Assembly: GCA_001723645.1 (NCBI GenBank) | Contig: MDLC01000013.1 | Span: 1 to 64,000 of the forward strand | DNA: 64,000 nucleotides | DNA from: Candidatus Endobugula sertula | GTDB taxonomy: Bacteria > Pseudomonadota > Gammaproteobacteria > Pseudomonadales > Cellvibrionaceae | Reading direction: 5' to 3' | In this document: one piece after another, positions 1 through 64,000 of the stretch | Numbering within the stretch: the stretch's first letter is position 1 | Layout of the letters: the number at the start of each line of letters is the position of its first letter | Program-made: the position numbers and the translations under genes | The notes under the pieces: model-generated | The model's input: only the letters and a program-made list of their open reading frames with translations | The model's database searches: none | Told to the model about the DNA's origin: nothing

Positions 1-30
1 GATCACCTTCTGCGATAAGGGCATAAAAGT

Positions 31-76
31 GATCATTTTTAATCGCAGAGACTGATCACGTTTAATCGCAGGGGGT
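31..76. repeat. Imperfect 23-bp tandem duplication
   Basis: Bases 31-48 and 54-71 are an 18-base unit repeated with two mismatches (both begin GATCA and end TTTAATCGCAG), a period of 23 bases. The period is not a multiple of three. The in-frame TGA at 53-55 of the channel-like gene lies at the junction of the two copies. It may be the lesion that broke the 5' part of that gene, but this is inference. Confidence 0.5.
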
Positions 77-88
77 GTTCATCTTGGA

Positions 89-550
89 GTGGAATATGCA
101 AGCTTAACATTGGATATGTTAGACCGTATTAACAGTGAAACCCAACAACCATTTATTATTGCTGAATGTATCTTAGATGATAACCGAGAGCGCTTTCAGC
201 GCCTTGGAGCGAATGCGGTTATTCGCCCAATTCGCACCTACCCTGAGCTCGTTGTACGATCATTATCAGCACCAGGGACAGAACGAGTGCTGGAAAATCT
301 ATTTACTCATGATGGCACATCAACAAAACGTTTTGATATCCAATTGCAACAAATTAGGTGGCAAGATATTGCTTGTAAAATAATAAGTGCAGGTTTGGGT
401 ACACCTTTAGGATTTATCACCATGGATGGGCGGGTCATCACAAATCCAAACCATGACGATGAGGTGAGTACCTATGCGCTACTAATCATGGTTGGCGAAG
501 ACAAAATAGTGTCATCTGATATGATTAGTGTTGTATTAAGCTCACATTAA
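89..550 (+). CDS. C-terminal part of an ion-channel-type protein (RCK/TrkA-N-like region)
   Basis: The readable protein is 153 residues if it starts at the GTG at 89. Its first half looks like the end of an NAD-binding RCK/TrkA-N domain: a helix YASLTLDMLDRIN, a strand FIIAECILDD and then RLGANAVIRP, the usual pattern of regulatory domains on bacterial potassium channels. No membrane segment is present, so the pore part is outside the window or lost. The same frame continues upstream but meets a TGA at 53-55, so the gene may be broken or may be read only from 89. It leads a same-strand cluster with the DUF350 and aminopropyltransferase genes. The channel assignment is by pattern only. Confidence 0.45.
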   Translation: MEYASLTLDMLDRINSETQQPFIIAECILDDNRERFQRLGANAVIRPIRTYPELVVRSLSAPGTERVLENLFTHDGTSTKRFDIQLQQIRWQDIACKIISAGLGTPLGFITMDGRVITNPNHDDEVSTYALLIMVGEDKIVSSDMISVVLSSH

Positions 551-573
551 CTACTTGACTATAAGGATAATCT

Positions 574-1428
574 ATGGACATTGATATCATCTCATTATTT
601 TTCAGTTTTTATAGTGCAGGCAGCTTACTCCTGGCTTACCTGTTAATATTTTTAGTCGCCAATTTTATTTATGATAAAAAAGTGAGTTATGATGTTAAGC
701 AGGAAATTGTAGAAAAAGATAATGGTGCTGTAGCAATCTCCTTAGCCGGTTATCTGGTGGCCATCAGCATAATATTTATTGCTGGAGTCATTGGTCCATC
801 TAAAGGGGTTTTACAGGACCTTTTTATCATCATCCAATACAGCTTACTCGGGATTATTCTTCTCTATGTTGCTCATATCGTTAACGACAAATTGATTTTA
901 AATCAGTTTAACAATGTTAAAGAGTTAGTGAATGATCAAAATACAGGGACTGGAGTTGTTCAAGCGGCATCGTATATTGCATCAGGGCTGATTATTGCTG
1001 GTGCTATTCATGGTGAAGGTGGTGGGATATTGACGACTATAACCTTCTTTGCATTAGGTCAACTGGTTTTGGTTATTTTTTCTAAAATCTATGATCTAAT
1101 TACTAGTTTCAATCTACACGATGAAATAGAAGACGATAATTTTTCTGTAGGTATAGCTTTTTCTGGAACCCTGATTGCTTTGGGTATTATTTTATCAAAA
1201 GCTTCCGCTGGAAATTTTATCAGCTGGCAACATAATATCTCGGTATTTGTCCTCAATGCAGTTATTGCTTTTATCTTGCTTCCTGTTTTTAGAGTTATCA
1301 TCGATAAATTAATTATTGTAGGTAATGATCTCAATATAGAAATTGCTAGAGATAAAAATACTGGCGCAGGTGTTTTAGAGTTTTCTGCTACTATTGGTTT
1401 TGCTGCGGTGTTGTTTTTTGTCATTTAA
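574..1428 (+). CDS. DUF350 family inner-membrane protein
   Basis: This is a 284-residue, very hydrophobic protein with about eight predicted membrane helices arranged as two similar halves (roughly residues 10-145 and 150-284). Each half carries a helix followed by a short polar segment with Asn-Thr-Gly (DQNTGTGV and DKNTGAGV) and a similar glycine/alanine helix. This internal duplication is typical of DUF350 (YjfL-like) proteins, whose molecular function is unknown. An AAGGA ribosome site lies about 7 bases before the ATG. It sits 23 bases after the channel-like gene and 16 before the next gene, so it is probably in one operon with the membrane aminopropyltransferase. Confidence 0.8.
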   Translation: MDIDIISLFFSFYSAGSLLLAYLLIFLVANFIYDKKVSYDVKQEIVEKDNGAVAISLAGYLVAISIIFIAGVIGPSKGVLQDLFIIIQYSLLGIILLYVAHIVNDKLILNQFNNVKELVNDQNTGTGVVQAASYIASGLIIAGAIHGEGGGILTTITFFALGQLVLVIFSKIYDLITSFNLHDEIEDDNFSVGIAFSGTLIALGIILSKASAGNFISWQHNISVFVLNAVIAFILLPVFRVIIDKLIIVGNDLNIEIARDKNTGAGVLEFSATIGFAAVLFFVI

Positions 1429-1444
1429 AAAATAGGGAAAAATA

Positions 1445-2224
1445 ATGAAGCTGAAATTAGAATATATATTAGGTGGCTTTGGTATAGGCTGCTTGCTTTT
1501 TGCATTGATATTTTCAGGTGCCTCCAGCAATGAAAAAGCTTTGGTATTACCTGGAAGCGGAGGAATCTTTAGCCCTATTACGGTAAAAAAGAACAATACT
1601 GTTTACGGCATTACGATTAATAATGATGTGCCTCTCAATGCATGGAGCAATATCAGCGTTGACGTTCTCGACAATCAGAAACAATTGCTCTTTAATTTTT
1701 CTGATGGCATGTGGCATGAAAGCGGCTATGACTCTGATGGCCGTTGGACTGAATCAAAAAACCAGTTTACCATGGACATCACCTTTCAAAAAGCGGGTCA
1801 GTATTATCTGAGAGTCTCCGCAGAAAGAAATGATGGTGTAGGACAAAATATTCAGATTAGTGTGGCAAGAAAGTCAGGGAGTCATATCCCCTTTTTAATA
1901 TTGGGGATTATCTCCCTGGTATGCGCTGCTATTTTGTTTTATCTCTATAGAGCAGCAGACCCTAAAACAGGAGAGCCATTAATACCCAAGCAAAGCCTTA
2001 AGCGTTCAGTTGTCTTTACGATTATCGGTGTACTTGCTTTATTTTTTATTATAGCCTTGTTTGCTAGTACGCGAGGATATGGTTATATGGGCTACTATGG
2101 ATATCATCATGGCCCTTCTTTTTTTTATTGGGGTGGTCCTAGAATCTATAATAGCAGGAGCTATAGAGGTGGAAGTATTGGAGGCTTTAGGCATCGTGGT
2201 GGTGGGTTCGGTGGTGGTAAATAA
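1445..2224 (+). CDS. Membrane protein with glycine-rich C-terminus, unknown function
   Basis: The 259-residue protein has an N-terminal membrane helix (about 8-27), a periplasmic beta-rich domain (about 30-142), two more helices (about 148-168 and 187-208) and a tail rich in Gly, Tyr, His and Arg (about 210-259, ending GGGFGGGK). The tail is low-complexity and resembles tails of other small envelope proteins. I do not recognise the extracellular domain. Its place between a DUF350 protein and a membrane-bound aminopropyltransferase suggests a shared envelope role. The next gene starts 12 bases after the stop. Confidence 0.65.
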   Translation: MKLKLEYILGGFGIGCLLFALIFSGASSNEKALVLPGSGGIFSPITVKKNNTVYGITINNDVPLNAWSNISVDVLDNQKQLLFNFSDGMWHESGYDSDGRWTESKNQFTMDITFQKAGQYYLRVSAERNDGVGQNIQISVARKSGSHIPFLILGIISLVCAAILFYLYRAADPKTGEPLIPKQSLKRSVVFTIIGVLALFFIIALFASTRGYGYMGYYGYHHGPSFFYWGGPRIYNSRSYRGGSIGGFRHRGGGFGGGK

Positions 2225-2236
2225 TGGTTTCTATGC

Positions 2237-3757
2237 GTGAAGGATAAAGAAACGAAAATACTGATTTTATCGGTATTTATTGCAGGTTTGTGTTCGATTA
2301 TTTACGAGCTGTTAATTGCAACCGCCTCGTCTTATTTTTTAGGTGATAGCATCAAGCAGTTTTCTATCACTATCGGTTTTTATATGGCCGCGATGGGAGT
2401 TGGCTCCTATCTTTCCAGATTAATATCTGACGACGACTTACTGCTTAAGTTTATTCGCTTCGAATTATTACTAGGTTTAATCGGCGGCTTTAGCGTCCCA
2501 TTGCTCTATACCGCTTTTGCTTATACCGACTATTTTCAAACTAGCTCTATCATACTGACGATATGTATTGGTGTATTAATTGGCTTAGAGATTCCATTTT
2601 TGAGCCGCTTATTGGAAAAACATTATTCACTAAAAGTGAATATTTCCTATGTTTTATCAGTTGGTTATTTTGGTGCTTTAATCGCCACACTGATTTTTCC
2701 CTTTTTATTATTACCTTTGCTCGGCACCTTTAAAACCAGTGTTTTTTTTGGTTTGATTAATATGACCATAGCCATTATTCTACTGTGGTGCTTTTCTGAT
2801 ATGATCAGTCTGTCTAAAAAGAAACTATTATGGATACATACTTTTTTGGTAATATTACTGTTAGGTGGGGTATTCTTGTTATCCAATACATTATTAGAAC
2901 AATGGGGTAATAATTTATATAACGATAGAATTGTCTTTTCTAAAGAAACACATTATCAAAATGTCGTAATCACTAAAGACAAAGATGATGTTCGTTTATA
3001 TTTGAATGGTCATTTACAGTTTTCTTCCTCAGATGAGTACCGTTATCACGAATCTCTGGTGCATGTGCCTCTTGGTTTTTTATCAAATCCTGAGTCTATT
3101 TTAATTTTGGGCGGGGGTGATGGTTTAGGTGTTCGTGAAGTATTAAAATACTCGTCTGTTAAACATATTACCCTGGTTGATTTGGATCCGGAAATTTCTC
3201 ATCTGGCCCAAAATAATCATCATTTGTTAAATCTTAACCTTAACAGTTTGGCTCATCCAAAGGTTCACGTTGTCAACGCAGACGCTTACCAGTTTTTACT
3301 GAAAAACCGCACTCAATATGACGCTATTGTGATAGACTTGCCTGACCCTAATAATACTTCATTAGCAAGGCTGTACAGCACAGAGTTTTATAAACTCGTT
3401 GGTATAAATCTAAAGCCTAACGGTTTATTTGTTACTCAGGCAAGCAGTCCATTTTATGCGCGGAAAGCGTATTGGACAACTTACGCAACCATTCAATCAG
3501 CAGGATTTGATTTTACGCTCCCCTATCATGTTAATGTCCCGTCTTTTGGAGAATGGGGGTTTATTATAGGCAGTTATCGTTCACGTAAATCTGTGCAGTG
3601 GTCGTTGACAGTCGAAACGAAATTTTTAGATGAGGGTATTGTGGACAGAGCGTGGGTTTTCGGTAAAGATATCGCTTATAGAAAATTAACCCCAAGCTCT
3701 ATCGATCACCCCAAAGTGTTAGAACATTACTTGAAAGGCTGGATGTATTGGAATTAA
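2237..3757 (+). CDS. Membrane-anchored polyamine aminopropyltransferase (spermidine-synthase-like)
   Basis: The protein has 506 residues. About seven membrane helices fill residues 1-215; the rest is a spermidine-synthase fold. The C-terminal domain shows the nucleotide-binding motif LILGGGDGLGVRE, the acidic strand end TLVDLDPE and the loop VIDLPDPN, which occupies the place of the catalytic DxxDP region. The family transfers an aminopropyl group from decarboxylated S-adenosylmethionine, but the physiological acceptor of membrane-fused members is not established. Start is GTG. speD, which makes the donor, is 560 bases downstream on the other strand, supporting a polyamine role. The gene follows its neighbour by 12 bases and precedes the rhomboid gene by 4. 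Confidence 0.8.
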   Translation: MKDKETKILILSVFIAGLCSIIYELLIATASSYFLGDSIKQFSITIGFYMAAMGVGSYLSRLISDDDLLLKFIRFELLLGLIGGFSVPLLYTAFAYTDYFQTSSIILTICIGVLIGLEIPFLSRLLEKHYSLKVNISYVLSVGYFGALIATLIFPFLLLPLLGTFKTSVFFGLINMTIAIILLWCFSDMISLSKKKLLWIHTFLVILLLGGVFLLSNTLLEQWGNNLYNDRIVFSKETHYQNVVITKDKDDVRLYLNGHLQFSSSDEYRYHESLVHVPLGFLSNPESILILGGGDGLGVREVLKYSSVKHITLVDLDPEISHLAQNNHHLLNLNLNSLAHPKVHVVNADAYQFLLKNRTQYDAIVIDLPDPNNTSLARLYSTEFYKLVGINLKPNGLFVTQASSPFYARKAYWTTYATIQSAGFDFTLPYHVNVPSFGEWGFIIGSYRSRKSVQWSLTVETKFLDEGIVDRAWVFGKDIAYRKLTPSSIDHPKVLEHYLKGWMYWN

Positions 3758-3761
3758 CTAC

Positions 3762-4322
3762 ATGCTGAACGATATTAAAGCTTCAAAAAGTCGTTTTTAT
3801 AGCGCAACTTGTTTTCTGTGTTTTATTTGGGGAGTCTCTATTTTGGGATTAGTCGGACTATTACCCGATGTTTTCCCTAAATTACTACCTAGGCATGTTT
3901 CAGGTATTCTTGGAATATTGACTATGCCCTTGTTGCATGGCAGTTTAATTCACTTAATGTCCAACACGCTCCCATTTATTATTTTTTCTCTCTTGATTTC
4001 ATTAAGGGGTAATAGCTACTACATTAAAGTCAGCGTATTGATTCTCTTAATAACAGGTGCTTTGCTTTGGTTATTTGGGCGAAGTAGCTTTCATATTGGT
4101 GCCAGTGGTTTAGTATTTGGTTATTTTGGGTTTTTATTAGTTCGTATGTTTTACTCTCCCAGTATTTCTACTATTGCCATATCATTAGGGGTATTTATTA
4201 TTTATGGTGGAATGATATGGGGAGTATTGCCCCAAAGAAGTTATGTTTCCTGGGAAGGCCATTTATTTGGGATGATTGCAGGAGTGATTGTTGCAAAGGC
4301 GATGGGAACTAAAAAAAATTAG
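3762..4322 (+). CDS. Rhomboid family intramembrane serine protease
   Basis: This 186-residue protein has six hydrophobic segments. The membrane dyad of rhomboid proteases is visible: the serine in HIGASGLVFG and the histidine in WEGHLFGMIAG. An HxxxN-type motif (LLHGSLIHLMSNT) in an early helix is also typical. It would cleave single-pass membrane proteins inside the bilayer; the substrate is unknown. It is probably co-transcribed with the aminopropyltransferase (4-base gap). Its last four bases overlap the end of speD on the opposite strand. Confidence 0.85.
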   Translation: MLNDIKASKSRFYSATCFLCFIWGVSILGLVGLLPDVFPKLLPRHVSGILGILTMPLLHGSLIHLMSNTLPFIIFSLLISLRGNSYYIKVSVLILLITGALLWLFGRSSFHIGASGLVFGYFGFLLVRMFYSPSISTIAISLGVFIIYGGMIWGVLPQRSYVSWEGHLFGMIAGVIVAKAMGTKKN

Positions 4323-4726
4323 TTTTTCATGGCATGTCTGTGGTATCGCAGAGACATGGCGGTATCGGTAAGTGACTGTCCCCGATCTACACAGATGACT
4401 TCCGTCCTTCCTGCGATCAACCCGGACTGAATAATGTCCAATGCCTTTTCTGGTATCCCCTTTCCACAGGTGTAGAAATCGACCGAAGCGTACCCATACT
4501 CAGGCCAGGTATGGATAGATAGGTGAGATTCTTCAATAATGACGACTCCAGTCACCCCTTGAGGAAAGTATTTGTGGAAAACCGATTGCACAATAGTGAC
4601 ATTGGCTGCTTTTGCGGCTTGAATGAGTAAAGTCTCTATTTTAGTTTGGTCTTGTAAGGTTGTTTTATGACAATCAAATAGTTCTATTAATAGATGTTTG
4701 CTTTTTGTATCCATGATTTTACCCAT
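4319..4726 (-). CDS. speD: S-adenosylmethionine decarboxylase proenzyme (short, Thermotoga/Bacillus type)
   Basis: The 135-residue proenzyme is of the small dimeric class. The sequence EESHLSIHTWPEYGYA holds the self-cleavage site; Ser67 would become the pyruvoyl group. The catalytic Cys is in VDFYTCGKG. Decarboxylated AdoMet is the aminopropyl donor for spermidine synthesis, which fits the aminopropyltransferase gene nearby. An AAGGA site lies just before the ATG at 4726; a second ATG at 4714 is less likely. It starts 7 bases after cvfB ends on the same strand, so the two are probably co-transcribed. The long gammaproteobacterial SpeD of E. coli is a different class. Confidence 0.93.
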   Translation of the reverse strand: MGKIMDTKSKHLLIELFDCHKTTLQDQTKIETLLIQAAKAANVTIVQSVFHKYFPQGVTGVVIIEESHLSIHTWPEYGYASVDFYTCGKGIPEKALDIIQSGLIAGRTEVICVDRGQSLTDTAMSLRYHRHAMKN

Positions 4727-4733
4727 TGATTCC

Positions 4734-5576
4734 TTAATCCACTAGCTCAATAAACTCTGCTTCGATATTAATTAAGCGTTGTTTATATAAACGACCTAAT
4801 GCACGTTTAAAATTTTTTTTGCTGACATTAAACATACGGAAAATAACTTCTGGAGAACTTTTATCTGACAAGCCCATACGACCATTAGACTGTTGCAGAG
4901 CTTTTAAAATACGCATCTCCAGTTGGTCACGAGTTTGTTTATCTAAAGTATGAATACTAAGGTCAACTTTCCCGTCGTATCGAATTCCCTTTACCCAGCC
5001 TTTTATTTTAGAACCAAAGGATAAGGGGTGGGATAAATCACTATGATAAATTAAACCCAGTTGGCGATCGTTAATGACTGCTTTAAATCCTAGGTCAGAT
5101 TTAGCAGCAATTAATAAATCCACTGCATCACCTATCTGTAAATAATCATGATTTTCTTCTAAATAATGATGTAGCTTGGTGCTGGCAACGACTCGGCCAC
5201 TATCGGGGTTTATATGCACATAAACCACATAAGAGCTCCCTTCTTTAACGGGATACGCCTGTTCGGAATAAGGCAACAATAAGTTTTTAGGTACCCCCCA
5301 ATCCAGAAATGCACCATGCTGACTGGTTGTCAGAACCTTTAAATAAGCGCATTGCCCGACCTCGACACAAGGGGTCTTACTTGTCGCTACCACCTTATTG
5401 GCAGCATCCTGATAAATAAATGCCTTCACTTCACTGCCTTTTCGCAGGTTTCTTGGTGCTTCACGTAAAAATAAAGCACCATATTCTTTACCATCAACAA
5501 ATACACCTTTAGAGCTAACCTCGGTAACCACCATGATATTTGTTTGGTCAATTCTAGGCATAATAACAGGGTCCAA
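4734..5576 (-). CDS. cvfB: CvfB/YitL-like S1-domain RNA-binding protein
   Basis: This is about 280 residues. Successive beta-barrel domains resembling S1 folds (for example TTSQHGAFLDWGVPKNLLLP, with the conserved GAFLDWG pattern) are followed by a C-terminal winged-helix (about residues 225-275, MFNVSKKNFKRALGRLYK). This is the architecture of CvfB/YitL proteins, which bind RNA and influence virulence or ribosome-related functions in Gram-positives; the role in Gram-negatives is little known. The start is uncertain: a TTG at 5576 or an ATG at 5561, five codons in; neither has a clear ribosome site. It lies just upstream of speD. Confidence 0.85.
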   Translation of the reverse strand: MDPVIMPRIDQTNIMVVTEVSSKGVFVDGKEYGALFLREAPRNLRKGSEVKAFIYQDAANKVVATSKTPCVEVGQCAYLKVLTTSQHGAFLDWGVPKNLLLPYSEQAYPVKEGSSYVVYVHINPDSGRVVASTKLHHYLEENHDYLQIGDAVDLLIAAKSDLGFKAVINDRQLGLIYHSDLSHPLSFGSKIKGWVKGIRYDGKVDLSIHTLDKQTRDQLEMRILKALQQSNGRMGLSDKSSPEVIFRMFNVSKKNFKRALGRLYKQRLINIEAEFIELVD

Positions 5577-5788
5577 TAAAAGTAAACAATCTGTCAGGGT
5601 ACAGCAGAATAACAGGGTATGCTATAGTGCTAAACAGCTTTATTCAGTGAAACATCTACCAATAAATATTTGGCACTATTCATTGAGTCAAACTTTTTGT
5701 TACATTCACAGAATGATTTAATCTAAAAGTAAGACAAGGAATTCTCTTATAATTGCAACACTTGAAAATCAAATCTAATGAGAACATC

Positions 5789-6427
5789 ATGACTGAACAA
5801 CCTAATCTTGCGGATATCAATCAGACATTAAAGCAACAATCTCCGGAAAGTATTATTCAATGGGCCCTGGAACAGCAGCAAAAAACAATTGTGACGACTA
5901 ATTTTGGTCCCCACGAAGCTGCCATACTCCATATGGTTAGCCAACATTGCCCTGATATACCCGTTGTTTGCATTGATCATGGTTATAATACAGAGGCGAC
6001 TTACCGTTTTGCCGAAGAATTAACTCAGCGTCTATTACTTAATATGCACTACTACACACCTAAAGTGACCGCAAAACGACGTATGGTGGTCTACGACGGT
6101 TTTCCGGGTATTGACGACGAGCAGGCGCACGACGTATTTACACGGGAAGTTAAGCTGGAGCCTTTCCATAGAGCAATGTTAGAGCTAAAGCCAGATATTT
6201 GGTTAACGGCTATACGTAAGGATCAAACTGCATTTAGAGGTTCTTTGGATATTGTGACAAAAGATAGCAATATTGGTGCTCTTAAAGTAGCCCCCTTATT
6301 TTATTGGAGTGAATCTGAAGTAGAAGACTACCTAAAAAAGCATGATTTACCCATAGAGAGGGATTATTTTGATCCTACCAAGGTATTGACTCACAGAGAA
6401 TGTGGACTCCATTTGGGAAAAACCTGA
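5789..6427 (+). CDS. cysH: Phosphoadenylyl-sulfate (PAPS) reductase
   Basis: This is a thioredoxin-dependent reductase giving sulfite in assimilatory sulfate reduction. About 212 residues, shorter than E. coli CysH (244). The PP-loop-like region TTNFGPHEAA, the dyad DHGYN, and the C-terminal active-site motif ECGLH are present. The extra Cys pairs that bind the 4Fe-4S cluster of APS reductases are absent, so PAPS is the likelier substrate. The ATG at 5789 is chosen because AATGAGAAC lies just upstream; an in-frame TTG at 5753 has no such support. It converges on cysN. Confidence 0.9.
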   Translation: MTEQPNLADINQTLKQQSPESIIQWALEQQQKTIVTTNFGPHEAAILHMVSQHCPDIPVVCIDHGYNTEATYRFAEELTQRLLLNMHYYTPKVTAKRRMVVYDGFPGIDDEQAHDVFTREVKLEPFHRAMLELKPDIWLTAIRKDQTAFRGSLDIVTKDSNIGALKVAPLFYWSESEVEDYLKKHDLPIERDYFDPTKVLTHRECGLHLGKT

Positions 6428-6448
6428 TCAGTCCTTTTATCAGGTTTT
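6420..6448. terminator. Intrinsic terminator at the end of cysH
   Basis: A perfect 9-bp stem (AAACCTGAT with ATCAGGTTT) surrounds a 10-base loop and is followed by TTAAAT. The left arm overlaps the cysH stop codon. The short T tract is weak, but the stem position directly at the gene end supports a terminator. Confidence 0.65.
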
Positions 6449-6559
6449 AAATCCCTTCATAAGCTTTTTTCTCGTTATTAATAAGTTGTACTGTAGACTT
6501 TGCACGGTTCTTTAGTGCGGTTTTATTGGCCTATTGGTAATAGATATGCTATTACATAC

Positions 6560-7999
6560 TTATAGATAACGAGTAAATTTCTTGACCAGAGCAGCCACCT
6601 CTTGATCCGATCCAATATCTGTAAAATGATGCTTAATTAACTTCGTCAGATCAGCTTCAAAAGCTTCGGTATCAACACTTTGCGCAACGGAATCCAAAGC
6701 ATCAACCACCATTCCAGCACCTACAGTCACATTTGTTAATCGATCAATAATGATAAAAGCCCCTGTGGCGCGATTACGATCATAATTATCAATAACAACT
6801 GGCTGGTTTAATGCTACATGTACTAAGGCAATATCATTGAGGTCAATTGTATCAGTGGGCAAATGTTCTTGGGTATTAACATCAACACGGTGAATAATGT
6901 TCTTTATATGACCACTCGTTAAACGGCTGGAAAATTTAAAAAAGAATGGCTTTTGTTGTTCTAAAACCGACTCTGACATCCAGACAATATGTGCTCTTAA
7001 ATGATTCGTTGGTTGCAGCATTTCATCTGCTTTAACGATCATATCGCCTCTGCTCACGTCGATCTCATCTTCCAGGATTAACGTTATGGCTTGATCCACA
7101 AAGCCACAAGGCATATCTCCATCATGATTGACGACCCGTTTTATCTTACTGGTTTTACCTGAAGGCAATACGCGTACTTCATCCCCAACATTAACTACTC
7201 CAGAGGCAACCGTACCACAAAAGCCTCGAAAGTCGAGATTGGGCCGATTGACATATTGAACAGGAAAACGAAAGTCCTGCCGGTTTTTATCCGCGGATAT
7301 TTCTACGGTTTCTAGTATTTCCATGAGTGTTGAGCCACTATACCAAGGGCTTTTTTTACTAGGCTCAACAATATTATCGCCATTCAAGGCAGAGATCGGA
7401 ATAAAATATAAATCACTACTAATGTTAAGGTTTTCAACAAACTCTAAATAATCATTCCTGATCTTCTTGAATATCTCCTCATCGAAACTCACTAAATCCA
7501 TTTTATTAATAGCGACAACAATATGCTTAATCCCTAGTAGTGATGCAATGTAAGTATGCCGTCGTGTTTGTGTTTGCGCGCCATAACGGGCATCAATTAA
7601 AATAACGGCCAGATCACACGTTGAGGCCCCGGTCGCCATATTACGGGTATATTGTTCATGTCCCGGTGTATCAGCAATAATAAATTTTCTTTTTGCCGTA
7701 GAAAAATAGCGATAAGCTACATCGATAGTAATTCCTTGCTCACGTTCAGCTTGCAAACCATCCACTAAAAGCGCTAGGTCGACTTCGCCTTCGGTGGTCC
7801 CGTGTTTACTGGAAGCGGACTTAACAGCAGCTAATTGATCCTCGTAGATCATTTTCGAATCGTGTAACAAACGGCCAATCAACGTGCTTTTACCATCATC
7901 AACACTACCGCAGGTCAAAAAGCGTAACAACTCTTTTTGTTCATGCTGATTAAGGTATGCTTCAATATCCTGAGCTATGAGTTCTGATTGATGTGACAT
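6560..7999 (-). CDS. cysN: Sulfate adenylyltransferase subunit 1 (GTPase)
   Basis: This is the GTPase partner of CysD in ATP sulfurylase, which makes APS from sulfate and ATP. 479 residues, close to E. coli CysN. Elongation-factor-type motifs are present in order: G1 GSVDDGKST (about 32), G3 DTPGHEQ (about 111), G4 NKMD (about 166), then beta-barrel domains. There is no C-terminal APS kinase domain, unlike the CysNC fusion of Pseudomonas. Its ATG overlaps the cysD stop by one base (TAATG), indicating translational coupling. A separate cysC is needed for PAPS formation and is not in this window. Confidence 0.97.
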
Positions 8000-8910
8000 T
8001 AAAAATAACCCTCGCGTTTCTTCTTCTCCATAGAGCCTGTACTATCATTATCGATCACACGCCCTTGTCGCTCAGAGGTAGTGGTTAATAACATTTCCTG
8101 AATAATTTCCGGTAATGTCGTGGCCTCTGATTCAACAGCCCCCGTTAGAGGGTAACAACCTAAGGTACGGAAACGTACCATTTTTTCTTCAGGTGTTTCA
8201 CTTTCTTTCAGTGGCATTCTATCATCATCAACCATCACCAAGACACCATCACGCTCAATAACCGGGTGTTTAGCCGCTTTATATAAAGGCACGATGGGAA
8301 TGTCTTCTTTATGGATATACTGCCATATATCCAATTCAGTCCAGTTTGACAAAGGAAATACTCGAATACTTTCTCCTCGATCAATGTGGCTGTTGTACAG
8401 ATTCCATAACTCAGGGCGTTGATTTTTAGGGTCCCATTGATGGTGTTTATCACGGAAAGAATAAACTCTCTCCTTGGCTCGAGACTTTTCCTCATCACGT
8501 CTCGCTCCGCCAAAAGCAGCGTCAAAACTGTATTTATCCAGTGCTTGCTTTAATGCCTGGGTTTTCATCACATCGGTATGTTTAGCACTGCCATGAGTAA
8601 AAGGGCCAATACCCTGATTAACGCCGTCTTGATTAATATAAACAATTAAGTCCAGACCCAGTTTACGTGCTTGTTCATCACGAAACTTAACCATATCCTT
8701 AAACTTCCAGGTTGTATCCACATGTAATAGAGGGAAAGGCAACTTACCCGGAGCGAAAGCTTTCATGGCAAGGTGCAACATAACCGCTGAATCTTTACCA
8801 ATAGAATACAACATAACGGGGTTATCGAATTCTGCAGCGACCTCACGAATGATATAAATGCTTTCTGCTTCTAACTGTTGCAGATGCGTTAACGTATGTT
8901 TAATACCCAT
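7999..8910 (-). CDS. cysD: Sulfate adenylyltransferase subunit 2
   Basis: This is the catalytic subunit of ATP sulfurylase, working with CysN. 303 residues, the normal length. The N-type ATP pyrophosphatase PP-loop [10 protein letters not shown] (about residue 37) and the family segment [16 protein letters not shown] are visible, and the C-terminus ends EKKKREGYF as in other CysD proteins. It is the first gene of cysDN on the minus strand; about 240 bases upstream of it carry no gene and presumably its promoter. Confidence 0.97.
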
Positions 8911-9149
8911 ATTATCAATAACTCACGTAAAATATTTAAGGACAGCAGTATAAAGAAGCCGGCTAAGAATTTTAAACAACTTGTTCTTCTATACTTATTA
9001 CTGTTTATTCATAGGTATGGATAAACAGCACTCCCCCCCTCTTTAAGTGCTTTATGAAGGTTTAAAGGTCATGCCGAATAGTCGTTATAACTGTATGGAA
9101 AGTACTTATGCTTTTTGGTTGATATTGGCCTGCTGGGTATTTTAATGAT

Positions 9150-9854
9150 CTACTTTGCACTCAGTGCTTGAGAACGGTTAACGGGTAATATGTCTATTGA
9201 CGTATTTTTACCTCCCAAGTAAGTTTTATCCGACAAGTAAAAGTGTGTAAATGCACTTTCGAAATCGTCCGACACCGATTTTTTGACAATATCAGTCTTC
9301 ATTATAGCTTTTTGCCAAGCTTGAACCTTAGGGCATCCAGCCAATAAGTCATAACCTGTATGCTCGAAAATAATATTAGCGCGGTGTAACAACGGTAGCC
9401 AAGCGATATCGACATTACTGAGGGTCTCGCCTTTAAAAAACGGGCCTTTTCCTAAGTAGGCTTCGGCTTTAGTAAAAATTTTCCTTAGATTTTCAGAACG
9501 TTGGGTCAATGTTTCTTCATCGGCGCTGCGCATAGTGCTGCACTGAACCAAGTAGTTTTTTGTGGCCATGTAGCTCCATGCTCGATCAATGGCTCGCTGT
9601 TCTGGTGAAATATCATTTTCAATGGGGCGGCTTATTTCATCCAAATATTCAACAATGGCATCAGATTCAAACAATACCGTGCCCGATTCTGTTATCAGTA
9701 CGGGTACTTGGCCATTCGGTGAGATATTCAAAAACCACAGGGGTTTATTGCTTAAGCTAATGTACTCTACTTTGTAGGGTATACTCTTGGCCTCCAACAA
9801 TGCAGTAACACGCTGTACAAATGGGCAAATGTTAAAACTAATTAATTTCATCAT
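9150..9854 (-). CDS. Glutathione S-transferase family protein
   Basis: The 234-residue protein has an N-terminal thioredoxin-fold domain with the active-site segment ICPFVQRV (Cys near residue 10, as in omega/beta-like GSTs) and the glutathione-binding loop NGQVPVL followed by LFESDAIVEYL. A helical C-terminal domain follows from about residue 90. The substrate cannot be told; stringent-starvation-protein-like or dehydroascorbate-type members have similar active sites. AGAGGA lies 7 bases before the ATG at 9854. It stands alone between cysD and yheV. Confidence 0.85.
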   Translation of the reverse strand: MMKLISFNICPFVQRVTALLEAKSIPYKVEYISLSNKPLWFLNISPNGQVPVLITESGTVLFESDAIVEYLDEISRPIENDISPEQRAIDRAWSYMATKNYLVQCSTMRSADEETLTQRSENLRKIFTKAEAYLGKGPFFKGETLSNVDIAWLPLLHRANIIFEHTGYDLLAGCPKVQAWQKAIMKTDIVKKSVSDDFESAFTHFYLSDKTYLGGKNTSIDILPVNRSQALSAK

Positions 9855-9987
9855 TGATTCTTTCCTCTTTGATTATCAATGTTGTTATGTGCCTTGTTTT
9901 TGCCCTATTTAATATTTTTTTGTCCTATACATCGCTCAGGTCTTAAAACAAGGCGTACGCAGCTCATTCAGTCATTGATTGTAAACT

Positions 9988-10242
9988 CTAATGTTTTGTA
10001 CTGTTTCCATTGGGGTCAAGAACCAATACTTGTGTCTCTATTTCAGTGGGATCTTCGCTCGTATTCACTCGTGTTTCCAATTCGCGATAGTGTTGCTTAA
10101 AATGCATTTCATCGTGAAAGTCACAGCTCACACATTCACGAAACTCCTTGTCGTTTTTTTTGTAAGTCACCAGTTTATCCATTTTGTTGCAACGGGGGCA
10201 AACTGCCCCGGCAATAAATCGTTTGTGGGCTTTAAATACCAT
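9988..10242 (-). CDS. yheV: YheV family (DUF2387) putative zinc-ribbon protein
   Basis: An 84-residue protein with a zinc-ribbon pattern: CPRC at about residue 14 and CVSC at about 36, separated by a basic beta-hairpin. Length and sequence fit YheV/DUF2387, a small putative metal-binding family of unknown function. It begins 28 bases after the prlC stop on the same strand; the prlC-yheV pair is conserved in gammaproteobacteria including Pseudomonas. This context is the strongest support for the call. Confidence 0.85.
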   Translation of the reverse strand: MVFKAHKRFIAGAVCPRCNKMDKLVTYKKNDKEFRECVSCDFHDEMHFKQHYRELETRVNTSEDPTEIETQVLVLDPNGNSTKH

Positions 10243-10269
10243 TATTTTTAAACCTTGTGCGTTCTTGCT

Positions 10270-12327
10270 CTACAAACCGCTGTGACGTAATAGTGCATCC
10301 GTTTCTGGTCTACGACCACGAAAGGCGATAAATAAGTCCATGGGTTTTTGAGAACCACCACTTGCCAAGATAGTGGTTAGGAATTTTTCACTCGTGGTTT
10401 TGTCAAAAATGCCCTTTTCTTCAAATAAAGAAAACGCATCAGCAGAAAGCACTTCAGCCCATTTATAACTGTAGTAACCCGCTGCGTAACCTCCTGCAAA
10501 AATATGTTTAAAACTGTTTTGAAATTTATTACATTCAGGGGGTATAGTTACGGCAACTTGCTTACGTACTTGATCCAAAGTTGTCTGAACGTCAACTGGA
10601 TTCTTTGGGTCATAATGTTCATGAATTAACATATCAAATAATGCAAATTCGATTTGCCTTAGCATTTGCATGCCGGATTGAAAATTTTTTGCCGTTAGCA
10701 TTTTTTCCAGTAGACGTTCCGGTAAAGGTTCACCCGTTTGGTAGTGACAGGATATCATGGGAATAACACTTTTTTCCCAGCACCAGTTTTCCAGAAATTG
10801 GCTTGGTAACTCTACCGCATCCCAGGCAACTCCGCTGATTCCACTGACGGCAGCATCAGTCATTTGAGTGAGCATATGATGGAGTCCGTGACCAAACTCA
10901 TGGAAGAGTGTGGTTACTTCCTGATGTGTCAGTAACGAGGGTGTATCGCCAACAGGTGGTGAAAAATTACAGGTTAAAAAGGCAACAGGTAATTGCAGTG
11001 TATTCTCACGTAAACGACGGGTACGACAATCTGCCATCCAGGCCCCCCCACGTTTTTTATCACGAGCGTACATGTCCAAATAAAAATAAGCGATCGTTTG
11101 TTGATTTTTTTCAATCCGATACAAATGTATATCATCATGATACTTTTCTATATCGTGTGTTGTTTCAATTATGATACCAAATAAACGATTGACTACCGAG
11201 AACAAGCCTTCCAAAACACGCTCGGCTGGGAAGTAAGCTCGTAGAGCCTCTTGTGATACGGTATATTTTTCCTGGCGCAGCTTTTCACTGTAATAGGCTA
11301 TATCCCAGGCTTCCAGTGTCTCAATACCCTCACTGTTTTTGGCGTAGTTTGTGAGCTCTTGTAAATCTTTTTTAGCGGCGGGTAAAGATTTGTTCACCAA
11401 GTCATATAAGAATTCAGTAACCTGTTGAGGCGTATTTGCCATTTTGGTGGCCAGGGATAGTTCAGCGTAATTGGCAAACCCCAGCAGGCAGGCCAGTTCA
11501 TGACGTAATGCTAATATTTCTTCAATAATAGCAGTATTATCCCATTGATCTTTTTTATCCGCATCGCTTTCCTGAGAGGCTCGGGTAACAAAGGCTCGGT
11601 ACGTTTTTTCTCGAAGTGCACGATCATCAGCATAAGTCATTACTGCCAAATAAGAAGGCATATCCAGTGTCACTACATAACCTTCAAGTTGTTTTTGTTG
11701 CGCCGTTTGTTTTGCCGCCGCTAATTCGGTTTCTGGTAGACCTGCCAACGCTTTTGCGGAATCGAACTGGCACAACCAGACTTGCGTTGCATCAAGCACA
11801 TTATTAGAAAACTGGTTTGATAGTGCAGACAATCTTTTTTTAATATCACCATAACGCTGTTTGTCAGCTTCGGGCAAGGCAATACCAGCTAAGTGAAAGT
11901 CGCGGAGTGCCTGTTCAATCACCCTTTGTTGAGGAGTGGTTAGCTGTTGATAATGTTCACTATCTACCAGCCGTTTGTAGGCTCTATATAAGGGTTCGTG
12001 TTGGTCAATAGCGGTATTAAACGCAGTGATTTTTTTCAGGCAGGTTTCATAAACATGACGTAGCTCATCACTGTTTTTAACACTATTGAGATGTTGCACA
12101 GGGGACCAGCTTTGGTTGAGCAGGTCTGACGCTTCTTCAAAAGGTGCAACCAGATTATCCCAAGAAGGGGGAGTACCCTCTTCAATGACCTTTAGTTGAT
12201 TTTCCAAGATCGTAAACACATCCTCAATACGCTGACTAATAGCAGGAATAATATGCTCAACAGTGATACGTTCAAAAGGTGGAAGAGGGTGGTACTCAAG
12301 CAAGGGGTTAGACATAATAGTGTGCAT
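10270..12327 (-). CDS. prlC: Oligopeptidase A (M3 zinc metallopeptidase)
   Basis: A cytoplasmic peptidase that degrades oligopeptides, including cleaved signal peptides. About 685 residues, the normal size. The zinc motif HEFGHGLHH is present about two thirds along, followed by the family region FLENWCWE. The ATG at 12327 is preceded by TGAGA; an internal ATG four codons later (12315) begins the usual SNPLL start and cannot be excluded. yheV follows on the same strand and the carbonic anhydrase gene diverges upstream. Confidence 0.96.
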   Translation of the reverse strand: MHTIMSNPLLEYHPLPPFERITVEHIIPAISQRIEDVFTILENQLKVIEEGTPPSWDNLVAPFEEASDLLNQSWSPVQHLNSVKNSDELRHVYETCLKKITAFNTAIDQHEPLYRAYKRLVDSEHYQQLTTPQQRVIEQALRDFHLAGIALPEADKQRYGDIKKRLSALSNQFSNNVLDATQVWLCQFDSAKALAGLPETELAAAKQTAQQKQLEGYVVTLDMPSYLAVMTYADDRALREKTYRAFVTRASQESDADKKDQWDNTAIIEEILALRHELACLLGFANYAELSLATKMANTPQQVTEFLYDLVNKSLPAAKKDLQELTNYAKNSEGIETLEAWDIAYYSEKLRQEKYTVSQEALRAYFPAERVLEGLFSVVNRLFGIIIETTHDIEKYHDDIHLYRIEKNQQTIAYFYLDMYARDKKRGGAWMADCRTRRLRENTLQLPVAFLTCNFSPPVGDTPSLLTHQEVTTLFHEFGHGLHHMLTQMTDAAVSGISGVAWDAVELPSQFLENWCWEKSVIPMISCHYQTGEPLPERLLEKMLTAKNFQSGMQMLRQIEFALFDMLIHEHYDPKNPVDVQTTLDQVRKQVAVTIPPECNKFQNSFKHIFAGGYAAGYYSYKWAEVLSADAFSLFEEKGIFDKTTSEKFLTTILASGGSQKPMDLFIAFRGRRPETDALLRHSGL

Positions 12328-12533
12328 TTATCTCAGGCTAATGAATAGGATTAGAACTTCATTGTCGATAATGGGACTTTAATTGACGAACCATCTACCA
12401 CAATTTTATGGGCACAAATCCCTCTGTAAAGAAATAATCAGTATTATATAAAAAGCCTATCTATAATACAGGCTTTCCCATAAAATAGTACGGTAAATGT
12501 CATTTGATCAACCTCTCAATAGGCCCCATAAAA

Positions 12534-13088
12534 ATGCTTGCAGGTACAATAAATCATCATGCTATCCGTACTTATAACAATATAACCCCCAAGTTGGGTC
12601 AACGGGTTTTCATTGATCCTGCCGCGGTGGTTATTGGTAATGTAGAGATAGGGGATGATAGTTCGGTCTGGCCCTGTGCTGTTATTCGTGGAGATGTGCA
12701 TCGCATTGGTATTGGCGCTCGCACTTCTGTACAGGATGGCTCTGTATTACATGTTACTCACAAGGGGCTCTTTAACGAAGAAGGCTGGCCACTCACCATT
12801 GGTGCTGATGTTACCATAGGTCATTCGGTTAACCTTCATGGTTGTACAGTAGGCAACAGGGTGTTAGTAGGTATCGGTTCAACGGTTTTGGATGGTGCTA
12901 TAATCGAAGACAATGTTTGTATTGGTGCCGGTACTCTGGTGCCTCCAGGTAAGGTGCTTGAAAGCGGCTATTTGTATGTGGGGAATCCTTGCAGGCAGGT
13001 ACGTTCTTTAAGAGATGGAGAAGTGGATTTTTTTACCTACTCTTCAAATAATTACGTTGCGCTAAAAGATACTTTTTTAACTGAGTGA
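12534..13088 (+). CDS. Gamma-carbonic anhydrase family protein
   Basis: A left-handed beta-helix protein of about 184 residues built from hexapeptide repeats (IGNVEIGDDSSVWPCAVIRG and following turns). Metal-binding histidines of the gamma class are recognisable: HV in SVLHVTH, HSVNLHG. Members (YrdA/PaaY-like) are trimeric; some hydrate CO2, many have no proven activity. The ATG at 12534 is preferred over a TTG ten codons earlier because the family starts close to it. It diverges from prlC, as in Pseudomonas. Confidence 0.9.
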   Translation: MLAGTINHHAIRTYNNITPKLGQRVFIDPAAVVIGNVEIGDDSSVWPCAVIRGDVHRIGIGARTSVQDGSVLHVTHKGLFNEEGWPLTIGADVTIGHSVNLHGCTVGNRVLVGIGSTVLDGAIIEDNVCIGAGTLVPPGKVLESGYLYVGNPCRQVRSLRDGEVDFFTYSSNNYVALKDTFLTE

Positions 13089-13124
13089 TTATACTGATGC
13101 TATCGACTAACGGGGCCTGAGATT

Positions 13125-13565
13125 ATGCGCTATTTGCATACGATGGTTCGCGTACACAATCTGGATAATGCCCTTGACTTTTATTGTGACAAACTCGGTT
13201 TAGTGGAAGTGAGCCGTCAGGATAATCATAAAGGACGGTTTACGTTGGTATTTTTGGCTGCACCTAACGATGTAAAAAGTGCGAAAAACCATAAGGCTCC
13301 CCTACTTGAGCTCACCTACAATTGGCATACTGAAGAGTATGCAGGTGGACGTAATTTTGGCCATCTGGCTTATTGTGTCGATGATATTTATGCATTATGC
13401 CAGTCATTAATGGAGAAGGGTGTCACTATTCACCGTCCACCACGAGATGGTCATATGGCGTTTATTCGTTCACCCGATGGGATTTCTATCGAACTACTAC
13501 AGCAAGGAGAAGCATTGGAACCTATAGAACCTTGGGCTTCAATGGAGAATATCGGCAGTTGGTAA
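13125..13565 (+). CDS. gloA: Lactoylglutathione lyase (glyoxalase I)
   Basis: It isomerises the hemithioacetal of methylglyoxal and glutathione to lactoylglutathione. 146 residues. The four metal ligands of the family can be placed: His5 (RYLHTMVRV), Glu in LLELTYNW, His in NFGHLAYCVDD and Glu in GISIELLQQ. The sequence resembles GloA closely over its whole length. It follows the carbonic anhydrase gene by 36 bases. A related VOC-fold enzyme is possible but the LELTYNW and GH motifs favour glyoxalase I. Confidence 0.88.
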   Translation: MRYLHTMVRVHNLDNALDFYCDKLGLVEVSRQDNHKGRFTLVFLAAPNDVKSAKNHKAPLLELTYNWHTEEYAGGRNFGHLAYCVDDIYALCQSLMEKGVTIHRPPRDGHMAFIRSPDGISIELLQQGEALEPIEPWASMENIGSW

Positions 13566-13618
13566 GCTACCCTGGTATTAACCATAATGTGGATATAGAG
13601 CGTCTTACTAGAAAGCGT

Positions 13619-13909
13619 TTAATGAAGTTGTATGAGTTTTTCTTTTAGCTCCTCGGCAGATTCAACACCCTCTAATGCTGCTCGAATACGGTTAAATGCT
13701 TCAGCAGCCAATTCAGCTCGAGATGCATAGGTGGTTAGAGAACCTCCATTCCAACCCACCAGCTTTAGTATTTCTTTTTTAAAAGTGCCACCATTGCCAA
13801 TTCGTGATCCTAACGTGATAAGTTGTTGTTCAATAAGTAGATGGCTAGGTTTATCTCTACTAATTTTCATAAAATCTTCTGGCTGGACTTCTGGATATGA
13901 TTGCGACAC
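13619..13909 (-). CDS. Small conserved-looking protein of unknown function
   Basis: I do not recognise this 96-residue protein. It starts at a GTG with a strong AAGGAG site 7 bases upstream, which makes it a credible gene. It is mostly helical and charged, with no signal peptide or membrane segment, and ends in a possible short coiled coil (AEELKEKLIQLH). It converges with gloA (53-base gap). Confidence 0.55.
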   Translation of the reverse strand: MSQSYPEVQPEDFMKISRDKPSHLLIEQQLITLGSRIGNGGTFKKEILKLVGWNGGSLTTYASRAELAAEAFNRIRAALEGVESAEELKEKLIQLH

Positions 13910-14145
13910 TACTCATCTCCTTAATTTGATTCACTAAGGGTAAGTATAGTGCCTGAGCTAGGTGATCTCTGATTTTTTTAAGAAAATTTAGGCGGTGATT
14001 TATACAGCATAGACCTATCGTAGTTATAAGCGTATGACCCAGGTACTAACCACACTTTTCCCTGACGTTATTTTATTATTGTGATAGTCGGGTTAAAGGT
14101 ATGGTGTCTTTAAAAGCTTCTTACATTTTACGTCCAACAAAAGTT

Positions 14146-14631
14146 CTACTCTGTTTCAAAACAGGCTCCGGCACGATTTTTAGCCACATTACTATGATGA
14201 AATAGGCGACCATTCATCGCAATATAGACGTCTGCTGAAAGTAGTTGCACTGCTGCTAGTGCAAAGCCCAGGTTAAATGGTGCATCACTACAACGCATAC
14301 GGGCGGGCTGCATGGCACCTACTAATACGATTGTCTTGGTCGATAGGTCATAGGTCGATAGCATTTTGGCTGTTTGTGCCATAGTATCTGTACCATGAGT
14401 AATAATAATCTGCTTGGATTTCGTAGCGGCGACCTTTTCACTGATGTGTTGCCGATCTTCTTGGGTTATTTCTAGACTATCTTTACGCAGTACTTCCTCT
14501 ACCTGATAGTCAATCGTTACATTCCCTTCTTGCAGGATGGGAGTAACCTGAGTATCGCCAATACTGAACTGACTGTTCGCATCAAAGTACAGTTTATCAA
14601 AGGTCCCCCCCGTTGTGAAAATAGTTATCAT
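14146..14631 (-). CDS. Short asparaginase-like protein (N-terminal domain only)
   Basis: About 161 residues matching only the N-terminal domain of type I/II asparaginases (whole enzymes are about 330). Both catalytic threonine motifs are kept: TTGGTFDK near the start and THGTDTM at about residue 80; a later GAMQPAR segment matches the family. Single-domain proteins of this kind occur in gammaproteobacteria as their own family, so this is not necessarily a truncation; activity is unproven. The ATG at 14631 follows AGAGG by 5 bases and is preferred over a GTG two codons earlier. Confidence 0.75.
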   Translation of the reverse strand: MITIFTTGGTFDKLYFDANSQFSIGDTQVTPILQEGNVTIDYQVEEVLRKDSLEITQEDRQHISEKVAATKSKQIIITHGTDTMAQTAKMLSTYDLSTKTIVLVGAMQPARMRCSDAPFNLGFALAAVQLLSADVYIAMNGRLFHHSNVAKNRAGACFETE

Positions 14632-14782
14632 AGGCACCTCTTAGCCATTATTACTTTAATAGATTGATGGTAACGCCTAAAACGGTTCCCATTGACACTT
14701 TTGTTGTTGGTCAATGTTATCTTAGCATTTTTTATTAGCTTCACTATACTGAAAGTAATCACCGAAATATGGAGGGCTTCTG

Positions 14783-15214
14783 TTGTTTTTGCCCGTTGCA
14801 CGTCCATTTATTATTGTTTTTCTTCTATTAATCACTTTCCCCTTGTTAAATTGTAGTGTCAAACTTGATGAAAGCAATGCTCGTAAACTAATGGAAGACG
14901 TGTTTAAAGCGCGTAAAGCGGGAAGCTTTCGTAAAGAATTTACACTGTATGCGAAAGAAGACTTTGAAATCGTTCCTTTTGAGGAGGTTTCTGGTACTTT
15001 ACAAACTATCGTTGCTAGCGCAGGTCGTTTTAAATCTGCAAAACATAGGCAGACCAAAATTTCACGTCGTAATCAATTGGGCAAAGGCTTGGTCAATTAT
15101 GTGGTGCTGACTTATCTTGTCACCTACAGCAATATGCAGTTGGAGGAATCCTATTACTTTGTCGGTGAGTCTACAGTGCCCAAGCTGGTTTATTTAACCC
15201 TGCAATATCCCTAA
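14783..15214 (+). CDS. Exported protein of unknown function
   Basis: A 143-residue protein with an N-terminal hydrophobic segment (about 8-22) ending LLNCSV, a weak lipobox (Asn before Cys is unusual), so it may be a lipoprotein or simply secreted. The rest is a small mixed domain with many basic residues and several beta strands towards the end. I do not recognise the family. The start is TTG, supported by GGAGG 8 bases upstream. It converges on ubiC. Confidence 0.6.
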   Translation: MFLPVARPFIIVFLLLITFPLLNCSVKLDESNARKLMEDVFKARKAGSFRKEFTLYAKEDFEIVPFEEVSGTLQTIVASAGRFKSAKHRQTKISRRNQLGKGLVNYVVLTYLVTYSNMQLEESYYFVGESTVPKLVYLTLQYP

Positions 15215-15337
15215 GCGTCTGTTGACGTTTTCTCTTTACCATGGCTAGAGGTGCTTTTTAGGCTGCACGGAAATAAAGGTGAAATGTCAACAGTGCCTAG
15301 TCTAGTGTATCTTTGTAGAGTCTGTCCCTGGGATGTG

Positions 15338-15946
15338 CTAATGGTTGAGCAACGCCGGCAAAAAGATTTCACTGACCAGTAGGGGTTTATTGGATACACG
15401 AAACACTGACCGCCGTCCCCAGGTTACCTGAGAAATCTGTAGTTTTTCAGGGAGCTGTCGGGGTTGCAACTGAGCCACTTCCATAGGCCCCCTGCTCATG
15501 GTGGGATCAGTAAATAATTGTTCACCCAAGGATTTATTACCTAAATAGTACAAACGCCTGAGTGGTCCATGTAAAGTGGTTAAAGGGATGACTGTTCGGG
15601 CATAAATCCAGGGGATTCCATCACCATAGAGTACTACCTCTCTAATCACTCCCCAGTGGCGGTGCGGCATTAACAGAGCCCGTTGTTCAGAAAAGTTCGC
15701 TCGCCGGATGCGTTGTTGTAACACTTCGATACTCAACCGCCCTTGAGATTTATCGATTAATTTTTGCGTTAGCGACCCCTTATCAACTAACCAGGAATAA
15801 TAAGAGTGGGGAATTTTGTATTGACTGCGTTGTGGCTGACACCAAAGGGGTTGAGACACACCTAGAGTGTTCTGTTGCAAGTCTTGTGGAAAAAATAACG
15901 GCAATGCAAGCCACCTATAAACGAAACTTATTGAGTGAACACGCAT
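15338..15946 (-). CDS. ubiC: Chorismate--pyruvate lyase
   Basis: It removes pyruvate from chorismate to give 4-hydroxybenzoate, the first step of ubiquinone synthesis. 202 residues, slightly longer than E. coli UbiC (165) at the N-terminus. Family landmarks: REVVLYGDGIPWIYARTVIP, LGNKSLGEQLF, and WGRRSVFRV...PLLVSEIFLP containing the active-site Arg and Glu. The start is not well supported by a ribosome site. ubiA, usually the next gene, is absent here: a convergent unknown gene lies downstream. Confidence 0.9.
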   Translation of the reverse strand: MRVHSISFVYRWLALPLFFPQDLQQNTLGVSQPLWCQPQRSQYKIPHSYYSWLVDKGSLTQKLIDKSQGRLSIEVLQQRIRRANFSEQRALLMPHRHWGVIREVVLYGDGIPWIYARTVIPLTTLHGPLRRLYYLGNKSLGEQLFTDPTMSRGPMEVAQLQPRQLPEKLQISQVTWGRRSVFRVSNKPLLVSEIFLPALLNH

Positions 15947-16003
15947 TGTATAGAAAGTCCGTTTCCAGGCAAGCCTGATATCAATAAAAATGGGGGCCAG
16001 GGT

Positions 16004-17410
16004 TTACGACTGCATTTTTTCAGCGATCTCTTGTAGCATCTCCTGCGATTCTAAAATCATGTCCATCGCTTCAAGGGCATCCTCTCTTTTTAATTGAAAG
16101 CGATCCAGAGTTGCATCGGATACAGGCTTTGCAGATACTCCCATGTGAATCCCTTTTTCATTTAACAATTTTTTGGTGATATAAATCAATACGCTATATT
16201 GCCAGTGCTCACCGGAATACGTTGGGTTATTTTGATGACGCAAAGCAGTGTATACCTCTTTGGGTAGATTCCAAAAGTCCATTAACCATGCAACTAGTTG
16301 ATTACGGTCTACACCGATGATCTTTTGCTCTATGGTATCAATGGCTGCATGGGGATTCCCATCAATATGCTCACAGATTGTTTCAAATTTATCGGGGAAT
16401 ACTTCAGCCATAATTAAGTAACCAAAATTATGTAACAGCCCTGCCAGGTAAGAACTGCCATAACCGGGACGTAATTCACGAGGCATACAACAGATAAGAG
16501 ATTCTGTACACGCTGCGACATAGACGGACTGTTGCCAATAAGACAGTCCGCCATCAGGACACCTGGTGGGCAATTTCAGGGTATTACCTAGTGCTAGACC
16601 TAAAGCTAGGTTCATTACCATGTCAAAGCCCAATACCCGAACTACCGCATCATGAATCGATTTAATCATGCCCGGTGCCGAGTAATAAGGCGACGACGCC
16701 CAACTCACCACCTGAGCAGCTAGACTGGCATCTAGTTCAATGACTTCGCATAGGTCGCTGACATCCACATTAGGGTCGACCCGCAATTGGATAATACGTT
16801 TGGCAATTGCGGGTAAGGGTGGCAGCTCTAAGGTTTCTTCCAAGCGTTGTTTAATACGGCGCTGGCTAAACTGCCCAACACTGTGGCTAATCTGCTGATA
16901 ATCCGTATCAGAAGACATGGATACGTTAATGGCATTGAGCGGGGTAGATATATCACTAACGACGGTTGCAGAGAGTAGTTTTTGAAACGACTCATTATCT
17001 AGTTTGATGTGTTGATTATTAATACCCAACGCCAATAACAGATTTTTGTTGTCTAATAATTTACTATCTACAATCGTGGGTAAATTCCCTATCTGAGGCA
17101 TCGCGGCCATCGATTGCAGCCCCAGCTTAGACACCACCCTTTTGAGCCCTTCTCCGATAACAGGGGTGTAAGGGTCTCCCATGGCACGTTCAACTGAATC
17201 CAGATCCAAAATACTTTGATTGGGGGCAATAGCCAGCAGTTTTTCTTGTTGGAAATTTTGCAACAGTTGTGCCCGTGCGATCTGCTGTCCGGAGTTTTCT
17301 GTTAGTTGATGTACGTCTGCGAGTGGTGGAAGTGGCAGATCAGCCAATGAATAAACCACATTGTGCTTTTTTAATACTTGTTGAATACTAGAAGGGACTG
17401 TCACAGGCAT
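16004..17410 (-). CDS. HDOD domain protein with N-terminal YbaK-like region
   Basis: 468 residues. The C-terminal half (about 195-400) is an HDOD domain (LPPLPAIAKRIIQLRVDPNV, then VLGFDMVMNLALGLALG), related to HD phosphohydrolases but usually lacking the metal-binding His-Asp pair and acting in signalling. The N-terminal part (about 1-150) resembles a YbaK/ProRS-associated fold, a combination known from Pseudomonas in the same position beside recG. The molecular role is unknown. It lies between ubiC and recG on the same strand. Confidence 0.85.
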   Translation of the reverse strand: MPVTVPSSIQQVLKKHNVVYSLADLPLPPLADVHQLTENSGQQIARAQLLQNFQQEKLLAIAPNQSILDLDSVERAMGDPYTPVIGEGLKRVVSKLGLQSMAAMPQIGNLPTIVDSKLLDNKNLLLALGINNQHIKLDNESFQKLLSATVVSDISTPLNAINVSMSSDTDYQQISHSVGQFSQRRIKQRLEETLELPPLPAIAKRIIQLRVDPNVDVSDLCEVIELDASLAAQVVSWASSPYYSAPGMIKSIHDAVVRVLGFDMVMNLALGLALGNTLKLPTRCPDGGLSYWQQSVYVAACTESLICCMPRELRPGYGSSYLAGLLHNFGYLIMAEVFPDKFETICEHIDGNPHAAIDTIEQKIIGVDRNQLVAWLMDFWNLPKEVYTALRHQNNPTYSGEHWQYSVLIYITKKLLNEKGIHMGVSAKPVSDATLDRFQLKREDALEAMDMILESQEMLQEIAEKMQS

Positions 17411-17534
17411 TCCTCTCGGTAAAATCTTTATACAAATGGTTCCTATCCTAAGTGTAGTTGAAGAATGCTGGCTGGCTAGTTCGAATTAGGCATCAGAGAT
17501 GTACTTTTTCATATTCCTTGAAACATCTCTCCAA

Positions 17535-19637
17535 TTAAGCGTTGGCATACTTTTCACTGTTTCCCAACCATCGCGCAATTAATGTTTCCGTTTGCTCAGG
17601 GTTTTCCCGAAGCAGCGTTTCTGCGTGAGTTTTCACGGTGGGCATCAAACTCAGGTCTCGACGTAAATCTGCTAGGGTAAAATCAATATCGCCGGTTTGC
17701 CGAGTTCCCAAGACTTCACCAGGGCCGCGTAGCTGCAGATCAATTTCAGCAATTTTAAAGCCATCATTGGTCGTACGCATGGCTTTTAAGCGCTCTTTAC
17801 TCTGTAACGATAGATTGTCGCCATAAAGCAGCACACAGTGGCTGGTAACACTCCCCCGGCCAATGCGTCCACGCAGCTGGTGTAATTGTGCCAGGCCTAA
17901 ACGCTCTGGGTTTTCGATAATCATCAGACTGGCATTGGGGACATCCACCCCCACTTCAATGACTGTCGTAGCGACGAGCAGATCAATATTACCTGTTTTA
18001 AAAGATTTCATGATTTCGTCTTTTTCCTGACTTTTAAGACGACCATGAACCAAGCCAATAGAGAGCTTAGGAAGCAGCTCTTTTAAAACTGCAGCAGTCT
18101 CTTCAGCCGCCTGGGCCTCAAACATTTCAGACTGCTCAATCAATGTACATACCCAATAGGCCTGCCGTCCCGATTGACAGGCATGATCAATACGCTCAAT
18201 AACTGTCTGTCGCTTATGCTGGCTGATAATGACGGTTTTTACCGGAATCCGACCTTTAGGTAATTCATCAATGACTGAATAGTCAAGGTCAGCATAGGTA
18301 CTCATTGCTAGTGTACGGGGAATCGGCGTTGCGGTCATAATTAATTGATGGGGAATGACTGCATCCTGATAAGTCTCTTCGCCGTCTATCCCATCTCTTT
18401 GCATGCCTTTACTGCGTAAACTCAAGCGCTGATGAACACCAAATCGATGCTGTTCATCAATAATAATCAGAGCCAAATCGTTAAAAATCACATCTTCCTG
18501 GAATAAAGCATGAGTTCCCACCACGATATGGATATGGCCTTCTTCTAGTCCTTTCAATTGTTCTCGGCGTTCGTTCAGTTTTTGTCGCCCGGTTAACCAG
18601 CCAATGGTTAAGCCAAGAGGCACAAACCATTGTTCAAAGTTACGGCGATGTTGCTCCGCCAGGATTTCGGTGGGAGCCATAATAGCTACCTGACGATGGT
18701 TGGCAGTTGCCTGTAAAGCAGCCAGAGCAGCCACCACCGTTTTACCCGCCCCCACATCCCCCTGTAATAACCGCATCATCGGAACAGAACGAGTAAGATC
18801 ATGTTGAATTTCTGCTACGACACGTTGTTGTGCTGCGGTTAATGTAAAGTATAAGGCTTGTAAAAACGCCTGTTCTTTATTTTTTTCGACGACTAAGGGT
18901 ATTGCAGATTGCTTATGTCGTTGCTTGCGTAAACGCAATAGACTGAGTTGATAGGCGGTGAGCTCTTCAATAACCAATGCTTGCTGATAGGGATGAGTAC
19001 CCTCCAATAATTGTTGAAGGTTCGCTTCTTTTGGTGGAGAATGAAGATAGCGAAGTTGCTCCAGTAAAGAGGTGTTTTGAGGGTGATTTTGGGGTATTAA
19101 GCTTGTAAATTCATACCCTTTAAAGTAAGTAAGCGCCAACTTAATAAGGCTGCGTAAACGTGGTTGAGTGACACCATCAGTGATGGGATAGATTGGTGTC
19201 AATGTTTGTTCCAAAACGGGTGTTTTTGTACCTGCCCCAATGACCTGATATTCCGGATGATAGATTTCCAGACCTGACGCCCCACGGCGGGCTTCTCCGT
19301 AACAACGAACGGTGAAGCCAGTTGCCAGACGGGTACGTTGAGCATTCGAAAAATAGTAGAAGCGTAGGTTAATCGCACCACTATCATCTTGAATACGACA
19401 CAGTAAGCTGCGACGTTTACCAATGATCACATTGGTCCCTATCACCTCCCCTTGAACTACCACATATTGGAATGGTTGCAAACTCCCTATAGGGGTGATT
19501 CGGGTGCGATCTGTATATTGTCGAGGCAAATGGAACAGTAGGTCCTGAAGAGTGACAATTCCCAGCTTTTTCAGTTTCGCTGCTAGCTGAGCACCCACCC
19601 CTTTAAGCTGAGTTACCGAATCAGTGGGTGAGTGTAC
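17535..19637 (-). CDS. recG: ATP-dependent DNA helicase RecG
   Basis: It remodels stalled replication forks and branch-migrates Holliday junctions. About 700 residues, the expected size. An N-terminal wedge/OB domain is followed by a superfamily 2 helicase core: Walker A LLQGDVGAGKTVVA, DEQHRFG (motif II), TATPIPRTL (motif III), and QLRGRIGRG (motif VI). The ATG at 19637, giving MVHSPTDSV, fits the family start better than one 15 codons earlier. It overlaps the end of oxyR by 17 bases, as in the oxyR-recG pair of Pseudomonas. Confidence 0.96.
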   Translation of the reverse strand, partial: VHSPTDSVTQLKGVGAQLAAKLKKLGIVTLQDLLFHLPRQYTDRTRITPIGSLQPFQYVVVQGEVIGTNVIIGKRRSLLCRIQDDSGAINLRFYYFSNAQRTRLATGFTVRCYGEARRGASGLEIYHPEYQVIGAGTKTPVLEQTLTPIYPITDGVTQPRLRSLIKLALTYFKGYEFTSLIPQNHPQNTSLLEQLRYLHSPPKEANLQQLLEGTHPYQQALVIEELTAYQLSLLRLRKQRHKQSAIPLVVEKNKEQAFLQALYFTLTAAQQRVVAEIQHDLTRSVPMMRLLQGDVGAGKTVVAALAALQATANHRQVAIMAPTEILAEQHRRNFEQWFVPLGLTIGWLTGRQKLNERREQLKGLEEGHIHIVVGTHALFQEDVIFNDLALIIIDEQHRFGVHQRLSLRSKGMQRDGIDGEETYQDAVIPHQLIMTATPIPRTLAMSTYADLDYSVIDELPKGRIPVKTVIISQHKRQTVIERIDHACQSGRQAYWVCTLIEQSEMFEAQAAEETAAVLKELLPKLSIGLVHGRLKSQEKDEIMKSFKTGNIDLLVATTVIEVGVDVPNASLMIIENPERLGLAQLHQLRGRIGRGSVTSHCVLLYGDNLSLQSKERLKAMRTTNDGFKIAEIDLQLRGPGEVLGTRQTGDIDFTLADLRRDLSLMPTVKTHAETLLRENPEQTETLIARWLGNSEKYANA

Positions 19638-20550
19638 CATGGGCTTTACGTTGTCCTTGCTGAATGGCAGAACGCAATACATCCACCGCCTTATGTCGTG
19701 GAAAACTGGCCCTCCAGGCTAGACCCACTACCCGTTTGGCATTGACATCCGTTAGAGGGCGAGTCACTAAAGTATCTGGGGTATAATGACTGGCTGCTGC
19801 TGACTCAGGAAGAATCGTAATCCCGATACCCGATGCTACCATATGGCGCATGGTTTCCAGTGAGCTGCCTTCGGTTGCAGTACGAATATTACCACTGTTA
19901 TCTGCAATGGTTGTTTTAATATTGGGCATAACTTCTAAAATCTGATCACGAAAACAATGTCCTTCACCCAGTAATAGCACGTTCTCATCGCTTAAGTCTT
20001 CTGCTTGTAAGGCTTCTTTTTCTGCTAGTGTATGGTTGCTCGGGAGTAACACGACAAAATTTTCATCATACAGTGGTTGGGTTACCACATCGGCTTCTGT
20101 AAAAGGTAGGGCTACAATAATCACATCGAGATCACCTTTGCGCAGGCGCGGGCGCAAACTAGCCGTATAGCCTTCTTCAATAAATAAAGGCATTTTGGGA
20201 GCGATCTCCTGCAATTGGGGAATAAATTGTGGAAATAAGTAGGGGCCGATGGTAAAGATAGCTCCGACTTTTAAGGGGCTGCCCAACTGGTCTTTCCCAG
20301 ATGTTGCAATATCCTTAATGACGGATGATTGTTCCAGTACAATCTGGGCTTGGGCCACAATTTGCTCACCCATCGGTGTGGGTTGAACACGGGTTTTTGA
20401 CCGTTCGAAGATGCTAATACCCAGCTCGTCTTCCAATTTTTTAACCGCAACGCTGAGCGTAGGTTGTGATACATTACAGCGATCAGCGGCTTGACCAAAA
20501 TGTTGGTCCTGGGCAAGGGTAACAATATACCGAAGTTCAGTGAGTGTCAC
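19621..20550 (-). CDS. oxyR: OxyR-type hydrogen peroxide regulator lacking the resolving cysteine
   Basis: A 309-residue LysR-type regulator: winged helix 1-60 (AADRCNVSQPTLS recognition helix) and a substrate-binding-like domain. Peroxidatic Cys199 is in GHCFRDQ, exactly at the E. coli number. Position 208, normally the resolving Cys, is Met (codon at 19927-19929). The only other Cys is residue 25, in the DNA-binding domain. The rest, including SLETMRHMVASG and GITILPE, is typical OxyR. It heads an oxyR-recG operon. Whether it forms a disulfide with another partner is unknown. Confidence 0.93.
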   Translation of the reverse strand: MTLTELRYIVTLAQDQHFGQAADRCNVSQPTLSVAVKKLEDELGISIFERSKTRVQPTPMGEQIVAQAQIVLEQSSVIKDIATSGKDQLGSPLKVGAIFTIGPYLFPQFIPQLQEIAPKMPLFIEEGYTASLRPRLRKGDLDVIIVALPFTEADVVTQPLYDENFVVLLPSNHTLAEKEALQAEDLSDENVLLLGEGHCFRDQILEVMPNIKTTIADNSGNIRTATEGSSLETMRHMVASGIGITILPESAAASHYTPDTLVTRPLTDVNAKRVVGLAWRASFPRHKAVDVLRSAIQQGQRKAHGTLTH

Positions 20551-20692
20551 TTTTATAGGCCTTTATTTTTCATCATATTGAAAAAAATAACGATTGTTGA
20601 TTATTAATAGTAAATTAAAAACCTTGGGGTGGGTAGGCTTAAGTATGGATTAACTCAGCTTAACTCTCCCCTTTTTTGAACGAGACTTACTT

Positions 20693-21556
20693 ATGTTACA
20701 GGAAAAAGTATTGCTTCTGGGATATGGTGATATTGCCCGTCGTCTGGCACGCTTATTGGTTGGTTACCAGATTACTGGGGTACGGCGTACATCCCCTTAT
20801 ATTCCAACATTAGACACTGAAGTAGCCATAAGGTTTGCCGATTGTCGTAAATTAGAACAAATGCAAGCGATTATGTCAGAAGGCTTTGATATTATAGTGA
20901 TGACATTTACACCGACTGTCAGAAATGATGTGGGGTACCGTGAAGCCTATGTCGATACGATGTGCACAGTGCTTGATGTACTGAAACAACAACCATATCG
21001 GCCCCGCTTGGTGGTATTTGTCTCCAGTAGCAGTGTGTATGCGCAGATGGATGCTAGTTGGGTCGATGAGGACTCTGTTACAGCCCCCACACATTACAGC
21101 GGGCTTCGCCTATTGGAAGCTGAACAACGATTACAGAACAGTGGCTTGGATTATTGTTGTGTACGTTTTTCTGGCATTTATGGTCCTGGGCGTGAACGTT
21201 TAATTCAGCAAGTCATTGTGGGTGATCACTCTCCCGCAGAGCCGATAATTTACAGTAACCGTATTCATGTCGATGACTGTGTAGGTGTCTTGGCACATCT
21301 TATTCAACAACACAAAACCCAGGCTATTGATTCCCTGTATCTTGCAACCGACTGTCTGCCTGTGCCGATTCATGAAGTTAAACAATGGTTGGCTAGACAA
21401 CTCACACTGCCGGACAACGCGAATCCCACTTCTCGTTCATCGCGTGGCAGCAAACGTTGTTCAAATAAACGATTGTTAGGAACCGACTACCAATTTCTTT
21501 ATCCCAGTTATCGGGAAGGCTATACAGAACTCTTAAAAAGACGGAAAAACTTATGA
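20693..21556 (+). CDS. NAD(P)-dependent epimerase/reductase-like protein (YeeZ-like)
   Basis: 287 residues with an extended short-chain-dehydrogenase fold. The dinucleotide-binding turn is GYGDIARRLARLL, the form seen in the YeeZ-like group rather than GxxGxxG. VVFVSSSSVYA and the YSGLRLLEAE segment (Tyr present, the usual Lys is Arg) follow, then GIYGPGRERL and HVDDCVGVLA. The substrate is unknown. It is divergent from oxyR and its stop overlaps the next start by four bases (ATGA). Confidence 0.75.
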   Translation: MLQEKVLLLGYGDIARRLARLLVGYQITGVRRTSPYIPTLDTEVAIRFADCRKLEQMQAIMSEGFDIIVMTFTPTVRNDVGYREAYVDTMCTVLDVLKQQPYRPRLVVFVSSSSVYAQMDASWVDEDSVTAPTHYSGLRLLEAEQRLQNSGLDYCCVRFSGIYGPGRERLIQQVIVGDHSPAEPIIYSNRIHVDDCVGVLAHLIQQHKTQAIDSLYLATDCLPVPIHEVKQWLARQLTLPDNANPTSRSSRGSKRCSNKRLLGTDYQFLYPSYREGYTELLKRRKNL

Positions 21557-22056
21557 TTAAAAAGCTATTGATTACGCTGATATATTGTATCAGCTTGAAT
21601 GTTATTGCGGCTGAATCCATTGAAAAAATAAGCCAGGAAAAAAAGCAGGCCATTGATGAAGTCTTAACAATCACTGGTTCACTGACTGTCACTGATCTGA
21701 TGAGTAATGATATAGCCCAACAAATGGTTGATGGTCTATACCATCGACAATGGAGCTTGCAACCAGAAATTATTACCACCATTCGCGACGAAATCAAGCA
21801 GATTATGTATGACGAATTTATCGCTAATGGTCTTATGAAAAGTATCGTCTATGTCATTTATGATAAGCACTTTTCATTGCAGGAATTACAGGAAATCGTG
21901 ATATTTTATAAAACGCCTACAGGAAAAAAGTTAATCACTGTATTACCACAAGTGACTCAAGAAGCACTGAGTGAAGGTCGCCGTTATGGTCAAAGGCTGG
22001 TGCCACTGATTCAGGAAAGAATGAAAAAGCGCTTTGAAAAATTGGAACTCCAATAA
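21553..22056 (+). CDS. DUF2059 family exported protein
   Basis: A 167-residue protein with an N-terminal signal sequence (about 1-20, ending VIAAES) and an all-helical mature part. The segment VYDKHFSLQELQEIVIFYKTP and the following GKKLITVLPQ is the characteristic core of DUF2059 proteins. No function is known; it would act in the periplasm. It overlaps the epimerase gene by ATGA, so translation is coupled. Confidence 0.8.
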   Translation: MIKKLLITLIYCISLNVIAAESIEKISQEKKQAIDEVLTITGSLTVTDLMSNDIAQQMVDGLYHRQWSLQPEIITTIRDEIKQIMYDEFIANGLMKSIVYVIYDKHFSLQELQEIVIFYKTPTGKKLITVLPQVTQEALSEGRRYGQRLVPLIQERMKKRFEKLELQ

Positions 22057-22372
22057 AGGAATAATGACGTATTTTTTTCGCGACTCATCTGGAGTTCACA
22101 TCTCCAGGTTGGAGACCATCGACTCATATATAGCTCTCATCGGGATGCCTATGGAGCAATAATTGGCACTGTGGAGTGTTAGCGGAAAGTCGCTCCGATG
22201 GGTATATCATGTATAGGAGCGATGCTATATGTTTAGCAACCGTTTACTGGACATTTGTCCTGATATTTTTGCGGGGTATTAATGCCTTTTGGGGTTAATG
22301 CTGCTACAATACGCGCCTTTTTTAGCAATCTTTATAATCCCACTACGTCAATCGTTGAGGTTTTACCAGCCA
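22057..22372 (+). other. Gene-free region upstream of serA with inverted repeats
   Basis: These 316 bases contain no convincing ORF. Visible structure: CTGGAG and CTCCAG around a 7-base loop (22089-22107); CGCTCC and GGAGCG arms about 19 bases apart near 22191-22220; and the octamer CGACTCAT twice (near 22081 and 22130). It could encode a leader or a small RNA, but no known RNA family was recognised. Confidence 0.35.
22302..22310 (+). promoter_or_regulatory. Possible extended -10 promoter of serA
   Basis: TGCTACAAT matches the extended -10 form (TG-n-TATAAT with one mismatch). No good -35 box is seen 17 bases upstream, which extended promoters can do without. Transcription would start near 22317, about 56 bases before the serA ATG. 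Confidence 0.4.
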
Positions 22373-23602
22373 ATGGTTTCTATTTCTCTTGAAAAAAGTA
22401 AAATTAAGTTTCTTTTGTTGGAAGGAGTACATCAATCTGCTGTTGATACACTCACTGAGTCTGGCTATACCAATATTGAATATATCAAAACAGCACTGAG
22501 TGAAGAGCAGTTGATCAAGAAGCTTGCCGATGTACACTTTGTGGGTATTCGCTCCCGTACTCAATTAACATCTCGTGTGTTTGAGTCTGCGAAAAAGCTG
22601 GTTGCTGTAGGGTGCTTTTGTATTGGCACGAACCAGGTAGATTTGGTGGCTGCACAAGAACGCGGAATTGTTGTATTTAACGCGCCTTATTCTAATACTC
22701 GTAGCGTTGCAGAGTTGGTGTTGGCAGAAGCCATTTTATTATTACGGGGAATACCTGAAAAAAATGCCGTGTGCCATCGCGGCGGTTGGTTAAAAAGTGC
22801 GGCTGGTGCCTATGAGGCTCGCGGAAAAGTCTTGGGTATTATCGGTTATGGTTCAATTGGCTCCCAGGTTAGTGTATTAGCAGAAAGTTTGGGTATGAAA
22901 GTGTGTTTTTACGATGTCATTACCAAGCTCCCGCTGGGCAATGCTATCCAGATGCGTGATATGTATGAATTGCTCGGATCATGCGATGTGGTCACTTTAC
23001 ATGTGCCTGAAAATGTATCGACAAAGAATATGTTTGGTGCAAAAGAAATCGCTGCTATGAGATCAGGCTCGATATTGATTAATGCGGCTCGTGGTACCGT
23101 CGTGGATATTGATGCCTTGGCAGAAGCCTTGATGAGTAAGCACTTAGCAGGAACCGCCATTGACGTTTTTCCAGTAGAGCCCAAAGGTAACAATGAAGAA
23201 TTTGTGAGCCCTTTACGTGAATTTGATAACGCTATTCTGACGCCTCATATTGGTGGGTCTACACAGGAAGCGCAGGAAAACATTGGTCTTGAAGTGGCAG
23301 AGAAGCTGGTAAAATACTCTGATAATGGAACGACTACCAGCTCTGTTAACTTCCCTGAAGTCGCGTTGCCAGAACATGAAAACATGCATCGTTTGTTGCA
23401 CGTCCATAAAAACGTGCCGGGTGTGTTATCATCGATTAACCAAATTTTTTCTGAGAATAATATCAATATCTGTGGACAGTATTTGCAAACCCATGATCAA
23501 CTGGGTTACGTGGTGATTGAAGTCGATGCGGATTATAGTGATATGGCGTTGAGGCGGTTGAAAGAGATTGAAGGGACGATTCGCTGCCGGGTGCTTCACT
23601 AA
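22373..23602 (+). CDS. serA: D-3-phosphoglycerate dehydrogenase
   Basis: First enzyme of serine synthesis (3-phosphoglycerate to phosphohydroxypyruvate, NAD-dependent). 409 residues, the size of the short E. coli-type enzyme with a C-terminal ACT domain for serine feedback. Motifs: GCFCIGTNQVDL, the NAD loop GYGSIGSQ, NAARGTVVD, catalytic His in TPHIGGSTQEAQ, and the ACT domain from about 335 (VPGVLSSINQIFSENNINI). The ATG at 22373 gives the E. coli-like start VSISLEKSKIKFLL; an upstream GTG extension of 28 codons has no family support. Confidence 0.97.
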   Translation: MVSISLEKSKIKFLLLEGVHQSAVDTLTESGYTNIEYIKTALSEEQLIKKLADVHFVGIRSRTQLTSRVFESAKKLVAVGCFCIGTNQVDLVAAQERGIVVFNAPYSNTRSVAELVLAEAILLLRGIPEKNAVCHRGGWLKSAAGAYEARGKVLGIIGYGSIGSQVSVLAESLGMKVCFYDVITKLPLGNAIQMRDMYELLGSCDVVTLHVPENVSTKNMFGAKEIAAMRSGSILINAARGTVVDIDALAEALMSKHLAGTAIDVFPVEPKGNNEEFVSPLREFDNAILTPHIGGSTQEAQENIGLEVAEKLVKYSDNGTTTSSVNFPEVALPEHENMHRLLHVHKNVPGVLSSINQIFSENNINICGQYLQTHDQLGYVVIEVDADYSDMALRRLKEIEGTIRCRVLH

Positions 23603-23740
23603 GTGCGTAAGCCTGGTTAGAGAATGCTATCAAGTGTTAGGGTTATTGGGTCGTTTCAGAACGCATAAAAAGCTGCAACAAAAAGTCGCATCAATGAATG
23701 ATTCTGCAGATCTGGTGTATGCCGTATAGGGTGTGAGTGA

Positions 23741-25267
23741 TCAATTGAATACTAGGTCCTGGTAGGAAGGCCGAATATCCAGTGAACGGAGTAGCTCCAA
23801 ATCAATCTGTTCATTAACTGTGAGATCATTTTGAATCCGATATTCTATAATGGCGGCCGTTGTCTTGGGGCCAGCAATACCATTAATAATAGAGGGTGAT
23901 ATTACCCCTGTTTCTGCCAACTTTTTTTGCAAACGGTAAATCATGGGTTTGTTGAGTGTTAATGGGTAAGATGAAATATCTAACTCTAATATACCGTTAT
24001 GATTTTTTAGTGTTTTATTTTTAAATAGATTTTTAACCGCCTGATTTTTTGAATCTTGGCCGTAGGCCGCATAATATAACGTGTCGGGAATAAGCATGTT
24101 GTCTTTATAGCCATTGAATATGGCTTGTTGTACCACGCGTTGAATATTGAAGGCAAAAATTTTCGGTAATAGATCGTAATTGTTGCTGCCATTAACGATT
24201 TGCCAAGCACCTAATTGATAATGAGAATCTGGGCTATAATAGCTTGAAAAGCGTCGATCAATATCTCTATAACGCCACTTCTTTTGTTGTTTTAGACGAG
24301 TTATGACATAGGCGGAATAGATGGCTTGCAAAAACTCTTGATCAAGTGCCATGATGCTTTCAATACCATTAGGCAGGACTTCTTTTGAAACTCCTAGAGC
24401 TATCATGGCTTTGACATAGGACTCATAGTATAGATTAGAATTACTCGCTTGTTGCATAATAATAAGATAAAGCTGAGCCAACTCGTTTCTATCCGTTTTA
24501 TAATTGCTTGGAAAATTTTTCTGACGCTCCGCATTTTTAATGTAATCAATAATATGAGCAGTTTGTTGTTGAATAATACGTGATTTTTCTATGGCTTTGG
24601 GGTTTGGCGTCTCTACGGTTTTAGTATTTTTCTCTTTGGTCTTATCAACTGATTCTGTCGGTGTTTGATGATCTGCAGTGGTGCGGCTTTCACCTTGCTG
24701 TCTTTCGGATTCAGCGATAGTCTGTGAATTTTCCTGGGTCAACTCTTCCGAGCCGGGTATCTCTTTTCGTGCTGTTCTTGGTGCCGAAGATTGGGCTTCA
24801 ACTGTTGCTGGTTTGGTCAAATGGATGAGATCAATGGTTTTGTTGAGCTTTGCCAGCTCCTTGTTCATGGACTGGTTATTTTGAAAAATTAGATATCCCG
24901 ATAATACATAGGTAACCCCAACTGAAACAATAATAACTATAGCCATCATGGTTAATGCTTGTTTGCGTAGTTGCTTTGTTGGTTCAGCAAAGAGTTCTTG
25001 GATTAACGGTGTATAGTCAGTTTTTTTAAAGCTTCGTGCCAGCTCAGCGTCTTTTACGGCTAGACGATTTTCTATAATCACCCGATCCCGTTCGGATGTC
25101 ATATGATCGGCTTTATCCTGTAATTCCTGGTTTTGTTGTTGTAATTCCTGAATGGTGTTTTCTGCAACAGAGAGTTTTTCAGAGAGCTTGCTAAGCTCGG
25201 AGGGTATATTTTGACTGTTCATGAATATTTTTTCATTTGTCATTGTTGGATACCTGACTATAAGCAT
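23741..25267 (-). CDS. Coiled-coil membrane protein with C-terminal peptidoglycan-binding domain
   Basis: About 500 residues: an N-terminal coiled coil (about 20-75, rich in Gln, Glu and Leu), a single membrane helix (about 105-128), a low-complexity periplasmic stretch rich in Thr, Ser, Glu and Lys (about 150-235), a helical domain, and at the end a PGBD-like module (RLQKKLAETGVISPSIINGI...GPKTTAAIIEY). It would span the inner membrane and reach the cell wall. I do not recognise the central domain. The start is uncertain: ATG at 25267, 25243 or 25222. No operon partner. Confidence 0.65.
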   Translation of the reverse strand: MLIVRYPTMTNEKIFMNSQNIPSELSKLSEKLSVAENTIQELQQQNQELQDKADHMTSERDRVIIENRLAVKDAELARSFKKTDYTPLIQELFAEPTKQLRKQALTMMAIVIIVSVGVTYVLSGYLIFQNNQSMNKELAKLNKTIDLIHLTKPATVEAQSSAPRTARKEIPGSEELTQENSQTIAESERQQGESRTTADHQTPTESVDKTKEKNTKTVETPNPKAIEKSRIIQQQTAHIIDYIKNAERQKNFPSNYKTDRNELAQLYLIIMQQASNSNLYYESYVKAMIALGVSKEVLPNGIESIMALDQEFLQAIYSAYVITRLKQQKKWRYRDIDRRFSSYYSPDSHYQLGAWQIVNGSNNYDLLPKIFAFNIQRVVQQAIFNGYKDNMLIPDTLYYAAYGQDSKNQAVKNLFKNKTLKNHNGILELDISSYPLTLNKPMIYRLQKKLAETGVISPSIINGIAGPKTTAAIIEYRIQNDLTVNEQIDLELLRSLDIRPSYQDLVFN

Positions 25268-25677
25268 AGATCAGACTGCAAAAGAAAGGTAGTAAAAGCA
25301 ATCACTGCTAAGCTATTCCGGCACACAAATCAACGCCTAGTCTAACAGATTTTTAGAGTGGTTTTCTATATTAATTTTAGCCAGGGAGGATATTGAGTAC
25401 GTGTTTTGCTCTATTTTTGGTCTTTGGTTGTCTTTTGTTCAATAGGGCTTCGTGTGTGTCAATGTGCGGCTTTCAACAGCCCCTTGGCCAGTACATTCTT
25501 TTTGAAAATATTGACAAGATATTTTCAATTGATTGATAGGGAGTAGGGTGAGAAATATGTCATGGTATCAAGCATGGCTTGTTCTCTTAAGCGTTGAAAA
25601 AAGTCTTTTTAGTGAGAGAAAAACACGGCGTCAACTTTGAAGAAACTCGCGAACGGTTTCCCGTTCCAGCAATAACC
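25268..25677. other. Gene-free region between ubiK and the peptidoglycan-binding protein gene
   Basis: I see no gene in these 410 bases. The one clear structure is a perfect 10-bp inverted repeat at 25502-25528 (TTGAAAATAT, 7-base gap, ATATTTTCAA). It could act as a transcription terminator or a protein-binding site; it lacks a U tract on either side. Confidence 0.4.
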
Positions 25678-25959
25678 CTATTCTGTATTACACGAGTGAG
25701 CTTGTAAGTTTAAGTGATTATTCTGGATAAGCTTTTCTAATTCGTTGACTTGTTGGTTGAGTACGTTGAGTTTTTCTTGGGTTCGTTTTAAAACCTCTGT
25801 CTGTGCATCAAATTCACTACGAGAAACCATATTCATTCCTTGAAGGGTTGACTCCATTTGCGACTTAATTTGAGCAAAGACTTCTGGTGAATAGTGAGAA
25901 GCTTTGGATAAGTGTTGGTGCACATCATTGATGAGTTGTTTTGCGAGTATAGAAAACAT
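25678..25959 (-). CDS. ubiK: Ubiquinone biosynthesis accessory factor UbiK
   Basis: A 93-residue protein of the BMFP/YqiC family. N-terminal amphipathic helix (FSILAKQLINDVHQ), then a coiled coil that trimerises (RSEFDAQTEVLKRTQEKLNVLNQQVNELEKLI). UbiK works with UbiJ in the cytosolic ubiquinone-synthesis complex. Length and both helices match. It is close to glnK and sutA, as in Pseudomonas; comM is not beside it here. Confidence 0.9.
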   Translation of the reverse strand: MFSILAKQLINDVHQHLSKASHYSPEVFAQIKSQMESTLQGMNMVSRSEFDAQTEVLKRTQEKLNVLNQQVNELEKLIQNNHLNLQAHSCNTE

Positions 25960-26689
<730 letters not shown>

Positions 26690-26901
26690 AACGATTTCTT
26701 TTTGAGCTATTTTTGCGATTTCAGCAAACCTGACCGCTTTTTTATACATTGATGTCCACAGTTATAACATTGATAGGATGATTGATAAAAAAACATAACA
26801 AAAAAAACTAATAAATGCACTTATTTATTCTGTCAACTGCCGCTAAATACACTATAAATATTACGTTATTATTCATTTTTTAGTTAGTAGGAAGTTGGTT
26901 T

Positions 26902-27135
26902 ATGTCAGAAGAAGAAAGCTTGGTGTTTTCTGTTCATAGCTCAGAGGATCATATAGAAACAGAGTTATTGATGCATCATACCTCAATGGTTGAGAAGGTT
27001 ATTGAAAGAGAAACACTTAACCGTCAAATAGAAGAGTTTTTAGCTAACGGAGGACGGATTAGTGCTATTGATCCTAATGTGATGGCTGATCCACCTAAGA
27101 AGCCAGAAAATAGATACGGTAGTCACCCTATATAA
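26902..27135 (+). CDS. sutA: SutA-like RNA polymerase-associated regulator
   Basis: 77 residues with an acidic N-terminal region, a short central helix (RETLNRQIEEFLANGG) and the C-terminal tail IDPNVMADPPKKPENRYGS. The helix and tail match what I recall of P. aeruginosa SutA, a small RNA polymerase-binding protein that promotes ribosome and maintenance gene expression in slow growth. The acidic N-terminus is shorter than in Pseudomonas. The ubiK/glnK neighbourhood agrees. A -10 candidate TATAAA is at 26853-26858. Confidence 0.75.
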   Translation: MSEEESLVFSVHSSEDHIETELLMHHTSMVEKVIERETLNRQIEEFLANGGRISAIDPNVMADPPKKPENRYGSHPI

Positions 27136-27207
27136 GATAGAATTAGTGGCCCTGCTAGATCGTTTTCAAGCCAGTCCCTCAGGCTTTTGCTGGCGGATTT
27201 AATGAGA

Positions 27208-27915
27208 TCAACCTTTGTTTAAGTGTTGAGGTAACAGGCGGCTGAGAACCTCACCGATATATGTTAAAAATAAAGTGCTCATGCTGGATCGATAATATTC
27301 AGGGTCTTCATTGCCAATGGCTAAAATACCTAAAGGGTTTGCACTCGCTAGAGGTGTAATCGCAGTGGAACCAATCCGATTAGCGTGTTCCTGGAATAGC
27401 AATTGTTGCTCTGCAGTGTCAAGTTGGCCACAAACAGTCTGGTTATTTGAAATGATGGTGCCAAGAATTTCTTGCGCTGTTTTTAAGGGCACAACTTGAA
27501 TATGGCCGGTAACCGAAATGGTTGCTTTATCAATACGCTCATTAAATAACAGTAGCACGGTTTGCTGGATTTCAAAGTCATTATCAAAGCTATCCATCAA
27601 TGCATTGAGCAAGTCATTAATATCCTGAGCTTCCAATAAGTTTAATATCAGACGTTTGGTTTTCTCAAATAATTTATCGTTGGTTCGTGCGTTATCTAAT
27701 AAGGCGTTTAACCGATGGCGCATGTCTATATTACGGTCACGTAGTATGCTGACTTGTCGTTCAACCAGAGAAATAGCACCTCCGGTTTGATGCGGCAGTT
27801 CCAAATCCGCAAGTAGAGAAAGTTTATCTACAAAAAAATCTTTATGTTGTTGAAGATAATCGACAATATCTTTATCCGTTATAGAGAACGTTCGTAATGA
27901 TGAGCTAGCCGTCAT
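27208..27915 (-). CDS. DUF484 family protein
   Basis: 235 residues. N-terminal segment DIVDYLQQHKDFFVDKLSLLADLELPH followed by a coiled coil and a GAF-like domain (about 95-230) is the DUF484 pattern. The function is unknown. It is downstream of dapF, as in the conserved lysA-dapF-DUF484-xerC order of pseudomonads and enterics; here xerC does not follow. Confidence 0.9.
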   Translation of the reverse strand: MTASSSLRTFSITDKDIVDYLQQHKDFFVDKLSLLADLELPHQTGGAISLVERQVSILRDRNIDMRHRLNALLDNARTNDKLFEKTKRLILNLLEAQDINDLLNALMDSFDNDFEIQQTVLLLFNERIDKATISVTGHIQVVPLKTAQEILGTIISNNQTVCGQLDTAEQQLLFQEHANRIGSTAITPLASANPLGILAIGNEDPEYYRSSMSTLFLTYIGEVLSRLLPQHLNKG

Positions 27916-28074
27916 AAAAATGCCTTTTGATGGTGCCTGATTTATTATTGAATCGTGCTTTAATTATTAAATTTCACTATTATTTTAAATGTTACAATGA
28001 TGGTGCTGCAACATCCTATTTCACATTGTTCGACTCCATCATGTTGGCTTCCATAGTATGAGATTTCACAATAA

Positions 28075-28911
28075 TTAGAGTTTTACCTGCCCCTGAAAGA
28101 CTGTAGTGGCAGGCCCGGTCATGAGTACGGGATGTCCTTCACCCTGCCATTCAATCTGCAATTGTCCACCGGGTAGATTGACTGTAACGACCGGGTCTAG
28201 CAGCTCACGCAGTTGGCCCGCTACTACTGCTGCACAAGCACCAGTACCACAGGCGAGTGTTTCACCTACGCCGCGTTCATAAACACGTAGAGCGATGGTG
28301 TTACGTGTTTTGACGGCCATAAACCCAACATTCGTTTTCTGTGGAAAATAGGGGTGAGCTTCTATCTGAGGCCCCAGAATATCAACGGCTGCCGTATGAA
28401 CGTCATCTACCAGCGTAACCGCATGGGGGTTGCCCATGGAAATAGCACTAATCTCTAAGGACTGTCCGTTCAGTGGCAGAAGATAGGTAGGGGACTGCAA
28501 AGGTGATTGGAATGGAATGTTCTCTGGCGCCAGTGTTGGCAACCCCATATCCACCGTAATATCACCGTGTCGGTTAATATGCAGGACCATTTCACCGGAT
28601 AGGGTTTCCACTCTGATTGAACGTTTTCCAGTGAGCTTTTTATCACGGACAAACTTGGCAAAACAACGGGCACCATTACCACAGTTTTCAACTTCAGAGC
28701 CATCATGGTTAAAAATGCGGTAGCCAAAATCATTATGAGGTTGTTGGGGTACGGTAACGGCCAAAACTTGATCACAACCAACACCAAAGTGTCGATCTGA
28801 CAGCTTGCGTATACGCTCAGGCGTCAGATCAACGGATTGATTAATCGTATCAATGACAACAAAGTCATTACCTAGCCCATGCATTTTGGAAAAACGTAGA
28901 CGTGCGCTCAT
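28075..28911 (-). CDS. dapF: Diaminopimelate epimerase
   Basis: It converts LL- to meso-diaminopimelate for lysine and peptidoglycan. 278 residues. Both catalytic cysteines are in their motifs: NCGNGARCFAKF (about residue 76) and ACGTGACAAVV (about 221). The N-terminus MHGLGNDFVVID is the family start. It begins 11 bases after lysA ends, so it is co-transcribed with it. Confidence 0.97.
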   Translation of the reverse strand: MSARLRFSKMHGLGNDFVVIDTINQSVDLTPERIRKLSDRHFGVGCDQVLAVTVPQQPHNDFGYRIFNHDGSEVENCGNGARCFAKFVRDKKLTGKRSIRVETLSGEMVLHINRHGDITVDMGLPTLAPENIPFQSPLQSPTYLLPLNGQSLEISAISMGNPHAVTLVDDVHTAAVDILGPQIEAHPYFPQKTNVGFMAVKTRNTIALRVYERGVGETLACGTGACAAVVAGQLRELLDPVVTVNLPGGQLQIEWQGEGHPVLMTGPATTVFQGQVKL

Positions 28912-28921
28912 AATGGTCAGT

Positions 28922-30175
28922 TTATGGGATTAATTGCTCACCCAACATCAAGTCATCCAGTGTTTCCCGTTGACGAATGACGTGGACTTGTTTGCCATCA
29001 ACTAACAACTCAACGGGGCGGCAACGGCTATTATAATTAGAACTCATGGTAAAACCATAAGCTCCTGAAGACATCATTGCCATATAATCACCCGGTTGTA
29101 ACGTTAATAAACGGTCTTTTGCCAAGAAATCCCCTGTTTCACAGACGGGCCCCACTAAATCCCACTGGATGGTGGCAGGCTGCTTGGCCTCCTTTAGGGG
29201 AAGTATGTCTTGCCATGCCTGATACAATGATGGGCGTATATTGTCATTCATTCCTGCATCAATAATGGCAAAGTTTTTATGCTCTGTCAGCTTTAGGTAT
29301 TCTACTTTAGTGAGCAACACCCCCGCGTTTGCTGCAATTGAACGACCGGGCTCAAAACACAGTGACAAAGTTCTACCGGCCATTTTCTCTTTAACAGCAC
29401 TAATATAATTGCTAATTGTCGGTAGTTGTTCGTTATCATAAACAACCCCTAAGCCACCACCTAAATCAAGATGTTCAATAGCAATACGGTATTTGGCCAG
29501 TTGGTCCACTAGGTGTAATACTCTATCCAACGCATCCATGAAGGGGGACAAGGTGGTAATCTGAGAACCAATATGGCAATCAACACCTTTAATAGTGATA
29601 TGCCTCAGTGTGGTGGCATGTTGGTAAAATTCTAAGGCCTGTTCAATGGCAATACCGAATTTATTTTCTTTTAAACCAGTCGATATATAAGGGTGTGTTT
29701 GCGCATCCACATCGGGATTGACTCTCAAGGAGACAGAAGCCTTTATTCCCATCGTTGTTGCGACATTATTTAAACGCTCAAGTTCGGGAAGTGATTCGAT
29801 ATTAAAGCAATAAATCCCGACCTCCAGTGCCCGTCGCATTTCTTTTTCGGTTTTGGCTACACCGGAAAAGACCACTCGCTTCGGATCACCACCTGCTCGT
29901 ATCACTCGTTCAAGTTCACCCATAGAAACGATATCAAAACCAGCACCTAATTTGGCCAGTATATTGAGAACAGCAATATTGGAGTTGGCTTTAACTGCGT
30001 AATAAATGGTGCCTGGTTGGTTCCCCAACGCATTGCGGTATTCGAGGTAGTTACGAGTCAATGTGGCTCGACTATAAACATAAGCAGGTGTGCCATATTG
30101 ATCACCCAGTTGTTGTAGGGGCACCTGTTCGCACATTAACGTGCTATTCTGGTAATGAAAATCAGTTATGGTCAT
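28922..30175 (-). CDS. lysA: Diaminopimelate decarboxylase
   Basis: PLP-dependent last step of lysine synthesis. 417 residues. Signs: PLP lysine in YYAVKANSN (about residue 62), HIGSQ (about 200), EPGRSI (about 280), and CETGD (about 345) from the partner subunit's active site. It is the middle gene of lptM-lysA-dapF on the minus strand, the usual arrangement. Confidence 0.97.
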   Translation of the reverse strand: MTITDFHYQNSTLMCEQVPLQQLGDQYGTPAYVYSRATLTRNYLEYRNALGNQPGTIYYAVKANSNIAVLNILAKLGAGFDIVSMGELERVIRAGGDPKRVVFSGVAKTEKEMRRALEVGIYCFNIESLPELERLNNVATTMGIKASVSLRVNPDVDAQTHPYISTGLKENKFGIAIEQALEFYQHATTLRHITIKGVDCHIGSQITTLSPFMDALDRVLHLVDQLAKYRIAIEHLDLGGGLGVVYDNEQLPTISNYISAVKEKMAGRTLSLCFEPGRSIAANAGVLLTKVEYLKLTEHKNFAIIDAGMNDNIRPSLYQAWQDILPLKEAKQPATIQWDLVGPVCETGDFLAKDRLLTLQPGDYMAMMSSGAYGFTMSSNYNSRCRPVELLVDGKQVHVIRQRETLDDLMLGEQLIP

Positions 30176-30224
30176 GTCTATATGGGTGTATGAAGGCGTA
30201 GTAGTTCACGGACTGCAGTCTTTC

Positions 30225-30362
30225 CTAGAAAGTACTCGTCTCGGTCTTGTCTTGATCACCAGGCAGGTAAAGCGGACCTGTTTGTCCACAGCCTACAATC
30301 AGCAGGAGTGTGGACATTAGATTTACAATCAGTATTCTTTGTAAAAGCGTTATCATTATCAT
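30225..30362 (-). CDS. lptM: LptM (YifL-like) small lipoprotein
   Basis: A 45-residue lipoprotein: a hydrophobic signal region, lipobox IVGC, then the family signature GCGQTGPLYLPGD. In E. coli LptM helps mature LptD in lipopolysaccharide transport. It sits just upstream of lysA, its normal place. The start is uncertain: ATG at 30362, 30356 (two codons later) or 30317; the last leaves almost no charged residue before the hydrophobic stretch. Confidence 0.85.
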   Translation of the reverse strand: MIMITLLQRILIVNLMSTLLLIVGCGQTGPLYLPGDQDKTETSTF

Positions 30363-30464
30363 TGAGTATTGTTCGTGAGTGTAAACAGGCCCTAGTATAT
30401 GTGAGCTTACGATGAAATAAAACGGGCTTTGTTCCGGGAGCCATGTTTTATTGGGCCATTTTGT

Positions 30465-31247
30465 TTAATAGCCCGATTCTATCTCAATATCGTAGTCAAC
30501 AATAACAGGTAAGTGACTGGAAAACAGTTGGTTTTTATAAATAATTGCATATTCCACACACTTCTTTAACGAGGACGATACAATGTGTGTATCGATTCTC
30601 CAGGCTTCTCCTTTATCTGGTGTACCACTGGGCCACCAGCTATACTCGTCTTTATCTTTATTGCTTTGACGGAAAGCATCAATATAGCCAACCTGAAGGA
30701 GTTGAGCCATCCATTGTTGTTCTTCGGGCAGGAAGCCTGATTGGTTGATTTGTGTTTCTGGGTTTGAAACATCCGCTTTTTGGGCTGCCATTGCCCAGTT
30801 GCCACAGAAAATAAAATCTCTGCGCTTCTTACCGGAGAGTTTTGCCAGGTAAGCCTGTAGACCATCAAAGAACTGGGCTTTAGCCTCTTGCAAAGCGATA
30901 TCATTCAGTGCGGATGGCGCTAAAAATGAACCAATGCTGAGATCGCTAAAGTCGATTTGTAAATAGCGGCCTCTCATATCAATGTTGTTGGGAAATCCTA
31001 AATCATAGATGAGTGCTTTAGGGAGTTGGCGTGTATAAATGGCAACACCATTATAATGTTGGGTGCCAGAATCTAAAAAGTAGGCGTTATAGCCTTTTGG
31101 ATGAAAGATATCATCATCCATTTCATATTCTAGGCAGCGTAGATCCTGTAAACAAATTACATCTGCATCTTGCCCCGATAACCAATTATAAAGACCACGT
31201 TGTGCTGCTTGGTGAATGCCGTCAACGCTGAGACTAATTATTCGCAT
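30465..31247 (-). CDS. crc: Catabolite repression control protein Crc
   Basis: 260 residues with the exonuclease III/endonuclease-phosphatase fold. It matches Pseudomonas Crc along its length (MRIISLSVDGIHQAAQRGL, DADVICLQDLR, DEYSWWP, C-terminal HLPVIVDYD). The nuclease catalytic GDxN segment is CGNWAMAAQ, so nuclease residues are lost, as in Crc, which instead assists Hfq in repressing translation of catabolic genes. It diverges from pyrE, as in Pseudomonas. Confidence 0.88.
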   Translation of the reverse strand: MRIISLSVDGIHQAAQRGLYNWLSGQDADVICLQDLRCLEYEMDDDIFHPKGYNAYFLDSGTQHYNGVAIYTRQLPKALIYDLGFPNNIDMRGRYLQIDFSDLSIGSFLAPSALNDIALQEAKAQFFDGLQAYLAKLSGKKRRDFIFCGNWAMAAQKADVSNPETQINQSGFLPEEQQWMAQLLQVGYIDAFRQSNKDKDEYSWWPSGTPDKGEAWRIDTHIVSSSLKKCVEYAIIYKNQLFSSHLPVIVDYDIEIESGY

Positions 31248-31298
31248 AAAAACCTACTTAATCATAACACTCCCGCAAAGCGAGAGGTTTGACGGTTA

Positions 31299-31771
31299 TT
31301 AGCAGCCCCTGGGGCTACTAAAGTTAACATTGAGTAAAGCTCTTAAGTGGATAGCCAAAAATGACTTCTCTCATCCCAGTCTTTACCATCCAATTACTCC
31401 TGTTCTACTATAGATACTTCTTAATGTGTCTTTCTTCAAAACTCACCGTAGAAACAGAATATTTCGGCGGGGTCTCTATCAACATAGAGATAGGGTCTTG
31501 AACCATATGCCCCTCTAATACTTTGTAACATTTTTGACTTGCAAGTTCATAGAAAAATGGACCTAAATAAGGCTTAAGCCTTCACGATAATAGTTTCCTT
31601 CGACCTTTAAATTCAATGATGGTATTTGCAGTCCCATTTGGAATGACTTAAGCTTTGACATGATAGGCGTATGTTTCCTCTAGTATGGATCATGAGGATG
31701 CATTTCACATATCACTTAAACCATCTAAACTAAACCTGTAGGCTAAAAATTTGACTAGTCAAACTTTTAGC
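31299..31771 (-). mobile_element. Degraded IS200-type insertion element
   Basis: Two imperfect palindromes flank the transposase remnant. On the downstream side of tnpA, 31299-31321: TTAG, C, AGCCCC, T, GGGGCT, A, CTAA. On the upstream side, 31742-31771: a 30-base palindrome GCTAAAA-a-TTTGACT-AGTCAAA-c-TTTTAGC with one mismatch. IS200/IS605 elements have such subterminal hairpins instead of inverted terminal repeats. At about 470 bases it is shorter than the usual 700 because the gene has an internal deletion. It occupies the crc-pyrE gap. Confidence 0.7.
31343..31661 (-). pseudogene. IS200-type transposase remnant (tnpA)
   Basis: Reading across frames recovers an IS200-like TnpA: KWDCKYHH, then (frameshift) IEFKGRRKLLS, an in-frame stop, RLKPYLGPFFYELASQ, VLEGHMVQDPISMLIETPPK, then YSVSTVSFEERHIKKYL and, in another frame, IVEQE. 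The HUH motif, normally HVHM or HIHM, is degraded to PISM. The region between PPKYSVS and the late VSTVG block, including the usual GKSAIxIAR and HFWARGYF segments (about 45 residues), is deleted; the joint lies at a short shared VS. It cannot encode an active transposase. Confidence 0.82.
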
Positions 31772-31929
31772 GGGTCCGTCATTGAATTAAGAGACGAGTA
31801 TGATACCGAAAACATATGGATTGCAAAGACCTAAATAGAATTATTGTAGATTTAATTTATGCAAAAATACTATTGAATACCTCGTTATGGTTTTATTATT
31901 AACAACTGAGTCAATTATTGGGTTTTACC

Positions 31930-32568
31930 ATGCAACCGTTTCAGCAACATTTTATTCAACTTGCTATTGAGCACCAAGTATTAAGCTTTGGTGAATTTAC
32001 CCTGAAGTCGGGTCGTGTTAGTCCCTATTTCTTTAACGCGGGGCGATTTCAAACCGGTGCCGCTTTAGCGGCCTTAGGACATATATATAGTGCCGCGCTA
32101 GTTAACTCTGGGATTGAGATTGATATGATCTTTGGACCTGCCTATAAAGGCATCCCTTTGGCTGCGACAACAGCGGCAGCACTTGCAGAACATCACCAAC
32201 AGGATTACCCTTTTTGCTACAATCGTAAAGAAGCGAAAAATCATGGTGAAGGTGGTGCACTGGTTGGTGCACCACTGGAAGGTAGAGTGTTAATTATTGA
32301 TGATGTAATTACAGCAGGCACCGCTGTACGTGAAGCGATTGATATTATTAACCACTCAGTAGCTACGCCTGCTGCTTTACTTATCGGACTTGATCGGCAA
32401 GAGTGTGGCCAGGGCAAACAATCGGCTATCCAAGAAGTTGAAAAAACATTTAACATTCCTGTGATCAGCATCATCACTTTGGGTGACATTATTGATTATA
32501 TGGCAGAGCAGGGGCATAACGAGAAGGTTTATTTAATGAAGCAATACCGAAATCAATATGGTGTGTAA
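31930..32568 (+). CDS. pyrE: Orotate phosphoribosyltransferase
   Basis: It joins orotate and PRPP to make OMP in UMP synthesis. About 212 residues, full length. The PRPP loop [16 protein letters not shown] (about 120) and the start [19 protein letters not shown] are characteristic. The ATG at 31930 matches the family start; a TTG four codons upstream is less likely. It diverges from crc, with the IS200 remnant between them. Any insertion effect on its promoter is unknown. Confidence 0.96.
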
Positions 32569-32628
32569 GTTGTTCTTCTGATTTTTATCATTCAGTTTTA
32601 ATTCAATATGACAAAGGCGGCTTATCCA

Positions 32629-33225
32629 ATGCGTGTGATTATTACAATACTTTTACTGACGCTTTTTAATGCTCATATCTATGCACAAGGAAAAACCTAT
32701 TTTCGTTATCGAAACGAGCAAGGGGTACTTGTGATGAGTGATGCCATTCCAGTAAAGTATGTGGAGAAGGGTTATGAAATTGTTGATATCTATGGTCGGT
32801 TGTATAAAGTTGTGCCGCCTGAACCAAGCCAGGAAGAAAAAGATCGGTTACGCAAAAAAAACCTGGAAAAAGAACGCTTGGCTAAGAGAGATCGTGAATT
32901 ATCATTACGTTACAGCCATATTGAAGATATTCGTGCCGCAAAAAAACGTAAGCTGCGAGGTATTGATACTAATATTTTTACTTTACAACTGACGCTCAAT
33001 AATATTGCAGAAAGAATTAAGGAATATCAAGCAACGGCAGCAGCCAACGAGCGGCAAGGGAAAGAAATTTCAAAAGAGACGTTGGTTGCTATGCAACAAT
33101 TGGAGAGCAATAAACAACTCATTGAAGAGGAACTAGAACAAAAAAAACTGGATAAGCAGGGTGTGGCTAAAAAGTATGATCAGGATATGGAACGTTTTAG
33201 CGAGATACAATCTACTGCAAATTAG
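32629..33225 (+). CDS. DUF4124 domain exported protein
   Basis: About 198 residues from the ATG at 32629 (an upstream ATG at 32608 adds seven). A signal peptide (about 1-19, cleavage near AHIYAQG) is followed by a small N-terminal DUF4124-like region ([21 protein letters not shown]) and then a long charged coiled coil (about 75-195). It would act in the periplasm; function unknown. Its last 14 bases overlap the end of slmA, transcribed the other way. Confidence 0.75.
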
Positions 33226-33847
33226 ACTGTCCAGTTTTTACAGCTTGATTTTGTGGATGAAAAAAGCCTGAAAATGTAATATCCAGTTGAGCAGGCCAGT
33301 GCTCTGTGGGTAATCGTTTGAATTCACTGCGTACATACTGAACAATACGCCCTTCCGCGAGCGCAAGTAAACTATTGGCGGCAATAGTTGCTGGCAATTG
33401 AGTACGCAGCCCTTCTCGCAACTCTGCCTCTCTCAGGATTTTTTTAAGCTGTGTCTCCAGGCGTTCAAAAAATTGTATGATGCGCCGTCTTAAACGATCG
33501 GTTTCTCCGATAATGGCATCCCCTGTCATGATACGTGTAATACCTGGGTTAAGTTCACAAAACATAAGGAGGAGCCATAAAATTTGTTCGCACTGCGCTT
33601 TTACACCGGATGGTTTGCTGATAATAATGCTAATTTGCGAAAAAACAGCTTCTTCCATAAACTCAATCAGCCCCTCAAACATTTTGGTCTTACTGGGAAA
33701 GTGGCGATAAAGTGCCGCTTCTGATACGCCGACCTTTTGTGCTAATGCTGCAGTGGTAATACGTGCCCCTGGTGATTCCTCCAACATATGGGCTAAACAT
33801 TCTAAAATCTGTTGACGACGAGGTGTCTTCTGGCTGGATTTGCTCAT
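33212..33847 (-). CDS. slmA: Nucleoid occlusion factor SlmA (TetR family)
   Basis: 211 residues. The N-terminal helix-turn-helix ([24 protein letters not shown]) and the ligand domain match SlmA rather than a generic TetR repressor, notably [21 protein letters not shown] and [15 protein letters not shown]. SlmA binds specific chromosomal sites and blocks FtsZ assembly over the nucleoid. It lies between pyrE and argB, near its usual location. Confidence 0.9.
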
Positions 33848-34038
33848 GAATAAAACTCAAAAGTTATTATTAGATATTTTGATACAGGTACTTAGTATGT
33901 TGAATACTTATTGTCAGTCGCTAAGGCGTAAAACCTTATTAATAACGGATGCCTATCCTAACCATATACGTTACGGTCTTCAATATGGCTTTACGCTTTA
34001 TTAACCAGAAAGTTCAACATCAATCATGATAGTGTTGT

Positions 34039-34974
<936 letters not shown>

Positions 34975-34997
34975 TCATTTTTACTGTTAATCGCTTG

Positions 34998-37403
34998 CTA
35001 CGCAAAACTAGGCAAGTGCAGGTTAACATGGTTGAGCGCCTGTTGAAAATCAGCTTTTATTTTTTGCAGTGCGTGTTTGTTTTTTGCTTCAAAACGTAAC
35101 GTTAATACGGGCGCAGTATTAGATGCCCTAATCAAGCCCCAACCATCATCAAAGTCAACACGTAAACCATCAATAGTGGTTATGTCTCCAGAAGGAAAGT
35201 GTGCCTCTTTTATTAAGCGATCAATTAATGCAAATTTTTGTTCTTCGGCGACAGCTATTTTTATTTCCGGTGTTGAAAGGGTAAATGGTAGACTGGTAAG
35301 TAAATGATCAATCGTTTGACCTGTCAATGTTAGGATTTCCAACAGGCGTGCGGCAGCGTACAAGCCATCATCAAAACCAAACCAGCGTTCTTTAAAAAAG
35401 ATATGTCCTGAAAACTCCCCACCGAGTAATGCTTGGGTCTCCTTCATTTTAGCTTTAATATGAGAGTGGCCAGTCTTCCACATGATTGGGCAACCACCGT
35501 GTTCGGTAATAATTTGACTCAGTAACTGACTGGATTTGATATCGAAAACCACATTGCTGCCTGGATGTCGGGCAACAATGTCCTGTGCAAACAACATCAA
35601 TAGTTGATCAGGCCATAAAATACGACCCTTTGGGGTAATGGCAACGAGTCGATCACCATCACCATCTAAAGCGAAACCAATATCCGCTTTTTCGGATTTC
35701 ACTTTATCAATAAGTGGAACCAAATTTTCTGGTATTGATGGATCCGGTGAATGATGAGGAAATGTTCCATCAAACTGGCAAAATAGAGGGGCAACATTGC
35801 ATTTCATGGCTTGAAATAATCTGGGCGCCAGCTCACTGGAGGCTCCATTTCCTGCATCAACGACAACGCGCCAACCATCAATAACAGCGATATCTCCAAC
35901 AACCCTATCAATATATGCTTGAGAAAAATCGTCTTCTTTTATTGAACCTTTGTCATCGCTGTGAATAACATTATTGTTAATTATCCTGGCTTTCAATACT
36001 TGAATATCATCATCAGTCAATGTTTGACCCTTGACAATAATTTTACAGCCATTATATTCCTCTGGGTTGTGGCTGGCTGTAATCATAAGACCACTGCTGG
36101 TTTGTTCATGTTGGCAAGTGGTAAAATTTACTAATGGTGTTGGTACTATACCAATATCAATGACATGACAACCAGTACTCACAATACCTCCAATCACACA
36201 CTGGCTAAATTCAAGCGAGTGTGTTCTGGCGTCACGTCCAATAATCATCGCTTTATCGCCTGCCATAAGAACTTCTGTAGCGACAGCCTGACCAATACTG
36301 TACATTAATTCATGGGTAATCTGCTGATGAGCAATGCCTCGAATATCATACACACGAAAGACACTATCTGGTATTTCTGTACCGCTGTTAGACTGACTAT
36401 CCGGTGATGGTGCTGTTGTTGGCGGCTTTTCTTCAGGGTTTTCAGAATTATTTGTTACGTTTTTATCCGTTAAAGCATCTGATGTTGCTGCTTTCGACCA
36501 AGTTTCGGCATTGATTTTTGTTGTCTTTTTAGAAACACGCAGCTCATTTTTGGGGAGCAGAAAGTTAAAACTGACCAGGTAAACCGTTAATAACATGAGG
36601 AGTATCAGCAGCCATAACCATGTAAGATCCATTGAGGTTTGTTTAAAAAGTTTTTCTGTGGGTGAATAAGATAATTGCCAATAGCTGTTGGGAATATCGA
36701 AGACTTTTGGGGGGTAGGTGTTGGCGCTTTTACCCAGTGATAAAAAGGGTAATGGTGATTCATTATCAATATATTGTTTCAGGGTAATGTGTGCTAGCGA
36801 TAAATCGTCCTGAGAAAAAAGCGTTTGCAGGTGTGATATTGAAAATGTGGCGTAAAGCACCCCAACCAATAGACCCTGATGATCATGAATGGGAACCATT
36901 TTGTGCATTTGCGACTGTGTCTTACCAGCTATTCTTGCCACTTCAATATAAGTGGGTTTTCCGGCTTCAAGACGGTTAACCATATTAATAGCGATAAAGC
37001 TAAGTTGCTCATCATCTCTAGCCTGTTTTTGTATTGCGGTATGAGCGAGCAATGTCACGTTGTTGACATTGGGTAACTGTGATAGCCAATAAGACTGTTG
37101 TTCGGCTACCCATTGTTCAAGTTGGTGCTGATCCTGCGCAAACGTACTGACGGGAATGTTTTCTGCAATACGCGCAAGAGCATTGTGCAATTGATTCATA
37201 TGCTGCTGAATGCGATGACGGTAGTCTTTTGCATTGTTGATGACCTGTTGATTAAACTGCTGCTGATTGATGGGTTTGATGAACCAGAACCATAAAGCTG
37301 AGGTCATGATAGTTGTAATGACGAGTGCGATAATTGTGGCAAGCACTGCTCGTTGTTGTTGGGAAGGGATCAATTTAAGGTTCAGTGTTGCGTCTTTTTT
37401 CAT
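34998..37403 (-). CDS. algC: Phosphomannomutase/phosphoglucomutase with N-terminal membrane region (AlgC type)
   Basis: About 801 residues. The C-terminal half (about 345-801) is the alpha-D-phosphohexomutase: phosphoserine loop LMITASHNPEEYNG, metal loop ALDGDGDRL, sugar loop GGEFSGH and phosphate loop RASNTAPVL. The N-terminal half has a membrane helix (about 20-43), a periplasmic sensor-like domain, a second helix (about 264-285) and a Ser/Thr/Pro linker. This long form is known in Pseudomonas-type AlgC, although short (about 460) versions are commonly annotated. The ATG at 37403 is preferred to a TTG seven codons upstream. It makes mannose-1-P and glucose-1-P for envelope polysaccharides. 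Confidence 0.9.
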   Translation of the reverse strand: MKKDATLNLKLIPSQQQRAVLATIIALVITTIMTSALWFWFIKPINQQQFNQQVINNAKDYRHRIQQHMNQLHNALARIAENIPVSTFAQDQHQLEQWVAEQQSYWLSQLPNVNNVTLLAHTAIQKQARDDEQLSFIAINMVNRLEAGKPTYIEVARIAGKTQSQMHKMVPIHDHQGLLVGVLYATFSISHLQTLFSQDDLSLAHITLKQYIDNESPLPFLSLGKSANTYPPKVFDIPNSYWQLSYSPTEKLFKQTSMDLTWLWLLILLMLLTVYLVSFNFLLPKNELRVSKKTTKINAETWSKAATSDALTDKNVTNNSENPEEKPPTTAPSPDSQSNSGTEIPDSVFRVYDIRGIAHQQITHELMYSIGQAVATEVLMAGDKAMIIGRDARTHSLEFSQCVIGGIVSTGCHVIDIGIVPTPLVNFTTCQHEQTSSGLMITASHNPEEYNGCKIIVKGQTLTDDDIQVLKARIINNNVIHSDDKGSIKEDDFSQAYIDRVVGDIAVIDGWRVVVDAGNGASSELAPRLFQAMKCNVAPLFCQFDGTFPHHSPDPSIPENLVPLIDKVKSEKADIGFALDGDGDRLVAITPKGRILWPDQLLMLFAQDIVARHPGSNVVFDIKSSQLLSQIITEHGGCPIMWKTGHSHIKAKMKETQALLGGEFSGHIFFKERWFGFDDGLYAAARLLEILTLTGQTIDHLLTSLPFTLSTPEIKIAVAEEQKFALIDRLIKEAHFPSGDITTIDGLRVDFDDGWGLIRASNTAPVLTLRFEAKNKHALQKIKADFQQALNHVNLHLPSFA

Positions 37404-37469
37404 ATCTGTTGTAATAATATACAAACTTTATTTTCTGTGCCATACACTATGGTGTACTCATTATCCCTA

Positions 37470-38663
37470 TCAATATTGTTTCGCTATAGCCTGAATAATA
37501 CGTTGGGCCTGCTGAAATTTATTGGCTTTCGGTAGATACTGTTCTGATTCTGCTGTGAGTATAGTGACAATATTATCGTCACTATTAAAACCAATATGGG
37601 TATCGGAAATGTCATTAGCAACCACCATATCCAAATTTTTCCGTTGTAATTTATCTCTGGCATAGTGAATGACATCATGGGTTTCAGCGGCAAACCCGAC
37701 AACAAAAGGCTTAGGGTCTGCATTGGCGATGGCGGTAACGATATCTGGGTTTTTCACCATTTCAATGTGCATAGTGTCTTGTCCGGTTTTTTTTATCTTC
37801 TGTTCTGCGATAGTAGCGGGGCGAAAATCGGCAACTGCAGCTGAAGCAATAAATATATCGCATCCGGGTAAATGATCCATGCTGCTCTGGTACATGTCTA
37901 TAGCTGATGAGGTATGAATACATGTCACCCGATCTGGACAAGGTAGTGCGGTAGGCCCACTAATGAGTATCACCTTAGCACCTGCATCAACTGTGGCTTG
38001 TGCCAGTGCATACCCCATTTTTCCTGAACTATGATTACTGATATAGCGTACAGGATCAATCGCTTCACGAGTCGGGCCTGCGGTAATCACAACGGTTTTT
38101 CCTGCGAGTAAACCAGTTTCAAAGAAGTGACTGACCTCACTGGCTAAAGTACTAGGCTCTGACATTCGCCCCATGCCAATATCGCCACAGGCCTGACCAC
38201 CAGAGGCGGGCCCCAATTGATGAATGCCACGTTGCTGTAATATCGCCAAATTATCCTGAGTGGCTTGATTGTGCCACATAGCCTCATTCATGGCAGGTGC
38301 AATAGCCAGTTCGCAACGGCGGGCCAAGCAAACGGTAGTGAGCAAATTGTCTCCTTTTCCATGGGCTAATCGTGCAATGATATCCGCACTGGCTGGGGCA
38401 ATCAGAATAAGATCTGCCCAGCGAGCTAACGATATATGCCCCATAGCAGCTTCCGCTTCTGGGTCTAGTAAGTCATTATGTACGGGATGACCAGATAAGG
38501 CTTGTAGAGTCAGGGGAGTCATAAATGCCTCTGCAGCACGAGTCATCACAACACGAACATCCGCTCCCATATCCTGTAGTCGACGGATGAGCTCCGCACT
38601 TTTGTAAGCGGCAATGCCACCAGAAACGCCGAGCAGGATACGTCGATTCATCAAATTTGACAT
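37470..38663 (-). CDS. coaBC: Bifunctional phosphopantothenoylcysteine decarboxylase / synthetase
   Basis: Two consecutive steps of coenzyme A synthesis. 397 residues. CoaC part (about 1-190): VSGGIAAYK, catalytic His in MGHISLARWAD, PAMN, and the Cys in GGQACGDIGMGRM. CoaB part (about 190-397): VVITAGPTREAIDPVR, SSGKMGYALA, and KIKK with the catalytic Lys. dut, which normally lies between coaBC and algC in Pseudomonas, is missing: the gap is about 66 bases. Confidence 0.97.
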   Translation of the reverse strand: MSNLMNRRILLGVSGGIAAYKSAELIRRLQDMGADVRVVMTRAAEAFMTPLTLQALSGHPVHNDLLDPEAEAAMGHISLARWADLILIAPASADIIARLAHGKGDNLLTTVCLARRCELAIAPAMNEAMWHNQATQDNLAILQQRGIHQLGPASGGQACGDIGMGRMSEPSTLASEVSHFFETGLLAGKTVVITAGPTREAIDPVRYISNHSSGKMGYALAQATVDAGAKVILISGPTALPCPDRVTCIHTSSAIDMYQSSMDHLPGCDIFIASAAVADFRPATIAEQKIKKTGQDTMHIEMVKNPDIVTAIANADPKPFVVGFAAETHDVIHYARDKLQRKNLDMVVANDISDTHIGFNSDDNIVTILTAESEQYLPKANKFQQAQRIIQAIAKQY

Positions 38664-38784
38664 AAATTTATATCACTTTTTTGTAAGTAAGGTCTAGTTT
38701 CTCATCTTTTCATTAGCGACAATAACCTGATACGATAACATTTTGCTAAGGAAACTGACACAATCAGTACACAAGGACGATAAT

Positions 38785-39459
38785 ATGGCAATAACAGATT
38801 GGCCCAAAGCGGAGCGCCCTCGTGAAAAACTACTCTTGAAGGGGGCTGATGCTCTTTCTGATGCAGAGTTGCTCGCTATTTTTCTCAGAACCGGTTGTAT
38901 GGGGAAATCGGCTGTCGACTTAGCCCGTGATATCCTGCAGGAATTTGGTGGCTTACGCCCACTAATGGAAGCAAGCCAGCAGCACTTTTGTAGTATTTAC
39001 GGCTTAGGTCAGGCAAAATACGTACAGCTTCAAGCTGTGTTAGAGATGGCACGACGACATTTGGAGTCTACCCTGAATAAGGGGGATATATTCACCAATG
39101 CCCATAAGGTTCGTCATTATTTACTCTCTAGGCTCCGACACCAAACACGCGAAGTATTTGCCGTTTTATTATTAGATAATCAACATCAACTCATCGCGTA
39201 TAAGGAATTGTTTTTTGGTACAGTCAATGTTGCCAGTGTCTATCCCAGAGAGGTAGTCAAACTGGCACTGGATAAAAATGCGACAGCTCTTATCTTGGCC
39301 CATAACCACCCCTCTGGCAGTGTAGAACCCAGCCTTGCGGACAGGCATATTACTGACCAACTTAAAAAATCTTTGACTTTAGTGGATATTCGCGTGTTAG
39401 ACCACTTTGTGATTGGTGATGGTGACGTGTGCTCGTTTGCTGAACGTGGGTGGATGTGA
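38785..39459 (+). CDS. radC: RadC family JAB1/MPN metalloprotease-fold protein
   Basis: 224 residues. N-terminal helix-hairpin-helix region (about 40-95, [14 protein letters not shown]) and a C-terminal JAMM-type metal motif [20 protein letters not shown]. RadC was once linked to DNA repair, but its real function is unknown. The ATG at 38785 follows AAGGA by 7 bases and is chosen over an in-frame ATG 14 codons upstream. It diverges from coaBC as in Pseudomonas; rpmBG, which usually follow, are not here. Confidence 0.93.
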
Positions 39460-39538
39460 TGTTATACGCAGCATGGAACACCTAATGCGAGGGACCTGAC
39501 ATGAGGTTAAATAGATACCAATCCCCATTAGACCCCGT

Positions 39539-39544
39539 TATAAT
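39539..39544 (+). promoter_or_regulatory. Possible -10 box upstream of glyQ
   Basis: A perfect TATAAT lies 58 bases before the glyQ start. The hexamer 17 bases further upstream (TACCAA) is a poor -35. It is a candidate for the glyQS promoter. Confidence 0.4.
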
Positions 39545-39601
39545 CCCCGCCTTTACTATTATCTCCTGAACACATCTTCAATTGTATATAAGAGGTATAC
39601 T

Positions 39602-40555
39602 GTGTCGACTCCCGACGTGCATACTTTTCAAGGTTTGATTTTGCTATTACAACAGTTTTGGGCAAAGCAAGGTTGCGTGGTTCTCCAACCACTGGATATG
39701 GAAGTCGGGGCGGGGACATTCCACCCTGCTACCTTTATACGTGCTATTGGCCCAGAAACGTGGAACAGTGCCTATGTTCAACCTTCTCGTCGTCCAACGG
39801 ATGGTCGTTATGCTGAAAACCCTAACCGATTGCAGCATTATTATCAGTTTCAAGTGGTATTAAAACCTTCTCCAGATAATTTCCAGCAATTGTATTTAGC
39901 CTCATTAAGAGAACTCGGTATTGATACCAATGTTCACGACATTCGCTTTGTCGAAGATAATTGGGAATCACCCACGCTAGGAGCCTGGGGTCTGGGCTGG
40001 GAAGTCTGGCTGAATGGTATGGAAGTCACACAGTTTACCTACTTTCAACAAGTCGGTGGGTTGGAATGCTTCCCTGTTACAGGGGAAATTACTTATGGTA
40101 TCGAGCGTATTGCGATGTACCTACAAGGTGTGGATTCTATTTTTGACCTAGTCTGGACCCATAATTCTGAAGGCAAAGCCGTAACTTATGGTGATGTTTT
40201 CAGACAAAATGAAGTGGAAATGTGCCACTACAACTTTGAACATGCCAATATAGACTTCCTATTTCAAAGCTTCGATGTTTATGAACAGGAAAGTCAGCAT
40301 CTTGTCGAGGCTAGGTTACCTTTACCTGCCTATGAAATGGTGATGAAAGCTTCTCATGCCTTTAACCTACTCGATGCTCGCCATGCTATTTCAGTGACTG
40401 AACGACAGCGTTTTATTTTACGTGTTCGTACCCTGGCTCGTGCGGTTGCACAATGTTATTACGATGCTCGTAAAGAACTGGGCTTTCCTCTTGCGGAAGA
40501 AAGTATTCGTCAGCGCTTATTAGATGTGGAACAAGCCACAGGAGATGCGCCATGA
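39602..40555 (+). CDS. glyQ: Glycine--tRNA ligase alpha subunit
   Basis: Alpha chain of the tetrameric bacterial glycyl-tRNA synthetase. 317 residues. Typical stretches: [44 protein letters not shown]-like [14 protein letters not shown], and [13 protein letters not shown]. The start is GTG with AAGAGG upstream. The stop overlaps glyS by four bases (ATGA), so the subunits are translationally coupled. Confidence 0.97.
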
Positions 40556-42624
40556 GTCAGGATTTCCTGGTTGAATTAGGCACAGAAGAACTACCGCCCA
40601 AAGCACTGACGGATTTATCTAATGCTTTTTCCTTGGGTATTGAAGCCGGTTTGAGGGCGAAGGGCTTAGATTTTAATAGGGTTACGGCTTATGCGACGCC
40701 TCGTCGATTAGCCGTAATAGTGAATGACCTGACAGACTGCACCCCGATTGTTGATCAGGTTGTTTGGGGGCCTCCCGTTAAAATTTCTTTTGATGCTGAT
40801 GGCGAGCCAACCAAAGCTGCTACTGGCTTTGCCAATAAAAATGGTATTGATCTTTCGGAACTTCGTAGCGAAAGTGACGGTAACATCGAAAAGTTGGTCC
40901 ATAAAACCAAGTCAGGGGGTGTTTCAACGGTTACTTTACTAGAAGGTATAGTGGAAGAGTCTTTAGCGAAATTACCTATTCCCAAACGTATGCGTTGGGG
41001 GGCCAATCGTACAGAGTTTGTTCGCCCAGTGCATTGGCTGATGATGTTGTATGGCAATGAGATTGTAGATGCTACAGTCCTGGGCTTACGGGCCAACCGT
41101 AAAACTCGTGGTCATCGTTTTCATTATAACCAAGCTTTGGATATTGCTTCTGTCAGTGAATATGTTAGCAAACTGGCCGATATTGCCTATGTGATTGTGG
41201 ATTTTGATTGTAGAAAGCAAATGATCCAGGAGCAAGTGATTGCCGTTGCCAAGGAAGTCGGGGGGCAGGCGGTGATCAGTGAAGACCTACTGAATGAAGT
41301 GACAGCCTTAGTGGAATGGCCCGTTGCTCTAAGGGGGTCTTTTGAAGAACGTTTCCTTGAGGTGCCTGCAGAAGCACTGATTTCTTCGATGAAAGAACAC
41401 CAGAAATATTTCCATGTGGTTGATAGTCACAACCAACTCATGCCGTACTTTATTACGGTATCCAATATTGAGAGTAAAAACCCGGCGCAGGTGATTGACG
41501 GAAACGAACGGGTGATTCGTCCTCGCTTGTCTGATGCCGCCTTTTTCTTTGAAACCGATAAAAAAACCACTTTGGCTAGCAAACGTGAGCGCCTACATAC
41601 GGTCGTGTTCCAAGTTAAACTGGGTACTGTGTTTGAAAAAACCGAACGTATAGCCAGTCTGGCCCATGCTATTGCGGAAATATTGGGTGTGAATACAGAT
41701 GAAGCGGTACGCGCAGGTCAGTTGTGTAAATGTGATTTGGTCAGTGAGATGGTTTATGAGTTCTCTGATATGCAGGGAATGGCCGGCTATCATTATGCCC
41801 GTTTTGATGGTGAGCCAGGTGCTGTTGCCGCAGCAATGAACGAGCACTATATGCCTCGCTTTGCAGGTGATACCTTACCCGCTACCGATGTGGGCGCCGT
41901 TGTCGCGCTAGCGGATCGTCTTGATACATTAGTCGGTATTTTTGGTATTGGTGAACAACCTACAGGTTCGAAAGATCCTTTTGCTTTGCGTCGGGCCAGT
42001 GTGGGGGTGTTGCGCTTACTGGTTGAACAAGACCGGAATTTGGACTTACGTCAACTGTTAACATTAGCCTATTCACAATATACAGACCTGCCAGGGGGTG
42101 AAGCGGTTATCGAGCAAACTCTGCATTATATGTTGGATCGCTTTCGTGCTTGGTATGAAGAACAAACCATTCCTGTGGAGGTTTTTCAAGCAGTCAATGC
42201 TAAAGCGCTCTCTCACCCTTTGGATATTGACCAACGTGTTCAAGCCGTTAATCACTTTCGTCAATTACCAGAAGCAGAAGCACTCGCTGTGGCTAATAAA
42301 CGTGTGGCCAATATTTTAGCCAAAGCGGATTTTATTCCTGTGATAGTAGATGAAACGGCACTCATAGAAGAAGCAGAAAAAGCACTCTATGCTGCTGTAC
42401 AAAAACAGCAAAAATCGGTAGCACCGTTATTTTCAAGTCGGCAATACAAGAAAGCATTGAGCGAGTTGGCGACTTTACATGACGTTGTGGATCAATTTTT
42501 TGATCACGTAATGGTAATGGCTGATGACAAAGTGCTTAGAAATAACCGATTGGCACTGCTGCAACAATTACGGGCCTTATTTTTTGAAGTGGCCGATATT
42601 TCTTGTCTAGCAGCATCCAAATAA
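40552..42624 (+). CDS. glyS: Glycine--tRNA ligase beta subunit
   Basis: 690 residues, the normal length of the beta chain. Starts [18 protein letters not shown] and contains RMRWG (about 145), [13 protein letters not shown] (about 325), and [15 protein letters not shown] (about 475), with a DALR-like anticodon-binding region near the C-terminus. Its TAA overlaps the ATG of the GmhB-like gene (TAATG). Same order as Pseudomonas glyQ-glyS-gmhB-plsC. Confidence 0.97.
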
Positions 42625-43100
42625 TGAAACCGCTTTTTATTAGCCGCGATGGTGTGATTAATAAGCGCATGGCTGGTGGAGTCAGCCATCGTACACAGTT
42701 AGAGTTGATTCCAGGAAGTATTGAAACGGTGGCTCGTTTATCAAAGCAAGGCTATACGATCATCATGGTGACACACCAACCGGGTTTAAGCCGGGGCTTA
42801 TTTGATCTTGATGAACTGGAAGCCATTCATGCAAAAATAGCAGATTGTGTTGAGCAGCAGGGCGGTTGTATTACAGCGATTTTTTATTGCCCACACGATG
42901 CGGATGACTATTGTTATTGCCGACCCCCGGCGACGGGTCTATTGGATGTTGTTGGAGTGGAACTAGATTGCATGATCGATAATGCTTTTTACTTTTGTGA
43001 TAACGATGATGAACTGTGTGCAGCAAAAGCCCGTGGTTGTATACCCATTCTTTGTGATGAAGTCACTACATTGCACATTGCCAGTCAATCATTGAACTAA
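42624..43100 (+). CDS. GmhB-like HAD protein lacking the catalytic nucleophile
   Basis: 158 residues from the ATG at 42624. By position and sequence it is a homologue of D,D-heptose 1,7-bisphosphate phosphatase. The zinc-loop Cys/His set is kept (Cys89, His91, Cys97, Cys99). Catalytic residues are not: the usual FLDRDG is FISRDG, so the nucleophilic Asp is Ser7, while Asp9 (general acid) remains; TNQSG is THQPG; the CRKP lysine is Pro101. Asp126 of the last motif remains. The nucleotide codons are clear (AGC for Ser7). It probably does not work as a normal HAD phosphatase. It is translationally coupled to glyS and followed by the acyltransferase gene. Confidence 0.85.
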   Translation: MKPLFISRDGVINKRMAGGVSHRTQLELIPGSIETVARLSKQGYTIIMVTHQPGLSRGLFDLDELEAIHAKIADCVEQQGGCITAIFYCPHDADDYCYCRPPATGLLDVVGVELDCMIDNAFYFCDNDDELCAAKARGCIPILCDEVTTLHIASQSLN

Positions 43101-43134
43101 TACTATTGTTATAGAAATTTTTATAAAGTTTACC

Positions 43135-43833
43135 ATGTTGTTATTTATTCGCAGTGCCCTTTTTTATCTCGGCTATTTTATTAGCCTGTTTATCATTGGC
43201 CTTATGAGTTTGCCACTATTGTTAATGCCTAAAAAAATAGCGGCACCCGTTATTTTATTGTGGAGTCGTTTTGTGGTTTTTTGGCTAAAGATTTGTTGTG
43301 GCATTCATTATCACATTAACGGCAATATTAATCAGCTACCCTCTCCCTGTGTCGTTATCGCCAATCATCAAAGTCCTTGGGAAACGATTTTTTTACAATT
43401 GTATCTTTATCCTTTAACGACAGTATTAAAGCAGGAGTTATTACATATCCCCTTTTTTGGTTGGGGGCTACGCATACTCAATCCTATTGCAATAAACCGC
43501 TCTCATCCAGTACAGGCATTAAAGCAAATTAAAAAAATCAGTGTGGAGCGGTTACAAAAAGGTGACCGTGTATTAATTTTTCCTGAAGGTACACGCCAGC
43601 CCGTTGGACAATTAGGCAATTTTGCTCGTAGTGGTGCTGATATTGCAAAAACAGCAGATGTTCCCATTGTTGTTATTGCACAGGATGCTGGGAACTATTG
43701 GCATAATAAGAAATTTTTAAAAACACCTGGCACAATACAGCTTACAATACGAGAACCGTTTACTGTGAATGCGGAAAACACCAAAGAAGTCATGCAAGAT
43801 ATTCAAGCTTGGATACAAACTACATTGTCATAA
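43135..43833 (+). CDS. plsC: 1-acyl-sn-glycerol-3-phosphate acyltransferase (PlsC family)
   Basis: 232 residues with an N-terminal hydrophobic hairpin (about 5-60). Block I is NHQSPWET, so the catalytic HX4D is HX4E, a variant seen in this subfamily next to gmhB. Block III FPEGTRQP is intact. It would acylate lysophosphatidate in the inner membrane, or a related lysolipid. It follows the GmhB-like gene by 34 bases. Pseudomonas has a homologue at the same position. Confidence 0.85.
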   Translation: MLLFIRSALFYLGYFISLFIIGLMSLPLLLMPKKIAAPVILLWSRFVVFWLKICCGIHYHINGNINQLPSPCVVIANHQSPWETIFLQLYLYPLTTVLKQELLHIPFFGWGLRILNPIAINRSHPVQALKQIKKISVERLQKGDRVLIFPEGTRQPVGQLGNFARSGADIAKTADVPIVVIAQDAGNYWHNKKFLKTPGTIQLTIREPFTVNAENTKEVMQDIQAWIQTTLS

Positions 43834-43948
43834 TTACCGAGCTATTCGCAATTTACTTCCCATCAAATGGTTAACCACGAATAACCAAGCTTTGGTGAGG
43901 ATAAAATGCCAACAAAATTTAGGGGAAACCAGAAGAAGAATGCGGTTC

Positions 43949-45067
43949 TTACTCTAATTCCAAACTATCTGCCGCTAAAGAAAGGGCATGAGTATCAGAT
44001 TCCGAATCCAATTTAATCATCAGCCGTAAGTCATTGCTCGAATCCGCATAAGATAACGCATCTTCATAACTGATTTCACCAGTATTATATAGGGCAAATA
44101 ATGCTTGATCAAAAGTCTGCATGCCTAGCTCTGTTGATTTTTTCATTAACTCTTTTAATTCGCTGATTTTTCCTTTACGGATCAAGTCAGATACAAGCGG
44201 AGTATTTAACAATACTTCTAGGCAAACTCGACGCTCCTTACCATCGGAACTAGGAATCAACTGTTGTGCCACCATGGCTTTTAAATTAAGCGATAAATCC
44301 ATCCATAGCTGCTGATGCCTATCGGCTGGAAAGAAGTGAAAAATACGATCCAGAGCTTGGTTAGCATTGTTCGCATGCAAGGTACAAAGACACAAATGCC
44401 CCGTCTCAGCAAAGGCAATCGCATGTTCCATGGTTTCCCGTGTACGCACTTCACTAATGACAATAACATTTGGGGCTTGTCGTAGAGCATTTTTCAGCGC
44501 GACCTCATAGGACTCCGTGTCCAGACCTATTTCTCGCTGGGTAACAATACAATGTTGATGTTGATGTATAAATTCGATAGGGTCTTCAATAGAAATAATA
44601 TGCCCTTTACTATGCAGGTTACGATGGCCGATCATGGCAGCCAATGATGTTGACTTACCAGACCCGGTGGCTCCGACAACCACCACCAGCCCACGTTTGG
44701 CCATTGTCAACTCTTTGATAATTTTCGGTAAACCCAACTGATCAAGCTTTGGAATCACGGTCTCAATACGGCGTATTACCATTCCGATTAAATTTCTGTG
44801 GTAAAACGCATTACAACGAAAACGCCCAAGCTCCTTTACGGTAATGGCAAAGTTAAGCTCTTTCGTTTTAATAAATTCTGTCCGTTGTTTTTCATTCATC
44901 ACACCCAATACGACTTGACGCGACAACTCTGCTGACAAGGGTGTATTAGCTAATGGTATTAATTGCCCATGAAGTTTTATAGCAGGAGGCATATCTGCGG
45001 TAAGAAATAGATCGGATGCCTTTTTATCCGCCATGGTTTTTAATAGTTTTTCAATATCCACTGACAA
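43949..45067 (-). CDS. pilU: Type IV pilus retraction ATPase-associated protein PilU
   Basis: 372 residues, a PilT-like hexameric ATPase. Walker A GATGSGKSTS (about 132), Walker B region VIVISEVRTRETME (GEIRT is usual, here SEVRT), His-box TGHLCLCTLHANNANQALDRI. PilU aids retraction with PilT but does not replace it. It follows pilT by 16 bases. The C-terminal tail (about 345-372, Ser/Asp/Glu rich) is typical of PilU. Confidence 0.93.
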   Translation of the reverse strand: MSVDIEKLLKTMADKKASDLFLTADMPPAIKLHGQLIPLANTPLSAELSRQVVLGVMNEKQRTEFIKTKELNFAITVKELGRFRCNAFYHRNLIGMVIRRIETVIPKLDQLGLPKIIKELTMAKRGLVVVVGATGSGKSTSLAAMIGHRNLHSKGHIISIEDPIEFIHQHQHCIVTQREIGLDTESYEVALKNALRQAPNVIVISEVRTRETMEHAIAFAETGHLCLCTLHANNANQALDRIFHFFPADRHQQLWMDLSLNLKAMVAQQLIPSSDGKERRVCLEVLLNTPLVSDLIRKGKISELKELMKKSTELGMQTFDQALFALYNTGEISYEDALSYADSSNDLRLMIKLDSESDTHALSLAADSLELE

Positions 45068-45083
45068 AAGTTCCTATTGATGA

Positions 45084-46118
45084 TTAGATATTATCGGGCA
45101 TTTTGGCTTTCTTTTTCGCTTCATCTTTAGCAATAAGGCCTTTATTGACCAACATACTTAAACTTTGATCCATGGTTTGCATGCCAACAGCAGCTCCCGT
45201 TTGAATAGCCGAATATATTTGCGCTACTTTATCTTCCCGGATTAAGTTACGGATCGCCATTGTTCCGCGCATAATTTCATGCGCTGCAACGCGGCCACCC
45301 CCACTACGTTTTAGTAAAGCCTGAGACACAACGGCTTCCAAAGATTCTGACAACATAGAGCGCACCATCGCTTTTTCGTTAGCAGGAAAAACGTCTACAA
45401 TACGGTCAATGGTTTTAGCCGCTGACGTAGTATGTAACGTTCCCATCACCAAATGACCCGTTTCTGCTGCGGTTAAAGCTAAACGAATGGTTTCCAAATC
45501 ACGCATTTCACCCACCAAAATAATATCGGGATCTTCACGTAACGCTGAGCGTAAAGCTTCAGCAAAACCATGGGTATCTCGGTGAACTTCCCGCTGGGAA
45601 ACCAGACACTTTTTACTTTCATGAACAAATTCTATCGGATCTTCAATGGTCAAAATATGGTCATAACGCTGTTCGTTAATATAATCCAGCATGGCAGCCA
45701 GTGTAGTTGACTTCCCCGATCCTGTTGGTCCGGTCACTAAAACCAAACCACGAGGGGAATTAGCAATATCCCGAAACACCTGCCCCATATTCAATTCTTC
45801 CATTGACAACACTTTAGAAGGAATAGTCCGAAAAACAGCCCCCGCGCCCCGCTTATGATGAAAGGCATTGACCCTAAAGCGAGCGATGCCTGTTATCTCA
45901 AAAGAGAAATCCGTTTCTAAAAACTCTTCAAAATCCTTACGCTGCTGATCATTCATAATCTCGTAAATAAGCGTATGAACCTGTTTCTGGTCTATAGATG
46001 GTAAGTTAATCCGACGAATGTCACCATCAATACGAATCATAGGTGGTAGGCCAGCAGAGAGGTGTAAATCCGAAGCACCTTGTTTGGCACTAAATGCGAG
46101 TAATTCAGTAATATCCAT
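45084..46118 (-). CDS. pilT: Type IV pilus retraction ATPase PilT
   Basis: 344 residues. Begins MDITELLAFSAKQGASDLHLSAG; Walker A GPTGSGKSTTLAA (about 130), Asp-box TIEDPIEF, Walker B VGEMRDLETI, His-box GHLVMGTLHTTSAA, and AIRNLIRE near the end, all canonical. It powers pilus retraction and twitching motility. The ATG at 46118 follows AAAGG by 9 bases and is chosen over one 16 codons earlier. proC and yggS, frequent neighbours of pilT, are absent. Confidence 0.96.
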   Translation of the reverse strand: MDITELLAFSAKQGASDLHLSAGLPPMIRIDGDIRRINLPSIDQKQVHTLIYEIMNDQQRKDFEEFLETDFSFEITGIARFRVNAFHHKRGAGAVFRTIPSKVLSMEELNMGQVFRDIANSPRGLVLVTGPTGSGKSTTLAAMLDYINEQRYDHILTIEDPIEFVHESKKCLVSQREVHRDTHGFAEALRSALREDPDIILVGEMRDLETIRLALTAAETGHLVMGTLHTTSAAKTIDRIVDVFPANEKAMVRSMLSESLEAVVSQALLKRSGGGRVAAHEIMRGTMAIRNLIREDKVAQIYSAIQTGAAVGMQTMDQSLSMLVNKGLIAKDEAKKKAKMPDNI

Positions 46119-46519
46119 AAAGGACACCTTTATATTATTAAAAGCGAGTTGATCATTATCCTTCATCGTACCTTAAAATGATAAGATGAAACGTCAACGG
46201 ACCCTCGGGCCTGTTGATCATTGGTCATCACTCATTGAGTTAAAAGAGCAAGCGTGTAAACTTGAGGCTCCAACACTATCAATAAAACGAGTTTGCAATC
46301 CCCCAATTTAAGTTAAAACACAATAACCAAAGTATGATAGCACTGGCTTGTGGGTTTTGATGGCTGCTTATGTGAATTATCAACAGACCCTAGGATAATG
46401 CAATTTATTTTTGCAATAATTACGCTAAAATGCTACAACCCGTTGGCGCTTCGTCTCCAGCAGTGGTGAAGCGTCCTAACCGACTACCCACTGTTATTGT
46501 CAGGAATTACCAGATATTC
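46119..46519. other. Divergent intergenic region between pilT and an unknown gene
   Basis: About 400 bases should hold the pilT promoter and that of the gshA side. I see no gene, RNA or strong terminator here. An in-frame extension of the next gene (from 46430) runs into it but has no ribosome site. Confidence 0.35.
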
Positions 46520-46822
46520 ATGAGCACACTTTATATTCTGCAAAACCAACACGGCTATTTCCTTAGAAAAAAGAGTCAGGGGAGAGAAAACCTCGACGAA
46601 AAAGTGACGGGTCATAATAGGACCAGTGAGTGGGTTGATGGCCAGGACCTTCGTTTGCTATTTCGTACCATTCATAAAGATGAAGCAATTAATAGACAAT
46701 TTGAAGTCAGTGCTCAGGATGTCGATTTACGTATTTCCATAAAAGAATACCCCATAAACGCACACAAGCACCCCAATATTCCACAAGATCGTTTGCCCCC
46801 ACCACTACTCGACCACGTTTAG
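46520..46822 (+). CDS. Small protein of unknown function upstream of gshA
   Basis: About 100 residues from the ATG at 46520. The start, STLYILQNQHGYFLRKKSQ, and a middle segment EWVDGQDLRLLFRTIHKDEA look like a conserved small protein, but I cannot name the family. No signal peptide or membrane segment. It ends 23 bases before gshA, suggesting co-transcription. A longer reading from 46430 is possible but unsupported. Confidence 0.6.
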   Translation: MSTLYILQNQHGYFLRKKSQGRENLDEKVTGHNRTSEWVDGQDLRLLFRTIHKDEAINRQFEVSAQDVDLRISIKEYPINAHKHPNIPQDRLPPPLLDHV

Positions 46823-46845
46823 ATGATTCATCAGAGGAACTGTTT

Positions 46846-48429
46846 TTGCCTACATTGACACAGACTTTACAAGCGATTGCCACTTGTCCTAACTATGCTG
46901 GTATAATCCATACGGTACGAGGTATTGAAAAGGAAAGCCTACGTACGACACCCGAAGGCACTCTTGCTACCAGCATGCACCCTCAGGCTCTGGGCTCAGC
47001 ACTGACTCATCCACACATGACAACGGATTATAGCGAAGCGTTATTAGAGTTTATTACCAGTCCCAATACCGATATTGAGCTGGTGTTAAAGCAGCTCTAT
47101 GAATTACATACCTATACTTATCAACATATTGGGGATGAACAACTTTGGGTTAGCAGCATGCCCTGTATGTTGGGGAAAGAGAACGATATCCCTATTGCAC
47201 AATACGGTTCATCCAATAGTGGTGTTATGAAATCGATTTATAGATTGGGTCTTGGGCATCGCTATGGACGTTCCATGCAAACCATTGCAGGTATCCATTA
47301 TAATTTCTCGGTGCCCGATGAGTTGTGGATGTTTCTGCAATCTCAAGAAAACAGTAACTTATCACTTAAAGACTTTAAAACCCAAGGTTATTTTCGCCTG
47401 ATACGTAATTTTCGCCGCTATTTTTGGCTATTAGTTTATCTTTTTGGCGCTTCACCCAGTGTTTGTAAAAGTTTTATTAAAAACCGTCAACACACTTTAG
47501 TCCCTTTTGGTAATGATACCAGTACCTTATACGCGCCTTTCGGAACCTCTCTTCGTATAGGTGATTTAGGGTATCAAAGCAATGCTCAGCAATCACTCAT
47601 TATGACTTACAATTGTCTCGAAAGTTATATTCAAACTCTATGTTGCGCCATTACTCAAACACATCCCTATTACCGTAATATTGGCACTAAAGACAATACA
47701 GGCCAATATCAACAGCTTAACGATAGCCTGTTGCAAATTGAGAATGAGTTTTACAGTGTTGTTCGACCCAAACGTACTAGCCAAAGTGGTGAACCTGCAT
47801 TATCAGCTCTTGCCAAAAGAGGCGTAGAGTATATTGAGGTGCGCTGCTTGGACCTAAACCCTTACAACCCCGTAGGGATCAATAAGCAACAAATGCAATT
47901 TCTGGATACTTTTCTATTGTATTGCTTGCTCTCTGACAGTCCGGCTTCTGATGAGGTTGAACATCATTATATTCAAGAAAACCAAAAGCGTATGGTATAC
48001 CAAGGGCGTGATCCGAATTTAATGATCTATGATCGGGGTAAAGAACGTTCCATGAGGGAATGGGGACACGACATCATGGTTCATCTGGTGCAGGTGGCCA
48101 ATGTGTTGGACAACGCAATAGATGCTTCAATGTATTCAAACAGCGTAATGACTGAGGCAGAAAAGCTACAAGATGACACATTGACTCCTTCAGCGCGTAT
48201 ACTGATAGATATGGAAGAACAACAGATGAGCTTTTACCATCTTGTTATGAAGCTGTCTCTACAACATAAGCAGTTTTTTCTTGAACAAACGTTGAATAAC
48301 CCCCAAAATTATCGGGATATGGCAAGAAGTTCACTGAAAAAGCAAGAGCAAATAGAGCACAGCGATACCATGAGCTTGGATCATTACCTAACAAACTATT
48401 TCTCCCAATATGCCTGTAAGGCTCGATAA
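46846..48429 (+). CDS. gshA: Glutamate--cysteine ligase
   Basis: First step of glutathione synthesis. 527 residues, the E. coli/Pseudomonas type. Motifs: RGIEKESLRTTPEGTLA near the start, TTDYSEALLEFITSP, AGIHYNFSVPDELW (about 150), and YIEVRCLDLNPYNPVGI (about 330). The start is TTG with AGGA 7 bases upstream. The fliL-like gene converges at its end. GST and glyoxalase genes elsewhere in the window use its product. Confidence 0.96.
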   Translation: MPTLTQTLQAIATCPNYAGIIHTVRGIEKESLRTTPEGTLATSMHPQALGSALTHPHMTTDYSEALLEFITSPNTDIELVLKQLYELHTYTYQHIGDEQLWVSSMPCMLGKENDIPIAQYGSSNSGVMKSIYRLGLGHRYGRSMQTIAGIHYNFSVPDELWMFLQSQENSNLSLKDFKTQGYFRLIRNFRRYFWLLVYLFGASPSVCKSFIKNRQHTLVPFGNDTSTLYAPFGTSLRIGDLGYQSNAQQSLIMTYNCLESYIQTLCCAITQTHPYYRNIGTKDNTGQYQQLNDSLLQIENEFYSVVRPKRTSQSGEPALSALAKRGVEYIEVRCLDLNPYNPVGINKQQMQFLDTFLLYCLLSDSPASDEVEHHYIQENQKRMVYQGRDPNLMIYDRGKERSMREWGHDIMVHLVQVANVLDNAIDASMYSNSVMTEAEKLQDDTLTPSARILIDMEEQQMSFYHLVMKLSLQHKQFFLEQTLNNPQNYRDMARSSLKKQEQIEHSDTMSLDHYLTNYFSQYACKAR

Positions 48430-48449
48430 AGTCGGATAAAGCGCCTGCT

Positions 48450-48893
48450 TTAACGCTGCATCACAAAACTATTAAACAATAGGTTAGTGACACCCTGTTC
48501 ACCGTCCTCTTCCATTAATAGGTTTTGTACGCCTTCAAGCGCTGATACACGGAGTTGTTCCTTACCTTGTTGGGTATCAATATCCTCATCCATCTGGCGA
48601 CTGAATACTTTTACCAAGTAATCGCGAATCAATGGCATATGGTGACGAGTGGCATTGGATGCACTGGTATCCTTTACTCGTAAGGATATTTCCAACTTAA
48701 GGTATTTTAGTTTACCCGGCCCACCGTAGTTCACCACAAAAGCTGGCTTGACAGGTACATATATAGGTCGCTCCAAAACGGCTGGGGCTTTCTCATCTTG
48801 GGCCTCTTCCTCAGGCTTTTCTTCTGCCTCCACCCTTATACCAAAACCAACTAAACAAACAACCGTTAATCCTATGAGTATAATCTTATTCAT
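48450..48893 (-). CDS. FliL-family protein (stand-alone)
   Basis: 147 residues. An N-terminal hydrophobic segment (about 3-22, ending VEAEE, possibly a cleaved signal) is followed by an acidic Pro/Glu/Ala stretch and a FliL-like domain (YVPVKPAFVVNYGGPGKLKYLKLEISLRV, then RHHMPLIRDYLVKVFS). FliL associates with the flagellar motor, but here no flagellar gene is near; homologues beside gshA occur in Pseudomonas and their role is unclear. Confidence 0.82.
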   Translation of the reverse strand: MNKIILIGLTVVCLVGFGIRVEAEEKPEEEAQDEKAPAVLERPIYVPVKPAFVVNYGGPGKLKYLKLEISLRVKDTSASNATRHHMPLIRDYLVKVFSRQMDEDIDTQQGKEQLRVSALEGVQNLLMEEDGEQGVTNLLFNSFVMQR

Positions 48894-49210
48894 TACTACC
48901 CCACTTTTATTAAAACGAGTTCATATATTTCAGTATAGATACTCTTAAATATTTGCCAGCGAGAAACAAAGGGCGTAGTCTTTACTTATTTGACAGGGAT
49001 AAGAATAAGGCTAATTGAGTGGTAATCAGCATGGGGATACAGGGCAACCCTGTCGGTAGTATTTGCGGAGAATGTAAATCTCTTCTATTTTATATACTAT
49101 AAACCATCAGGTGACTAAAGCAGGCCATTAGTGACTGCGATTATTAACATCAATAGGCATAACAACACATAGCAAGTAGAGTTAACTAGTTCTAATACAG
49201 GAGTCTAACC
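48894..49210. other. Intergenic region between the fliL-like gene and rsd
   Basis: 317 bases with no gene. TTGACA at about 48990 followed after 16 bases by TAATTG is a possible rsd promoter with a poor -10. No structured element stands out. Confidence 0.3.
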
Positions 49211-49678
49211 ATGTTAGAAAATTGCCGATCTGCCAAAGAACGCTGGGGTGGAGTCAATAACATTATTGATCGTTGGCTACATGAGAGACAACAACTATTG
49301 GTAGAGTATTGTAATCTATCTGCTGTTCAAGTATTCGATGAAGAAAACCCGTTACACCAGGAACAACTTAAGCAACTGTGTCAAATTTTGGTTGACTATG
49401 TTTCTGCAGGTCACTTCGAAGTCTATGAACAATTGATAAAGGAAGGGCGTGACTTTAATGAAAAGCATGCTCTTAAACAGGCAGCAGAACTCTATAAAAT
49501 CATTGATAATACCACCGAATCGCTACTGGATTTTAATGACAAGTATCAGGAAACGGATGACTTAGCTGATTTAGCGATAGACTTGTCAATTATTGGACAG
49601 CAGCTGGAAACACAGTTTACTGCCGAAGACCAGATGATCGAAGTTTTACATACTTGTCATAAAGAGCTGGTTGCCTGA
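49211..49678 (+). CDS. rsd: Anti-sigma-70 factor Rsd/AlgQ
   Basis: 155 residues, all helical. Family features: NNIIDRWLHERQQLLVEYCNL and LCQILVDYVSAGHFEVYEQL. Rsd binds the main sigma factor in stationary phase; the Pseudomonas form AlgQ also affects alginate and siderophore genes. The next gene starts 68 bases after its stop. An FKBP gene is close by, as in Pseudomonas. Confidence 0.92.
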   Translation: MLENCRSAKERWGGVNNIIDRWLHERQQLLVEYCNLSAVQVFDEENPLHQEQLKQLCQILVDYVSAGHFEVYEQLIKEGRDFNEKHALKQAAELYKIIDNTTESLLDFNDKYQETDDLADLAIDLSIIGQQLETQFTAEDQMIEVLHTCHKELVA

Positions 49679-49745
49679 ACTTCTCCCTTATCGTGCCTCT
49701 CATTATCGACTATTCTTAAATGTAGTCACACAAAGAGAGGCAACA

Positions 49746-50756
49746 GTGAATACCCTATCAACACTCCAACCCCTATTTGACTTAAAACATTGGTGCTATG
49801 CAGGTTTGATACTATTGGCGGCTTGTCGCCCACAATACTCCCCCCTGTCGTCTATCGAGGTCGCCCGTAACGGTATCAATGGTGGTGCTCTATCAAGAGA
49901 TGGACAATACTCTGTAGTGGGGTCGGTATTTCATGGTGGCAGTTTATGGCGTAATAGTGATGCAGAACGACTATACAATTGGAATCACAGCAAAGACAGC
50001 ACTGATGATCGCATTATTATCTCCGCCGATATCAATGCTACCAATCAACGGGCTCTGACAGCCGACGCAGCTACCCTGGTGTTATGGGATGTGAGTACCG
50101 GAGCGGCAACCCGTTTCTGGACCTCACCTGCGGAAGTACTCGATAGTAAACTGGATATCGAAGGCCGTTATGCCTTACTAGGTTTGGCCGATCACTCCGC
50201 CGTTATCTTTGATGCCATTCAGGGAGGGATTACGCGCAAATTTTCTCATAAAGGTAGAGTGCGTAGTGTTGACCTGAGCGATGACAATCTGATTGCCATT
50301 ACAGGATCAGAAGACCATTCTGCGATTATCTGGCAAGTGAGTAACAGCAAGCCTCTATTCACGATACAACACAAGGAAGACGTTCAGTTTGTCAAACTTA
50401 GCTACGATGGTCGCTATGCCGTGACGGCTGCACAGTTTGATCGTGCAGAACTATGGGGTGTAGAAAAACAACGATCCATTGCCCAACTCCCATTAAAAAA
50501 AGAGCGATTAAAACGTGGTTTGTATATTACCTCAGCCAGATTCAGTGATGATAGCAAACAATTACTGATCGGCTACCCTAACCGCACGATAGAACTCAGA
50601 ACAACACAGTCACTCAAGCTACTCAAGACCTGGACTCTGCCCAAACGCAAACACTGGCAACCGACTAATGCTGCGGTCATTGATGTCGCATTTGATCAGC
50701 AGGATAAACAATATCGGGCCATGTCTTCGGATGGGTTTGTACATTTATTGCAATAA
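49746..50756 (+). CDS. WD40-repeat lipoprotein
   Basis: 336 residues. N-terminal signal with lipobox LAAC (about residue 26), then a beta-propeller of WD40-like blades (e.g. ATLVLWDVSTGAATRFW, DHSAIIWQVSNSKPLF, FVKLSYDGRYAVTAAQFDRAELWG). Start is GTG at 49746 with AGAGG 5 bases upstream, preferred over a TTG that overlaps rsd. Anchored in the envelope, it would be a protein-interaction platform; the partner is unknown. Confidence 0.8.
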   Translation: MNTLSTLQPLFDLKHWCYAGLILLAACRPQYSPLSSIEVARNGINGGALSRDGQYSVVGSVFHGGSLWRNSDAERLYNWNHSKDSTDDRIIISADINATNQRALTADAATLVLWDVSTGAATRFWTSPAEVLDSKLDIEGRYALLGLADHSAVIFDAIQGGITRKFSHKGRVRSVDLSDDNLIAITGSEDHSAIIWQVSNSKPLFTIQHKEDVQFVKLSYDGRYAVTAAQFDRAELWGVEKQRSIAQLPLKKERLKRGLYITSARFSDDSKQLLIGYPNRTIELRTTQSLKLLKTWTLPKRKHWQPTNAAVIDVAFDQQDKQYRAMSSDGFVHLLQ

Positions 50757-50770
50757 CGATCACCAAGCTC

Positions 50771-50813
50771 AGGTTCTTCATTGCCTTTATACTAAGGGCA
50801 ATCAGAAGAACCT
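50771..50813. terminator. Bidirectional terminator between the WD40 lipoprotein and FKBP genes
   Basis: A 9-bp outer stem (AGGTTCTTC with GAAGAACCT) and a 5-bp inner stem (TTGCC with GGCAA) enclose an 11-base loop, with a small internal bulge. It lies between two convergent genes. A U-rich tail is present only weakly (CTCTTATTG). Confidence 0.65.
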
Positions 50814-50829
50814 CTCTTATTGTAAAAAC

Positions 50830-51636
50830 TTACTCTGCTGTAGTGTCTGTTGGCTCTGCATTTGCCGATGGAGTTGATGTCTTTGCTCTTGTAATTTCTA
50901 ACAATTCCACTTCAAATAACAGTGTGGCATTAGGGCCAATGTTTGCGCCCGTTCCATTGGCGCCATACGCTAGATCAGAAGGAATGGCCAATTCAAATTT
51001 GTCTCCCACATTCATTAGCTGCAATGCTTCTACCCAACCTGGAATAACACCGTTTACAGGAAATGATACGGGTTTTCCAAGCTCATAAGAGCTATCAAAG
51101 ACAGTTCCGTCAATTAGTGTACCCTTGTAATGGACAGTAACGGTATCTTCAGCCGTAGGTTGCTCGCCATCACCTGCGATCACTTCCTTATACTGTAAAC
51201 CGCTCGATGTGGTTACCACATCCTTTTTAGCGCCATTCTTAGTCAGATAAGCAGCCCCTTCGGCTTTATTTTTTTCGGAAATGGCGGCTCTTTCAGTTTG
51301 TTGCTTTGATTGAACGCGAGCCTGTAACTGGGTAATGGTCTTACGACTCTCTTCTTCCGATAAACGAGGTTTTTTATCAGCTTTAATATCCTCAATAGCC
51401 AATGACAGCGCATCGACATCCGTATTAATACCGTCACGCTTAAATTGGGTGGCTATATTAATACCCGCAATATAACTAATACGTTGATCAATTGTTTCCA
51501 GTACTGGTGCTTCGTCAGTTGATGCAGTGCCAGGGGTTTCTTCAAGCGCAGCTTCAGATTTTTCAGCTTTTTCGCCACCGCACGCGACTAATACCAATGT
51601 CGTGGTCACTAGCACCACCAGAGTCGTTAATTTCAT
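50830..51636 (-). CDS. FKBP-type peptidyl-prolyl isomerase lipoprotein
   Basis: 268 residues. Lipobox LVAC at about residue 19, a Glu/Ala-rich linker, an FkpA-type N-terminal dimerisation helix domain (about 45-135, ISYIAGINIATQFKRDGI), and the FKBP domain (about 150-245: VTVHYKGTLIDGTVFDSS, GVIPGWVEAL, YGANG). It helps fold envelope proteins. In Pseudomonas an fklB-like gene lies next to algQ as well. Confidence 0.9.
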   Translation of the reverse strand: MKLTTLVVLVTTTLVLVACGGEKAEKSEAALEETPGTASTDEAPVLETIDQRISYIAGINIATQFKRDGINTDVDALSLAIEDIKADKKPRLSEEESRKTITQLQARVQSKQQTERAAISEKNKAEGAAYLTKNGAKKDVVTTSSGLQYKEVIAGDGEQPTAEDTVTVHYKGTLIDGTVFDSSYELGKPVSFPVNGVIPGWVEALQLMNVGDKFELAIPSDLAYGANGTGANIGPNATLLFEVELLEITRAKTSTPSANAEPTDTTAE

Positions 51637-52036
51637 GATTTTTCCTTTATATATACAAATACTTTTTATGCTTATTCAATAAGCTTGGGGAAACCTGCAA
51701 CCGCAGGTATAGGCACGGGTAAGATAACATCATTTAACCGTGAATCATACCCAAATCCACAGGGAATTAATCCGTAATTTACCCTAGAACATCAAGAGTA
51801 TCATCATGATAGACGACGTTATTTAGAGCGGTAACAGAAACTGTGCGTATTTCAATACATCATCTATGGGGAAACGGTGAACGTCAATGCAATACCAGTC
51901 TATAGTATGTGAATGTGGTTTTTCTTGTTTTGCTATTGTGGCGATAGGAGAAAGATACTGAATAGGCTCTAAGATTATTTTAAAACCATTATACTCAAAG
52001 ACTCTTTTTCTTAAAGTATAGAGGAATGACAAAAAA
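51637..52036. other. Divergent intergenic region with a doubtful small ORF
   Basis: Apart from promoters for the flanking genes, this 400-base stretch holds a 69-codon minus-strand frame (51823-52032) that would start with TTG. Its sequence looks weakly protein-like but has no ribosome site and no recognised family, so I do not call it a gene. Confidence 0.3.
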
Positions 52037-52576
52037 ATGCACTATCAAATGGTGATTGATTTTTGGTTTAATGAATTAACCCCCGCTGATTGGTGGGGAA
52101 AAAGTGATGAGCTTGATAACACTATCAATGCACGTTTTGGTCATATTCATACTGCAGCTACAGCTTTGGAACTCTACGCATGGAGGGCAGAACCTTATGG
52201 TCGTCTCGCTGAAATTATTGTGCTTGATCAGTTTTCACGCAATATTTTCCGTAACCAAGCCCAAGCTTTTGCCTACGATGGTATCGCCTTAGCTCTTGCT
52301 CAGGAGGCGGTTAATCTACAGGTAGATCAACATTTAAAAAATGCGGAGAAAAGCTTCCTCTATATGCCTTATATGCATAGTGAGTCACTACTCGTCCACG
52401 ATCAGGCTATTATCTTATTTAGCCAACCAGGATTAGAAAATAATCTCGATTTTGAACACAAACACCGCGATATTATCGCACGCTTTCAACGTTACCCACA
52501 CCGTAATCAACCACTGGGGCGAGAATCTACAGAAGAAGAAAAAGTTTTTTTGTTAACCAACAATTCATCTTTCTAA
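52037..52576 (+). CDS. DUF924 family protein
   Basis: 179 residues, alpha-helical (TPR-like). Conserved segments of DUF924 are present: VIDFWFNELTPADWWGKS, LAEIIVLDQFSRNIFR, and FLYMPYMHSES. The function is unknown. GAGGA lies 11 bases before the ATG. It is separate from the neighbouring PilZ gene by 50 bases. Confidence 0.88.
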   Translation: MHYQMVIDFWFNELTPADWWGKSDELDNTINARFGHIHTAATALELYAWRAEPYGRLAEIIVLDQFSRNIFRNQAQAFAYDGIALALAQEAVNLQVDQHLKNAEKSFLYMPYMHSESLLVHDQAIILFSQPGLENNLDFEHKHRDIIARFQRYPHRNQPLGRESTEEEKVFLLTNNSSF

Positions 52577-52626
52577 ATAATGGATACATGCTATGCTTAT
52601 AGCAAGTAACAAGCAATGGCAAGACT

Positions 52627-53061
52627 ATGACAATTGTTGATCGCCAATACATCCGTCATCCCTCAGAAATCCCTCTGGAGTATCGCATAACAGAAACGCC
52701 GCCTTACTGTAGTATGGATTACATTAATAATGCCAGTGGAGGTGGTTTACGCTTCCACTCAAACAGCTATATTGCACCTGATAAATGGGTGCATCTCTAT
52801 ATTCCCTGTAATGATAACTATTTTGAAACCGATGCCCAAGTACGCTGGTGTGAAATTATCGAGAGTGAAAAAAATTATGATGTGGGCGTAAGTTTTTGCA
52901 ACTCTAATAAGGCCTTCTCAGCAAGAATGGTAGAACAGATTTGCTACATAGAAGAATACCGGCAGAAGATTAAGAAGAAAGAAGGCAGAGAGCTTAGCAG
53001 TGATCAAGCAGCCGCAGAGTGGATTGACAAATACGCGGGTGATTTTCCAGAAAATTCTTAG
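52627..53061 (+). CDS. PilZ domain protein (possible c-di-GMP receptor)
   Basis: 144 residues. The c-di-GMP-binding motifs are visible: basic RQYIRHP near the start (RxxxR) and NASGGGLRF (N/DxSxxG) at about residue 36. A beta-barrel follows (DKWVHLYIP, DAQVRWCEI, YDVGVSF) and then a helical tail. It might link c-di-GMP to surface functions; the pilT/pilU genes are several kb away. Confidence 0.82.
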   Translation: MTIVDRQYIRHPSEIPLEYRITETPPYCSMDYINNASGGGLRFHSNSYIAPDKWVHLYIPCNDNYFETDAQVRWCEIIESEKNYDVGVSFCNSNKAFSARMVEQICYIEEYRQKIKKKEGRELSSDQAAAEWIDKYAGDFPENS

Positions 53062-53081
53062 CAAGAGGTCTGCTAAAGTCC

Positions 53082-54071
53082 ATGCATAGCAAGTCCTCTC
53101 CTCCCTTATTTTATACGTCTATCACTCAATTTAAACAACTCATACCTAACCATCCTGATGAGACTTTTGACAGAGAGTTCACCCCTTTGCTCAATAATTA
53201 TCTCTCTCATTATTCTATTCATTTCGTTTAACAGTCGTTTGCCAGCACTTACCATATCTGGCAAAGCAATATCAGCCACTACCAGATTATTCATCATTGC
53301 TGGAAACCTACACATTCTCAAGGCACAGTTATTCTTAGTCATGGTTATTTCGATCATACAGGGCTTAATGGACGACTTATACAATGGGCTTTGAAAAAAA
53401 ACTACACGGTTGTCAGTTTTGATCTTCCCGGTCATGGACTCAGTAGTGACACTCCAGCAGCAATCAACAGTTTCAACGAATATACTCTCGTATTTAAAAA
53501 AACAATGGATTATGTTGTTCAACATCAGCAACATTCATCTCCTATCTATGCCATAGGTCAGAGTATGGGATGTGCTACCATTGCCAATTACCTATTACAG
53601 GCTCCCAGTCAACTACCCGACAAAATTATATTCTTGGCCCCTTTGGTTCGCAGTTTGGGTTGGCCCAGTATGCGATGGTTGTACTTTTTACTCCGACCTT
53701 GTATTCACTCCGTACCACGCAAATTCCATATTTCAAGCCATGACCATAACTTCAATCATTTTTTGGAAAAAGGTGACCCCCTACAAGCCCGACGCATCCC
53801 CTTAAACTGGCTAGGAGCGATGGAGCAGTGGTATCAAAAAGTTGACAAATATTCTGATACTAATACTTACCCATTATCTATTATCCAAGGTAATGACGAC
53901 CTAACCGTTGATTGGCGTTATAACCTCTCCGCTCTTCAACGATGTTTTCCCAACAGTACAACAAAAATAATACCAGGGGCGAAACATCGACTCATTAATG
54001 AAGCTGAAGACTATTGGCGAGCCGTTGAATGGGTACTGAGTCAGTTATTAGGGGATGTCATTGGCCACTAA
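53082..54071 (+). pseudogene. Alpha/beta hydrolase interrupted by an in-frame TAA
   Basis: From the ATG at 53082 the frame is open for 49 codons, meets TAA at 53229-53231, then is open again, in the same frame, for 279 codons to 54071. The joined protein reads as one hydrolase of about 329 residues: the oxyanion segment TVILSHGYFDHTG lies after the stop and is followed by FDLPGHGLSS, the nucleophile elbow GQSMGCA, and the late His in GAKHRLI. The only usual start after the stop is a TTG at 53391, which would omit the HG motif. A single-base change (for example CAA to TAA) would explain it. Confidence 0.8.
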
Positions 54072-54394
54072 AGTCTTTACGTTTTAGTTAATCAGCCCTA
54101 ACATGGTTTTGAAGTGTAGTGCTATGGTCTTTTTTTTGAGCCGTTTTTTTTCTAAAATTAAGGGCGCGCTTGTATATTCCCATTTTTTTAAAAACACATT
54201 CTATGAGTCGGAGGAAAACCCTGCCGATAAAGGCACAATACGCCTATTACTGTAGGTTTACAATATCAATAAACGTGTTATCTTAGCGTTTGTTATATGG
54301 CTTTTTAATAACAAAAGTTATGCAAAATAGAAGGGATTATCTTATTAACAGAGTGCTTTGACGGTCACCATATTCAATAAGGCTATCACGAGTA
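54072..54394 (+). other. Upstream region of the dmm genes
   Basis: 323 bases, very A+T-rich, with several T runs (near 54130 and 54146) that could end transcription from the hydrolase. No gene seen. The promoter of the dmm operon should be here, but no clear boxes were chosen. Confidence 0.3.
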
Positions 54395-55003
54395 ATGTCT
54401 ACATTTGAATTTCCAGAATCCATAAAAAGCCGTCCAACCTATGGCACTTTAGAACCAAGGCGTGGTACTCATCATCTGTTTGTCGCTGACGCAGAAGGTG
54501 CAGAGGCTATAATAGCCATTGGCCAAAATCATTCAGACATGATGTTAAAGACGCACATCATTTATATTCCTAAAAGTACGGGTGATACCTATATTGACAA
54601 ACTGAAAGCACTGTCAGCAAAGCAGCTTTATATCAAGCCAGGTTTTAAAGAGGCTTTGTCGCACCTACGTCAATGTCTTACTCGGGCACATATGGGGATT
54701 CAAATATATTTGACGGGAACAGAAAATATTATGGGACAAGCCATGGCTGAAGCAATCAGTGCAGGCATGCCTCATACAGCGATCCAGACAGAACATCGTG
54801 GCTCAGTCGCGCGCAGAATGCAATGTGTTCATTGTAAAGGCATTACCGAAAATGTTATTACCAACCCATTTGTTTGCTCCCATTGCCATCTGAATTTGTT
54901 GGTGCGTGATCATTATTCGCGTCGTTTGGCTGCTTTCCAAGGAGTCTGTATTGATGCTGAAGACCCTGGCAACATTCCAACGCCAGTGGAATTATATCAA
55001 TGA
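54395..55003 (+). CDS. dmmA: Dimethylamine monooxygenase subunit DmmA family protein
   Basis: 202 residues. An N-terminal domain (SRPTYGTLEPRRGTHHLFVA) is followed by a flavodoxin- or ferredoxin-reductase-like middle part and a C-terminal zinc ribbon (MQCVHCKGI and FVCSHCHLNLL) and the segment VRDHYSRRLAAFQGVC, which I recall as typical of DmmA-family proteins. It is encoded with a VanB-type reductase and a DUF3445 protein, the expected partners for oxidative demethylation of dimethylamine. Its exact role in the complex is not settled. Its stop overlaps the reductase start (ATGA). Confidence 0.7.
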   Translation: MSTFEFPESIKSRPTYGTLEPRRGTHHLFVADAEGAEAIIAIGQNHSDMMLKTHIIYIPKSTGDTYIDKLKALSAKQLYIKPGFKEALSHLRQCLTRAHMGIQIYLTGTENIMGQAMAEAISAGMPHTAIQTEHRGSVARRMQCVHCKGITENVITNPFVCSHCHLNLLVRDHYSRRLAAFQGVCIDAEDPGNIPTPVELYQ

Positions 55004-55965
55004 GTATTGGTGCAGAAACAATAGCTGTTACCGTGACCGATATTGTAACAGTGAATGAATTAGTGACTCGTTTTAAGTTTAAACGTACCGATGGCAAACT
55101 GCTGCCAGCTTTCTCTGGAGGTGCACATATCGTTGTTGAAATGCAGCATGGTGATCAACAAAGACGTAATCCCTACTCACTGATGTCCAGCCCTTTTGAT
55201 CTTTCATACTATAGTATTTCTATTCGTCGTGATGATAAAGGTCGAGGTGGTTCTTTGTTTATGCATCAAGAAGTTGGGATAGGTGATGAAATGACTATCA
55301 GTTATCCTGTAAATGTATTTTCTTTGGACATGCGCGCCAAGAAATACCTGATGATTGCTGGCGGTATTGGTATCACACCATTTTTGGCACAGATACCTCA
55401 AATTAGTTGTCTACATGGTCACTTCGAACTGCATTATTCTGTACGTTCATCGGCATTGGGTAGCTATGTTGGTTACTTAACAGCACAGTACCCAAATAAC
55501 GTTCACACCTACTATAGTGACCACAAACAGTACCTTGACCTGGATAAACTTTTAACAAAACAACCTCTAGGCACACACCTCTATATTTGTGGCCCCAAAG
55601 GCATGATTGAATGGGTATGTAAGACAGCAGCGAAATATGGCTGGCCTAGAGAGACCGTACACTATGAAGAGTTTCTAACTCCCAGGTCAGGAAAACCCTT
55701 CCAGGTGACATTAGCCGTATCCAATAAAACCATTGAGGTTAGCGCAAACCAAAGCCTGTTGGAAGCCATGGAAAGCGCTGGAGTTGAAGCGCCTTATCTA
55801 TGTCGTGGTGGTGTCTGTGGTCAGTGTGAAACCGACGTCTGCAGTTCCGAGGGGCACTTTATCCATAATGACCATTGGCTGAACGACGAACAACGAGCGA
55901 GCGGTAAGAAAATGATGCCTTGCGTATCACGCTTCGAGGGAAAATCCCTCGTTATTGACCGTTAG
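55000..55965 (+). CDS. PDR/VanB-type oxidoreductase (electron donor of the demethylase)
   Basis: 321 residues. A ferredoxin-reductase flavin domain (RNPYSLMSSPF), an NAD-binding domain (AGGIGITPFLAQI, YICGPKGMIEWV) and a C-terminal plant-type 2Fe-2S domain with the Cys pattern CRGGVCGQCETDV plus a distant Cys. It would pass electrons from NAD(P)H to the DUF3445 subunit. The start is coupled to dmmA by ATGA. The next gene follows after 12 bases with its own AAGGAG. Confidence 0.85.
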   Translation: MSIGAETIAVTVTDIVTVNELVTRFKFKRTDGKLLPAFSGGAHIVVEMQHGDQQRRNPYSLMSSPFDLSYYSISIRRDDKGRGGSLFMHQEVGIGDEMTISYPVNVFSLDMRAKKYLMIAGGIGITPFLAQIPQISCLHGHFELHYSVRSSALGSYVGYLTAQYPNNVHTYYSDHKQYLDLDKLLTKQPLGTHLYICGPKGMIEWVCKTAAKYGWPRETVHYEEFLTPRSGKPFQVTLAVSNKTIEVSANQSLLEAMESAGVEAPYLCRGGVCGQCETDVCSSEGHFIHNDHWLNDEQRASGKKMMPCVSRFEGKSLVIDR

Positions 55966-55977
55966 AAAGGAGTGATT

Positions 55978-57018
55978 GTGTCTATTCAATTCAAACAAGA
56001 AACGTTTCGCGACGACTATAGCTTTAACAACTCTGAGTGGGCCATTCAGCGCTTTCCTTTTCCTTTCCATGAAGACAGCTATATGTACTCTGTTAATATA
56101 GAACCACATTGTGGCGGACCTGTAGGCAGTGTTTATGAAAAGTGCTTTGATGTTGATGAACACTATATTGCCGAGATAAAAGAACGAGACATTGTGCTGG
56201 GGGAAGATCCCTTACGTTGTCAATCTCTCCCCCATATGACTCTGGTGGGCTGGGATCTCCTTGAATTAATTATGGTGTCAAAATCCGAAGACTACCCTGA
56301 TTTATTTGAGCTTCAGCGGAAGGGTAATCAATAGCGCTGGATCAACAGAGTCTTAAACATTGACGATAGTTTTACCTTTTTAGATAACACGACATTGCCT
56401 TATGGCCCAATGGAATACATTACTCGTCAAACACAAGGTGACTTTTGTTTACTTGATCAGCGTGACGAAAATTTATGGATGGATGCTGGTATGGTCACCT
56501 CTCCGGCAAATTGGTCACTGGATTTTGCTCTGGGTATGAACTTTTTTGAATGGCATGCACCGGTACCTAAAGCCCATGAAATGGGTATCTTTAAACGTGC
56601 ATTACGGTTTTTGCTTGCGATTCAATATGGTGCACCTGCACGGCGTCTCAACTGGTCCATGACAGTAAACCCGATATTGGATACCAGTACGGAAAACTAT
56701 CATCAGTGGGGTATGCAAAAAACAACGATGACACCAGAGAATGTGGGTAGTAAACAACATTTGCGTGTGGAGTTACAAACTTTTTTTAGATTGCCACGAT
56801 CCAATGCACTGGCTTTCCCAATCAGGTGTTATCTCATCAAACTGGAAGAACTGGTTACCATTCCTAAGTGGGGACGTCGTCTGCACCGGGTGGTTCGTGA
56901 CTTACCTATTGAGTTAGTCACTTACAAAGGACTTATCAATACCCGCCCTTTGATTATCGATTATCTGTCACAATTTGATGATGGTGCAGAAACTTCACCG
57001 GGTGAGTGGCCAGACTAG
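55978..57018 (+). pseudogene. DUF3445 heme-dependent oxidative N-demethylase subunit, interrupted by an in-frame TAG
   Basis: GTG at 55978 with AAGGAG 5 bases upstream opens a frame of 347 codons ending at 57018, broken once by TAG at 56332-56334 (codon 119). Both sides are in the same frame and are parts of one protein: YSVNIEPHCGG before; PLEYIT-like PMEYITRQTQGDF, MDAGMVTSPANWSLDF, TPENVG and FFRLPRSNALAFPIR after. This family catalyses N-demethylation of dimethylamine with heme. At the stop, homologues I recall have Trp, so TGG to TAG is a likely single change. Without read-through no active subunit is made, disabling the dmm operon. Confidence 0.8.
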
Positions 57019-57125
57019 GGCTTGTTAACACTCGTTTTTCTATAGTAAATACATGGCGATATCATATATAAGCGGAGTGCTGATTTCCGTAATTTCCTGG
57101 TGCAATGTATCGTTGTTGCCGTTAC

Positions 57126-57605
57126 CTATATGTTCAAAATGTCTAAGGGTAATGCCGTAGTATTGACGACTTTACGCATGACAAAACGGGAATGAACACC
57201 AGTGACTCCTTCTATGGTGGTCAGCTTACTTAATAAAAAGGCTTGGTAGGCTTCCATATCTTTCACGACGACTTTCAGCTGGTAATCAGCCGCAGCTCCT
57301 GTAATTAGCAAACACTCCTGAACCTCTGGGTAACTGGATACCATAGATTCAAAATGGTCGAAACGTTCGGGTGTGTGTCTGTCCATACTGATACTAATCA
57401 AGGCTGTTAAAGTCAAACCCAGTTTTTTTTCATTTAACAAGATGACTTTTTTACCAATAATTCCCGCTTCTTCTAGAGATTTTACCCGGCGTAAACAAGG
57501 CGAGGCTGATAAGCCGACCTTCTCCGCTAATTCTAAATTGCTGATACCCCCATTTTTTTGTATTTCTGACAATATACGTCTATCTGTACGATCTAGCTTT
57601 ACCAT
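57126..57605 (-). CDS. Lrp/AsnC family transcriptional regulator
   Basis: 159 residues: N-terminal helix-turn-helix (KLDRTDRRILSEIQKNGGIS, LAEKVGLSASPCLRRVKSLEE) and a C-terminal RAM/ACT-like effector domain (about 65-145). It is divergent from leuA with 332 bases between them, so it may control leuA or itself; the effector is unknown. The sequence is closer to general Lrp-like proteins than to AsnC of E. coli. Confidence 0.88.
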   Translation of the reverse strand: MVKLDRTDRRILSEIQKNGGISNLELAEKVGLSASPCLRRVKSLEEAGIIGKKVILLNEKKLGLTLTALISISMDRHTPERFDHFESMVSSYPEVQECLLITGAAADYQLKVVVKDMEAYQAFLLSKLTTIEGVTGVHSRFVMRKVVNTTALPLDILNI

Positions 57606-57810
57606 TACTCCCCTCTCAATTTACTCAAAAACTTGTCTAAGAGTATAAGCAATGACAGTGTTAAGCAATAATTAACCCTTAAAATAACCTATTTTAGGTA
57701 TTAGTACTAAAAAAATAGTGATAAGGAGGTTAATTAGCAATACTTTTTCCCAGATAAACTTCTAAAATAAATAATACCAACCGTCTGCATTACTCCTGCT
57801 CATGGTTTAC

Positions 57811-57833
57811 TTTACTTCTCATGAGGAAGTAAA
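57811..57833 (+). promoter_or_regulatory. Hairpin in the leuA upstream region
   Basis: TTTACTTC and GAAGTAAA form a perfect 8-bp stem around a 7-base loop that itself contains TCATGA. It lies 29 bases before the leader ORF. It could be an RNA structure or a regulator-binding palindrome. Confidence 0.35.
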
Positions 57834-57861
57834 AGTTCACATGCCCATAAGGTGAATGAAC

Positions 57862-57951
57862 ATGAAGTTGCTTGATCATTGCTCACCACTTGATCCTCGT
57901 GGTGTCTTATTTACTTATGATGAGTTGATTGAATATTATGAACCCGTTTGA
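57862..57951 (+). promoter_or_regulatory. Possible leuA leader peptide with internal attenuator-like hairpin
   Basis: A 29-codon ORF with a GGTGA ribosome site 7 bases before its ATG. Five of 29 residues are Leu (two adjacent at positions 3-4) and its stop overlaps the leuA start by 14 bases. Inside it, 57884-57904 forms a 6-bp stem (CACCAC with GTGGTG, 9-base loop) followed by TCTTATTT, which resembles a weak terminator. This could be a leucine-sensitive leader or a coupling ORF. It is unproven. Confidence 0.4.
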
Positions 57952-59644
57952 TCATAGATATTTTAACTATAGAAAGTATCGTCCGTTTCCCACCATTAAT
58001 AAACCGGACCGTCGGTGGCCTTCGCAAGTTATAGAAAAAGCCCCCATATGGTGTGCTGTTGACCTGAGGGATGGGAACCAGGCATTAATAGAACCTATGA
58101 ATGTTGCTCAAAAGCAGCGTTTATGGAAGTTGCTGATCAAACTAGGATTTAAGGAAATTGAAATTGGTTTTCCTTCGGCTTCTCAGCCCGACTTTGATTT
58201 TTGTCGCTGGTTAATCGAGGAGCATCAAATTCCTGATGATGTAAGAATTCAAGCGTTAACTCAGGCTCGTCCTGAGTTAATTGAAAGAACTTACGAAGCC
58301 CTGTGTGATGTTAAACAGGCCATTGTTCATGTTTATAATTCAACCTCTCCAGTACAACGTAAAAAGGTTTTTAAATTAGATAAAGCTGGTGTTATGGATA
58401 TTGCACGTCAAGGTGCTCAAAAAGTCCTCGATGAATCTAAAAAATACCCAGATACTGATTGGTATTTTGAGTATTCTCCAGAGAGTTTTTCTAGCACTGA
58501 AATTGATTATGCCATTGACGTCTGTAATGCCGTTATCGATGTATGGCAGCCTACTCCAGATCACAAAGCCATTTTTAATCTACCAGCGACAGTAGAGTGT
58601 GCTACACCGAATGTGTTTGCCGACCAGATAGAGACTTTTTGCGATAATATCAATAGCCGAGATGCTATCGTTGTGAGTCTTCATACTCATAACGACCGTG
58701 GCTGTGCCGTAGCGGCAGCTGAGTTGGGTGTTATGGCGGGGGCAGATAGAATTGAAGGCACCTTGATGGGTAATGGAGAACGTACGGGTAACATGGACAT
58801 TGTTACTATGGCGATGAACCTTTATAGCCAGGGTGTTGATCCAGAGCTCGATTTATCCAACGCCGACGAAATTGTTCGTGTTGTGGCAGAGTGCACTCAA
58901 ATCGCCGCACATCCTCGCCACCCATGGTTTGGTGAGCTGGTTTACACGGCTTTTTCTGGTAGTCATCAGGATGCCATTAAAAAGTGTTTAAGCGTACAGG
59001 AAGACAATATGATGTGGGATGTGGCATATCTTCCTATCGATCCACGGGATCTCGGTCGAGATTATCAATCGGTTATCCGCGTTAACAGTCAGTCAGGTAA
59101 AGGCGGAGTTGCTTATGTATTAGAGCAGAAGTATGGCTTGCAATTGCCTCGCTGGCTGCAAATAGAAGCTAGCCGTAAGGTGCAAGCCTATGCAGAGCAA
59201 AACTCTGTTGAAGTCTCCCACCAGGAAATGTGGCGAATTGTAGAAGAGACTTTTATGAATACAGGCAAGGATTATCAGCTCAATACCTATCACTTGGAGA
59301 AGGAGGGTGAAACAGAAAGCCTTCAGGCAACACTTATTTCCAGTGATCCTAAAATGGCGGATATCACCCTAACGGGGCAGGGTGATGGCGCTTTATCTGC
59401 ATTTTGTCATGCCATTCGACAAAGTACTGGATTAGACGTTGAAATTATCCACTATGATCAGCATGCCATTGGTGCGGGAACAGACGCTTCTGCCGTGGGT
59501 TATGTCCAGTTAAAAATTAATGGGCGACGTTACTGTGGTATTGCTAAAAATAAAGATATTCTTAGTGCAAACCTTAATGCTATTTTAGCGTGTATTAATC
59601 AAGTGGGTGTCGATTCTCGGGCATCGACAAGTCTCTCTGTTTAA
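57938..59644 (+). CDS. leuA: 2-isopropylmalate synthase
   Basis: First committed step of leucine synthesis. About 568 residues, the longer form of the family found in Pseudomonas and yeast. Catalytic and metal motifs: AVDLRDGNQALIEPM, HTHNDRGC (about 247), MGNGERTGN (about 280), and a C-terminal LeuA allosteric domain (about 440-568) for leucine feedback. The ATG at 57938 is preferred over a TTG three codons earlier. Confidence 0.96.
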   Translation: MNPFDHRYFNYRKYRPFPTINKPDRRWPSQVIEKAPIWCAVDLRDGNQALIEPMNVAQKQRLWKLLIKLGFKEIEIGFPSASQPDFDFCRWLIEEHQIPDDVRIQALTQARPELIERTYEALCDVKQAIVHVYNSTSPVQRKKVFKLDKAGVMDIARQGAQKVLDESKKYPDTDWYFEYSPESFSSTEIDYAIDVCNAVIDVWQPTPDHKAIFNLPATVECATPNVFADQIETFCDNINSRDAIVVSLHTHNDRGCAVAAAELGVMAGADRIEGTLMGNGERTGNMDIVTMAMNLYSQGVDPELDLSNADEIVRVVAECTQIAAHPRHPWFGELVYTAFSGSHQDAIKKCLSVQEDNMMWDVAYLPIDPRDLGRDYQSVIRVNSQSGKGGVAYVLEQKYGLQLPRWLQIEASRKVQAYAEQNSVEVSHQEMWRIVEETFMNTGKDYQLNTYHLEKEGETESLQATLISSDPKMADITLTGQGDGALSAFCHAIRQSTGLDVEIIHYDQHAIGAGTDASAVGYVQLKINGRRYCGIAKNKDILSANLNAILACINQVGVDSRASTSLSV

Positions 59645-59648
59645 GGCG

Positions 59649-59678
59649 GATAAACATGTCTATATGGGCATGTTTATC
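59649..59678 (+). terminator. Hairpin terminator after leuA
   Basis: A perfect 10-bp stem (GATAAACATG with CATGTTTATC) with a 10-base loop begins 5 bases after the leuA stop. The downstream T tract is short (TCTAG), so it is a probable, not certain, intrinsic terminator. Confidence 0.55.
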
Positions 59679-59820
59679 TCTAGCTTGCGTATACCTAGTT
59701 GCCTGTTAAAAATGTAAAAAGTCCAATAGCATAGCCGTTTTTTTACCAAAATCTCCCTTCCAAATGGCAAGCTTTCTTGGTTATAGTACGCATAATCTTG
59801 TCATTTGGGATCATCGCTTC

Positions 59821-59928
59821 ATGAAATCTAATTCTGCTAATCCCCCTGAGCCTGACGATGTATTCCGGATCGCGCCTCGACCAAATCATCAACATGAAAC
59901 ACGAGTGAGTGTTGTTAGTGGATCATAA
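59821..59928 (+). CDS. Possible 35-residue ORF of unknown function
   Basis: ATG to TAA, 35 residues, Pro- and Asn-rich with no hydrophobic segment. No good ribosome site is seen. It could be a small gene, a remnant of a larger one, or chance. It lies 47 bases before csdA-csdE. Confidence 0.25.
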   Translation: MKSNSANPPEPDDVFRIAPRPNHQHETRVSVVSGS

Positions 59929-59975
59929 ATACAATGCTATCTATGATCATTTAGAGACCAGCCAAAGATGTTTAT

Positions 59976-61658
59976 ATGACTTTCGATGCACAACATTTTA
60001 AAAAGTATTTCCCCTTATTTGATCAGCCAGATAATCAACGCCTGATTTACCTTGATAATGCGGCTACCACACAGAAACCTCGTTGTGTTATTGAGGCAAT
60101 CAGTCATTTTTATTTATCCATTAATGGTAATGCCCAGCGAGCCAGTCATCGTCTAGCTCGTGCGGCGACTGAACATATCGAGCAGGTACGGCGGCAAGCG
60201 GTAACTTTTCTGGGGGCAGGTTCGAGCTGTGAAGTTGTGTTTACTCATGGTGCTACAGAAGCGCTGAACTTATTGGCATATGGTTTGTTATCTGGGGTGA
60301 ATCCAGGGGATGAGATTGTTTTGTCTCATGCAGAGCATCACGCAAATCTTTTACCTTGGCAGCAGTGGGCGTCCCGTCGACAGTGTAAGCTGACGTTTTT
60401 CCCCGCTCAACAAGGCGTGCCTCTATGGAATCAATGGTCAGTCGTTGTCGGTGAAAGAACAAAAGTGGTTACGTTAACAGGAGCCTCCAATGTCTTGGGT
60501 AGTTTAACGGATTTATCAATGATTAGGGCGATTAAACAGCGTTATCCACATATGATTGTGGTACTGGATGCCTCTCAAATGGCTTGTCATATACCATTAC
60601 AATCTGTGGATTGGCAGTGTGACTTTTTAGTGTGTTCCGCGCATAAATTTTATGGACCTACGGGTATGGGTTTGCTATATGGTCGTGAATCACTATTACA
60701 GGCTTTGCCTCCATTAGTCGTTGGGGGTGAAATGGTTGATACGGCAGGTTTGTATCAAAGCCAGTTTGTTAAGGGCGTTCAGCGTTTTGAAGCAGGGACT
60801 TCATCAATGGGAGCGATTGCAGGTTTGGGGGGATGTTTTGATTTTTGGCAGCAGCAAGATCGTAAGGCCATGATGGCCTATGAGCAATCGCTCAATCGTT
60901 ATTTACATGAGCAGTTGCAACAATGCCTTCAATCTTTTCAGTTGGATAATAGGCTAAAGCTGATTACTAAGGCCAATAATAATGTAGGTATTGCCACCTT
61001 GATTTCCTGTGATGAGACCTATGCTTTGGCCGATTTAGCGCTGTGGCTTGATGAGCATGATATTGCCGTTCGAGTGGGGGACCATTGTGCCCAGCCTTTA
61101 TGGCAGGCTTTGCAAGCAAAATATGGGCAGAATAAAGGCTTACGATTTTCATTGGCGGCGTATAATAGTGAAAGTGATATTGATCAGTTGATTGTTGTGG
61201 TGAGTCAGTTCTTTCAGGCTGTTGAAGGTTCTGTAGCTTTAGTGAAGCCTGATATAGCTATGATGGATAATTTATCCAATATTGAGTGGCAAGAGTTATT
61301 ACGTGCATCATCTTGGCAACGTCGTTATACACAGTTGCTACGTTGGGGAGGGAAAATAATCGCCAAGCCTCAGATTCGTGATGAGCGGTATCGTATTAAA
61401 GGGTGCGAGTCTCATGTTTGGCTACAACATCAAATGCAGGGCCAGCAGCATTATTTTTTAATGGATAGTGATTCAAATGTGATTAAAGGCTTATCTGCTT
61501 TGCTGTTGCTCTGGTTTAATGGCAAGACCACAGAGGAGATTATGGCGATTGATGTACAGCAACGATATCAACAGTTGTTATTGGATAAGCATTTAAGTGC
61601 TTCACGCATGAATGGGTTCCGAGCGTTATTAGATGCTATGCAACGTGCGGTTCAGTAG
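59976..61658 (+). CDS. csdA: CsdA-CsdE fusion: cysteine desulfurase joined to SufE-like sulfur acceptor
   Basis: 560 residues. Residues 1-405 are a class V aminotransferase-type desulfurase: PLP Lys224 in CSAHKFYGPTG, HHANLLPW, and catalytic Cys371 in GDHCAQPL. Residues about 425-560 are SufE/CsdE-like, with acceptor Cys477 in RIKGCESHVWL. In E. coli and Pseudomonas CsdA and CsdE are separate proteins; here they are covalently joined, which would favour direct sulfur transfer between domains. No other suf or isc gene is nearby. Confidence 0.88.
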   Translation: MTFDAQHFKKYFPLFDQPDNQRLIYLDNAATTQKPRCVIEAISHFYLSINGNAQRASHRLARAATEHIEQVRRQAVTFLGAGSSCEVVFTHGATEALNLLAYGLLSGVNPGDEIVLSHAEHHANLLPWQQWASRRQCKLTFFPAQQGVPLWNQWSVVVGERTKVVTLTGASNVLGSLTDLSMIRAIKQRYPHMIVVLDASQMACHIPLQSVDWQCDFLVCSAHKFYGPTGMGLLYGRESLLQALPPLVVGGEMVDTAGLYQSQFVKGVQRFEAGTSSMGAIAGLGGCFDFWQQQDRKAMMAYEQSLNRYLHEQLQQCLQSFQLDNRLKLITKANNNVGIATLISCDETYALADLALWLDEHDIAVRVGDHCAQPLWQALQAKYGQNKGLRFSLAAYNSESDIDQLIVVVSQFFQAVEGSVALVKPDIAMMDNLSNIEWQELLRASSWQRRYTQLLRWGGKIIAKPQIRDERYRIKGCESHVWLQHQMQGQQHYFLMDSDSNVIKGLSALLLLWFNGKTTEEIMAIDVQQRYQQLLLDKHLSASRMNGFRALLDAMQRAVQ

Positions 61659-61870
61659 GGTTTCGTTTTATGAAACGCTCGATATAAGAGCTAATGTACG
61701 GTGTCATTCGTTGCCCTTAAGCCTAAATAAATTTGTTAAATCGTAGCGAGGTTGACTAATCACCTTCACAGTTATAGAAATAATGTTATTATTCCTTCAC
61801 TGACCGTTGTTAAGGTTCGCAAATATAATAATAAGGATTTAGAACATTAACCCATCCTTTCTGGAGTAGT

Positions 61871-62218
61871 ATGACTAATACAACAGCAACTGATATATTG
61901 GCGTCCCTCAGCCAAACCCTTAAAGAACGTAAATGTGCAGGTAGTACTGACAGCTCTTATGTGGCTCAGTTACATAGTCAAGGTTTAAATAAAGTTCTGG
62001 AAAAAGTGGGTGAAGAAGCGACGGAAACCATTCTGGCTGCCAAAGATGCTGCTCTGAGTGGTAATAATGCGGATTTGGTTTACGAGACTGCCGACTTATG
62101 GTTTCATTCGATGGTGATGCTCTCTCACTTGAATATTGAGATTCAAGAGGTTCTTGATGAACTGGTTCGGCGTACCGGCGTGTCTGGTTTAAACGAAAAA
62201 GCATCACGCCATCAGTAA
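61871..62218 (+). CDS. hisE: Phosphoribosyl-ATP pyrophosphatase
   Basis: Second step of histidine synthesis. 115 residues, all-helical MazG-like fold. Conserved metal-binding acidic stretch [16 protein letters not shown] and [15 protein letters not shown]. It is followed at once by tatABC, as in Pseudomonas (hisI-hisE-tatABC), but hisI is not the preceding gene here. Confidence 0.95.
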
Positions 62219-62251
62219 TTCACTGGGTGAGTGATTGAGGAGTATAGCATT

Positions 62252-62488
62252 ATGGGCTTTGGTGGTATTAGTGTTTGGCAACTATTAATTATTCTGGCGA
62301 TTGTTGTATTGTTATTCGGAACCAAGAAATTACGTGGTATGGGTTCTGATTTAGGCAGTGCTTTTAAGGGCTTTAGGGAAGCCATCGGTGCAGATGAAGC
62401 AGGCAAGGACGATAGCAAAATAGAAGACGAACAATCAACCACTGCCGATGCAGTAGAAAAAGCAGAATATACGTCAGAAAAAAAGTAA
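62252..62488 (+). CDS. tatA: Sec-independent translocase protein TatA
   Basis: 78 residues. Short N-terminal membrane helix ([18 protein letters not shown]) with the typical FGTKKLR hinge, amphipathic helix ([17 protein letters not shown]), and a polar acidic tail. TatA forms the channel of the twin-arginine system. The ATG at 62252 follows GAGGAG by 8 bases; the preceding TTG is not used. Confidence 0.95.
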
Positions 62489-62497
62489 GCAACGATC

Positions 62498-62812
62498 ATG
62501 GGATTTTTTGAAATACTGTTAATTGCAGTGGTTGTCTTGCTGGTGGTTGGACCTGAGCGCATGCCTGATGCTGTGCGCTCCACCTTGTTAACCATTGGCA
62601 GAGTGAAGCGTATGCTTAGCACTGCTTTCCAGGATATTGAAAAGCAGGTGGGTGTCGATGAAATTCGTCAGCAGCTACACAATGAAGACGTGATGAAAAG
62701 TATTAGTGAGGCTCAAGAAAATGTGTCGCAACTGACACAAGCCGCTGTTGAACAGAGTCACCCCTCTGTTCAGATGACCGTCAGTAAGCCTGAACGCGGG
62801 GATGATCAATGA
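62498..62812 (+). CDS. tatB: Sec-independent translocase protein TatB
   Basis: 104 residues. N-terminal FFEILLIAVVVLLVVGPERMP membrane helix and LPxx-like GPERMPDAVR turn, then a long amphipathic helix, as in TatB. TatB works with TatC as substrate receptor. It starts 9 bases after tatA. Confidence 0.95.
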   Translation: MGFFEILLIAVVVLLVVGPERMPDAVRSTLLTIGRVKRMLSTAFQDIEKQVGVDEIRQQLHNEDVMKSISEAQENVSQLTQAAVEQSHPSVQMTVSKPERGDDQ

Positions 62813-62865
62813 CCTCCACAATCAGCACCATGATTCTGTTAGCCTTGTGGTGACAACATCAATCT

Positions 62866-63603
62866 ATGAGTGATACAGACCAGCAATCTTTACCTTTAGT
62901 GCAGCATTTGATTGAGTTGCGTAATCGCTTGTTGTACGGACTGGTTGTCCTATTGGTTATATTTTTGATGCTATTCCCTTTTGCTAACGATATTTATATC
63001 TTTGTTTCGGCACCATTGCAGGTGTTTTTACCTGAGTCGAGTTCAATGATTGCCACTGAAGTGGCTACCCCGTTTTTAGCCCCGTTTAAATTGACCTTTT
63101 TTGTGGCTTTTTTGATTGCCATTCCCTTTTTGCTTTATCAATTGTGGGCGTTTTTGGCCCCAGGTTTATATCAGAGTGAGAAAGGCTTGATTTTCCCCTT
63201 ATTGGTATCTAGTGTATTTCTGTTTTATGCAGGCATTGCTTTTGCCTATAGTGTTGTATTTCCATTAATTTTTGCGTTTTTTACCTCAACGGCTCCGGAA
63301 GGCGTGACCGTGATGACGGATATTGGAAGTTATTTGGATTTTGTGACTAAATTGTTTATTGCCTTTGGAGTGGTGTTTGAAATCCCTATTGCGACGATAT
63401 TATTCATTCGTTCAGGAGTGATTAGTGCAGATGAGCTGGTGCAAAAACGTCCCTATATTATTATAGGGTCTTTTGTTATTGGCATGTTGCTGACGCCTCC
63501 TGATGTTATCTCGCAGTCTTTGTTAGCTATTCCCATGTGGTGTTTGTTTGAATGTGGTGTATTTTTGGGGCGTTACCTGCATAATAAAAAATCTATTGTT
63601 TAA
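62866..63603 (+). CDS. tatC: Sec-independent translocase protein TatC
   Basis: 245 residues with six membrane helices. Conserved residues: [10 protein letters not shown] near the start (Glu17-like site that recognises the twin-arginine signal), [15 protein letters not shown], and [15 protein letters not shown]. It starts 53 bases after tatB. The three genes form one operon, probably with hisE. Confidence 0.97.
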
Positions 63604-63628
63604 GTAGCTGATGTTCCTTAATCAAAGT

Positions 63629-63652
63629 AGATAACAACGAATGGTTATCTTT
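63629..63652 (+). terminator. Possible terminator after tatC
   Basis: A 7-bp stem (AGATAAC with GTTATCT) with an 8-base loop, followed by TT. It lies 25 bases after the tatC stop and before a convergent gene. It is weak. Confidence 0.4.
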
Positions 63653-63749
63653 CCGGTGAATGCCTAGGTCAGGCACAACAATACCCCACTTTTCTTTATG
63701 ACCATTGATGATGTTTCAGCTCTAGTGTGGTCAGAATGTGGAGTGCTTA

Positions 63750-64000
63750 TTAGTTCTGGTCAGCATACACTTTGTACTGCTTAAGACACCCATGTAATGC
63801 AATAATACTTTTAGCGGTCTTCTGATTGGCTGAAGCTGTTTGAATCGCACCCGTCGAGGTATTTTCTGCGATTCTAGAAATATTGTTCACATTGCTATTA
63901 ATTTGTTCTGCTGCTGCAGATTGTTCTTCTGCGGTTGAGGCAATTTGGGTATTTAAATCTGATATTTGATTGACAGCTTGAGTGGCGGCTTCTAAAGCAG
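63750..64000 (-). CDS. Methyl-accepting chemotaxis protein, C-terminal end (gene runs off the window)
   Basis: The last 250 bases, read on the minus strand, give a chemoreceptor C-terminus ending QYKVYADQN at a TAA (63750). The helical-hairpin signalling-domain segment SDLNTQIASTAEEQSAAAEQ is characteristic of MCP cytoplasmic domains. The N-terminus lies beyond 64000. Pseudomonas has an MCP gene downstream of tatC as well. Confidence 0.9.
   Translation of the reverse strand, partial: ALEAATQAVNQISDLNTQIASTAEEQSAAAEQINSNVNNISRIAENTSTGAIQTASANQKTAKSIIALHGCLKQYKVYADQN

Follow-up and report, generated by a model that had tools for sequence, protein, structure and literature searches.

The window analysed here is a 64,000-nucleotide stretch of the genome of Candidatus Endobugula sertula. 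On its reverse strand lies oxyR (19621..20550), which has a GTG start and encodes a LysR-type regulator of 309 residues, recognised from its open reading frame, from profile matches and from its similarity to the OxyR of Pseudomonas aeruginosa. Domain matches cover an N-terminal HTH DNA-binding domain (HTH_1, residues 3-62, 20365..20544) and a C-terminal regulatory domain (LysR_substrate, residues 88-298, 19657..20289), both on the same strand. The downstream neighbour, recG (17535..19682, reverse strand), scores above its family-model cut-off and its predicted start overlaps the 3' end of oxyR; this adjacency is found in the window and in all seven relatives checked. But is the regulator a genuine OxyR? 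Its best NCBIfam model is OxyR, at 234 bits, under the curated cut-off of 329. Three relatives that do carry the resolving cysteine, Cys208, score 237-249 bits on the same model, likewise under the cut-off, so the low score reflects the OxyR type of the group and not the absent Cys208. Among solved structures P. aeruginosa OxyR comes closest (PDB 4x6g, phmmer E=2.8e-113), the nearest relatives by sequence are OxyR proteins rather than other LysR regulators, and the GHC(F/L)RDQ motif with Cys199 is present together with T100, T129 and the equivalent of R266. No second OxyR was found in the 3.35 Mb, 100%-complete genome, where the next LysR-type protein is only 29% identical; a search for a copy with both cysteines elsewhere in it thus found none. 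A plasmid search with the oxyR locus gave no match.

What sets this protein apart is residue 208. Residue numbers follow the E. coli regulatory domain, with which the window protein coincides up to 208; they agree with PDB entries 1I69/1I6A except for the engineered substitutions in those entries. The reverse complement of positions 19927-19956 reads TGT TTT CGT GAT CAG ATT TTA GAA GTT ATG, translated as C199 F R D Q I L E V M208, with the TGT codon of the peroxidatic Cys199 at 19954..19956 and ATG at the resolving-cysteine site at 19927..19929. The first-pass annotation of this DNA had described just this arrangement, and on re-reading the codons agree; the one further cysteine that it had placed in the DNA-binding domain is Cys25 (20476..20478, reverse strand), which is invariant across 37 alignment rows. 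Cysteines 25 and 199 are the only two in the protein, Cys199 is the sole cysteine of the regulatory domain, and the resolving Cys208 that marks a two-cysteine OxyR is missing. Neither a new cysteine in the window regulatory domain nor one common to the Cys208-less proteins was found that could take its place, and a replacement resolving cysteine is thus ruled out. With Met at 208 and no substitute, a Cys199-Cys208 disulfide is impossible, which bears out the earlier claim that the canonical intramolecular bond could not form.

Could Met208 be an error of sequencing or assembly? An alignment of close relatives had been proposed as the check, and it gives a clear answer: both congeners, two independent genomes, have Leu at 208 (codons CTG and TTG), the nearest other genus has TGC, and Cys208 is kept in all 27 other Cellvibrionaceae genomes whose locus was read. 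Turning TGY into ATG would need three base changes, and this, together with the Leu codons of the congeners, excludes an error in practice; the chance of one is negligible, and the idea was dropped as the congeners lack Cys208 too. Given CTG and TTG in the congeners, a path from Cys through Leu to Met is easy to see in the codons. The gene is also well kept. Comparison of oxyR among the congeners gives a dN of about 0.14 with dS saturated, and OxyR is 79-83% identical between them, compared with 68-70% for the neighbouring RecG and 54-55% for the product of the divergent upstream gene. Judged by these rates, the window OxyR is under strong purifying selection and is not decaying.

How widespread is the loss? 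In an order-wide sample of 294 genomes, 172 have GHCxRDQ-x4-Cys, and in 10 the OxyR carries a different residue at that site; the resulting figure of about 5% is a lower bound, as T-initial codons other than TGY went uncounted and divergent motifs were missed. One further match in this sample (L133) carries an in-frame stop and was discarded as a chance match. A pattern scan of GTDB, with one genome per species, returned 91 stretches. About 30 of them are genuine OxyRs that have Cys199 but lack Cys208; the pattern had demanded Cys199, so that its conservation in this set is not evidence. Residue 208 is Leu, Met, Val, Ser, Asn or Ala in these proteins, which come from Porticoccaceae, Pseudomaricurvus (Val), Halospina/Halovibrio/Vreelandella and Oleiphilus (Val or Asn in Halospina/Oleiphilus), some betaproteobacteria and a few distant groups. 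For Porticoccaceae, 61 genomes were searched at the protein level, an unbiased approach whose outcome can be taken as evidence. All 24 close orthologues lack Cys208 (Leu in 21, Met in 3), and C199, H198, T129 and R273 are each present in 24 of 24 and T100 in 23; three more distant matches retain a cysteine at or beside 208, and 34 of the 61 genomes have no OxyR at E<=1e-60. Nine of the 24 orthologues also have Gly for Arg at 201, two residues past Cys199, which alters the sensor site still more, in genus g73 and a few others (for example L216 and L230). The first-pass annotation had held that Met being common at this site in working OxyRs of the family would count against its reading; Leu or Met is indeed fixed in the putatively working OxyRs of the related Porticoccaceae, so that this objection applies in part.

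Were these losses inherited from one ancestor? A 66-row OxyR tree was built with residue 208 masked. In this tree the window genus joins a sister with Cys208 (support 100/99), Pseudomaricurvus stands beside another Cys208 sister (100/99), all Porticoccaceae group together (100/98) and so do Halospina and Oleiphilus (100/97). At least four changes are needed to account for the well-supported branches, and four is also the number across the 5-95% range of the bootstrap trees. Constraining the window genus and Porticoccaceae together is rejected (p-AU 0.028), which disfavours a single origin shared with Porticoccaceae, whether by descent or by transfer. A wider tree of 98 rows gives nine changes, a figure made unsafe by long branches. 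On these phylogenies, loss of Cys208 is common to the whole genus, recurrent, with at least four independent origins, and fixed in Porticoccaceae.

The rest of the sensor has stayed in place. The window protein has T100, T129, H198, D202, Q203 and R273 (R266 in E. coli), and among 42 Cys208-less OxyRs T100 and T129 are found in 40 and R273 in all 42. The peroxidatic pocket is as conserved as in the Cys208 relatives. In a predicted model of the window protein (mean pLDDT 80, pTM 0.59, with loop 215-225 unreliable) a helix spans 199-207 and residue 208 follows immediately, the arrangement seen in reduced Neisseria meningitidis OxyR (PMC2881104). The modelled regulatory domain superposes on that of reduced P. 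aeruginosa OxyR with a TM-score of about 0.9 and at 1.6-2.9 A, and it is predicted to adopt the reduced-type fold.

How does such a protein compare with known regulators? P. aeruginosa OxyR (PDB 4x6g, 4y0m, 4xws) shares its domain layout and Cys199 pocket, but has Cys208 where the window protein has Met208, and switches through the Cys199-Cys208 disulfide. E. coli OxyR (1I69/1I6A) belongs to the same family and has the same Cys199 and pocket (T100, T129, H198, R266), but works by a two-cysteine disulfide switch and loses regulation in its C208S mutant (PMC6831875). The '1-Cys OxyR' of Deinococcus radiodurans, DR0615, also has one redox cysteine left of two and is proposed to act through sulfenic acid (PMC2225504). 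However, DR0615 keeps C210, the equivalent of E. coli Cys208, and has Thr at the Cys199 position, the reverse of the window protein (PMC2225504, PMC2881104). The analogy with the Deinococcus type was thus rejected, the retained cysteine being the other one there, a point on which the first-pass annotation was silent. Mycobacterial OxyS, too, is a LysR-type regulator of oxidative stress without the Cys199-Cys208 switch; it differs in sensing through Cys25 in the DNA-binding domain, whose oxidation abolishes DNA binding (PMC3260234). The closest parallels are the OxyRs of Porticoccaceae (Porticoccus sp. W117, SAR92 clade H231, LSUCC0057), which have Cys199, Leu or Met at 208 and an intact pocket, although their loss is independent of that in the window genus. 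Among open-licence papers we found none on natural OxyRs with Cys199 but without Cys208 and, in those listed, no study of Porticoccaceae or SAR92 OxyR proteins.

How, then, might an OxyR without its resolving cysteine work? We consider it probable that the window OxyR is a single-cysteine redox regulator, switched by modification of Cys199, and we infer that oxidation of Cys199 takes place in the cell and controls transcription. In such a mechanism peroxide or sulfane sulfur would convert Cys199, held in its conserved pocket, into a sulfenic acid, a persulfide or a mixed disulfide with glutathione. The modification would alter the state of the tetramer and its DNA with no Cys199-Cys208 disulfide, and thioredoxin, glutaredoxin or GSH would reset it. 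Long-term conservation of the pocket across several lineages favours this reading. There is precedent for the chemistry: S-OH, S-NO and S-SG forms of E. coli OxyR have been proposed to be active (reviewed in PMC3953959), and for P. aeruginosa a 2026 paper described persulfidated C199 as a single-Cys activated state (PMC13295329). Data from engineered C208 mutants, in which the response is generally abolished, favour another reading, in which Leu or Met at 208 holds the reduced-type conformation and the protein, conserved for DNA binding, is a peroxide-blind basal regulator, either a constitutive repressor or a basal activator. In N. meningitidis the C208A protein still represses but does not activate (PMC2881104), in P. 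aeruginosa C208A leaves basal katA and ahpC normal and removes the H2O2 response (PMC13295329), and in E. coli C208S abolishes the polysulfide induction of OxyR promoters (PMC6831875). The replacement is always Leu or Met in the window genus and Porticoccaceae, and the equivalent cysteine of Shewanella oneidensis OxyR sits in a wholly nonpolar cavity when reduced (PMC8787470), where Leu or Met may stabilise the reduced form. Moreover, as C199S/A mutants lose repression or DNA binding, Cys199 and its pocket could be conserved for structural reasons. Yet a role in DNA binding alone does not obviously need pocket residues as conserved as those of the Cys208 relatives, and Ser, Asn, Asp, Ala or Val at 208 in other lineages means that bulky hydrophobics are not the whole story. 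A peroxide-blind protein is a serious alternative, though a less probable one.

The remaining alternatives fare worse. Sensing might pass to an inter-subunit Cys199-Cys199' disulfide or, as in mycobacterial OxyS, to Cys25, which is the sole other cysteine, is invariant and has the number of the regulatory cysteine of OxyS (PMC3260234). But the Cys208 relatives have Cys25 just as invariably, so there has been no compensating gain, and Deinococcus OxyR gave no intermolecular disulfide (PMC2225504); we regard either route as improbable. Decay of an unneeded regulator as a prelude to gene loss might be suspected from the many Porticoccaceae genomes that lack OxyR and from the two congeners in which katG is missing. 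It is hard to reconcile with an intact frame, a low dN against saturated dS, conservation better than that of the neighbouring genes and a variant that has persisted long-term through the whole family Porticoccaceae, and is very unlikely. A loss that is genus-wide, recurrent and fixed in Porticoccaceae, with the Cys199 pocket intact, makes absence of sensing or decay less likely than Cys199-only sensing. The first-pass annotation had thus listed the right options; sensing by Cys199 alone is the one preferred, the inter-subunit disulfide is without support and no sensing at all is the less likely outcome.

What would such a regulator control? The window genome encodes a KatG and two peroxidases of the Prx type; a PF00199 catalase was found neither there nor elsewhere in the genus. 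KatG lies at G000:C79:7249-9105 (L169) in the window genome and was not detected in the congeners G001 and G002, one of which is just 89% complete; the congeners may rely on their Prx-type peroxidases. Upstream of the window katG no significant OxyR box was found with the E. coli tandem consensus, and the lack of a strong box there and of a detected katG in the two congeners count against the Cys199-only reading. With matches mostly at chance level, the scan of the window genome by the E. coli consensus gives no evidence for or against regulation of katG or prx. A footprint CTAT-N7-ATAAAG lies 5' of prx in all three congeners (L201, L196, L195) in an otherwise diverged spacer, and the katG upstream region of a Porticoccus with Met208 has an OxyR-like box that agrees at 16 of 20 positions and was matched by no shuffle. 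The Porticoccus box counts in favour of the Cys199-only reading and suggests that OxyRs lacking Cys208 may continue to bind the classical targets. The aligned oxyR upstream region of the three congeners has no clear conserved box. As context for S-thiolation, the window itself has gshA (46846..48429, forward strand; 564 bits, cut-off 393), which encodes glutamate-cysteine ligase, the first enzyme of the glutathione pathway.

The Cys208-less variant is natural, recurrent and selected. For two decades it has been debated whether OxyR needs the disulfide or whether Cys199 alone suffices, mostly on point mutants of two-cysteine proteins. Repeated natural losses of Cys208, some in cultured bacteria and with the sensor otherwise intact, allow orthologues to be compared directly, and these evolution-tuned one-cysteine OxyRs offer a ready natural test of the disulfide requirement. 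A bolder and rather doubtful proposal is that they form a class keeping the peroxidatic cysteine only, arisen independently in several lineages and fixed in Porticoccaceae, which was retuned from an H2O2-triggered disulfide switch into a graded sensor of Cys199 modification (persulfide, S-glutathione or sulfenic acid). If this were true, the class would be the counterpart in nature of the disputed 'molecular code' model.

Two other reading frames of the window, at lower coordinates than recG, may be mentioned. The one at 16004-17410 encodes an HDOD-domain protein whose N-terminal part is a YbaK-type tRNA-editing domain, a combination that seemed unusual, and a short frame of 163 residues at 14146-14637 resembles, by eye, the N-terminal domain of L-asparaginase alone.
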